DNA of 35,820 bases. It comes from Gammaproteobacteria bacterium. Its GTDB lineage: Bacteria > Pseudomonadota > Gammaproteobacteria > Steroidobacterales > Steroidobacteraceae. A program made the position numbers and the translations under genes. Of this stretch, positions 1-35,820 are shown in pieces. Under the pieces are notes generated by a model. The model did not search any database, had not been told where the DNA came from, and worked only from the letters and a program-made list of their open reading frames with translations. Within the stretch, counting starts at the first letter, position 1; each line of letters begins with the position of its first letter. The DNA is taken from the NCBI GenBank assembly GCA_024642505.1, contig JAHEAZ010000025.1, forward strand, positions 1 through 35,820. Reading direction: 5' to 3'.

Positions 1-18
1 GTGCTTACGGGGCATCAT
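1..18 (-). CDS. Start of a PilX-like minor pilin assembly gene (partial)
   Basis: Two tandem ATG codons (18-16 and 15-13) overlap the TGA stop of the upstream pilW gene, and the frame stays open to the window edge, reading M-(M)-P-R-K-H. In minor pilin operons the gene after pilW is normally pilX, whose product starts with a short basic leader before the prepilin cleavage site; the visible residues fit that, but the diagnostic part lies outside the window. The identity is inferred from gene order only. Confidence 0.45.
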
Positions 19-1172
19 GGGGTGAACCTTCGTCCGGCGAAATTCGGCAGGCCCACGGTCGTGACGAACACGTGCCGCTTGAAGTTGTCGTCGAATGGGC
101 CAAGCGTGGTTCCGCCGGCCATTGAGTAGATCTTCGTGTCCGTATAGCCGCGGGACGGCTCGCGCGCACGCGCGAGCACGTAAAGCTTGACGGCCGTGAC
201 GTTCATCAACTCCGGCACCGTACAAGGCGCTGCCGTGGTGCAGGTGATGAAGTTGGCATCGGGCACGCCGTCGCCCCGGTTGGTGGGCGTCGTGCGGATA
301 CTCGGGTCCAGCCAATCGACGGCCGCCGTGTAGTCGACGGCCGCGCCCGTTTCACTGATGTCGTCGATGCCCAGCTCGACCTGCAAGGCCTCGATGCCCT
401 CGATCAGCGCAACCGGCGGCTGGTGCTCGAGGACGCCGCCGGCGGACAGGTCGAACTCCGAGCGCATCAGCGTGGGTATGCCATCCCCGGCAGTCACGGC
501 GAAATCGCGCACGTAATAAATGTTCGAAACGAACTTGCGCCGTTCCGCCGCCGTGACACAGTCCCGCTGCAGCAGGGTAAAACCGGTGGTGTCGAAAACA
601 TAGGGCGCCAGGTCTGTCAGGCACAGGCTCGACTGGAAGTAGAGTCTTCCGGCGACCTCGGCCTGGCAGTTGGCCGACCCGGTTTCCAGGGTGCAGGTGT
701 CTGCATGGCGCACCACCAGCACGTCCGTGTTGGCACGCTTGTTCGTGATCACGCCACCGCAGATCGAGGCCGCATCGTAGACCTGGACGGGGAGCCCGAC
801 GAGGTTCACCTTGTACTGGTCATCCCAGTTGGTCGGGTCATAAGCGAGACAGGGATCCGGCACTCCCAGCGGTGTATCGGCCGGAACAGCCGTTGTCGTC
901 TGGTCGTCGAAGGCCGGGACGTGGGTTCCCCAGAAGCCCGCGTGGATGATGTCGCTTTCCAGCACCTGGGTGGCGAGGCGGCCGTTCTCGATCATGCTGT
1001 TGGTCCGCGCCATTTCCCGGCTGCGGCCGCTGGTGTTGACGAACATCGCGACCAGCGCGGCCAGGATCACCAGGCTGATGGCCACGGAAACCATCAACTC
1101 CACGAGCGTGAAGCCGGCTTCACTGCCGCGTGTCGGTCGTGTCGCAGGGAGAAGACGTGATTTCGACTGCAT
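15..1172 (-). CDS. pilW: Type IV pilus minor pilin PilW
   Basis: Minor pilin that helps prime assembly of the type IV pilus and is delivered to the inner membrane as a prepilin. The N-terminus has a basic leader followed by the prepilin peptidase site G-FTLVE, with the conserved Glu at +5, then about 20 hydrophobic residues that form the pilin helix. The remainder (about 385 residues in all) is a large periplasmic domain with several cysteines, typical of PilW and longer than a major pilin. Two starts are possible: a GTG at 1181 whose bases overlap the pilV stop (GTGA), or the ATG at 1172 used here; neither has a strong ribosome binding site, so translation is probably coupled to pilV. It lies third in a minor pilin operon, between pilV and the truncated pilX-like gene. 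Confidence 0.85.
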   Translation of the reverse strand: MQSKSRLLPATRPTRGSEAGFTLVELMVSVAISLVILAALVAMFVNTSGRSREMARTNSMIENGRLATQVLESDIIHAGFWGTHVPAFDDQTTTAVPADTPLGVPDPCLAYDPTNWDDQYKVNLVGLPVQVYDAASICGGVITNKRANTDVLVVRHADTCTLETGSANCQAEVAGRLYFQSSLCLTDLAPYVFDTTGFTLLQRDCVTAAERRKFVSNIYYVRDFAVTAGDGIPTLMRSEFDLSAGGVLEHQPPVALIEGIEALQVELGIDDISETGAAVDYTAAVDWLDPSIRTTPTNRGDGVPDANFITCTTAAPCTVPELMNVTAVKLYVLARAREPSRGYTDTKIYSMAGGTTLGPFDDNFKRHVFVTTVGLPNFAGRRFTP

Positions 1173-1177
1173 GGCGT

Positions 1178-1747
1178 TCACGTGAGGTTGGCGATGCGCA
1201 CGATCGTCGTGACGACGCGGCGACAGAGGTCATCCTGACAGGGCGAGTCGGCATCCCCGTCGTAGTCACCTTCCCCGCAATCAACGCCCGCTGGCGGGGC
1301 GCTGACGGGAGTCATCCCCTGCCATGCGACCGTCACCATGTACTCGCTGCCCGGCGTGGCGCCGATGTCCTGGATGCAGCCACGACCGCCTACGACGGCC
1401 CCCACCTGGGAGCCGCCGAGATCCTCGGCCGCTCCCTGCAGGGCGGCGCACCATTCGCTGAGGTCCGCCTGCTGGCGCGTCGCGGTGGTGGTGGGACAGG
1501 TCATGCCGGCACCGAGCGGGCTGGCGGTGACATAACTGGCGGCCTTGTCGCGATTGAGCGCGACCCGGCTCGCCATGTCCTCCATCAGGACCAGCCCCTG
1601 CGAGCGCTGGTAGGACTCCACCTGAAGCACCTGCAGGCGGCCCTGGAGCACGACCAGGCTGAGCAGGCCAACGGACAGGATCACCATGGAGACGAGCACC
1701 TCGACCATCGACATGCCGTCCTCCCGTCGTACGAGCTTGATGCGCAT
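1178..1747 (-). CDS. pilV: Type IV pilus minor pilin PilV
   Basis: Minor pilin of the type IV pilus tip or priming complex. The leader MRIKLVRREDG ends in the prepilin cleavage glycine, followed by MSMVE, giving Met at +1 and Glu at +5, and then a hydrophobic helix (about residues 13-35). The mature part, about 189 residues in total, contains cysteines and matches PilV in size. An in-frame GTG at 1756 would overlap the pilE-like gene by 7 nt; I prefer the ATG at 1747 because it gives the short leader expected of prepilins and leaves a 2-nt gap after the upstream stop. It is followed directly by pilW, so the genes are almost certainly co-transcribed. Confidence 0.85.
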   Translation of the reverse strand: MRIKLVRREDGMSMVEVLVSMVILSVGLLSLVVLQGRLQVLQVESYQRSQGLVLMEDMASRVALNRDKAASYVTASPLGAGMTCPTTTATRQQADLSEWCAALQGAAEDLGGSQVGAVVGGRGCIQDIGATPGSEYMVTVAWQGMTPVSAPPAGVDCGEGDYDGDADSPCQDDLCRRVVTTIVRIANLT

Positions 1748-1749
1748 GG

Positions 1750-2127
1750 CTACCACTTGTCTGCGGGGGTCTTCACCCCGTTGCTGTTGATCGAGATATT
1801 GCCGTCGCTCGCCTGTCCGCCGGTCGCGGTGAAGGTGATGCTGAACCCAGGTGGCGGTCCCGCGTCGAGCGCAATGTCGAACGTGTAGTTGCTGCTGACT
1901 TCCGGCGCCAGCGCGTAGCCGAGGACTGCCTTGCTGGCATAAGCACGGTTCGCCGCGAAGTACTGGTGCTCGAGATTGACGATATCCATCATGGCGGACT
2001 GCGCGGCGCGCCGGTTACCGCGCTTGACGGATTCCCGATAGCTGGGCACGGCGATCGCCGCCAGAATGGCGATGATCACGAGCGCTATCATCAGCTCGGT
2101 GAGCGTGAAACCCCTCCATTTGCGCAT
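1750..2127 (-). CDS. pilE: Type IV pilin-like protein, PilE family
   Basis: Small type IV pilin (125 residues). The five-residue basic leader ends in Gly, followed by FTLTE (cleavage site with Glu at +5) and a classic pilin helix rich in Ile and Ala that ends in the common AVPSY turn. The C-terminal domain resembles the minor pilin PilE found in pilVWXY1E clusters rather than the FimU/GspH group. A ribosome binding site (GCGGAG) lies about 8 nt before the ATG. It is the first gene of the run pilE-pilV-pilW-pilX, which is unusual because in Pseudomonas-type clusters pilE is last and fimU first. It could therefore be doing the FimU/FimT job; the sequence alone does not settle this. Confidence 0.75.
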   Translation of the reverse strand: MRKWRGFTLTELMIALVIIAILAAIAVPSYRESVKRGNRRAAQSAMMDIVNLEHQYFAANRAYASKAVLGYALAPEVSSNYTFDIALDAGPPPGFSITFTATGGQASDGNISINSNGVKTPADKW

Positions 2128-2328
2128 GAGTCAGCTCCGCCTTTCTGCCATGACGCAAGGCTATCCGCTGCGCCCGCTGGCCGAGAGGCCTTTCCGACAT
2201 GCGGCGCCTGGACGGGGACAAGCGGTTCAGGAACGTGACCTGGTTCTCAGTCCGGTGGGCCATGTGCATCGCAATCGCGCGAATCTCCGACGGCCGGGCA
2301 ACCTTCTAGCCGTTGACACATCCCATGC
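2128..2328. other. Intergenic gap between tilS and the minor pilin operon
   Basis: About 200 bases without a convincing gene. Apart from the ribosome binding site of the pilE-like gene at the left edge, I see no intrinsic terminator for tilS and no recognisable sigma-70 or sigma-54 promoter. The pilin promoter is presumably here, because gene function changes across this gap. Confidence 0.5.
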
Positions 2329-3735
2329 CTACGGGCGCCGGGCTGGTGCGGCGCAGCCGCCAGCGATCCACCGAAGTTGCAGACCCCGCCCATCACCTGC
2401 GACCACAGCCTCTGCGGCCAGCCACCGATCTGCCACGGCCAGCAGTCGGCTGCCAGAGTAGACGAGCGGTACGCGCGCCCTCAGCCAGGGCTCGACGCCT
2501 CCCTCCACGAGCAATCGCCCGACGGACCTTTCCTCCGCACGACCCGCCGGCCGCAACTTCTCGCCGCCGCGCCGCAGCCGCAGCTCGAAGGGACCGGGAA
2601 ACCGTGCCGCGTCGATCCCCTCGCCAGTCGACTCCTCCAGCACCACGGATCCCGTCCCCTCGATGAACAGGCGCTGTCCCGGTTCAATTGCATAGGTCCG
2701 CTGCGTTGCCTGGCCCAGTGGCTGCATGGCGTAGAGCCTGCCCCGGTATCGCCTCACCTCACCGGTCGGCCAGGTGACCACCGGCTGGGCGTCGTCCCGG
2801 GCGGACACGACATCGTGCAGGATCGACTCCAGACGCGCGGCAGACGGCGTCCCCAGCCCCTGCCCTGCGATCCACCAGCGCAGGACGTTCACCTGCCGCT
2901 CACGTGGCAGCGCCAGTAGCCCGGCGATCTCGAGGCGCCCCGAATCGTCCACCAGCGCTTTGCCATCGGCTTGTGCCAACGCCGCGAGCAACTCTTTTGC
3001 GTGAGCGAAATGACCCGCGCTTCGGCCGACGGTTCGCGCCACGGCCGGCCAGCGCGCCCGGATGGCCGGCAGCACCTGGTGGCGAAGGTAGGCGCGGTCA
3101 TAGCGGGATTCGCCGTTCATCGGGTCCTCGACCCACTCGAGGCCGTTGGCCGTCGCGTAGCCAACGAGCTCGTCGCGGGCGACGTGGAGCAGGGGCCGGA
3201 GGTGATGCCCGCTGCCGAGCGGGGCCGAATTCGGCATCGCAGCCAGGCCGGGGACGCCGGCGCCACGAAACAGCTGCAGCAACACGGTTTCCAGCTGGTC
3301 GTCGGCATGATGGGCCGTCAGCAGGCATTCGGCTGGCTGCAATGCGCCCGCCATGGCGGAATAACGCGCACTGCGTGCCTCGGCCTCGACACTCGCACCC
3401 TTGGCGACCACCAGCCCGAGTTCCAGCACCTGCAGCGGCACGCCCAGACGGTCGCAGACAGCCTGGCAGCGGGAAGCCCAGGCCTTCGAGGCCACCTGCA
3501 GTCCGTGGTCCACGTGCATCGCGCGCAAGCGGATCTTCGGGTCCCGCGCTGACAGGTGATGCGCGGCATGCAGCAGCGCGACGGAGTCCACGCCACCGGA
3601 AAGAGCTACGCAGAGCCTGACGTCGGGATAGCCTGGGATCAGTCGGGCGAGGGACGACTCGAGGGCACTGTCGAGCGTGGCGGCTGCCTGCTCCCTTCGC
3701 AGATTGGGGACAGCCCCGTTTTTCTGGTCCATCAT
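2329..3735 (-). CDS. tilS: tRNA(Ile)-lysidine synthase TilS
   Basis: Modifies the wobble cytidine of the minor isoleucine tRNA to lysidine, using ATP and lysine, so that AUA is read as isoleucine; cytosolic. The N-type ATP pyrophosphatase P-loop SGGVDS lies at residues 46-51, followed by the conserved HVDHGL region. The C-terminal half holds the substrate-binding and TilS C-domain sequences. Length is 468 residues (E. coli TilS 432). The start is uncertain: GTG at 3741, ATG at 3735 or ATG at 3732. An AGGG ribosome binding site 5 nt before 3735 favours that one. The first 10 or so residues (MMDQKNGAVP) are encoded by one arm of a repeated palindrome, so this N-terminus is probably recent and dispensable. 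The gene follows accA, as broadly in E. coli, and is the last of the long operon. Confidence 0.95.
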   Translation of the reverse strand: MMDQKNGAVPNLRREQAAATLDSALESSLARLIPGYPDVRLCVALSGGVDSVALLHAAHHLSARDPKIRLRAMHVDHGLQVASKAWASRCQAVCDRLGVPLQVLELGLVVAKGASVEAEARSARYSAMAGALQPAECLLTAHHADDQLETVLLQLFRGAGVPGLAAMPNSAPLGSGHHLRPLLHVARDELVGYATANGLEWVEDPMNGESRYDRAYLRHQVLPAIRARWPAVARTVGRSAGHFAHAKELLAALAQADGKALVDDSGRLEIAGLLALPRERQVNVLRWWIAGQGLGTPSAARLESILHDVVSARDDAQPVVTWPTGEVRRYRGRLYAMQPLGQATQRTYAIEPGQRLFIEGTGSVVLEESTGEGIDAARFPGPFELRLRRGGEKLRPAGRAEERSVGRLLVEGGVEPWLRARVPLVYSGSRLLAVADRWLAAEAVVAGDGRGLQLRWIAGGCAAPARRP

Positions 3736-3785
3736 CGTCACCCTGCCCGCGCGCCATCGAGTCAGGAAAAGCGGGACGGTCCCCT
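3706..3785. repeat. Inverted pair of GC palindromes (REPIN-like) over the accA/tilS junction
   Basis: Two similar arms face each other. On the plus strand the right arm is AAAAGCGGGACGGTCCCC (3767-3784) and the left arm is GGGGACAGCCCCGTTTTTC (3706-3724); the A/T tails point inward. The reverse complement of one arm matches the other at nearly every position. The right arm supplies the last base of the accA stop codon and the left arm encodes the start of TilS. The architecture (two inverted REP-like units with a short spacer) resembles REPINs. Confidence 0.7.
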
Positions 3786-4743
3786 AGGATTCACCGAAGA
3801 CCCCATAGCCGCGCAGCTTGGCGCGTCGCTTCTCGAGCAACTCGCCCGGCGGCAGCGCGGACACCTCGGCCAGGTGACGGACCAGGGAGGTCTTGAGAGA
3901 TTCCGCCATCGCCTGCGGGTCGCGGTGCGCGCCACCGAGCGGCTCGCGGACGACCTCGTCGATCAGGCGCTGCCGTCGCAGCCTGTCGGCGGTGATGCCC
4001 ATCGCCTGCGCGGCCAGTTCCTTCTTGTCAGCGCTCTTCCACAGGATCGAGGCACAGCCCTCCGGCGAAATCACCGAATAGATGCTGTACTGGAGCATGA
4101 TCAGCCGGTCGCAGACACCGATCGCCAGCGCGCCGCCGGACCCGCCCTCGCCGATCACGCAGCTGACTACCGGCACGGTCAGCTCCGACATCTCGAACAG
4201 GTTGCGCGCGATCGCTTCGGACTGGTTGCGCTCTTCGGAACCGACCCCCGGGTAGGCTCCGGGCGTGTCGATCAGCGTGATGATCGGCAGCTGGAAACGG
4301 TCCGCCGTCTTCATCAGCCTTAGCGCCTTGCGGTAGCCCTCCGGCTTGGGCATGCCGTAATTGCGGCGCACCCGCTCCTTGGTGTCGCGTCCCTTCTGCT
4401 GGCCGATCAGCATGACCGGCTTGCCGTCGAGTCGGGCCGGCCCGCCCACGACTGCCGGGTCGTCCGAGTACATCCGGTCGCCGTGCAACTCGGTGAACTC
4501 CGTGAACAGCATCGGGATGTAGTCGAGGGTATAGGGCCGGCCGGGGTGCCGTCCGAGCTGCGTAACCTGCCATGGGGTCAGGCTCGCGAAAATGCTCGAG
4601 GTCAGCGCCCGGCTCTTGGCTTCCAGGCGCTTCACTTCCTCCGCGGCGTTGATCTCGGAATCGTCACCGAGGAATTTGAGCTCTTCGATTTTTGCCTCGA
4701 GCTCGGCGATGGGCTGCTCGAAGTCCAGGAATTGCATGTTCAT
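3784..4743 (-). CDS. accA: Acetyl-CoA carboxylase carboxyltransferase subunit alpha
   Basis: With AccD it forms the carboxyltransferase that moves CO2 from carboxybiotin to acetyl-CoA, making malonyl-CoA for fatty acid synthesis in the cytosol. The 319-residue length equals E. coli AccA. The N-terminal helical segment ([15 protein letters not shown]) is followed by the crotonase-like fold containing the conserved [16 protein letters not shown] and [12 protein letters not shown] segments that form the acyl-CoA and carboxybiotin site. The start ATG at 4743 has only a weak ribosome binding site; a second in-frame ATG follows two codons later. It lies 59 nt after dnaE in the conserved dnaE-accA order. 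Its TAG stop is partly made of a dispersed palindromic repeat. Confidence 0.97.
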
Positions 4744-4802
4744 GGTGTGCGTGAGTCTACCTCAAGCCGGGTACTGCCCCGCGGCGCGGTCTGAACCCTC
4801 GT

Positions 4803-7800
4803 CTAGCCGTCCAGCCTGGGCCCGTACACCACGCGAACCGAATCGCGGCCAACCAGCTGCGCCAGCCGCTCCAGCAGTTCGCGCGTCGGGCGCACCTGCC
4901 ACTCCTCGCCCAGCGTGATAGCCGCCCTGGCATCATCGCTTGAATACTGAAGTGCGACGCCGCAGCGGCCGCTGCGAAACGGCTTCAGCACTTCCTCGAG
5001 CTCGCCGACGAGCCTGGCGCCATTGCCGTTCGACGGCCAGCGCAGAATGATTCGCCTCGCCTCGCGCTCGCGGACGGTGTCCACGCTGGTGAGTTTCTTC
5101 GCGTTGATTCGCCAGTCCTCGATGAACTCGTCGAAACGCAACAGCCCCTCGACGACCAGGATGGCGTCGCGAGCGATGATATCGCGATGCTGTTGGAACA
5201 CGTCCTCGAACAGCATGACCTCGATGCGTGCGCTGCGGTCGTCCAGCACCAGCGTGGTGCGGTTGCCGCGCTTGCGTATCTCGAGCACCAGCCCGGCCAG
5301 GGTGACCGGCTTGCCCCCGCCAAACCGCGGCGTCTCGCCGATCGGCTTGCCGGATGCTACATCGGCGATGCGGCCCGACACGATGCCGGCGAGTTCGCGC
5401 TCATATTCGGCGATGGGGTGCCCGGTCAGGAACAGACCGAGCGTATCGCGCTCGCCCTGCAGGCGCACTGCCTCGCTCCAGTCCGGGATCTCCTCGACCG
5501 GCAACGGCGGCGGCGCCAGCAAGTCATCCGCCGCCGGCGCCAGCCCGAACAGGTCGTCCTGGCCGGCCGCCGTGGCCCGTGTGCTCTGCTCGCCGAGCTG
5601 CAGTGCAGACGGCAGCTGGTGCATCAGCGTGGCGCGATTGGGACCGAGTCCGTCCATGCAGCCGGCGCGTATCAGCGCCTCCAGCGTACGACGGTTGGCC
5701 TTCGACAGGTCGATGCGGTGGCACAGGTCTCCCAGGTCGCGGAACGGCCCGCGCTCGGCACGCTCCTGCATGATCGCTTCGACCGCGCCCTGCCCCACGC
5801 CTTTTACCGCCCCCAGCCCGTAGCGGATCGTCTTTTCATCGGCGACCGTGAACTGGTAGACCGACTCGTTGACATCCGGCGGCAGCACGGCCAGCCCGAT
5901 GCCGGCGCACTCGTCGATGATGGTCACCACCTTGTCGGTATGATCCATGTCGGTTGACAGCACCGCCGCCATGAATGCTGCCGGATAGTGCGTCTTCAAC
6001 CAGCCAGTCTGATAGGAGAGCACCGCGTAGGCGGCCGAATGTGACTTGTTGAAGCCGTAGCCAGCGAATTTCTCCATCAGGTCGAAGATATGCGCCGCCT
6101 GCCCCTGCCGCACGCCACGCGCCGTTGCGCCCTCGACAAACACCGAGCGCTGCTTGGCCATCTCCTCCGGCTTCTTCTTGCCCATTGCGCGCCGCAGCAG
6201 GTCGGCGCCGCCGAGCGTGTAACCGGCCAGCACCTGCGCAATCTGCATGACCTGCTCCTGGTACAGGATCACGCCATAGGTCGGCTTGAGCACTGCCTCG
6301 AGACTCGGATGCAGGTAGTCGATGGTCGCGCCGCTGCGGTCGTGCTTGCGGCTGATGAAGTCCTCCACCATCCCCGACTGCAGCGGGCCGGGACGGAACA
6401 GGGCGACCAGCGCGACGATGTCGTCGAAGCAATCCGGTTGCAGACGGCGAATCAGGTCCTTCATGCCGCGCGATTCCAGCTGGAACACCGCCGTCGTCCG
6501 GCACGATTTCAACAGGCTGTAGGTCGCGGCGTCGTCGAGCGGCAATGCCGCCATGTCGAGCAGTGGCTCACCGCGGTCGGCGCGCTGCCGGTTGATGTTG
6601 GCGACTGCCCAGTCGATGACCGTCAGCGTCCGCAGGCCCAGGAAGTCGAACTTCACCAGGCCGACCTTCTCGACGTCGTCCTTGTCGAATTGCGTCACCA
6701 CCGAGGTGCTGCCCTGCTCGCAGAACAGGGCGGAGAAGTCGGTCAGCCCCGACGGTGCAATGACGACGCCGCCGGCGTGAGTGCCGGCGTTTCGCGTCAG
6801 TCCCTCGAGCGAGCGCGCCAGGTCGATCAGGTCGCGGACCTCGTCCTCGGCCTCGTAACGGCGCTTGAGTTCCGGTTCCTTGGCCAGGCCGTCCTCGAGC
6901 GTGATTCCCAGCTCGAAGGGGATCAGCTTGGCGATGCTGTCAACGAAGCCGTAGGGATGCCCCAGCACCCGGCCGACGTCGCGAACCACGGCCTTGGCCG
7001 CCATGGTGCCAAAGGTAATGATCTGCGAGACCTTGTCCCGGCCGTAGCTGCGTGCCACGTAATCGATGACCCGGTCGCGCTTCTCCATGCAGAAGTCGAT
7101 GTCGAAGTCCGGCATCGAGACCCGCTCGGGGTTCAGGAACCGCTCGAACAGCAGGTCGTGCTGCAGCGGATCCAGGTCGGTGATGCCGAGTGCGTAGGCG
7201 ACCAGCGATCCGGCGCCGGATCCGCGGCCCGGCCCCACCGGTACCTCGTTCTTGCGCGCCCAGCGGATGAAGTCGGCGACGATGAGAAAATAGCCCTCGA
7301 AGCCCATCTGGCAGATGACTTCGAGCTCGTGTCCGAGACGGGATTCGTAGTCCTCGCGCGGCAATGGCCGGAATCTCAGCTGGGGCGCCCGATCCATGGC
7401 GGCCAGCCGGTCGTCGAGGCCACGCGCAGCCTCGGTGCGCAGGAACCCGGCCGTGGTCATGCCCTCCGGGACCGGGAACTCGGGCAGGAATGACTTGCCG
7501 AGCGGGACCTCGATGGAGCAGCGGCGGGCTATCTCGACACTGTTTTCGATCGCCTCCGGCAGGTCGGCAAACAGCGCCGCCATCTCCTGCGGCGAGCGCA
7601 GGTATTGTTGTTCCGTGTAGCGCCGCGGCCTGCCGGGATCGTTGAGCAGCACGCCGTCGCGGATGCACACCCGCGCCTCGTGCGCCTCGAAATCATCAGG
7701 GCTGATGAACCTCACGTCATTCGTGGCGACAACCGGGGCCGGGGTAGCGGCGACCAGCCCGAGCACACCGCGGATGTACTCTTCCTCGCCGGAGCGACCG

Positions 7801-8315
7801 GTACGCTGGATCTCGAGGTAGTACCGGTCGCCAAACAGGCCAAGCCAGTAGTCCAGCAACTCGCGCGCGTCCTGTTCGCGCCCACCGAGCAGTGCCCTGC
7901 CCACGTCGCCCTCCCTCGCACCTGACAGGGCAATGACACCGGCGGTCGTGGTGGCGTCGAGCCACTCACGCTCGAGCATTGGGATTCCGCGCTGCTGGCC
8001 CTCGAGGTAGGCACGCGATACCAGTCGGGTGATATTCCGGTAACCATCATGGCTCTGGGCCAGAAGGGTCAGGCGTGAAGCTTCGGCGCGCTCGTCCGCC
8101 TCGCGCAGCAGGACATCCACGCCGATGAGGGGCTTGATGCCCTGTTTCTGGGCCTCGCCATAGAACTTGACCATCGCAAACAGGTTGTTCTGGTCGGTCA
8201 GGGCCACGGCCGGCATGCCCAACCTGGCCGCCGCCTTCATCAACTGCGGCACGCGTACCACGCCGTCCACGAGCGAATACTCGGTGTGAACCCTGAGATG
8301 GACGAACTGGGGCAT
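4803..8315 (-). CDS. dnaE: DNA polymerase III alpha subunit DnaE
   Basis: Replicative polymerase subunit of the holoenzyme. At 1170 residues it is close to E. coli DnaE (1160). In order it has an N-terminal PHP domain (HLRVHTEYS near residue 6), the palm domain with the catalytic aspartates in MPDFDIDF (about residues 400-407), the fingers with the conserved GYGFNKSHSAAYA stretch, a helix-hairpin-helix region, the OB fold (about 960-1050) and the tau-binding C-terminus. The ATG at 8315 shares one base with the rnhB stop (TGATG) and has no good ribosome binding site, so it is probably translated by coupling. An upstream in-frame extension to 8387 would overlap rnhB heavily and does not match the family, so it was rejected. 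Confidence 0.98.
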   Translation of the reverse strand: MPQFVHLRVHTEYSLVDGVVRVPQLMKAAARLGMPAVALTDQNNLFAMVKFYGEAQKQGIKPLIGVDVLLREADERAEASRLTLLAQSHDGYRNITRLVSRAYLEGQQRGIPMLEREWLDATTTAGVIALSGAREGDVGRALLGGREQDARELLDYWLGLFGDRYYLEIQRTGRSGEEEYIRGVLGLVAATPAPVVATNDVRFISPDDFEAHEARVCIRDGVLLNDPGRPRRYTEQQYLRSPQEMAALFADLPEAIENSVEIARRCSIEVPLGKSFLPEFPVPEGMTTAGFLRTEAARGLDDRLAAMDRAPQLRFRPLPREDYESRLGHELEVICQMGFEGYFLIVADFIRWARKNEVPVGPGRGSGAGSLVAYALGITDLDPLQHDLLFERFLNPERVSMPDFDIDFCMEKRDRVIDYVARSYGRDKVSQIITFGTMAAKAVVRDVGRVLGHPYGFVDSIAKLIPFELGITLEDGLAKEPELKRRYEAEDEVRDLIDLARSLEGLTRNAGTHAGGVVIAPSGLTDFSALFCEQGSTSVVTQFDKDDVEKVGLVKFDFLGLRTLTVIDWAVANINRQRADRGEPLLDMAALPLDDAATYSLLKSCRTTAVFQLESRGMKDLIRRLQPDCFDDIVALVALFRPGPLQSGMVEDFISRKHDRSGATIDYLHPSLEAVLKPTYGVILYQEQVMQIAQVLAGYTLGGADLLRRAMGKKKPEEMAKQRSVFVEGATARGVRQGQAAHIFDLMEKFAGYGFNKSHSAAYAVLSYQTGWLKTHYPAAFMAAVLSTDMDHTDKVVTIIDECAGIGLAVLPPDVNESVYQFTVADEKTIRYGLGAVKGVGQGAVEAIMQERAERGPFRDLGDLCHRIDLSKANRRTLEALIRAGCMDGLGPNRATLMHQLPSALQLGEQSTRATAAGQDDLFGLAPAADDLLAPPPLPVEEIPDWSEAVRLQGERDTLGLFLTGHPIAEYERELAGIVSGRIADVASGKPIGETPRFGGGKPVTLAGLVLEIRKRGNRTTLVLDDRSARIEVMLFEDVFQQHRDIIARDAILVVEGLLRFDEFIEDWRINAKKLTSVDTVREREARRIILRWPSNGNGARLVGELEEVLKPFRSGRCGVALQYSSDDARAAITLGEEWQVRPTRELLERLAQLVGRDSVRVVYGPRLDG

Positions 8316-8947
8316 CAGTCGGTTGCCGGGCTTGCGGGATGGTCCAGCGATTTTACCGGGGCAAAGCTCCGCCGGTGGAGCCGGCATGGGCCGAGGCGCG
8401 CAAGTGCCTGAACGTGCGAGGGAGTTGGGTATCCCTTATGGCGGTCGAAGCCGTAACCAGGATAGACCTGCGCGGCCCGGCACATCCAGGCGTCGCGGGC
8501 TGTCTTGGCCAGGATCGACGCCGCACTGATCTCGGCTACCCGCGCGTCGCCGCCAACCTCGGCCTGCCAGGTACAGCTGAAGCCCAGCGCGACGCCCGAA
8601 GGGCATCGGTTGCCATCCACCCGGACGTGCCCGGGCGGAACCGCCAGCGCCAACAAGGCGCGACGCATGGCAAGCCAGGTGGCGCCGAGGATATTCAATG
8701 CGTCGATCTCCTCGGCATCGGCCAAACCCATACCCCAGGCCCGGCAGCGCTCCCGGATCACCGGCGCCAGCATCTCGCGCGAGGCGGCAGAAAGCTTCTT
8801 GGAATCGGCCAGGCCGGCGATTGGCCGTTCCGGATCCAGAATGACGGCTGCGGCAAACACCGGACCCGCCAGCGGTCCCCGGCCGGCCTCGTCCACCCCG
8901 GCGATCAGCAAGGGAGCGGAATAAGGGGAAAGTCCCCTTTCATTCAT
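8315..8947 (-). CDS. rnhB: Ribonuclease HII
   Basis: Cleaves the RNA strand of RNA-DNA hybrids and removes single ribonucleotides from DNA. At 210 residues it shows the RNase HII core: [15 protein letters not shown] with catalytic Asp19 and Glu20, then DSKKL, the central Asp in VRVDGNR, and ASILAK with the HKGYPTPSH segment near the C-terminus. I chose ATG 8947 because a GGAG ribosome binding site lies 5 nt upstream and the ATG overlaps the lpxB stop (ATGA). Residues 2-11 ([10 protein letters not shown]) before the conserved core are encoded by a dispersed palindromic repeat, so this leader is lineage-specific. It sits in the conserved order lpxA-lpxB-rnhB-dnaE. Confidence 0.96.
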
Positions 8948-8984
8948 GGCTCCGCCCTCGAAGAGGGCACTGCCCCCTTTTTCT
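8924..8984. repeat. Two copies of the dispersed palindrome at the lpxB/rnhB junction
   Basis: Copy one, AGGGGAAAGTCCCCTTT, is at 8924-8940 and encodes part of the RNase HII N-terminus. Copy two, AGGGCACTGCCCCCTTTTT, is at 8964-8982 and encodes the C-terminus of LpxB. Both carry the T tail on the same side of the plus strand, so they are direct rather than inverted copies. Copy two and the left accA/tilS arm share the flank GCCCC-(C/G)-TTTTTCTG. Confidence 0.7.
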
Positions 8985-10140
8985 GCTTCACCAGGCGCAG
9001 CACGGCATCCGCTGCGCGCTCGCTGCCGCCATGCCGCAACTGGCGATGAATGTCCGCAAACACTTGCTCGAGCGCGGCGCATTCGGCCGGGCTGTCCAGC
9101 CACCGCGCGATCTCGCTACCCAGTCGCTCTGGCGTCACTTCGGACTGGAAGAGCTCCGGAACGACCCGCCGACCCGCCAGCAGGTTTGGCTGGGCAAAAT
9201 GCGGCGCCTTCATCAGGCCCAGCGACTTGAGCATCCAGGCTGTCAGTGCGCCGAGCCGATAGGCCACCACCATGGGCCGCTTGCACAGTAGCGTCTCGAG
9301 CGTCGCAGTGCCGGAGGCAACCAGGACTGCGTCGGCGGCGGTGAGCGCGAGCTGGGCCTGGCCTTCCAGGAAGTCGACGTCCACTCCCGGCGCGTGTGTC
9401 GCCAGGGCCTGACCAAACAGCTCGCGCGCGTCGCCGTTGGCCATGGGTGCTACGAAGCAGATTCCTGGCCGATGCGACGCCAGCCAGGCAACAGCGCCGG
9501 CGAAGTCTGCGGCCAGCCTGGAAACCTCGCCGCGCCGGCTTCCTGGCAGGATCGCGACCATCTCCACGCCGGCGGCCAGGCCGAGCGTCGTGCGGGCCGC
9601 GTCGCGCTCCGGCACAAAGGGCACCTGGTCCGCCAATGGATGGCCAACGAACTCGGCAGCCAGGCCGTGCTCGTCGTAGAAACGCTGCTCGAACGGCAGC
9701 AGGCACAGCACCAGGTCCAGGAAGCGGGCCATCCGTTCCACCCGGCCCTGCCGCCAGGCCCAGACCTGTGGACTGACGTACTGGACCGTGGGGATGCCGG
9801 CATCATGCAGGGCTGGCGCAAGATTGAGGTTGAATTCCGGGGCATCGACGCCGACGAACACGTCCGGCTGCGCGGCCAGAAAATGCTCGCGGATTCGCCG
9901 GCGCAGGCCGAGCAGTCGCGGCAGGTGCTTCAGCACCTCGAACAGGCCCATCACGGCAAGGCTCTCGGAGGGTTCCAGGCACTCGCAGCCTTCCGCCAGC
10001 ATGCGCGGACCCGCGACACCGAGGAACTGCGCGTCCGGCAGGCGAGCACGAATCGAGCGGATGAACGCCGCGCCAAGATTGTCCCCGGAGAGTTCGCCGG
10101 CGACGATGGCAATGCGGATCGGGCGTTGCGGGGCGGTCAT
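8944..10140 (-). CDS. lpxB: Lipid-A-disaccharide synthase
   Basis: GT-B fold glycosyltransferase at the inner membrane that condenses UDP-diacylglucosamine with lipid X to make the lipid A disaccharide. The glycine-rich [11 protein letters not shown] motif is near residue 11, and the C-terminal half has the nucleotide-sugar site (SGTATLET and the RPMVVAYR segment). I chose ATG 10140, giving 398 residues; the longer reading to 10176 starts with TTG and lacks family similarity. No clear ribosome binding site is visible. The last 12-13 residues ([13 protein letters not shown]) are encoded by a dispersed palindrome and replace the usual C-terminus. The stop overlaps the rnhB start by 4 nt. A 105-nt gap separates it from lpxA upstream. 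Confidence 0.96.
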
Positions 10141-10245
10141 TGAGGGAGATAGTGAAGCGTGAATGGTGATTGGCAAGACAATTCGGTCGTCAGCGCGACT
10201 TGCCGGTTCTCAGATTATTGGCGATTCCCTCGCGCAACCCACGTC

Positions 10246-11016
10246 TTATCGCACGATGCTCCGCGTCACCCGTGCCAGGAAGTCCACAAACGGCTGCACC
10301 TCGGGCTGCGTGCGCGCCAGCTCCGCCAGCTGCGCCGCAGCCTCGGCCAGCTTCAGTCCCGAGCGATACAGCACGCGATAGGCGTTCTTCAGGTTTGCGA
10401 TCTGCCCAGGCGAAAAGTCGCGCCGCTTGAGTCCCTCGGAATTGATTCCCTTGGGCTCCGCCGGCGTTCCCGACACCAGCAGGTACGGCGGTACGTCGCG
10501 TGTTACTGCCGCGTTGTTGCCCAGGAAGGAGTGGGCACCTACCTTGCAGAACTGGTGAACGCCGGCGTAGCCGGCAAGGATCACCCAGTCGCCGATCTCC
10601 ACGTGTCCGGCCAGCACCGAATAATTCGCCATCACGCACTTGTTGCCAACGATGCAGTCGTGCGCGACATGCGCATACGCCATGAACAGGTTGTCATCGC
10701 CGATGCGCGTGACGCCATGCCCGCCAACCGTGCCACGATTTATGGTGCTGAACTCGCGGAACACGTTGCGATCGCCAACCTCGAGCCGAGTCGGCTCGCC
10801 CTTGTACTTGATGTCCTGTGGCGCGTCGCCGATCGAGGCAAACTGGAAGACCTTGCAATCGCGTCCGATGGAAGTCGGGCCGTTGATCACCACGTGAGGC
10901 CCGATCCAGGTCCCGGCGCCGATCGTGACCTGCGGCCCGATCACCGTGAATGGACCGACCTCAACGCCCGGCGCAAGCTGCGCGGTCGGCGAGATGATGG
11001 CGTGCGGGTCAATCAT
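10246..11016 (-). CDS. lpxA: UDP-N-acetylglucosamine acyltransferase LpxA
   Basis: Catalyses the first step of lipid A synthesis, transferring a 3-hydroxyacyl chain from ACP to UDP-GlcNAc. The protein (256 residues, E. coli 262) begins with the MIDPHAIISPTAQL strand and consists of left-handed beta-helix hexapeptide repeats to about residue 190. It contains AHVAHDCIVGN with the catalytic His, and a C-terminal helical domain. The start at 11016 follows a purine-rich GGGTGAGGGC ribosome binding site; a longer GTG-type start at 11037 is less likely. It follows fabZ after an unusually long 139-nt gap for this operon, which carries part of a repeated element. Confidence 0.97.
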   Translation of the reverse strand: MIDPHAIISPTAQLAPGVEVGPFTVIGPQVTIGAGTWIGPHVVINGPTSIGRDCKVFQFASIGDAPQDIKYKGEPTRLEVGDRNVFREFSTINRGTVGGHGVTRIGDDNLFMAYAHVAHDCIVGNKCVMANYSVLAGHVEIGDWVILAGYAGVHQFCKVGAHSFLGNNAAVTRDVPPYLLVSGTPAEPKGINSEGLKRRDFSPGQIANLKNAYRVLYRSGLKLAEAAAQLAELARTQPEVQPFVDFLARVTRSIVR

Positions 11017-11155
11017 GCCCTCACCCCCTGGACGCACGATGATTTGCAGGTTCCCGGGTGCGCGGGCGTCCCTCGCGGCGGCCCGCCCTGCGCTCGCTGA
11101 CAGACCCGCCAGCCGCTCGCTACCGGGGCCACCCTTCCAGGCCCGCGCAGGCAGG
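11017..11155. other. fabZ-lpxA spacer sharing a 17-base sequence with the phoU upstream region
   Basis: In an operon where neighbours overlap or are separated by a few bases, this 139-nt spacer stands out. CCCTGCGCTCGCTGACA at 11086-11102 is repeated exactly at 35739-35755, where it runs straight into a copy of the GGGGAC palindrome. Here the palindrome is missing, so this may be a decayed copy. No gene or promoter was recognised. Confidence 0.45.
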
Positions 11156-11611
11156 TCATTCCTTCACCTCCGGCGCTACCATCATGGTCGCCGATGCGAC
11201 TTCCTTGCCGTCGACTTCCGCAACCGTGGAGAACTTCCAGATCCCGCGCACCGCACGCTCCAGCTTCGCCTTCAGCACCAGCTGGTCGCCAGGCACGACC
11301 GGCTTCCTGAAACGCGCCCCGTCGATGCCCACGAAGTAGAAGCGCGAGTTCTCGTCCGGGACGACACCAGCCGTCTTGAAGGCCAGGATCCCTGCCGCCT
11401 GGGCCAGCGCCTCCAGAATGATCACCCCTGGCATCACCGGCCGGTGAGGGAAATGTCCGGGAAAGAACGGCTCGTTGAACGTCACGTTCTTGATCGCCTC
11501 GATCGAGTCCCCCGGTACGCAGGCGATCACGCGATCGACCAGCAGGAACGGGTAGCGGTGCGGGAGCTGCTTGAGCACCGCGTTGATGTCCATCGAGAAC
11601 GCTTCGGTCAT
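11156..11611 (-). CDS. fabZ: 3-hydroxyacyl-ACP dehydratase FabZ
   Basis: Hot-dog fold dehydratase that converts beta-hydroxyacyl-ACP to trans-2-enoyl-ACP in fatty acid elongation; its placement with lpxD and lpxA links acyl supply to lipid A synthesis. The 151-residue protein contains [13 protein letters not shown] and [15 protein letters not shown], with the catalytic His in PGHFP and the catalytic Glu in the following ILEALAQ helix. ATG 11611 lies 4 nt after the lpxD stop, with GAAGAGAG about 10 nt upstream; an alternative ATG at 11593 (MDINAVL) would also give a complete domain. The open frame extends upstream to 11710 but that part lies inside lpxD and is not family-like. Confidence 0.96.
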
Positions 11612-11615
11612 GGGG

Positions 11616-12656
11616 TCAGCTCTCTTCCTTCTCGGATTTGTAATCGGGATCACGACCCTCGAGCAACGCCAGGCGCCGTTCCAGCGAACCCAGCCGCTTG
11701 AGGCGTGCAACGGTCTTGCGCCACTCCAGTGCGGGCAACGCCGGCATGCCCGAGGAATACACGCCGGGACCCTTGAGCGAACGGGTCACCATCGTGTAGC
11801 CGGTCACCAGCACGTCGTCGCCCAGCTCGAGGTGCCCGACCACGCCCACTGCACCGCCGAGCATGCAGCGCCTGCCAATGGTGGTGCTGCCCGAAACGCC
11901 AACGCAGCCGGCAAGCACGGTATGCGCGCCGATCCTGACGTTGTGACCCACCTGGACCAGGTTATCCAGCTTGACGCCGTCCTCGAGCACGGTGTCCTCG
12001 ATCGCCCCCCGGTCCACCGTGGTGTTGGCGCCGATTTCGACGTCATCGCCGATGCTCACGCCGCCCACCTGCGGGACCTTGACGTAGCCGTCGCGGTCCG
12101 GCGCGAAGCCGAATCCATCGGCGCCGATCACCGCGCCGGCGTGCAGGACGCAACGCTGCCCGATGGAAACGTCCTGGTAGATCGTCACCCGGGTCACAAG
12201 CAGACTGTCCGCTCCTATCCTCGCGCCCCGCATGACGATGCAGTGCGCTCCAACCACTGCGCGCGACCCGATGTCGGTGTCCGCCTCGATGACCGCATAG
12301 GGTCCGATCGTGGCATCGGCAGCGATCCGTGCCTGCGGATCCACGACCGCCGACGGATGCACGCCCGGAACCTGTGTCGGCCGCGGGTGCAGCACCTGTG
12401 CGATGCGCGCAAACGCGGCGTAGGGGTTCGGACTGATCAGCGCAGCGACCGGGCAGGCCACGGCCGAGCCGGCGTCCAGCACCACGACACTCGCCCGCGT
12501 CGCCGCCAGATGGCGTCGGTAGCGGGGATTCGCCAGGAAGGAAAGGGTGCCGGGGACCGCCGACTGAAGCGTGGCCACCGCATCAACGGCGACGTCCGGG
12601 TCCCCGGCGAGCTCGAGGCCAAAACGGACCGCCAGCTCGCCGAGGGTCGTCCCCAT
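11616..12656 (-). CDS. lpxD: UDP-3-O-acylglucosamine N-acyltransferase LpxD
   Basis: Adds the second 3-hydroxyacyl chain, at N-2 of UDP-3-O-acylglucosamine, in lipid A synthesis. At 346 residues it has the uridine-binding N-terminal domain ([13 protein letters not shown] near residue 40), a long left-handed beta-helix of hexapeptide repeats (about residues 100-300) including the [10 protein letters not shown] segment with the catalytic-type His, and a C-terminal helix (about 310-340) predicted to pack in the trimer. It starts at ATG 12656, 20 nt downstream of skp and in the conserved order bamA-skp-lpxD-fabZ. The basic and acidic C-terminal tail (DYKSEKEES) is probably disordered. Confidence 0.97.
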
Positions 12657-12676
12657 TGTCGCGCGACAGCTCGCGA

Positions 12677-13213
12677 TCAGTTCTTCGCGGGTGCAGCTGG
12701 CGCCTTGGCCTTCAGCGCCGCGACTACCTGCGCGGTAACGTCGATCGATGGCGCTGCGAACAGCACGCCGTCGCTGACGATCAGGTCGTAGCCGTTGGCA
12801 CGGGCGTAGGTCTGGACTTCCTGCAGCAGCGAACGTTGCACCTTGCCGAACTCCTCGTTGCGGCGAAGGTTGGCATCCTCCTGCAGTTCGTTGAAGCGTC
12901 GCGCCAGGTCGCGCTGACCGTCGCGCAGCTCGCGCTCGGCCTTGCTGCGATCTGCCTCGGACATGACCGCCGCATCTCGCTTCAGTTTTTCTTCCTTGTC
13001 CTGCAGGACCTTCTGCTGGTCGGCCAGCTCACGCTGGCGCGGCAGGAACTCGTTCTCGAGGGACTGCTGGGCGACGCGCGCCTGCGGCGACTCCTCGAGC
13101 AGCTTGGCGGTATTGACGAACGCGATCTTGATCTCGGCTGATGCTATCGCGGGGGTGAGCGTCACGGCCGCCGCAGCGAGGGCAAGCCATGCGTTCTTGG
13201 TCTTGGTGGACAT
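12677..13213 (-). CDS. skp: Periplasmic chaperone Skp (OmpH family)
   Basis: Trimeric periplasmic chaperone that holds unfolded outer-membrane proteins on their way to the Bam complex. A signal peptide with a positive start, a hydrophobic Ala/Leu core and an ASA-E cleavage site ends near residue 26. A short beta segment (IKIAFVNTAKLL) and a long charged coiled-coil region (about residues 40-125) follow; this forms the tentacles. The C-terminus returns to the body domain. Length is 178 residues (E. coli Skp 161), the excess being an Ala/Pro/Lys tail. It lies 14 nt after bamA, the usual partner position, with a GAGG ribosome binding site. Confidence 0.95.
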   Translation of the reverse strand: MSTKTKNAWLALAAAAVTLTPAIASAEIKIAFVNTAKLLEESPQARVAQQSLENEFLPRQRELADQQKVLQDKEEKLKRDAAVMSEADRSKAERELRDGQRDLARRFNELQEDANLRRNEEFGKVQRSLLQEVQTYARANGYDLIVSDGVLFAAPSIDVTAQVVAALKAKAPAAPAKN

Positions 13214-13227
13214 GATTTTCGAAAACC

Positions 13228-15657
13228 TCAGAATGCAGAACCAACTGTGAACTGGAAGCCCTCGGTCTCATCCGGATAGCGGACCCCGTCGCCCTTCTTG
13301 TCGTTGAGGGGGAAGGCGTAGCTGAACCGGAAAATCCCGAGCGGCGCGAGCCATTGCACGGCAACGCCGGCGGACTGTTTCAACTCATTGTAATCGAACT
13401 CGTAGTCGACCGGGGTGACCCGGTCGATACCGAGGAAATTGATGCCCATTCCCTGGGAGAAAACGTTGCCAATGTCGTAGAACGCGCTGACCCGGGCGCT
13501 GGCCCGCCACTTGTCGGGTACCGGAAAGATCAGCTCGGCCCGGCCGGTCACCTTCAGGTTGCCGCCATAGGGATTGCCGAAGCTGTCCTTGGGCCCGAGG
13601 CGGCTTTCGGTGAAGCCGCGGACGGTCTCGGGGCCGCCCGCAAAGAACTGCCTGAAAGGCGGCAGCGCCGTGGTGTCCGAGCCCAGCGCGTTACCGTAGG
13701 CCAGCTCGGAGGCCAGCGCCACGGTCCAGGAGCGATAAATGGGCATCAGCTTGAGGAACTCATAGCTCAACACGTAGTAATTGACGTCGCTGCCGGGCAG
13801 CGTGGCAGACGCGCTGACCGAGTGGCGCGTGCCGCGGGTGGCGAACAGCGCGCGGTTGCGCGTGTCGTAGGACCAGCCCATGGTCAGCTCGAAGGTGTTG
13901 AAACGGGTCCCATACAGTGTGGTAATAACGTCGATCGGCTCGCCGGTGATCGGGTCGAAGGACTTCTGCACCAGCTCGCGGGTGTAGGGATTGCCGTTGT
14001 TCTTGACCCAGTTCACCGCCTCGGCGGCGCTGCCGAATTCGTTGGTGATCAGGTCGGATTTCTGCGCCACCATGCCGAAACGGACTGCCTGGAATTCGGA
14101 GATCGGGTAGCCGAACTCCAGCGTCGCAGAATAGGTCTTGGTCGAGAAATCCGAGGATGCGGACACGTACTGGGTCACGTCGCGGTACTGCAAGCCGAAG
14201 GTCCGCGCCACGCCGTCGATGTTGGTGTACGGATCCGTGTGCGAAAAACTGTAGATCTTCGAGTACTGGCCGCCGGCCACCTCGACGGCCAGGCGCTCTC
14301 CTGAACCCATGAAGTTCGAGTGCACGAAGCTGCCGTTCAGGATCGCGCCCTGTGATTCCGAATAGCCGATGCCGCCGCTGAACTGCCCTGGCAACCCCTC
14401 TTTGATGTTGAAGCTGACGTCGACCAGGTCGGGGGTTCCCGGCACCGGCTGGGTCTCGAAGTCCACTTCTTCGATGTAGGGCAGGCGCTGCAGGCGCTCC
14501 TTGGAACGATCAAGCAGCGCATTCGACAGGTAGGAACCCTCCAGCTGGCGCATCTCCCGCCTCAGCACCTCGTCGTCGATGGCACTGGTGTTCTCGAAGT
14601 TGACCCGGCGAACGTAGGCGCGGTTACCCGGGTCGACGAAGAACGTCAGGTTGACGGTGTTGTCTTCCTCATTCTCCTGCGGCACCGGGTCGACCTTGGC
14701 AAAGGCGTAGCCGTCCTGGCCGAGTCGCAGTGACATCAGCTCCTGGGTCTGCGTGATCAGGCGGCGCGAATAGGTCTGGCCCGGCTGCACCAACAGCAAC
14801 TGCTTCAGCTGCGCCTCTGGCACCACCATCTTGCCGGCGATCTTGACCTCGCCAACGGTGTAGAGCTCGCCTTCCCGGACGTTCACGGTGACGAAGATGT
14901 CGTTCTTTTCCGGCGCAATCGCTACCTGCGTCGACTCGATGTCGAAGTTGGCGTAGCCGCGGTCCTGGTAATAGGAGCGCAGCTTCTCCAGGTCGCCCTG
15001 CAACGACTCGCGGGAATAGCGATCGTCCTGCCGATACCAGGACAACCAGTTCGGCGTCTTGAGCTCGAACGCCTTCAGCAGGTCGTCTTCCTCGTAGATC
15101 GTGTTGCCGACCACGTTGATCTGGCGGATCTTGGCGCGCTTGCCTTCCACCACCTCGATCGAGATCCGTACCTTGTTGCCGGGCACCTCGACCACGTCGG
15201 TCTTGACCTGCACCGCGTACTTGCCGCGGCTGTAGTACTGATCGGTCAGGTAGCTGGTGACTTCCTCGAGCACGGAACGGTCGAATGTCTTGCCCTGGGC
15301 CAGGCCGACATTCCTGAGCGAGCGCTGCAGGTCTTCTGTCTTGATGTCCTTGTTGCCGGTAATCGTGAAGCTCTCGATCGAGGGGCGCTCGAAAACGACC
15401 ACCACCAGTGTGTTGCCGTCGCGTCGAAGTTCGATGTCACGGAAGAACCCGGTTCCGAACAGCGCCTTGATGGCTTCCTGCTGCCGCCGCAGGTCGAGGT
15501 TGTCGCCGATGTTTACCGGCAGGTAGTTGTAGACAGTGCCTTCGGAGATGCGCTGCAGTCCTTCGACCTTGATGTCGCCGACGATGAAGTCACCGGTCTG
15601 TGCGAGCACTATCGGGGCGTGCGCGAGCAAGATGCTGCCTATGAGCCTGCGTAGCAT
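13228..15657 (-). CDS. bamA: Outer membrane protein assembly factor BamA
   Basis: Central Omp85 subunit of the Bam complex that folds beta-barrel proteins into the outer membrane. At 809 residues it matches E. coli (810). A short signal peptide (cleavage near residue 19-20, VLAQ) is followed by five POTRA domains (about residues 23-420) and a 16-strand barrel. The conserved loop-6 VRGF motif is at about residue 678 within GGPETVRGF. The final residue is Phe, part of the C-terminal beta signal (FQFTVGSAF). The gene is flanked by rseP and skp, the standard envelope-biogenesis context, with no break in the operon. Confidence 0.98.
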   Translation of the reverse strand: MLRRLIGSILLAHAPIVLAQTGDFIVGDIKVEGLQRISEGTVYNYLPVNIGDNLDLRRQQEAIKALFGTGFFRDIELRRDGNTLVVVVFERPSIESFTITGNKDIKTEDLQRSLRNVGLAQGKTFDRSVLEEVTSYLTDQYYSRGKYAVQVKTDVVEVPGNKVRISIEVVEGKRAKIRQINVVGNTIYEEDDLLKAFELKTPNWLSWYRQDDRYSRESLQGDLEKLRSYYQDRGYANFDIESTQVAIAPEKNDIFVTVNVREGELYTVGEVKIAGKMVVPEAQLKQLLLVQPGQTYSRRLITQTQELMSLRLGQDGYAFAKVDPVPQENEEDNTVNLTFFVDPGNRAYVRRVNFENTSAIDDEVLRREMRQLEGSYLSNALLDRSKERLQRLPYIEEVDFETQPVPGTPDLVDVSFNIKEGLPGQFSGGIGYSESQGAILNGSFVHSNFMGSGERLAVEVAGGQYSKIYSFSHTDPYTNIDGVARTFGLQYRDVTQYVSASSDFSTKTYSATLEFGYPISEFQAVRFGMVAQKSDLITNEFGSAAEAVNWVKNNGNPYTRELVQKSFDPITGEPIDVITTLYGTRFNTFELTMGWSYDTRNRALFATRGTRHSVSASATLPGSDVNYYVLSYEFLKLMPIYRSWTVALASELAYGNALGSDTTALPPFRQFFAGGPETVRGFTESRLGPKDSFGNPYGGNLKVTGRAELIFPVPDKWRASARVSAFYDIGNVFSQGMGINFLGIDRVTPVDYEFDYNELKQSAGVAVQWLAPLGIFRFSYAFPLNDKKGDGVRYPDETEGFQFTVGSAF

Positions 15658-15681
15658 GAGCGAAGCGATCCCCTGGCGCGG

Positions 15682-17058
15682 CTACCCGATGAGCCGCGCT
15701 ATATCGTTGTAGAAGGCAAAGCCCATCAGGGCCACCAGGAATGCGATTCCGACCTTCTGACCGGCCAGCTGCAGATCCTCGGACAGAGGGCTGCCCTTGA
15801 TCATCTCGGCTAGCTGGTAAACAACCTGGCCACCGTCAAGTATAGGTATCGGCAGCAGGTTGAGCACGCCCAGTGAGATGCTGATCAACGCCATGAAGCC
15901 CAGGAAATACGTCAGACCTCCGAGCGCCGACAGCCCCGCGTACTGCGCGATGTTGATCGGACCGGAGATGTTCTTGGTCGAGACGTCGCCAGTGACCATG
16001 CGCCACAGGAACTTCACGGTCAGGATCGTTTTCGACCAGGTCTCGGCAACGGCTGGCTGGAGCGCGGCCAGCGGGCCGTAGCGCTCCTCGGTCCGCATCG
16101 ATTCCGGGAAGCTGACACTACCGCCCGCCGACATGCCTATGCGGCCGATCGTCTGGCCATCCTCGACTTCCGCGCGTACCGCGACGTCGACGGCGAGATC
16201 GGAGCCGTTCCGCAGCAGCTCGAACCTGAGCGTTTCGCCTGGCCGGCTGCGAACCAGCTCGACGAAGCCAGTGAAATCCTCGACCCGCTGGCCGTCGACC
16301 GCGTAAATCTCGTCGCCTGGCTGCAGGCCGGCGGCCGCGGCGGCCCCGCCCTCCACCAGCTGACCCACGATGACCGGCAGCCTGGGATACCAGAATGAGA
16401 AGCCGAGTCCCGCCATCAGCGCACCCGGCTCGGTAAGCTCCAGGCGTCGCTCGGGGGGCACGGCCAACAGTACGCTTCGCTCGCGCCCGTCGGCACCGCG
16501 CAGCGTGACCGGCACGTCTCCTTCGTCCACCAGCACATCGAGGATGCCGAGCACGGCCCCTTCGCGGGTCGCGACCGGCTGGTCACCGACCGCGATGACG
16601 GTCTCGTCACGCGCCAGCCCGGCCCGCTCGGCAATCGAGCCGACCATGACGTCGCCGATGACCGGCTTCAGGCCGGGGACGCCGTTCATGAACAGCACCC
16701 AGAACGCCGCGACCGCAAACACGAAGTTGAATCCCGGCCCGGCCAGCAGCACGGCGATGCGTGCGAGCGGCGGCCGGCTCTGGAATGAACGGGCGCGGTC
16801 CTGTGGAGACACGGGCCCTTCGCGCTCGTCGAGCATCTTGACGTAGCCGCCGAGCGGTATCGCCGCAAGCACATATTCAGTGTGATCGGGTGCCGGGCCG
16901 GTACGTCGCAGCAACGGCCGACCGAAGCCGATCGAAAAGCGGAGTACCTTGAAGCCGAGCCTGCGCGCGACCCAGAAATGGCCGTACTCGTGCACGGCGA
17001 TGAGCACGCCGATGGCGACGATAAATGCGAGGATCGAGGTGAGCACCGCCTGGGTCAT
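15682..17058 (-). CDS. rseP: Site-2 zinc protease RseP
   Basis: Inner-membrane metalloprotease that cuts anti-sigma factor RseA within the membrane during the sigma-E envelope stress response. The first transmembrane helix carries HEYGH (residues 23-27, the HExxH zinc site). Two PDZ domains lie in the periplasmic middle, and the C-terminal membrane part contains the [11 protein letters not shown] motif whose Asp is the third zinc ligand. Length is 458 residues (E. coli 450). The ATG at 17058 overlaps the dxr stop (ATGA) and is preceded by GAGG; the longer reading to 17112 is arginine- and glycine-rich and not family-like. Its position before bamA is the conserved one. Confidence 0.97.
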
Positions 17059-18245
17059 GCGGACCTCGCCTCGAGCGACCCGAGCGCGCGACCCGCCGCC
17101 TCGCGGCCCCACGCGTCCGCAGCGAGCACTCCCTCGAGGCTCGTCACCCGGCTTACGTCGTGTCGTTGCAGCACGCTGTCAATGACCCTTGCCATGTCCG
17201 TAAAGTTCAGCCGGCGGTCGAGAAAAGCCGCCACCGTCACCTCGTTGGCGGCGTTCAGCACCGCCGGTGCAGTCCCTCCCGCCTCGGCAGCTTCTCGTGC
17301 AAGCCGCAGGCTGGGAAACCGTTCCAGGTCGGGCGCCTCGAAGCCCAGCTGCCCGATCGTCACCAAATCCAGTGATTCTACACCGGAGTCGATGCGCTCC
17401 GGCCAGCCGAGCGCGTGGGCGATCGGCGTGCGCATGTCCGGGTTGCCGAGCTGGGCCAGCACCGAACCGTCGGCGTACTCCACCATGGAGTGGACGATGC
17501 TCTGGGGATGCACCAACACCTCGACACGCGCCGGGTCGACACCGAACAGCAGGCAGGCCTCGATCAGCTCGAGCCCCTTGTTCATCAGGGTGGCAGAGTC
17601 GACCGAGATCTTGCGGCCCATGCTCCAGTTCGGGTGAGCGACCGCCTGTTCGGGCGTAGCGCAAGCGAGGCGCTCTGCGCTCCAGTTCCGGAAGGGGCCA
17701 CCGGAGGCGGTCAGCAGGATCCTGCGCACGCCCGGCGGGCAGCGACCGGCGGCAACGGGCTGCGGCAGGCACTGGAAGATCGCATTGTGTTCGCTGTCGA
17801 TGGGTACCAGTTCGGCACCCGACGCGGCGACTACCTCCAGCAGCAGGTGCCCGGCGCAGACCAGTGATTCCTTGTTGGCCAGCAGCACCCGCTTGCCGGC
17901 AGCCGCGGCCGCCAGAGTCGGCCCGAGTCCCGCCGCGCCAACGATCGCCGCCATGACCTGCGACGCGGCCGGATGTACGGCGACCTCTGCAAGGCCCGCC
18001 TCGCCCGCCAGGACCCGGGTCGGCAACCCACGATCCCTGATCGCCGCGGCGAGCCTGCCGGCGGCCTCGATCGAGGCCAGCGCAGCAATTGCCGGGCGGA
18101 ACTCGATGCATTGTTCCAGCAACCGCACGTCGTTCCGGTCCGCCGCCAGTGCCACGATTCCGAACCGACCCGGATGCCGGCGCACCACGTCCAGCGTGCT
18201 GGCTCCGATAGACCCGGTCGATCCCAGGATCGCTACGCCCTTCAT
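17055..18245 (-). CDS. dxr: 1-deoxy-D-xylulose 5-phosphate reductoisomerase
   Basis: Second enzyme of the MEP isoprenoid pathway, converting DXP to 2-C-methyl-D-erythritol 4-phosphate with NADPH; it feeds the undecaprenyl chain made by the nearby UppS. The N-terminal NADPH motif [10 protein letters not shown] starts at residue 8, and the central catalytic domain has the conserved metal-binding DSEHNA segment and the [15 protein letters not shown] stretch. Length is 396 residues (E. coli 398). ATG 18245 overlaps the cdsA stop by 4 nt and gives the standard N-terminus (MKGVAILG); the reading to 18263 adds six codons inside cdsA. Confidence 0.97.
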
Positions 18246-19045
18246 TGCACCGCCCCGATCCACGTCAGCCCGAGTGCCAGAACCGGCACCGCCGCGGTCA
18301 GGCTGTCGATCCGGTCCAGCACCCCGCCATGACCGGGCAGTATGCGGCCACTGTCCTTGATGCCGACCTGGCGCTTGAACATACTCTCGGTGAGGTCACC
18401 GACGACCGAGGCGAGCATCGCGGCAACACAGAGTGGCAGGAACGCGCGGGCATCAAATCCGAACCACAGGTGCCCGGCCAGCGCCACCAGGCTGCCCGCC
18501 AGCAGGCCGCCGAGCACGCCCTCCCAGGTCTTGTTGGGGCTGACCCGTGGGGCCAGCTTGTTGCGACCAAAGCGGCGGCCGCCGAAATAGGCCCCAACAT
18601 CGGCCGCCCAGGCCAGCACCAGGGCAAAAATGAGCAGTTCACGCCCGAGGAGCCCCGCGTCGTAGAGCCGCGCCATAGCAACCCACATGGGAGCCAGCGA
18701 AGCCAGGCCGGCAAGACCCGCCAGCACCGGGCGCCCTCGCGTGGGCGCCAGCACCAGCCACAGGAAGGCAACGACCCACCACAGCAGGGCAAGGACCATG
18801 ACCGCGCGGAACCCGCCCTCGGTGGCCGCAAAGGCCCACAGCAGGCTCATCAAGACTGCACAAGCCGCGACGTAGGCGGCGCGGCCAGGCGTACGGGCCA
18901 GCCTCGCAAAGGCCGACCATTCCCAGGCACCGGCCAGGGTCAGCACGCCCAGTGCGCCGAGCGCCAACGCTGCCGGTAGCCACAGCAGCACGATCGCCAG
19001 CACGACTACCAGCACGATGGCGGTGAGGATGCGCGTCAACAGCAT
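18242..19045 (-). CDS. cdsA: Phosphatidate cytidylyltransferase CdsA
   Basis: Integral inner-membrane enzyme that makes CDP-diacylglycerol from phosphatidic acid and CTP, the branch point of phospholipid synthesis. The 267-residue protein is mostly hydrophobic, with about 7-8 transmembrane segments, and carries the family signature near its C-terminus: [20 protein letters not shown], followed by GVLDRIDS. The start ATG at 19045 shares one base with the uppS stop (TGATG). The open frame extends to 19189 but that part is antisense-like, arginine-rich sequence inside uppS. It lies between uppS and dxr with overlaps on both sides, indicating tightly coupled translation. Confidence 0.97.
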
Positions 19046-19791
19046 CAGCCGCTCCTGACCTGCTGCGAGGTCCTGCCGAAGCGCCGCTCGCGCTCGCCGA
19101 AACTGGCGATGGCGGCGTCGTATTCCGCCGGACCAAAGTCCGGCCAGAGCGTGTCGCAGAAATAAAGCTCGGTATAGGCGAGGTTCCACAACAGGAAATT
19201 GCTGATACGCCGCTCGCCCCCGGTACGGATGAACAGGTCCGGATCCGGCGCGTCGCCAAGCGCCAGGCGCGCGGCGAAATCGTCCTCAGCTATCGCCGCC
19301 GGGTCGATGGTCCCATTCGCAGCCTCCTCGGCCAGCCGACGCACCGCCTGCAGCATGTCCCATCTGCCACCGTAGGACACGGCAACGAACATATCGAGCC
19401 GGTCGTTATGGGCGGTGCGGGCCTCCGCCCGCCGCATCCCGTCGCACAGCTGTGGCGCTAGCCTGCTGCGGTCGCCAATGAAGCGAAGACGAACCCCGTT
19501 CTCGATCAATTTTCCGACCTCGCGTTGCAGCGCCCTGACGAACAACTGCATCAGTACACCCACTTCCTCGGCCGGCCGCGACCAATTCTCGGACGAAAAC
19601 GCAAACAACGTGAGCGCACGCACGCCGCGTCGCAGCGAATGCTCGACCGCGGCGCGGGCCGCCTCGGTCCCGGCCCGGTGTCCGGCGGTACGCGTCAGAC
19701 CGCGGCTTTCGGCCCAACGGCCGTTGCCATCCATGATCACGGCGACATGCCGGGGCACGTCGCCGGGCGTTGCGTCGCGCGCTTCAGTCAT
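19045..19791 (-). CDS. uppS: Undecaprenyl diphosphate synthase (cis-prenyltransferase)
   Basis: Makes the C55 lipid carrier for peptidoglycan and other wall polymers by adding isopentenyl units to farnesyl diphosphate. Near the N-terminus VAVIMDGNGRWA contains the catalytic Asp21 and the pyrophosphate-binding GNGR; later SSENWSRP and the C-terminal DLFIRTGGERRISNFLLW and ELYF motifs complete the five conserved regions. Length is 248 residues (E. coli 253). ATG 19791 gives a normal 15-residue lead; the reading upstream to 19896 overlaps frr and is low in family similarity. The ribosome binding site is weak. It follows frr by about 50 nt. Confidence 0.97.
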   Translation of the reverse strand: MTEARDATPGDVPRHVAVIMDGNGRWAESRGLTRTAGHRAGTEAARAAVEHSLRRGVRALTLFAFSSENWSRPAEEVGVLMQLFVRALQREVGKLIENGVRLRFIGDRSRLAPQLCDGMRRAEARTAHNDRLDMFVAVSYGGRWDMLQAVRRLAEEAANGTIDPAAIAEDDFAARLALGDAPDPDLFIRTGGERRISNFLLWNLAYTELYFCDTLWPDFGPAEYDAAIASFGERERRFGRTSQQVRSG

Positions 19792-19840
19792 GGGTCGAGT
19801 CGGCGCCGGCTTACGGGGCGCCGCAGGCGGCTGCAGGTCG

Positions 19841-20398
19841 TCAGACCTGCAGCAGCTCCTTTTCCTTGTCGGCGAGCACCGAGTCGATCTCGGCAACGTA
19901 CTGGTCGGTCAGCTTCTGAACTTCCTCCTGCGCGCGCCGATCGTCGTCCTCGGACAGCAGTTTCTCCTTGAGCATGTCCTTGAGTTCGGTCATGAGGTCG
20001 CGCCTGACCGAGCGGACCGCAACCCGGGCGTTTTCTGCCTCGTGACGGGCAACCTTGGTCAGCTCCTTGCGTCGCTCCTCGGTCATGGCCGGCAACGGCA
20101 GCCGGATCACGGTGCCGGCCGTATTGGGCGTGAGGCCGAGATCTGACTTCAGGATGGCCTTCTCGATGATCGGCACCATCGCCTTGTCCCAGGGCGTAAT
20201 AGTCAGCGTGCGCGAGTCCTCGACCGTCACGTTGGCGACCTGCGACAGCGGCATTTCGGCACCGTAGTACTCGACCCGGATACCATCGAGCAGGCCGGTG
20301 TTGGCGCGTCCGGTGCGCATCCGCTTGAAGTGCTCACGCAGGCTGATCACGCACTTCGTCATGCGCTCGTTGGCGTCTTGCTTGATTTCTTCGAACAT
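19841..20398 (-). CDS. frr: Ribosome recycling factor
   Basis: Acts with EF-G to split the post-termination ribosome. The 185-residue length is identical to E. coli RRF. Visible hallmarks are the N-terminal helix ([13 protein letters not shown]), the conserved MRTGRA segment near residues 27-32, the central beta domain with TITPWD, the [13 protein letters not shown] segment, and a long C-terminal charged helix. ATG 20398 is preceded by GGGGAG, a good ribosome binding site; the extension to 20548 lies in pyrH. It follows pyrH by 38 nt in the conserved pyrH-frr order. Confidence 0.98.
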
Positions 20399-20436
20399 CG
20401 AATTTACTCCCCGGACCGGGAACTTCCGCCGGCTCC

Positions 20437-21168
20437 CTAGAGCCCGTTCGCCACCAGCGTCCCGACCTCCTCGCCATCTACGATACGGATCAGGTCGCCG
20501 GCGTTGAACAGGTTGAAAACACGCAACTGCAGGCCGTTGTCGCGGCACATGACGATGGCGGTCGCATCCATCACGCCAAGGCGGTCGGTCAGCACCTTGT
20601 CGTAGGACAGCCTGCTGTAGCGCTCCGCTTTGGGGTTCCTGATCGGATCGTCCGTGTACACACCGTTGACCTTGGTAGCCTTGAGCAGCAGGTCGGCCTC
20701 GATCTCGATCGCGCGCAGCGAGGCGGCGGTGTCGGTGGTGAAGAACGGATTACCGGTACCTGCGGCCATTATCACGCAGCGGCCCTTTTCGAGGTGGCGG
20801 ATCGCGCGCCGACGGATGTAATCCTCGCAAACCTGCTGGCAGCGCAGCGCAGACATCACGCGCGAGTCCTGACCGATCTGTTCCAGGGCGTCCTGCAGGG
20901 CCAGCCCATTCATGATCGTGGCGAGCATGCCCATGTGGTCGGCGGTGACCCGGTCCATGCCCGCCCGTGCCAGTCCGGCACCGCGGAACAGGTTGCCGCC
21001 GCCGATGACGACGGCGGCCTCGATGCCGCGTCCCATGACGTCGCGGATCTCGCCCGCGATGCGCCTGAGCACCGCCGGATCGATGCCGTAGTCCCCGTCG
21101 CCGAGCAGGGCTTCGCCGCTTAGCTTCAGCAGTATCCGCTTGAGCGGCCGGCTGGGTTGGTCGGACAT
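20437..21168 (-). CDS. pyrH: Uridylate kinase PyrH
   Basis: Amino-acid-kinase-fold enzyme that phosphorylates UMP to UDP for pyrimidine nucleotide supply; hexameric and cytosolic. The 243-residue protein (E. coli 241) shows LLKLSGEAL (phosphate loop) near residue 13, [11 protein letters not shown], the [18 protein letters not shown]-binding segment and [11 protein letters not shown]. The start ATG at 21168 is preceded by a purine-rich CAGGGGGCAGG. Upstream there is a terminator for tsf and a TATAAT hexamer, so transcription probably restarts here and runs down through frr, uppS and the envelope block. Confidence 0.98.
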
Positions 21169-21195
21169 CCTGCCCCCTGTATCCGCAGGCCTGTG

Positions 21196-21201
21196 ATTAT
21201 A
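21196..21201 (-). promoter_or_regulatory. Candidate -10 box for pyrH
   Basis: A perfect TATAAT on the minus strand lies about 28 nt before the pyrH start, implying a leader of roughly 20 nt. No good -35 hexamer stands 16-18 nt upstream, because that position is occupied by the tsf terminator stem. The -10 directly follows the terminator's T-rich tract. Confidence 0.4.
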
Positions 21202-21206
21202 AAGAA

Positions 21207-21228
21207 GAACCCCGCCGGGGCGGGGTTC
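21207..21228 (-). terminator. Intrinsic terminator of the rpsB-tsf operon
   Basis: On the minus strand a perfect palindrome GAACCCCGCC-CC-GGCGGGGTTC forms a 9-bp GC stem with a 4-nt loop, followed by TTCTTTAT. It starts about 36 nt after the tsf stop codon. This is a textbook Rho-independent terminator with a moderately T-rich tail. Confidence 0.85.
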
Positions 21229-21263
21229 ATTGTCGAGTCGCGTTGACCGCAGGGGTGACCAGG

Positions 21264-22154
21264 TCAGTGCCGGCCCTGAGCCGCCTTGACCTGCGCCGCG
21301 ACTTCGTCGGCAAAATTCTCCTGCTTCTTCTCGATTCCCTCGCCCACTTCAAAGCGAATGAAGCCGGTTACCCGGGCGCCCGCCGCCTTGAGCAGCTTTT
21401 CCACGGTGGTGTCCGGATCTTTCACGAATGGCTGGCCGACCAGGCAGATTTCAGCCAGGTACTTGCGGATCCGGCCCTCGACCATCTTGGCGACGATCTC
21501 GGCCGGCTTGCCCTCCTGGGAGGCCTGCGCGGCGAGAATCTCGCGCTCCTTGTCCACCTGCTCGGCAGGAACGTCGGCCGGCGCGACGTACTGCGGATTC
21601 GAGGCAGCGATGTGCATGGCCAGGTCACGCGCCAGCGCCTCATTGCCACCCTCCAGGCCGACCAGCACGCCGATTCGGATGCCGTGGACGTAGCTGCCAA
21701 TCACCGTCGGCCCTGACAGGGCCGCCACGCGACGCAAGTTGATGTTCTCGCCAATCCGGGACACCAGACTGCGGCGAGTCTCCTCCACCGAGGCTCCGCC
21801 CTCGAGCGGCAGAGCCAACACGGCCTCCAGGTCGCCCGCTCCGGCGGCGAGCGCTGCCCTGGCAACTCCGGCGGCGAACTGCTGGAAATCGTCCTGGCGG
21901 GCCACGAAATCGGTCTCGCAGTTGGCCTCCACGATGACCGCACTTCGGCCATCGACCGAGCATTCGGTCACGACCGCGCCCTCGGCGGCGACCCGGCCGG
22001 CCTTCTTGTCGGCCTTGGCGAGACCCGCCTTGCGCATCATCTCGGCGGCGGCATCGAGGTCGCCATTGGTTTCCACGAGCGCCTTCTTGCACTCCATCAT
22101 GCCCGCGCCGGTACGCTCGCGCAGGGTCTTGACTGCTGCCGCTGTAATCGTCAT
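21264..22154 (-). CDS. tsf: Translation elongation factor Ts
   Basis: Guanine nucleotide exchange factor for EF-Tu. The N-terminal UBA-like domain is followed by the conserved [13 protein letters not shown] and [21 protein letters not shown]-type segments (residues 15-50), the [11 protein letters not shown] core motif at about residue 75 that contacts EF-Tu, the dimerisation subdomain, and the C-terminal module ending [15 protein letters not shown]. Length is 296 residues (E. coli 283). The start ATG at 22154 is only 9 nt after the rpsB stop, and its ribosome binding site (AAGGTG) overlaps that stop. E. coli has a much longer rpsB-tsf spacer, so coupling may be tighter here. Confidence 0.98.
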
Positions 22155-22163
22155 GCCATCACC

Positions 22164-23225
22164 TTATTCAGCATCGTCGCGGTCGCCCTTCTGGGCCGTG
22201 CGGCGGCGGGCGGGCTTGCGCCCTTCTTCCTTGATCTCTGCCTCCCCGGCAACGTCGTCCGCCGACGTGTCGGTGGCTTCCCCGGCAACCTGCGCAACCC
22301 CAGCGGATCCTGCCGTTTCTATGGCGTCTGCGGATGGTACGGTTGCCGTGACTTCCGCGGTCTCGTCGGCTTGTTCCGGCTGGCTCGCGACTGCCGCTGC
22401 CGGCCTGCGAACCGCACGTGTTGGCTTGCGACGGGTCGCTGTCCCCCGGCGCGGCGCGGCGCGGCCGGGGCCTGCCTTGCGGCGCACGTTACCTTCGTCG
22501 TCGAGCTCGACGAATTCATCTTCGCCCACCGGCACTTGTGGCACGGCAGCCTTGCCCTCGATGACGGAATCGGCGATACCGGCTGCATAGAGGTGTATCG
22601 CCTTCATCGCGTCATCGTTGCCGGGAACCATGTAATCGACACCGTCCGGCGAGCAATTCGTGTCCACCACCGCGACGACCGGGATGCCAAGCTTCTTCGC
22701 CTCGGCGATGGCGATCTGCTCATGCCCGACGTCGACTACGAACAGCGCGTCCGGCAGGCCGTTCATTTCCTTGATGCCCCCGAGGCTGCGCTGGAGCTTT
22801 TCCAGCTCGCGCCGCATCATCTGGGCTTCCTTCTTGTTGCGACGCTCGAGTGCGCCGTTATCGCGCAGCTCCTCGATCTCCTGCAGGCGCTTGATCGACT
22901 GCCGGATGGTCTTGAAGTTGGTGAGCATACCGCCCAGCCAGCGCTGATTTACGTAAGGCATCCCGCAGCGAGTTGCCTCCGCCTCGATGGCATCGCGCGC
23001 GCTGCGCTTGGTGCCTACGAACAACACCTTACCGCCGTCGCCGACCACGGACTTGATGAAATCGGCCGCCTCGCCATAGAGCGGCAGCGATTTCTCGAGA
23101 TTGATGATGTGGATCTTGTTCCGCTCGCCGAAGATGAAGGGGGCCATCTTCGGGTTCCAGAAGCGAGTCTGGTGGCCAAAATGGACACCCGCTTCCAGCA
23201 TCTGCCGCATGGACACGCTGGCCAT
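22164..23225 (-). CDS. rpsB: Ribosomal protein S2 with a long charged C-terminal tail
   Basis: Small-subunit protein on the back of the 30S head-body junction, needed for S1 binding. The core (residues 1 to about 225) is clearly S2: [46 protein letters not shown], and [19 protein letters not shown]. The protein runs to 353 residues, over 110 longer than E. coli S2 (241). The extra part starts with a basic Arg/Pro/Ala-rich stretch, becomes Ala/Glu/Thr-rich and acidic, and ends with a basic RKPARRR patch; it looks disordered. The reading frame and codon use continue without a break. ATG 23225 has an ideal AAGGAG ribosome binding site. First gene of rpsB-tsf. Confidence 0.97.
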
Positions 23226-23341
23226 GTAAAAACTCCTTGTCGGGTTGGTCCTCCGCCCATCCTCATGCAGCAACCGGACTCAAGGTCCGGCACCCGGCTA
23301 CACGTGTCGATTGGGCGTGTGGATTTGGTTGAGAAAAAACG
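23226..23341 (-). ncRNA. Structured rpsB leader (possible S2 autoregulatory element)
   Basis: The inferred transcript start leaves a leader of about 116 nt. It contains a perfect hairpin CCGGAC-CTTGA-GTCCGG (23290-23274 on the minus strand), a possible upstream ACACG/CGTGT pairing, and a purine-rich GAGGATGGGCGGAGGA stretch before the ribosome binding site. In E. coli and relatives the rpsB leader (t44 RNA) mediates repression by S2; the position and structured nature fit, but I cannot verify the fold against that family. Confidence 0.45.
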
Positions 23342-23357
23342 CCGCGCTTTATACCAT
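23329..23357 (+). promoter_or_regulatory. Candidate divergent promoter for map-glnD-dapCD
   Basis: Plus strand: TTGAGA (23329-23334, 5 of 6 to consensus), a 17-nt spacer, then TACCAT (23352-23357, 4 of 6). Its -10 overlaps the -10 of the opposing rpsB promoter. If used, the map transcript would begin near 23364 and carry the whole palindromic element at 23393-23469 in its leader. Confidence 0.3.
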
Positions 23358-23376
23358 TCTTGGCGAGCCGAAACAA
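23348..23376 (-). promoter_or_regulatory. rpsB-tsf promoter
   Basis: Minus strand: -35 TTGTTT (23376-23371), a 17-nt spacer, and an extended -10 TGG-TATAAA (hexamer 23353-23348). The -10 is followed by GCGCGGCG, a GC-rich discriminator typical of stringently controlled ribosomal promoters. The start would be near 23341. Confidence 0.6.
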
Positions 23377-23392
23377 TGTGTTAAGCATTTAG

Positions 23393-23469
23393 AGGGGTCA
23401 GACCCCACACTGACACGGGGACTGCGCCCAATGGGACTCTCCCCTCCTGTCAAGTGGGGTCTGACCCCT
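23393..23469. repeat. Long imperfect palindrome (REPIN-like) between rpsB and map
   Basis: The ends are an exact 16-bp inverted repeat, AGGGGTCAGACCCCAC at 23393-23408 and its reverse complement at 23454-23469. Each arm is itself palindromic (GGGGTC-a-GACCCC). The pairing continues inward with one bulge (ACTGACA with TGTCAAGT), then GGGGA with TCCCC, to a CCC-AAT-GGG tip. The whole 77 bases could fold into one long hairpin. Confidence 0.85.
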
Positions 23470-23502
23470 CCAATGCTGAACTTGCCGGGAACCCGCAGCC
23501 CC

Positions 23503-24303
23503 ATGCTGATGCCCAGAGAATCCCAAGTAACCATCAAGACGACCGAAGAACAGGCGCTGATGCGTCGGTCCGGCCGGCTGACGGCTGACGTTCTCGACCT
23601 GATCGCCCCCCATGTCCAGGCCGGCGTCACGACCGGGGAACTGGACAAGATCTGCCACGACCACATCGTGGGCCGGCAAGACGCGATTCCGGCTCCGCTC
23701 GACTACAAGGGCTTTCCCAAGTCGATCTGTACCTCGATCAATCACGTGGTGTGCCACGGCATTCCAGGTGAAAAGCGCCTGAAGTCCGGCGATATCGTCA
23801 ACGTGGACGTGACGGTCATCAAGGACGGCTTCCATGGCGACTCCAGTCGCATGTTCCCGGTCGGCAAGGTCTCGGTGCAGGCGGAGCGACTCTGCCGGAT
23901 CGCCCATGAGTCGATGTGGGAGGGCATCCGGGTCGTCCGGCCCGGCGCCCGTCTGGGCGATATCGGCCATGCCATCCAGCGTTTTGTCGAGGCGCAGGGC
24001 TACTCCGTCGTCCGCGAATTCTGCGGCCACGGCATCGGCCGTGGTTTCCATGAGGACCCGCAGGTCCTGCACTACGGGGAGCCCGGTACCGGACTCGTGC
24101 TCGAGCCTGGCATGACCTTCACCATCGAGCCGATGGTCAACGCTGGCCGCCGCAACGTGAAGGTGCTGCCGGACGGCTGGACGGTCGTAACCAAGGATCA
24201 TTCGCTATCGGCCCAGTGGGAGCACACGGTGCTGGTGACCGAGGACGGCGTCGAGGTGCTGACGCTAGGCGCTGTCGACCGCGTCTCCGGAAGCACACCT
24301 TGA
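23503..24303 (+). CDS. map: Type I methionine aminopeptidase
   Basis: Removes the initiator methionine from nascent proteins; cytosolic, two metal ions. The pita-bread fold core is complete: HVVCHGIPG with the substrate-site His, VNVDVTVIKDGFHGDSSRMF with the two metal-binding Asp residues, FCGHGIGRGFHEDPQV with the metal His, the FTIEPM Glu, and QWEHTVLVTEDGVEVLT with the final Glu. Length is 266 residues from ATG 23503 (E. coli 264). The frame is open far upstream, through the palindrome and even the rpsB promoter, but GGGA 12 nt before 23503 and family length favour that start; ATG 23509 is the alternative. It heads map-glnD-dapC-dapD, divergent from rpsB. Confidence 0.96.
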   Translation: MLMPRESQVTIKTTEEQALMRRSGRLTADVLDLIAPHVQAGVTTGELDKICHDHIVGRQDAIPAPLDYKGFPKSICTSINHVVCHGIPGEKRLKSGDIVNVDVTVIKDGFHGDSSRMFPVGKVSVQAERLCRIAHESMWEGIRVVRPGARLGDIGHAIQRFVEAQGYSVVREFCGHGIGRGFHEDPQVLHYGEPGTGLVLEPGMTFTIEPMVNAGRRNVKVLPDGWTVVTKDHSLSAQWEHTVLVTEDGVEVLTLGAVDRVSGSTP

Positions 24304-24327
24304 CCGCCGGGAACCCAGGTCGCCGCC

Positions 24328-27033
24328 ATGCGTCCTGACCAGCCGGACGGGCCGGACCTGTTCACCTCCGAGAGTCTGCCGCCCCCCTGGCCCTATCTCG
24401 ACCGCCTGGGCGATCGCCTCGACGCGGCCACCGAGCCTGTGCCCGCCTTCCGCAGTGCGCTTGCCGACGGCGACGCAGCACTGAAGGAGCGGTTCTTCGC
24501 CGATGAGCCAGTCGAGCAGCTGGTTGGCGACCGCGCCCGACTGGTGGACGCGCTGCTGGTCCATGCATGGTCCCGGCACGTCGGCGCCCATGCCGCGGAG
24601 ATCGCGCTGCTGGCAGTCGGCGGCTACGGCCGCGGCGAGTTGTTACCCTGCTCGGACATCGACATCATGGTGCTGCTGCCCAAGACCGAGGCGGCCCCGT
24701 GGACCCACGACCTGGAGCGGTTCCTGACCTTCCTGTGGGACATAGGGCTCGAGGTCGGCCACAGCGTGCGTACCATCGACGACTGCCGTCTCGAGGCCCT
24801 CGCCGACGTCAGCGTGGCGACCACCCTGATCGAGGCCCGGCTGCTGGTCGGGCCAGAAGTGATGGTCGATGCCATGCGCCGCGCCATCGCGCCAGACCGG
24901 ATCTGGTCGTCCGAGGATTTCTTCGAGGCCAAGCTGCGCGAGCAACGCGAGCGTCACCACCGCTACCACGACACTGCCTACAACCTCGAGCCTAACGTCA
25001 AGCAGAGCCCGGGTGGTCTCAGGGACATCCAGACGATTGGCTGGGTTGCCAAGCGCCATTTTGGCGCTGACACGCTCGATGAACTCGCCGCACACGGCTT
25101 CCTCACCCAGCGCGAGCTGGTGCAGCTGCAGGCCGCGCAGGCCTACCTGTGGAGAGTGCGTTTCGCGCTACACGTGATCACCGGCCGGCGCGAGGACCGG
25201 CTGCTGTTCGATCACCAGATCAAGCTCGCGCGGCAGTTCGGCTACGAGGACGCCACCTTCACCCTCGCGGTCGAGCAGTTCATGCAGCGCTACTACCGAA
25301 CCGTGATGTTCGTCAGTCTGACGAACGAGTTGCTGCTGCAGCACTTCCGCGAGGCAATCCTCGCCTCCGGCGACGCACGACCAGTGCCGATTTCGCAGCT
25401 GTTCCAGGAACGCGAGGAGTACCTCGAGGTCACCTCGCAGGACGTGTTCGTGCGCCAGCCTTCGGCGCTGCTCGAGCTGTTCGTGGTGCTGCAGAACAAC
25501 CCACAACTGCGCGGCGTGCGTGCCGAGACCATCCGCCTGGTGACCCGGCACCTGTGGCTTGTCGACGAGGAATTCCGCCAGAACCCGCGCAACCATCGGC
25601 TGTTCCTGGAGCTGCTGAGCGCGCCTGCGGGCGTCACCCACGAGTTGCGGCGCATGAACCTCTACGGTGTGCTGGGCCGCTACATCCCCGCTTTCGGCCG
25701 GATCGTCGGACGGATGCAGTACGACCTGTTTCACGCCTACACCGTTGACGCGCACACGCTGTTCGTCGTCTCCAACCTGCGCCGCTTCGCGCTGGAACGC
25801 TATGACCACGAGTTCCCGAAGTTGTCGCAGATCTTCCGGAGTCTGCCCAAGCCAGAGATCGCCTACCTGGCGGCGCTCTTTCACGACATCGCCAAGGGCC
25901 GAGGCGGCGACCATTCCGATCTCGGCGCCGTCGACGCCGAGGCATTCTGCCTGGAACAGGGAATGTCGCGCTACGACGCTCGCGTCGTCGCCTGGCTGGT
26001 GCGCAACCACCTGATGCTGTCGGTCACCGCCCAGAAGAAGGACATCGCAGACCCGCAGGTCGTCAACGACTTTGCGCGCCTGGTCGGCGACCAGACACAC
26101 CTCGATCACCTCTACGTGCTGACTGTCGCGGACGTCCGCGGCACCAACCCGAAGCTGTGGAACTCCTGGAAGGGCTCCTTGTTCGACGACTTCTACGAAC
26201 GTGTCAAGCAGGCGCTCAGGCGTGGGCTCGAGACACCCATCGATCAGGAAGAATTGATCGCCGAAACCCAGTCCGAGGCGCGCGAACTGCTCGCCAGGGC
26301 GCGGGTCGGGGTCGAGGATGTGGAGCAGGTGTGGTCGCAGCTGACCGAGGCCTATTTCCTGCGCCACTCGGCTGGCGAAGTCGCCTGGCACACCGCGCTG
26401 CTCGCGGCGCGCGACCCGGAGGACCGCGGCCCACTGGTCGCCATTTCGCCAGAACCGGCGCGTGGCGGCGCCACCGCCATCCTGGTCTACACCTATCGCA
26501 GGCGCCACAGTTTCGCTCGCGCGACCGCGGCGCTTGACCAGATGGGCCTCAATATCGTCGATGCACGCATCACACCGACCCAGGACGGTGCCAGCCTCGA
26601 CACCTATTTCGTACTCGAGGACAACGGCCTGGCCATTGGCGATCCGGACCGGCTGGCGAGCATCGAGCGCAACCTGGGGCAAGTCGTGTCCGAGCGCGAA
26701 GTGCCGACGCCTACCGTGACGCGCCGGGCACCCCGCCAGGTACGCATGTTCAGCACCACCACCCAGGTCGTCTTCAGCGAGGACCTGTCGCATCGCTGGA
26801 CCATCATGGAACTGGTTGCCGCCGACCGGCCCGGCCTGCTGTCGGAGATCGGCAAGGTGTTCTGGGACAAGGGTATCGACCTGCATGGCGCCAAGGTCAT
26901 GACGGTCGGTGAGCGCGCGGAAGACGTCTTCTACCTGACCGACGATCAGGGCCGACAGCTCGATGCGTCGCGCCAGGAGCGCCTGGCCGAGACACTGACC
27001 CAGGCGCTCGACCGCCGCGTCGCGGCGGCGTGA
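24328..27033 (+). CDS. glnD: Bifunctional PII uridylyltransferase/uridylyl-removing enzyme GlnD
   Basis: Primary nitrogen sensor that uridylylates PII proteins when glutamine is low and removes UMP when glutamine is high. At 901 residues (E. coli 890) it has the nucleotidyltransferase motif GGYGRGELLPCSDID at residues 98-112, with catalytic Asp110 and Asp112. The GlnD PII-UTase middle domain follows, then the HD hydrolase domain with FHDIAKGRGGDH (His519, Asp520). Two C-terminal ACT domains that bind glutamine begin near residues 716 and 824, the second with DRPGLLSEIG. All key residues are present. It starts 24 nt after map and ends 5 nt before dapC. A 629-codon antisense open frame over it is a GC-composition artefact. 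Confidence 0.98.
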   Translation: MRPDQPDGPDLFTSESLPPPWPYLDRLGDRLDAATEPVPAFRSALADGDAALKERFFADEPVEQLVGDRARLVDALLVHAWSRHVGAHAAEIALLAVGGYGRGELLPCSDIDIMVLLPKTEAAPWTHDLERFLTFLWDIGLEVGHSVRTIDDCRLEALADVSVATTLIEARLLVGPEVMVDAMRRAIAPDRIWSSEDFFEAKLREQRERHHRYHDTAYNLEPNVKQSPGGLRDIQTIGWVAKRHFGADTLDELAAHGFLTQRELVQLQAAQAYLWRVRFALHVITGRREDRLLFDHQIKLARQFGYEDATFTLAVEQFMQRYYRTVMFVSLTNELLLQHFREAILASGDARPVPISQLFQEREEYLEVTSQDVFVRQPSALLELFVVLQNNPQLRGVRAETIRLVTRHLWLVDEEFRQNPRNHRLFLELLSAPAGVTHELRRMNLYGVLGRYIPAFGRIVGRMQYDLFHAYTVDAHTLFVVSNLRRFALERYDHEFPKLSQIFRSLPKPEIAYLAALFHDIAKGRGGDHSDLGAVDAEAFCLEQGMSRYDARVVAWLVRNHLMLSVTAQKKDIADPQVVNDFARLVGDQTHLDHLYVLTVADVRGTNPKLWNSWKGSLFDDFYERVKQALRRGLETPIDQEELIAETQSEARELLARARVGVEDVEQVWSQLTEAYFLRHSAGEVAWHTALLAARDPEDRGPLVAISPEPARGGATAILVYTYRRRHSFARATAALDQMGLNIVDARITPTQDGASLDTYFVLEDNGLAIGDPDRLASIERNLGQVVSEREVPTPTVTRRAPRQVRMFSTTTQVVFSEDLSHRWTIMELVAADRPGLLSEIGKVFWDKGIDLHGAKVMTVGERAEDVFYLTDDQGRQLDASRQERLAETLTQALDRRVAAA

Positions 27034-27038
27034 TGTGA

Positions 27039-28247
27039 ATGAACCCGAACCTTGCAAGGCTCAGGCCCTATCCCTTCGAACGTCTCGCCGAGCTGACGCG
27101 TGGGGTGGCGCCGCCAGCCGGGCTGTCGCCGATCCGGCTGACCATCGGTGAGCCACGGCACGCGCCACCGGCATTCGTGCTCGAGCGGCTACGGGATGCC
27201 CTGTCGGGTGTCGGCGTCTACCCGCTGACTGCCGGACAGCACGCTTTGCGCGCCGCCTGTGCCCGCTGGTGCGAGCGTCGCTTCGGTCTCACCAGCGGCG
27301 CGGTAGACCCCGAAACGATGCTGCTGCCGGTCAATGGCACGCGCGAGGCACTGTTCGCGTTCACTCAGGCGGTCATCGACTCCGCAGCCCACCCGCTGGT
27401 GCTGATGCCGAATCCGTTCTATCAGATCTACGAGGGCGCGGCGCTGCTGGCCGGTGCCGAGCCCTGGTACATGACGACCCGTGCCGATACGCACTGGCTG
27501 CCTGATCTCGACTCGGTGCCTGATCAAGTCTGGCGCCGTTGCCAGCTGCTGTTCATCTGCACCCCGGGAAATCCTACCGGAGCAGTCATGGACCTCGACT
27601 ACCTCGGTCGTGTACTCGACCTGGCAGATCGCTACGGTTTCGTGGTCGCCTCGGACGAGTGCTACTCGGAGATCTACGCCGACGAAGGCTCGCCGCCACC
27701 GGGACTGCTCGAGGCCAGCGCCCGCCGTGGTCGTCCGCGTTTCGAACGCTGCCTGGTATTTCACAGCCTGTCGAAGCGCTCCAACCTGCCCGGCCTGCGC
27801 TCGGGATTCGTCGCCGGCGATCCTGCGCTGATCGGCCAGTTCCGCCTGTATCGCACCTATCACGGTTGCGCCATGCCGGAGCACGTCCAGCAGGCAAGCA
27901 TTGCGGCCTGGGGCGACGAGCAGCACGTCATCGCCAATCGCGACTACTACCGCGCCAAGTACGACGCGCTCATGCCGCTGCTCGACGGCGTGCTCGAGGT
28001 GGAGCGCCCGGCCGGTACATTCTACCTGTGGCCGCGCACCCCAACGGACGATGAGTCCTTCACCCGCGATCTGCTGGCGGCCACCAACGTCAGCGTGCTG
28101 CCGGGCTCCTATCTCGGCCGCGACACCGGTTCCGGCAACCCGGCGCAACAGCGGCTGCGGATTTCACTGGTGGCCAGCGTGGAAGAGTGCATCGAGGCGG
28201 CACGACGGATCCGGAATTTCATCGAGGAGCGCGGATGGATCACCTGA
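27039..28247 (+). CDS. dapC: N-succinyldiaminopimelate aminotransferase DapC
   Basis: PLP-dependent class I/II aminotransferase that converts N-succinyl-2-amino-6-ketopimelate to N-succinyl-LL-diaminopimelate, using glutamate, in the succinylase branch of lysine and peptidoglycan precursor synthesis. The 402-residue protein has the TIGEPRH N-terminal segment, the [15 protein letters not shown]-phosphate region, [22 protein letters not shown], the DECYSEIY Asp/Tyr pair and [15 protein letters not shown] with the PLP lysine at residue 246. Immediate linkage to dapD (13-nt overlap) and glnD supports DapC over a general aspartate aminotransferase. E. coli lacks a dedicated dapC and uses ArgD instead, which argues against an enteric host. 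Confidence 0.93.
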
Positions 28248-29053
28248 AAGCCCTGGTCGAGGACGCCTTCGAGCGCCGTACCGAACTTTCTCCGTCGGAG
28301 GTTCCCCACGACCTGGCGGTCGCCCTCGACGACTGTCTCGACCTGCTCGACTCCGGGCGGGCGCGGGTGGCCGAACCTGCCGGCGACGGCTGGCGTGTCA
28401 ACGAGTGGCTCAAGAAGGCCGTACTGCTGTACTTCCGCACCCACGACAACGTTGTGATCGAGAACGGCTACACCCGCTTCTACGACAAGGTGCCACTCAA
28501 GTACGCCGGAATGAGCCCGGACCGGTTCCGCGACGGCGGGACGCGCGTCGTGCCGCCCGCCATCGCGCGCAAGGGCGCCTACATCGCCCCGAACGTGGTG
28601 CTGATGCCGAGCTACGTCAACATCGGCGCCTACGTCGACGCCGGCAGCATGGTCGACACCTGGGCGACGGTCGGGTCCTGTGCGCAAATCGGACGCAATG
28701 TGCACCTCTCGGGGGGCGTCGGCATTGGAGGTGTGCTGGAGCCCTTGCAGGCGAGCCCGACCATCATCGAGGACGACTGCTTCATAGGGGCCCGTTCGGA
28801 GATCGTCGAAGGAGTGATCGTCGAGCGGGGCGCTGTCATTTCGATGGGCGTCTACATCGGCGCCAGCACCAGGATCTATGACCGGGCCAGCGGCGAGGTG
28901 CACTATGGCCGGGTACCCTCGGGTGCCGTCGTCGTCCCGGGCTCGCTGCCCTCAGCCGACGGCCGCTATTCGCTCTACTGCGCAGTGATCGTCAAGCGTG
29001 TGGATGCGCAGACGCGGGCAAAGACCTCGATCAACGAATTGCTGCGGCTGTAA
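28235..29053 (+). CDS. dapD: Tetrahydrodipicolinate N-succinyltransferase DapD
   Basis: Transfers succinyl from succinyl-CoA to tetrahydrodipicolinate, committing the pathway to the succinylase route that DapC and DapE complete. At 272 residues (E. coli 274) it has the helical N-terminal domain ([16 protein letters not shown]), then left-handed beta-helix hexapeptide repeats (about residues 105-200) with [20 protein letters not shown] and [12 protein letters not shown], and the C-terminal NELLRL. ATG 28235 gives the standard N-terminus and overlaps the end of dapC; an upstream frame to 28187 lies inside dapC. It is the last gene of this plus-strand run and converges on pstB. Confidence 0.97.
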
Positions 29054-29160
29054 TGAGAAAGTGATCGAAAAGGTCTCGACACGGCGGCTTCGGGACCGGA
29101 GTCCGCCGCTCGCTCGGACAGACGAAACTCGCTCGTCGGGCAACTCCGGCCCCAGATCGC

Positions 29161-30033
29161 CTAGCCGAACCTGCCGGTAATGTAGTCCTCGGTCAGCTTG
29201 TGTCGGGGATTGGTGAAGATCTGGTCGGTGGATCCCACTTCGATCAGGTCGCCGAGGTGAAAATAAGCGGTGCGCTGCGAGACACGCGCCGCCTGCTGCA
29301 TCGAGTGGGTCACGATGCAGATCGCATAGTTCTGCTGCAGTTCGTCGATCAGGTCCTCGATACGCGCGGTGGCTATCGGATCGAGCGCCGAGCAAGGCTC
29401 GTCCATCAGGATGACTTCAGGATTCACCGCAATCGTCCGCGCAATGCATAGCCGCTGCTGCTGGCCGCCGGAAAGCGCCGTCCCCGGCGCATCGAGCCGG
29501 TCCTTGACCTCTGCCCACAGCCCTGCCCGCTGCAGGCTGGTCTGCACGATTTCGTCCAGCTCGGTCCGATCGCCGGCGAGCCCGTGGATGCGCGGACCGT
29601 AGGCCACGTTTTCGTAAACCGACTTGGGGAAAGGATTCGGCTTCTGAAACACCATGCCAACGCGGGCACGCAGCTGCACCGGGTCCTGGCGCTTGTCATA
29701 GATGTCCTGGCCGTCGAGCGAAATCGAGCCGGTCACCTTGGCCGTCGGAATGGTGTCGTTAAGGCGATTCAGGCAGCGCAGGAAGGTGCTCTTGCCGCAG
29801 CCTGACGGACCGATCATCGAGATCACCTGGTTGTGGGCGATATCAAGATTGACGTCGCGAATGGCGTGCTTGTCGCCGTAGAACACGTTGACACTGCGGC
29901 ATACCAGCACGGGATTTTTCGCCGTAATGTCGCCAACGGTCCTGTGGGCCGACTCGCTTCGATCCAGCTGCACGCCGCCGTCCGGCAAGGACCCGCCAGT
30001 CCTGCGCGCCATATCCGAAGGAACCGTCGCCAT
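29161..30033 (-). CDS. pstB: Phosphate ABC transporter ATP-binding protein PstB
   Basis: ATPase that powers high-affinity phosphate import through PstC/PstA. The core shows every ABC motif: Walker [11 protein letters not shown]-loop [10 protein letters not shown], signature LSGGQQQR, Walker B VILMDEP with the catalytic Glu, and the switch His in THSMQQA. I chose ATG 30033, which has an AGGAG ribosome binding site 8 nt upstream, giving 290 residues; a GTG at 30063 would overlap pstA. About 40 hydrophilic residues precede the core, longer than E. coli PstB (257). It is the last gene of pstC-pstA-pstB; phoU, which follows pstB in E. coli, is elsewhere in the window. Confidence 0.96.
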
Positions 30034-30059
30034 CGATGAATCTCCTGCCCGCACGTCCG

Positions 30060-31379
30060 TCACCAGCGCCGCTCAAACTTCTGACGCAGGATCACCGCAG
30101 TTGCGTTCATGATCAAGAGGAATCCAAGCAGCACCAGGATTGCTCCCGAGGTGCGCTCGAGGAAGGCCCGTTCCGGGCTGTCCGCCCAGAGGTAGACCTG
30201 CACCGGCAGCACCGTAGCTGGGTCCGTAAATCCGTGGGGAATGTCCACAATGAAGGCCACCATGCCGATCATCAGCAGTGGCGCTGATTCGCCCAGTGCG
30301 CGCGCCATGCCGATAATGGCGCCGGTCAGCATCCCTGGCATTGCCAGCGGGAGTACGTGATGCATGACCGTCTGCACCTCGGAAGCGCCCATGCCCAGCG
30401 CCGCCTCGCGGATCGACGGCGGCACCCCCTTCAGCGCCGCCCGGCTCGCGATGATGATGGTCGGTAGCGTCATCAGCGTCAGCACCAGGCCGCCGACCAG
30501 TGGCGCGGAGCGCGGCAGGCCGAACAGCTGGATGAACACTGCCAGTCCCAGCAGGCCGAAGACGATGGACGGTACCGCCGCGAGGTTGTTGATGTTTACC
30601 TCGATGAAGTCAGTGGCGCGATTCTTGGCTGCGAACTCCTCCAGGTACACGGCGGCCGCGACGCCAATCGGGAACGACAGGAGCAGCGTGAGTGCGAGTG
30701 TCAGGAACGTACCGACCACCGCGCCCCAGACGCCGGCCTGTTCGGGTTCGCGCGAGTCGCCATTGCTGAAGAAGCTGCGGTTGAAGCGTTTTTCCAGTCG
30801 GTCGTCGGCGACCAGCCGGTCGATCCAGCCGAGTTCCTGGTCAGTGAGCCCGCGCACGTCCTCACCAAGTTCACGGTCGATCCGACCCTTCATGTACAGG
30901 TCGACGCGATCATCGGCCAGCACCCACAGGGTCTCCGACTTTCCGACCAGGTCGGGATCGCGGAGCACCCGCTCGCGCAGGTCGAACTGGCCGCCGTCGC
31001 TGGCCAGCCGATACAGGTCGCGCAGGTTGCCGCGGCCCTCGACATCCGGGAACTGCTTGCGCATCGCGGCCTTGATCAGGCCCGAGTAGTCGGCGTTGCC
31101 GATCGTCTCCAGGTCGCCGCTGCCGTCCGGGTCGATGACGTCCGCGGCATAGCTGACGTCAAGCCTGAGGTAACTCTGCTGGAAGACGGTCCAGCCGGTC
31201 GAGATGATGCTCGAGAACAGGAACCCGACGAAACACAGCCCGAGCGCCACCGCCATGATTCCGTAGGCGCGAAAGCGCCGCTCCGCCCGGTAGCGTCGCC
31301 TGAGGCTCTGCTCGACCAGTCGGCGGGTCCGCTGCGCCCTGTTTTCGGCTGCCGCGGGATTCAGAGCCGGATCATTCAT
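30060..31379 (-). CDS. pstA: Phosphate ABC transporter permease PstA, long form
   Basis: Inner-membrane permease subunit of the Pst phosphate importer. At 439 residues it is much longer than E. coli PstA (296). After a basic cytoplasmic start and a first membrane helix (about residues 38-60) there is a hydrophilic, probably periplasmic insert of about 150 residues (about 65-215), corresponding to the N-terminal domain (DUF3333) known in long PstA proteins. The permease domain follows, with five more helices and the EAA-type loop ([15 protein letters not shown]...LP) that contacts PstB. ATG 31379 overlaps the pstC stop by 8 nt. Confidence 0.94.
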
Positions 31380-32760
31380 ATTGTTCCCGGTACCTGCGCA
31401 CGACCTGCAGCGCGATGATGTTCAGCGACAATGTCGCCAGGAACAGCACTAGCCCGAGTGCAAACGCGGCCAGCGTCTTTGGGCTGTCAAACTCCTGGTC
31501 GCCGACCAGCAGCGTGACGATCTGGGTGGTTACCGTGGTGACGGCCTCGAGCGGATTCGCCGTCAGGTTGGCACCCAGGCCGGCTGCCATGACTACAATC
31601 ATGGTCTCGCCGATCGCGCGCGAGATTGCCAGCAGCACGCCACCGACGATGCCCGGTAGCGCTGCCGGGAAGACGACCCGGCGAATCGTCTCGGACTGCG
31701 TGGCGCCGAGCCCATAGGAGCCGTCGCGCATCGACTGTGGCACCGCGGTGATCATGTCGTCGGCCAGCGAAGACACGAACGGGATGATCATGATGCCCAT
31801 GACCAGGCCCGCCGCGAGTGCGCTCTCGCTGGCGACCGCGAGGCCGAGTGATTCGCCGGTCTCGCGCAGCAGCGGCCCGACTACGAGAGCGGCAAAGAAG
31901 CCATAGACGACGGTAGGGATCCCGGCGAGCACCTCGAGCATCGGCTTGATGACCGCGCGGACCCGCCGCCTGGCGTACTCGGCGAGATAGATCGCGGCGA
32001 ACAGGCCGACTGGAACCGCCACCAGCATGGCGATACCTGCGATCAGCAGGGTACCGGTGAACAGCGGTACGGCGCCGAAGGCGCCGGAGGAGCCAACCTG
32101 GTCGGCGCGAATCGCCATCTGCGGCGACCACTGCAGCCCGAACAGGAACTCGGTGACCGGCACCTGCCGGAAGAAACGAATCGACTCGAACAGGACGGAG
32201 ATGACAATGCCGATGGTGGTGAAGATCGCGATGGTAGAGCAGCCGATCAGCGCGACGCGCACGATCGTCTCGACGTTGTTGCGAGCCCGTAGCGACGGCG
32301 AGATGCGTAGCCACACGAAGGCGCCGGCAGCAAGCGCCAGACTCAGGCACAGTGCGGCGGCTGCCAGCCCCGACAACGACTGAAGTTCTACGTAGCGAGC
32401 AGCGGCGGCCCGGGCTTCTGGACTGGCCATCTCCGCGGGGATCGCCCCGGCAACCAGGTTGCGAACGTCATTCAGGACCAGCGACAGCTGGTCCGGGGTC
32501 AGCGCCTGAACTTCGGCCGACATGCCGCCAATCACGAGATCGGTGACGATTCGACCGTCGAAGGCATGCCACAGGCCAAGGACCAGCAACGCAGGAATGG
32601 CGCACCACAGCGCGGTCAGCAGCCCGTAATACCCCGGACGTGAATGCAGCTTGCTCGCGCCCTTGAGTCCACCGACCAAAGCCAGCGAGCGCATGCGACC
32701 GGCGCGGTAGGCCACCGCGGCCAGAATCAGCAGGACGAGGACTAACGTGGAAGTTTGCAT
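31372..32760 (-). CDS. pstC: Phosphate ABC transporter permease PstC, long form
   Basis: Partner permease of PstA in the phosphate importer. The 462 residues exceed E. coli PstC (319). The N-terminal part has membrane segments near residues 1-18 and 45-65, a soluble loop (about 70-125) and another helix (about 130-150), consistent with the extra N-terminal domain of long PstC proteins. The permease domain from about residue 165 has six helices and the EAA loop (DGSYGLGATQSETIRRVVFPAALPG) that docks on PstB. It is first in pstC-pstA-pstB and stands behind a PhoB-type promoter. No pstS is adjacent; the phosphate-binding protein must be encoded elsewhere. Confidence 0.94.
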   Translation of the reverse strand: MQTSTLVLVLLILAAVAYRAGRMRSLALVGGLKGASKLHSRPGYYGLLTALWCAIPALLVLGLWHAFDGRIVTDLVIGGMSAEVQALTPDQLSLVLNDVRNLVAGAIPAEMASPEARAAAARYVELQSLSGLAAAALCLSLALAAGAFVWLRISPSLRARNNVETIVRVALIGCSTIAIFTTIGIVISVLFESIRFFRQVPVTEFLFGLQWSPQMAIRADQVGSSGAFGAVPLFTGTLLIAGIAMLVAVPVGLFAAIYLAEYARRRVRAVIKPMLEVLAGIPTVVYGFFAALVVGPLLRETGESLGLAVASESALAAGLVMGIMIIPFVSSLADDMITAVPQSMRDGSYGLGATQSETIRRVVFPAALPGIVGGVLLAISRAIGETMIVVMAAGLGANLTANPLEAVTTVTTQIVTLLVGDQEFDSPKTLAAFALGLVLFLATLSLNIIALQVVRRYREQYE

Positions 32761-32905
32761 CGAGACTTTCTGCGTGCCTCATCAAGTGTCCAGCGCCAGA
32801 ACCGCCTGCGGCTACGCCAGTGTGCAGGCGTTACAAGGCAGCCGGCCGCCGCTGGCGGCGACAAACAACAAACAAGCCTGCCGCTGTCCGCGGCGGCTCC
32901 GCGGA

Positions 32906-32939
32906 CTTATAGGACGCGTATGTTACAGATTCGTTACAG
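32906..32939 (-). promoter_or_regulatory. PhoB-activated promoter of pstCAB (Pho box plus -10)
   Basis: Minus strand: two exact 7-bp direct repeats CTGTAAC (32939-32933 and 32928-32922) separated by 4 nt (GAAT), matching the 11-bp periodicity and CTGTnAn consensus of a Pho box. Ten nt later comes TATAAG (32911-32906), 5 of 6 to the -10 consensus. This is the standard geometry in which PhoB replaces the -35 element. Transcription would start near 32899, giving a leader of about 140 nt before pstC. Confidence 0.88.
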
Positions 32940-32964
32940 ACAGATCCCTCAACCCATTATGTCT

Positions 32965-32993
32965 TTGTAAGTTATAGAGTTACACTCTATCCT
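32965..32993 (+). promoter_or_regulatory. Candidate dapE promoter with an overlapping operator-like inverted repeat
   Basis: Plus strand: TTGTAA (32965-32970), a 17-nt spacer, then TATCCT (32988-32993), each 4 of 6 to consensus. The spacer is filled by the perfect inverted repeat ATAGAGT-TAC-ACTCTAT (32974-32990), which overlaps the -10 and could bind a dimeric regulator. It could equally serve the pstC side. Confidence 0.35.
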
Positions 32994-33131
32994 TAATGTA
33001 AAATAAATAAAGCGCCGGGATGCCTGCTCGTTGCTGCGCGCGGAGCGACTCAACGTACTTGCCGGGGGGGTCTGTGGGCCGTATAACAGGCCGCCATTCG
33101 CCACCGCCCCATCCGAGGAAGCCAGTCCCAC

Positions 33132-34262
33132 ATGTCACGTTCCCTCGACCTCACCAAGGCCATGATCGCGCGTCCGTCGGTCAGCCCAACCGATGGCGGC
33201 TGCCAGGACATGATGATCGAGGCACTCGACGCGCTTGGGTTCACTGTCGAGCGGATGCCCTTCGGCAATGTCGACAACTTCTGGGCAACGCGCAGCGGCG
33301 GCGACGGCCCGGTACTGTGTTTTGCCGGGCACACCGACGTGGTACCGACCGGTCCACTGGAGGAATGGCACTCCGATCCCTTCGAGCCGGTTATCCGCGA
33401 CGGCTACCTGTTCGGCCGAGGCGCCGCCGACATGAAGAGCGGGCTCGCCGCCATGATCACGGCGGTCGAAGGCTTCGTCACGCGCCGGCCCGCCTATCCG
33501 GGGACCATTGCCTTCCTGATCACCAGCGACGAGGAAGGACCTTCAGTTGACGGAACGCGGCGGGTGGTCGAGATCCTGAAGGACCGCAAGCAGCGCATCG
33601 ACTGGTGCCTGGTGGGCGAACCCTCCAGCGACCAGCGTTTCGGCGACACCGTCAAGATCGGCCGCCGTGGATCGCTCTCGGGTCGACTGACCGTACATGG
33701 GGTGCAAGGCCACATCGCCTATCCGCAGCTGGCGGAAAACCCGGTGCACATGCTGGCTCCGGCGCTGGCCGAGCTGGTTGCGCATCAGTGGGATGAAGGC
33801 AACGAGTTCTTCCAGCCAACCTCTTTCCAGGTTTCGAATATCTCGGCCGGCACCGGCGCGCCCAACGTCATTCCCGGCGAACTCATGTTGCGCTTCAACA
33901 TTCGCTGGTCGCCGCAACAGACCCTCGAGGGGCTGCAACAAGCGGTAACGAGCATGCTCGACTGCCATGGCGTGCGCTATTCACTCGGGTGGTTTGTCTC
34001 GGGCCTGCCTTTCTATACGCCCCCTGGAAGGCTGTCGGGCGCAGTGGCGCAGGCGGTGCGCGAGGTCGCAGGCGTGGAGACGCGGCTCACGACCGGCGGA
34101 GGCACCTCGGATGGACGCTTCATCGCGCCGATGGGCGCCCAAGTCGTGGAACTCGGCGTGGTCAACCAGACCATCCACAAGGTCAACGAGTGCGTACGCG
34201 TCGTGGACGTCGATACGCTGGCATTGACCTACGAGCGGGTGCTGGAGCTGTTGCTGGGGTAG
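33132..34262 (+). CDS. dapE: Succinyl-diaminopimelate desuccinylase DapE
   Basis: Di-zinc M20 hydrolase that releases succinate from N-succinyl-LL-diaminopimelate, the step after DapC, giving LL-DAP for lysine and peptidoglycan. At 376 residues it aligns with E. coli DapE (375) almost without gaps: His67 and Asp69 in GHTDVV, Asp100 in [11 protein letters not shown], Glu134 and Glu135 in SDEEGPS, Glu163 in VGEPS and His349 in NQTIHKVNE are all in place. The ATG has a purine-rich GAGGAAG somewhat far upstream (about 10-12 nt). It is transcribed alone, separated from dapC-dapD by the oppositely oriented pst genes, and converges on dsbB. Confidence 0.97.
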
Positions 34263-34300
34263 CAATGACTGCAAAGGGGTCCGACGCCGCTCCGCCGCCT

Positions 34301-34329
34301 GGACTGCCCCCAAAAAGGGACTGTCCCCT
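34301..34329. repeat. Dispersed palindrome between convergent dapE and dsbB
   Basis: AAAAAGGGACTGTCCCCT (34312-34329) is a clear family member, with an A tail on the left as in the right accA/tilS arm. A second, partial direct copy GGACTGCCCC is at 34301-34310. On the minus strand the stem is followed by TTTTT, so after dsbB it might act as a weak intrinsic terminator, although the stem is only 4-5 bp. Confidence 0.65.
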
Positions 34330-34347
34330 GCCATCGAAGGAATGGCG

Positions 34348-34878
34348 TCAGAGCGGGGCCCGACTGCTCCTGGGCAACTTCCAGTTCGCCCACACCCCGG
34401 CGCTGCCCAGGATAGTGACGAATACCAGCACCCAGCCAGGGAATGAAATCCCCAGGAAGCTGAACATGACCTTGGCGCACTCGCCGCCGGCCTTGAAGAC
34501 CTTGATGATCACCTGCATCAGCGGGAACACATCCAGCATGAAAGCGAGATCGGCGCCGCAGCCGGGCACCGTTCCCGGCGGCTGCATCTGGATCCAGACA
34601 TGCCTAGCGGCGGTGGCAGCCGTAATCAGCGCAGCAACGCCAACCAGCACGCCATAGACCCGAGCTCCCCGGTCGTTCGGGTTGTGCACCGCGGCCACCA
34701 GAAACACCAACCCGAGGGCCAGCACTTCGACGCGCTGGAAGATGCACAGGTGGCAAGGCTGGAGCTCTAGCCCGTACTGGGCGAACAGGGCAAACAGGAT
34801 CGCGCCGGCGCAGGCCGCAAACCCAAAGAGATTGACCCGACGACGCTGCAGGTTCTGCAGCAGCAAGAGGGTTTTCAT
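34348..34878 (-). CDS. dsbB: Disulfide bond formation protein DsbB
   Basis: Inner-membrane quinone reductase that reoxidises DsbA, passing electrons from periplasmic thiols to the respiratory chain. The 176-residue protein (E. coli 176) has four transmembrane helices. The first periplasmic loop holds Cys42 and Cys45 (PCHLC) and the second loop holds Cys107 (VPGCGADL) and Cys134 (GECAKV), the two redox pairs of DsbB. The conserved FQR follows the first pair. ATG 34878 overlaps the phoU stop (ATGA), so it appears translationally coupled to phoU, an unusual partner. The last residues (KLPRSSRAPL) are basic and variable. Confidence 0.96.
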   Translation of the reverse strand: MKTLLLLQNLQRRRVNLFGFAACAGAILFALFAQYGLELQPCHLCIFQRVEVLALGLVFLVAAVHNPNDRGARVYGVLVGVAALITAATAARHVWIQMQPPGTVPGCGADLAFMLDVFPLMQVIIKVFKAGGECAKVMFSFLGISFPGWVLVFVTILGSAGVWANWKLPRSSRAPL

Positions 34879-35609
34879 GCGCTGCGATCAGCCGCGGACT
34901 CGCGAATCTGTCTTTCCGCGTCCTCGAGCGACAGGTGCCGGATGTCCTTGCCGTGCACGGTATACACGATGTACTCACAGATGTTCTTGGCGTGGTCGCC
35001 GACTCTCTCCAGCGCGCGCACGATCCACATGATGTCAAGTGCCCGCCGTATGTTGCGCGGGTCTTCCATCATGTGGGTGATGTTCTGTCGCTGGATCGCT
35101 TCGTACTCCTCGTCGACGATCCTGTCTCGCCGTGCGACCGCTATCGCCTCGGCTGCGTCGAGCCGTGCAAAGGAATGTAGCGAGTCGTGGACCATGTCGG
35201 TGACCAGGCGGGCCAGGTGTCGCACCTCGCGGTACTTGTCCGTCGGTTGTTCGGCGGTGGCCAACCTGGAGGCGATGATAGCGACCTTCTCGATCTCATC
35301 GCCGATCCGCTCGAGGTCGGTAATCGTCTTGATGATCGCGACGATGACCCGCAGGTCGGAGGCGGTCGGCTGGCGCATGGCGATGATGCGGCCGCACTCC
35401 TCGTCGATGCTGACCTCCATCTGGTTGACCTGGTGGTCGGCATGGGCGACTTCCTCGCCCAGGCTGCTGTCGCCTTCGACCAGCGCCGTCACGGCGCGCT
35501 GCAGCTGTTGCTCGACGAAGCCACCCATCTGCAGCACGCGTGTGCGCAGCTTCTCGAGGTCCTCGTTGAAGCGACGTGAAATGTGATGACCGAGATCTGC
35601 GGGTTCCAT
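34875..35609 (-). CDS. phoU: Phosphate signalling regulator PhoU
   Basis: Cytosolic protein that links the Pst transporter to PhoR and shuts off the Pho regulon when phosphate is plentiful. The 244 residues (E. coli 241) form two three-helix PhoU repeats, each with the metal-binding signature: LERIGDEIEK in the first and LERVGDHAKN in the second. ATG 35609 is preceded by AGGGA about 7 nt upstream. It is followed by dsbB with a 4-nt overlap, not preceded by pstB as in E. coli. The pstCAB genes lie 2 kb away on the same strand, with dapE in between on the other strand, so phoU must have its own promoter. Confidence 0.96.
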   Translation of the reverse strand: MEPADLGHHISRRFNEDLEKLRTRVLQMGGFVEQQLQRAVTALVEGDSSLGEEVAHADHQVNQMEVSIDEECGRIIAMRQPTASDLRVIVAIIKTITDLERIGDEIEKVAIIASRLATAEQPTDKYREVRHLARLVTDMVHDSLHSFARLDAAEAIAVARRDRIVDEEYEAIQRQNITHMMEDPRNIRRALDIMWIVRALERVGDHAKNICEYIVYTVHGKDIRHLSLEDAERQIRESAADRSA

Positions 35610-35723
35610 GGGCGTCCCTGACGTTCCTTGCCTGCCGGCGGATGATAACTGATGCGCCGTTGGATTCGTGTGACAGCCTGGGAGTTCCCGTCCGGCCTGA
35701 CGGGCGGGCGGGCGCCGCCTCGA

Positions 35724-35819
35724 TCAGCGGCGGCCAGGCCCTGCGCTCGCTGACACGGGGACCGTCCCCTGCTGTTCGCGCGCGCAGAGCCCTGAACGCT
35801 GCTTCATCAGAACTTCATG
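35724..35819 (-). CDS. Possible C-terminal end of an upstream gene (partial)
   Basis: One minus-strand frame is open from the window edge to a TGA at 35726-35724 (31 codons), while the other two minus-strand frames carry stops within the first few codons. Its middle, EQQGTVPVS, is the palindrome translated in the same frame as in TilS and LpxB, so this could be another gene whose end runs into the repeat. An in-frame Met occurs five codons in. It is too short to identify, and may be chance. Confidence 0.25.
   Translation of the reverse strand, partial: HEVLMKQRSGLCAREQQGTVPVSASAGPGRR
35757..35769. repeat. Dispersed palindrome GGGGAC-c-GTCCCC
   Basis: A perfect 13-base palindrome. Its left flank CTGACAC (35750-35756) together with GGGGAC is identical to 13 bases inside the rpsB/map element (23410-23422), showing that the two sites belong to one repeat family. 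Confidence 0.7.
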
Positions 35820-35820
35820 T

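Follow-up and report, generated by a model that had tools for sequence, protein, structure and literature searches.

Transposition of single-stranded hairpins by Y1 enzymes has been described for the IS200/IS605 group (PMC6006769; PMC3116915). In the TIRYT/TIRtron families presented by Di Nocera et al. (2013; PMC3733652), Y1 transposase genes are bounded by TIRs with GGGGWSAS ends, which also exist as dispersed copies and dimers, some of them self-complementary; subclass 2.1 of TnpAREP, as laid out in PMC6006769, takes in 20 of the 26 published TIRYTs. The REPs of fluorescent pseudomonads, by comparison, are described as headed by GTGG or GTAG (PMC3686654). For intragenic REPs and the Rickettsia palindromic elements, translation of the palindrome, whether inside a gene or at its end, is on record, as are REP ends that supply a stop codon, with the caveat that N-terminal REPs may be misannotation (PMC3733652). 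Our searches of open-licence PMC papers listed nothing on the Steroidobacteraceae repeat class, its recurrence between accA and tilS or the arm covariation described below, nor did they return the repeat words themselves. The locus considered here lies in a window of 35,820 nt (the whole stretch of DNA analysed; contig JAHEAZ010000025.1 of assembly GCA_024642505.1) from a member of the Steroidobacteraceae.

An inverted pair of repeat units at the accA/tilS junction

Two genes on the reverse strand of the window flank the junction: tilS (2329–3741), specifying tRNA(Ile)-lysidine synthetase and matching the Pfam families ATP_bind_3, TilS and TilS_C, and an ORF at 3784–4743 that, from its translation and its first reading, we take to be accA, acetyl-CoA carboxylase alpha subunit. 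A left repeat unit, GGGGACAGCCCCGTTTTTC, is found on the forward strand at 3706–3724, and a right unit, GGGGACCGTCCCGCTTTTC, on the reverse strand at 3766–3784 (read 3784–3766). These 19 nt arms are identical at 16 of 19 positions, have T-rich tails that point inward, and span 79 nt (3706–3784) around a 41 nt spacer (3725–3765), which bears out the view of an earlier note on this DNA that near-identical arms with inward tails lie across the junction in the inverted two-unit layout of REPINs. A repeat finder run with default settings on 3600–3900 missed the pair. The bases preceding the two GGGGAC cores are GATT and CCTA rather than GTAG or GTGG, and sequence grounds thus exclude a GTAG-type REP; the GGGGWSAS motif is matched by the left arm (GGGGACAG), with the right arm (GGGGACCG) departing from it at one position.

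The two genes share a reading frame and are separated by a single TAG. This stop codon of accA occupies 3786–3784, and the contribution to it that the earlier note ascribed to one arm comes to a single base, the last G, which is the first G of the right unit. The claim made for the other arm holds as it was put: its complement encodes QKNGAVP (3726–3706), upstream of the TilS PP-loop domain, for which the Pfam match begins at residue 43. Possible tilS starts are present in the spacer, between the arms, at GTG 3741, ATG 3735 and ATG 3732 (42, 48 and 51 nt past the accA stop), together with an AGGG that could act as the tilS ribosome-binding site. Past these, no ATG, GTG or TTG occurs in frame until a GTG inside the SGGVDS motif, so that a working TilS requires translation of the left arm.

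Repeat families within the source genome

Using a definition of 19 nt arms, ≥ 16 matches and a span of 40–110, three inverted repeats of this quality were found in the window, the accA/tilS pair included, compared with an expectation of 0.7 from shuffling (at most 3 in any of 40 shuffles of the window); taken by itself, the pair could thus have arisen by chance. Within the local 111 nt stretch, an inverted repeat as good arose in 2 of 2000 shuffles. Genome-wide, the core word GGGGACNGNCCC has 85 matches versus 11 for the reversed pattern, an approximately eightfold enrichment, so the further genomic copies named as a check in the earlier note are indeed present; the palindrome GGGGWCNGWCCCC (≤ 1 mismatch) has 126 versus 25 per strand for the reversed control. 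Sixty-six of the 85 matches (a figure in which both-strand reads of the palindrome are counted twice) are intergenic, though just 9.7 % of the fetched surrounding stretches are non-coding. These calls, like those on neighbouring genes, C44-type pairs and stop codons below, come from a codon-usage gene caller made for this analysis, which is rough and was trained on 10 window ORFs.

Once merged, the GGGGACNGTCCCC family comprises 60 units at 48 sites, distributed over 36 singlets and 12 doublets. Two further units lie in the window, at 34317–34328 and 35757–35769; close to the end of contig C154 there is a near-identical reverse complement of the stretch around the latter, so that contigs C50 and C154 may adjoin. 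Additionally, a second inverted pair is located between divergent genes at 23390–23472, with GGGGTCAGACCCC as its outer units (23394–23406 and 23456–23468), and at 8925–8983 GGGGAAAGTCCCC occupies the gap of two tandem genes, with GGGCACTGCCCCCTTTTTC falling within the upstream gene, very close to its 3′ end, perhaps representing another decayed pair.

The source genome also encodes two long Y1 proteins, one on contig C111, bounded by TGGGGTCGGACCTCGGTAA, and one on contig C44, bounded by AAACCGGGGACAGTTTACTTATATG. Both match Y1_Tnp and score just below the cut-off of NCBIfam REP_Tyr_transpos (67.7 and 75.1, respectively, vs 80); a search of the two for a C-terminal HTH gave no match at E 1e-3. 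The longest reading of the C111 gene (L032:1138–1980) starts inside its own terminal repeat (ATGGGGTCGGACCTC), and translation may in fact begin 39 codons downstream. A third, partial Y1 match, on C112, has no such ends within 1.5 kb. For the C44 end word, GGGGACAGTTTAC, 59 matches versus 1 were obtained in this genome (≤ 1 mismatch), from which 26 facing pairs were extracted, with spans of 39–103 nt and 25 of the 26 intergenic. The genome holds, in other words, a REPIN-like population with a Y1 gene that bears its ends.

The arms of these C44-type pairs are more alike within than between pairs, both in the outer 8 nt (0.70 vs 0.53) and in the inner 7 nt (0.86 vs 0.64; 0 of 5000 permutations each), as determined for 23 of the 26 pairs, with three of < 50 nt, in which the compared stretches overlap, left out. 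This covariation (GGGGACAGTTTAC pairs, L292–L333 and L171) includes positions outside the core, and in pair L332 a core change is common to both arms. Such a pattern could stem from template switching that corrects palindromes, or from subfamilies whose founders were symmetric.

Facing doublets, the main form of REPINs, are likewise the main form of the C44-type family and are not that of the GGGGACNGTCCCC family, in which only two of the 12 doublets clearly face each other (accA/tilS and one in L161), one is back to back, two are head to tail and seven hold self-palindromic units of no readable direction. This composition, the preponderance of singlets (36 of the 48 sites) and the three differences between the arms at accA/tilS speak for an alternative in which two independent singlets landed or persisted either side of the tilS start, such that their facing layout is accidental and no REPIN unit was ever involved. 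We nevertheless regard this as unlikely, given that the inward polarity and 79 nt span match those of the REPIN-like C44-type pairs, and that inverted pairs are also seen at the accA/tilS junctions of two relatives, G049 and G087.

Y1 transposase genes of relatives bear the same class of repeat

A Y1 gene of G049 has at its two ends identical 30 nt repeats (30/30), GGACTGAAAAGGGGACAGTCCCCTTTTCTT, containing GGGGACAGTCCCC, the core of the window family; this genome also has the most GGGGACNGTCCCC copies among those sampled (57). Across 120 genomes of the family, GGGGACNGTCCCC is found in 27, PF01797 (Y1_Tnp) in 28 and both in 16 (Fisher p 3 × 10−6, with genomes treated as independent and relatedness ignored). 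A Y1 gene is present in 12 of the 14 genomes with at least four GGGGACNGTCCCC copies, the two in which none was detected being G003 (23 copies) and G025 (5 copies); low copy numbers may be chance, as the reversed control matches seven of the 120 genomes, once or twice each. When 47 Y1 genes were inspected by eye, 14 were found to have GGGGAC or GGGGTC on the outside of their bounding inverted repeats, mostly with a T-rich stretch inside, whilst the others include one set with GGTGCC-type ends and some without a recognisable repeat. A Y1 gene of G029 (L348) is bounded by AGGGGTCAGACCCCTCTT, the core of the window pair at 23390–23472.

Judged by sequence, the repeat class is the terminal-repeat type of Y1 tyrosine transposases (TIRYTs). 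The RAYT origin put forward in the earlier note stands in so far as the ends of Y1 (RAYT-like) genes in relatives carry such repeats; it needs amending in that these units belong to the TIR/TIRYT type (GGGGAC...) and are not GTAG REPs, and in that the Y1 genes of the source genome itself have other or no recognised ends. In that genome we found no Y1 gene with GGGGACNGTCCCC ends, although, the assembly being 96.5 % complete, one may have been missed. Its protein closest to the G049 enzyme is that of C44, which is 46 % identical and has other ends; a search of six genomes from the genus of the source genome with the G049 protein returned matches in two, none with GGGGACNGTCCCC ends. As no Y1 gene with these ends was found in the source genome, the accA/tilS pair is probably a relic, and the GGGGACNGTCCCC family as a whole would be one in this genome, its cognate transposase presumably absent.

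The accA/tilS junction across the Steroidobacteraceae

The junction was readable in 56 genomes, comprising 52 of the 55 loci of a first set (three had no accA match) and four more, with genomes whose tilS matches were absent or partial left out. A relaxed unit pattern matches eight of these junctions, of which seven, from three genera, are convincing: G000, G002, G049 and G087, along with G015, G035 and G051, which all belong to one genus and may share one event. The eighth, L098, meets the relaxed pattern with a different local hairpin and was excluded. Weak remnants visible by eye in G003 were left uncounted. As controls, using the 32 and 34 loci with enough flank rather than all 56, we obtained one match in 32 upstream of accA (G002 itself) and none in 34 after tilS. 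Compared with these pooled controls (1 of 66), the junction gives Fisher p 0.017 with seven matches and 0.008 with eight, values that serve only as a guide in a test prompted by one known case. With a stricter pattern, which misses G087, six of the 56 junctions match versus 0.33 in shuffles (largest 3 of 300). In a collection of named genomes (80 loci, five without a junction), two of 75 junctions match, one of them being the record of G002.

Moreover, the unit cores at these junctions differ (GGGGACAGTCCCC, GGGGACGCTTCCC, GGGGTCGGGCCCC, GGGGTCAGACCCC, GGGGACATTCCCC and GGGGTCACTCCCC), and G097, G077, G064 and G013, which are of the same genus as G049 and G087, have no unit there; from these differences, several separate events at the junction are likely. 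The arms at the G087 junction depart from the ends of a Y1 gene in G064 by one base on the left and two on the right. We found no empty site in a close relative (the closest TilS of another genome is 72 % identical), and the insertion is thus not seen as an event.

The way in which units are used at the junction varies. In G015, G035 and G051 the unit lies between the accA stop and the tilS start, and in G000 one arm is read as TilS. In G049, two GTGs in the end of accA are the starts available in frame ahead of the pair, the next GTG being already inside CVALSGG; when translation begins at the second of the two, the pair is rendered as PEKGTGAGKGDSPLFFEKKKGTVPFSG, immediately before CVALSGG. 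In G087, similarly, a GTG or ATG further upstream opens a frame that runs through the pair. Because the only in-frame ATG, GTG or TTG starts before the conserved core precede the pair, the whole of it must be translated as the TilS N-terminus in both genomes, which bears on the misannotation caveat raised in PMC3733652. The tilS match of G049 has one flagged TAA, and its frame extends 415 codons past the motif, versus 423 in the source genome. That of G087 (L199) shifts frame near residues 380–394, reflecting either mutation (a pseudogene) or draft error.

Units of the GGGGACNGTCCCC family tend to be close to stop codons: of the 29 testable intergenic sites, 16 have one no more than 8 nt away, compared with 9.2 expected (400 simulations, largest 14). 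Proximity of this kind, a GC stem followed by a T tail as in a terminator, and the recurrence of units between accA and tilS are what would be anticipated of a host hairpin, i.e. an intercistronic terminator or mRNA stabiliser selected to set the accA : tilS ratio, whatever its origin. We find this just as doubtful as a meeting of two singlets: the arms do pair around the tilS start in the junction RNA (−36.8 kcal/mol), yet this fold is no better than that of shuffled sequences (z = −0.90; 36 of 200 shuffles fold as well), 48 of the 56 junctions are without a unit, and the pair is translated in G049 and G087. Selection on RNA structure finds no support in the folding result, and neither does a regulatory hairpin around the tilS start.

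Proposed origin of the pair

We consider it likely that a REPIN-like miniature mobile element, since decayed, gave rise to the pair, whose arms would be facing GGGGACNGTCCCC terminal-repeat units. The family would have been spread by a Y1 tyrosine transposase, kin to TIRYTs and RAYTs, acting on single-stranded hairpins, and one such element may have landed just after the accA coding sequence. In several relatives accA and tilS overlap or abut (in L068, from the same genus, the tilS start overlaps the end of accA, and in L200–L202 it lies 1 nt after the stop), which suggests that the tilS start region either came with the insert or was shifted by it, such that the start now sits between the arms; the rewiring of the tilS start proposed in the earlier note may be understood in this sense. 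One arm would since have been translated as a dispensable N-terminal tip of TilS, the new N-terminus presumably being harmless. That the pair is instead a chance inverted repeat in GC-rich DNA, of which 0.7 are expected per shuffled window, is very improbable because the word in both arms, rather than the arms alone, is enriched approximately eightfold in the genome, and other genera, too, have units of the class at this junction.

More tentatively, the junction might be a recurrent landing site, at which palindromic pairs of several types repeatedly become the start region or N-terminus of tilS either because the sequence of the TilS tip ahead of the PP-loop is almost unconstrained or because tilS expression is set in part by a hairpin there; we view this as possible, and lean against it. 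These findings link a Steroidobacteraceae repeat class to the ends of Y1 transposase genes. Furthermore, a single housekeeping junction provides a natural series, from no insert through singlet and facing pair to fully translated pair, which allows the effects of such elements on operon expression and protein tips to be tested.

Comparison with known systems

The accA/tilS pair is ordinary in kind; it is the recurrence at one junction and the coding use that are of interest. With respect to the TIRs of TIRYTs as described in PMC3733652 and PMC6006769, the likeness lies in GGGGWSAS-type ends bounding a Y1 gene, as seen in G049, and in the occurrence of dispersed copies and dimers, some of them self-complementary. 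The differences from the TIRs described in PMC3733652 are a core of GGGGACNGTCCCC followed by a T tail, a right arm in the pair that is off GGGGWSAS, and the presence of a gene with these ends in a relative, none having been found in the source genome. Set against TnpAREP subclass 2.1 as characterized in PMC6006769, the two long Y1 proteins of the source genome match Y1_Tnp, fall just short of REP_Tyr_transpos and lack a C-terminal HTH match at the threshold used. As in the REPINs of Bertels & Rainey (2011; PMC3116915), we see a facing doublet with a diverse spacer and of similar size (there, 71 bp between GI-type 16-mers), built from a unit that is over-represented and mainly extragenic in the source genome. 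The REPINs presented in that work, however, have resident RAYTs and are mostly facing doublets, whereas GGGGACNGTCCCC units are mostly singlets for which no matching enzyme was found. Finally, in comparison with the intragenic REPs and Rickettsia elements covered in PMC3733652, the present repeats are of a different class, recur at one junction and are positioned at the start of tilS.
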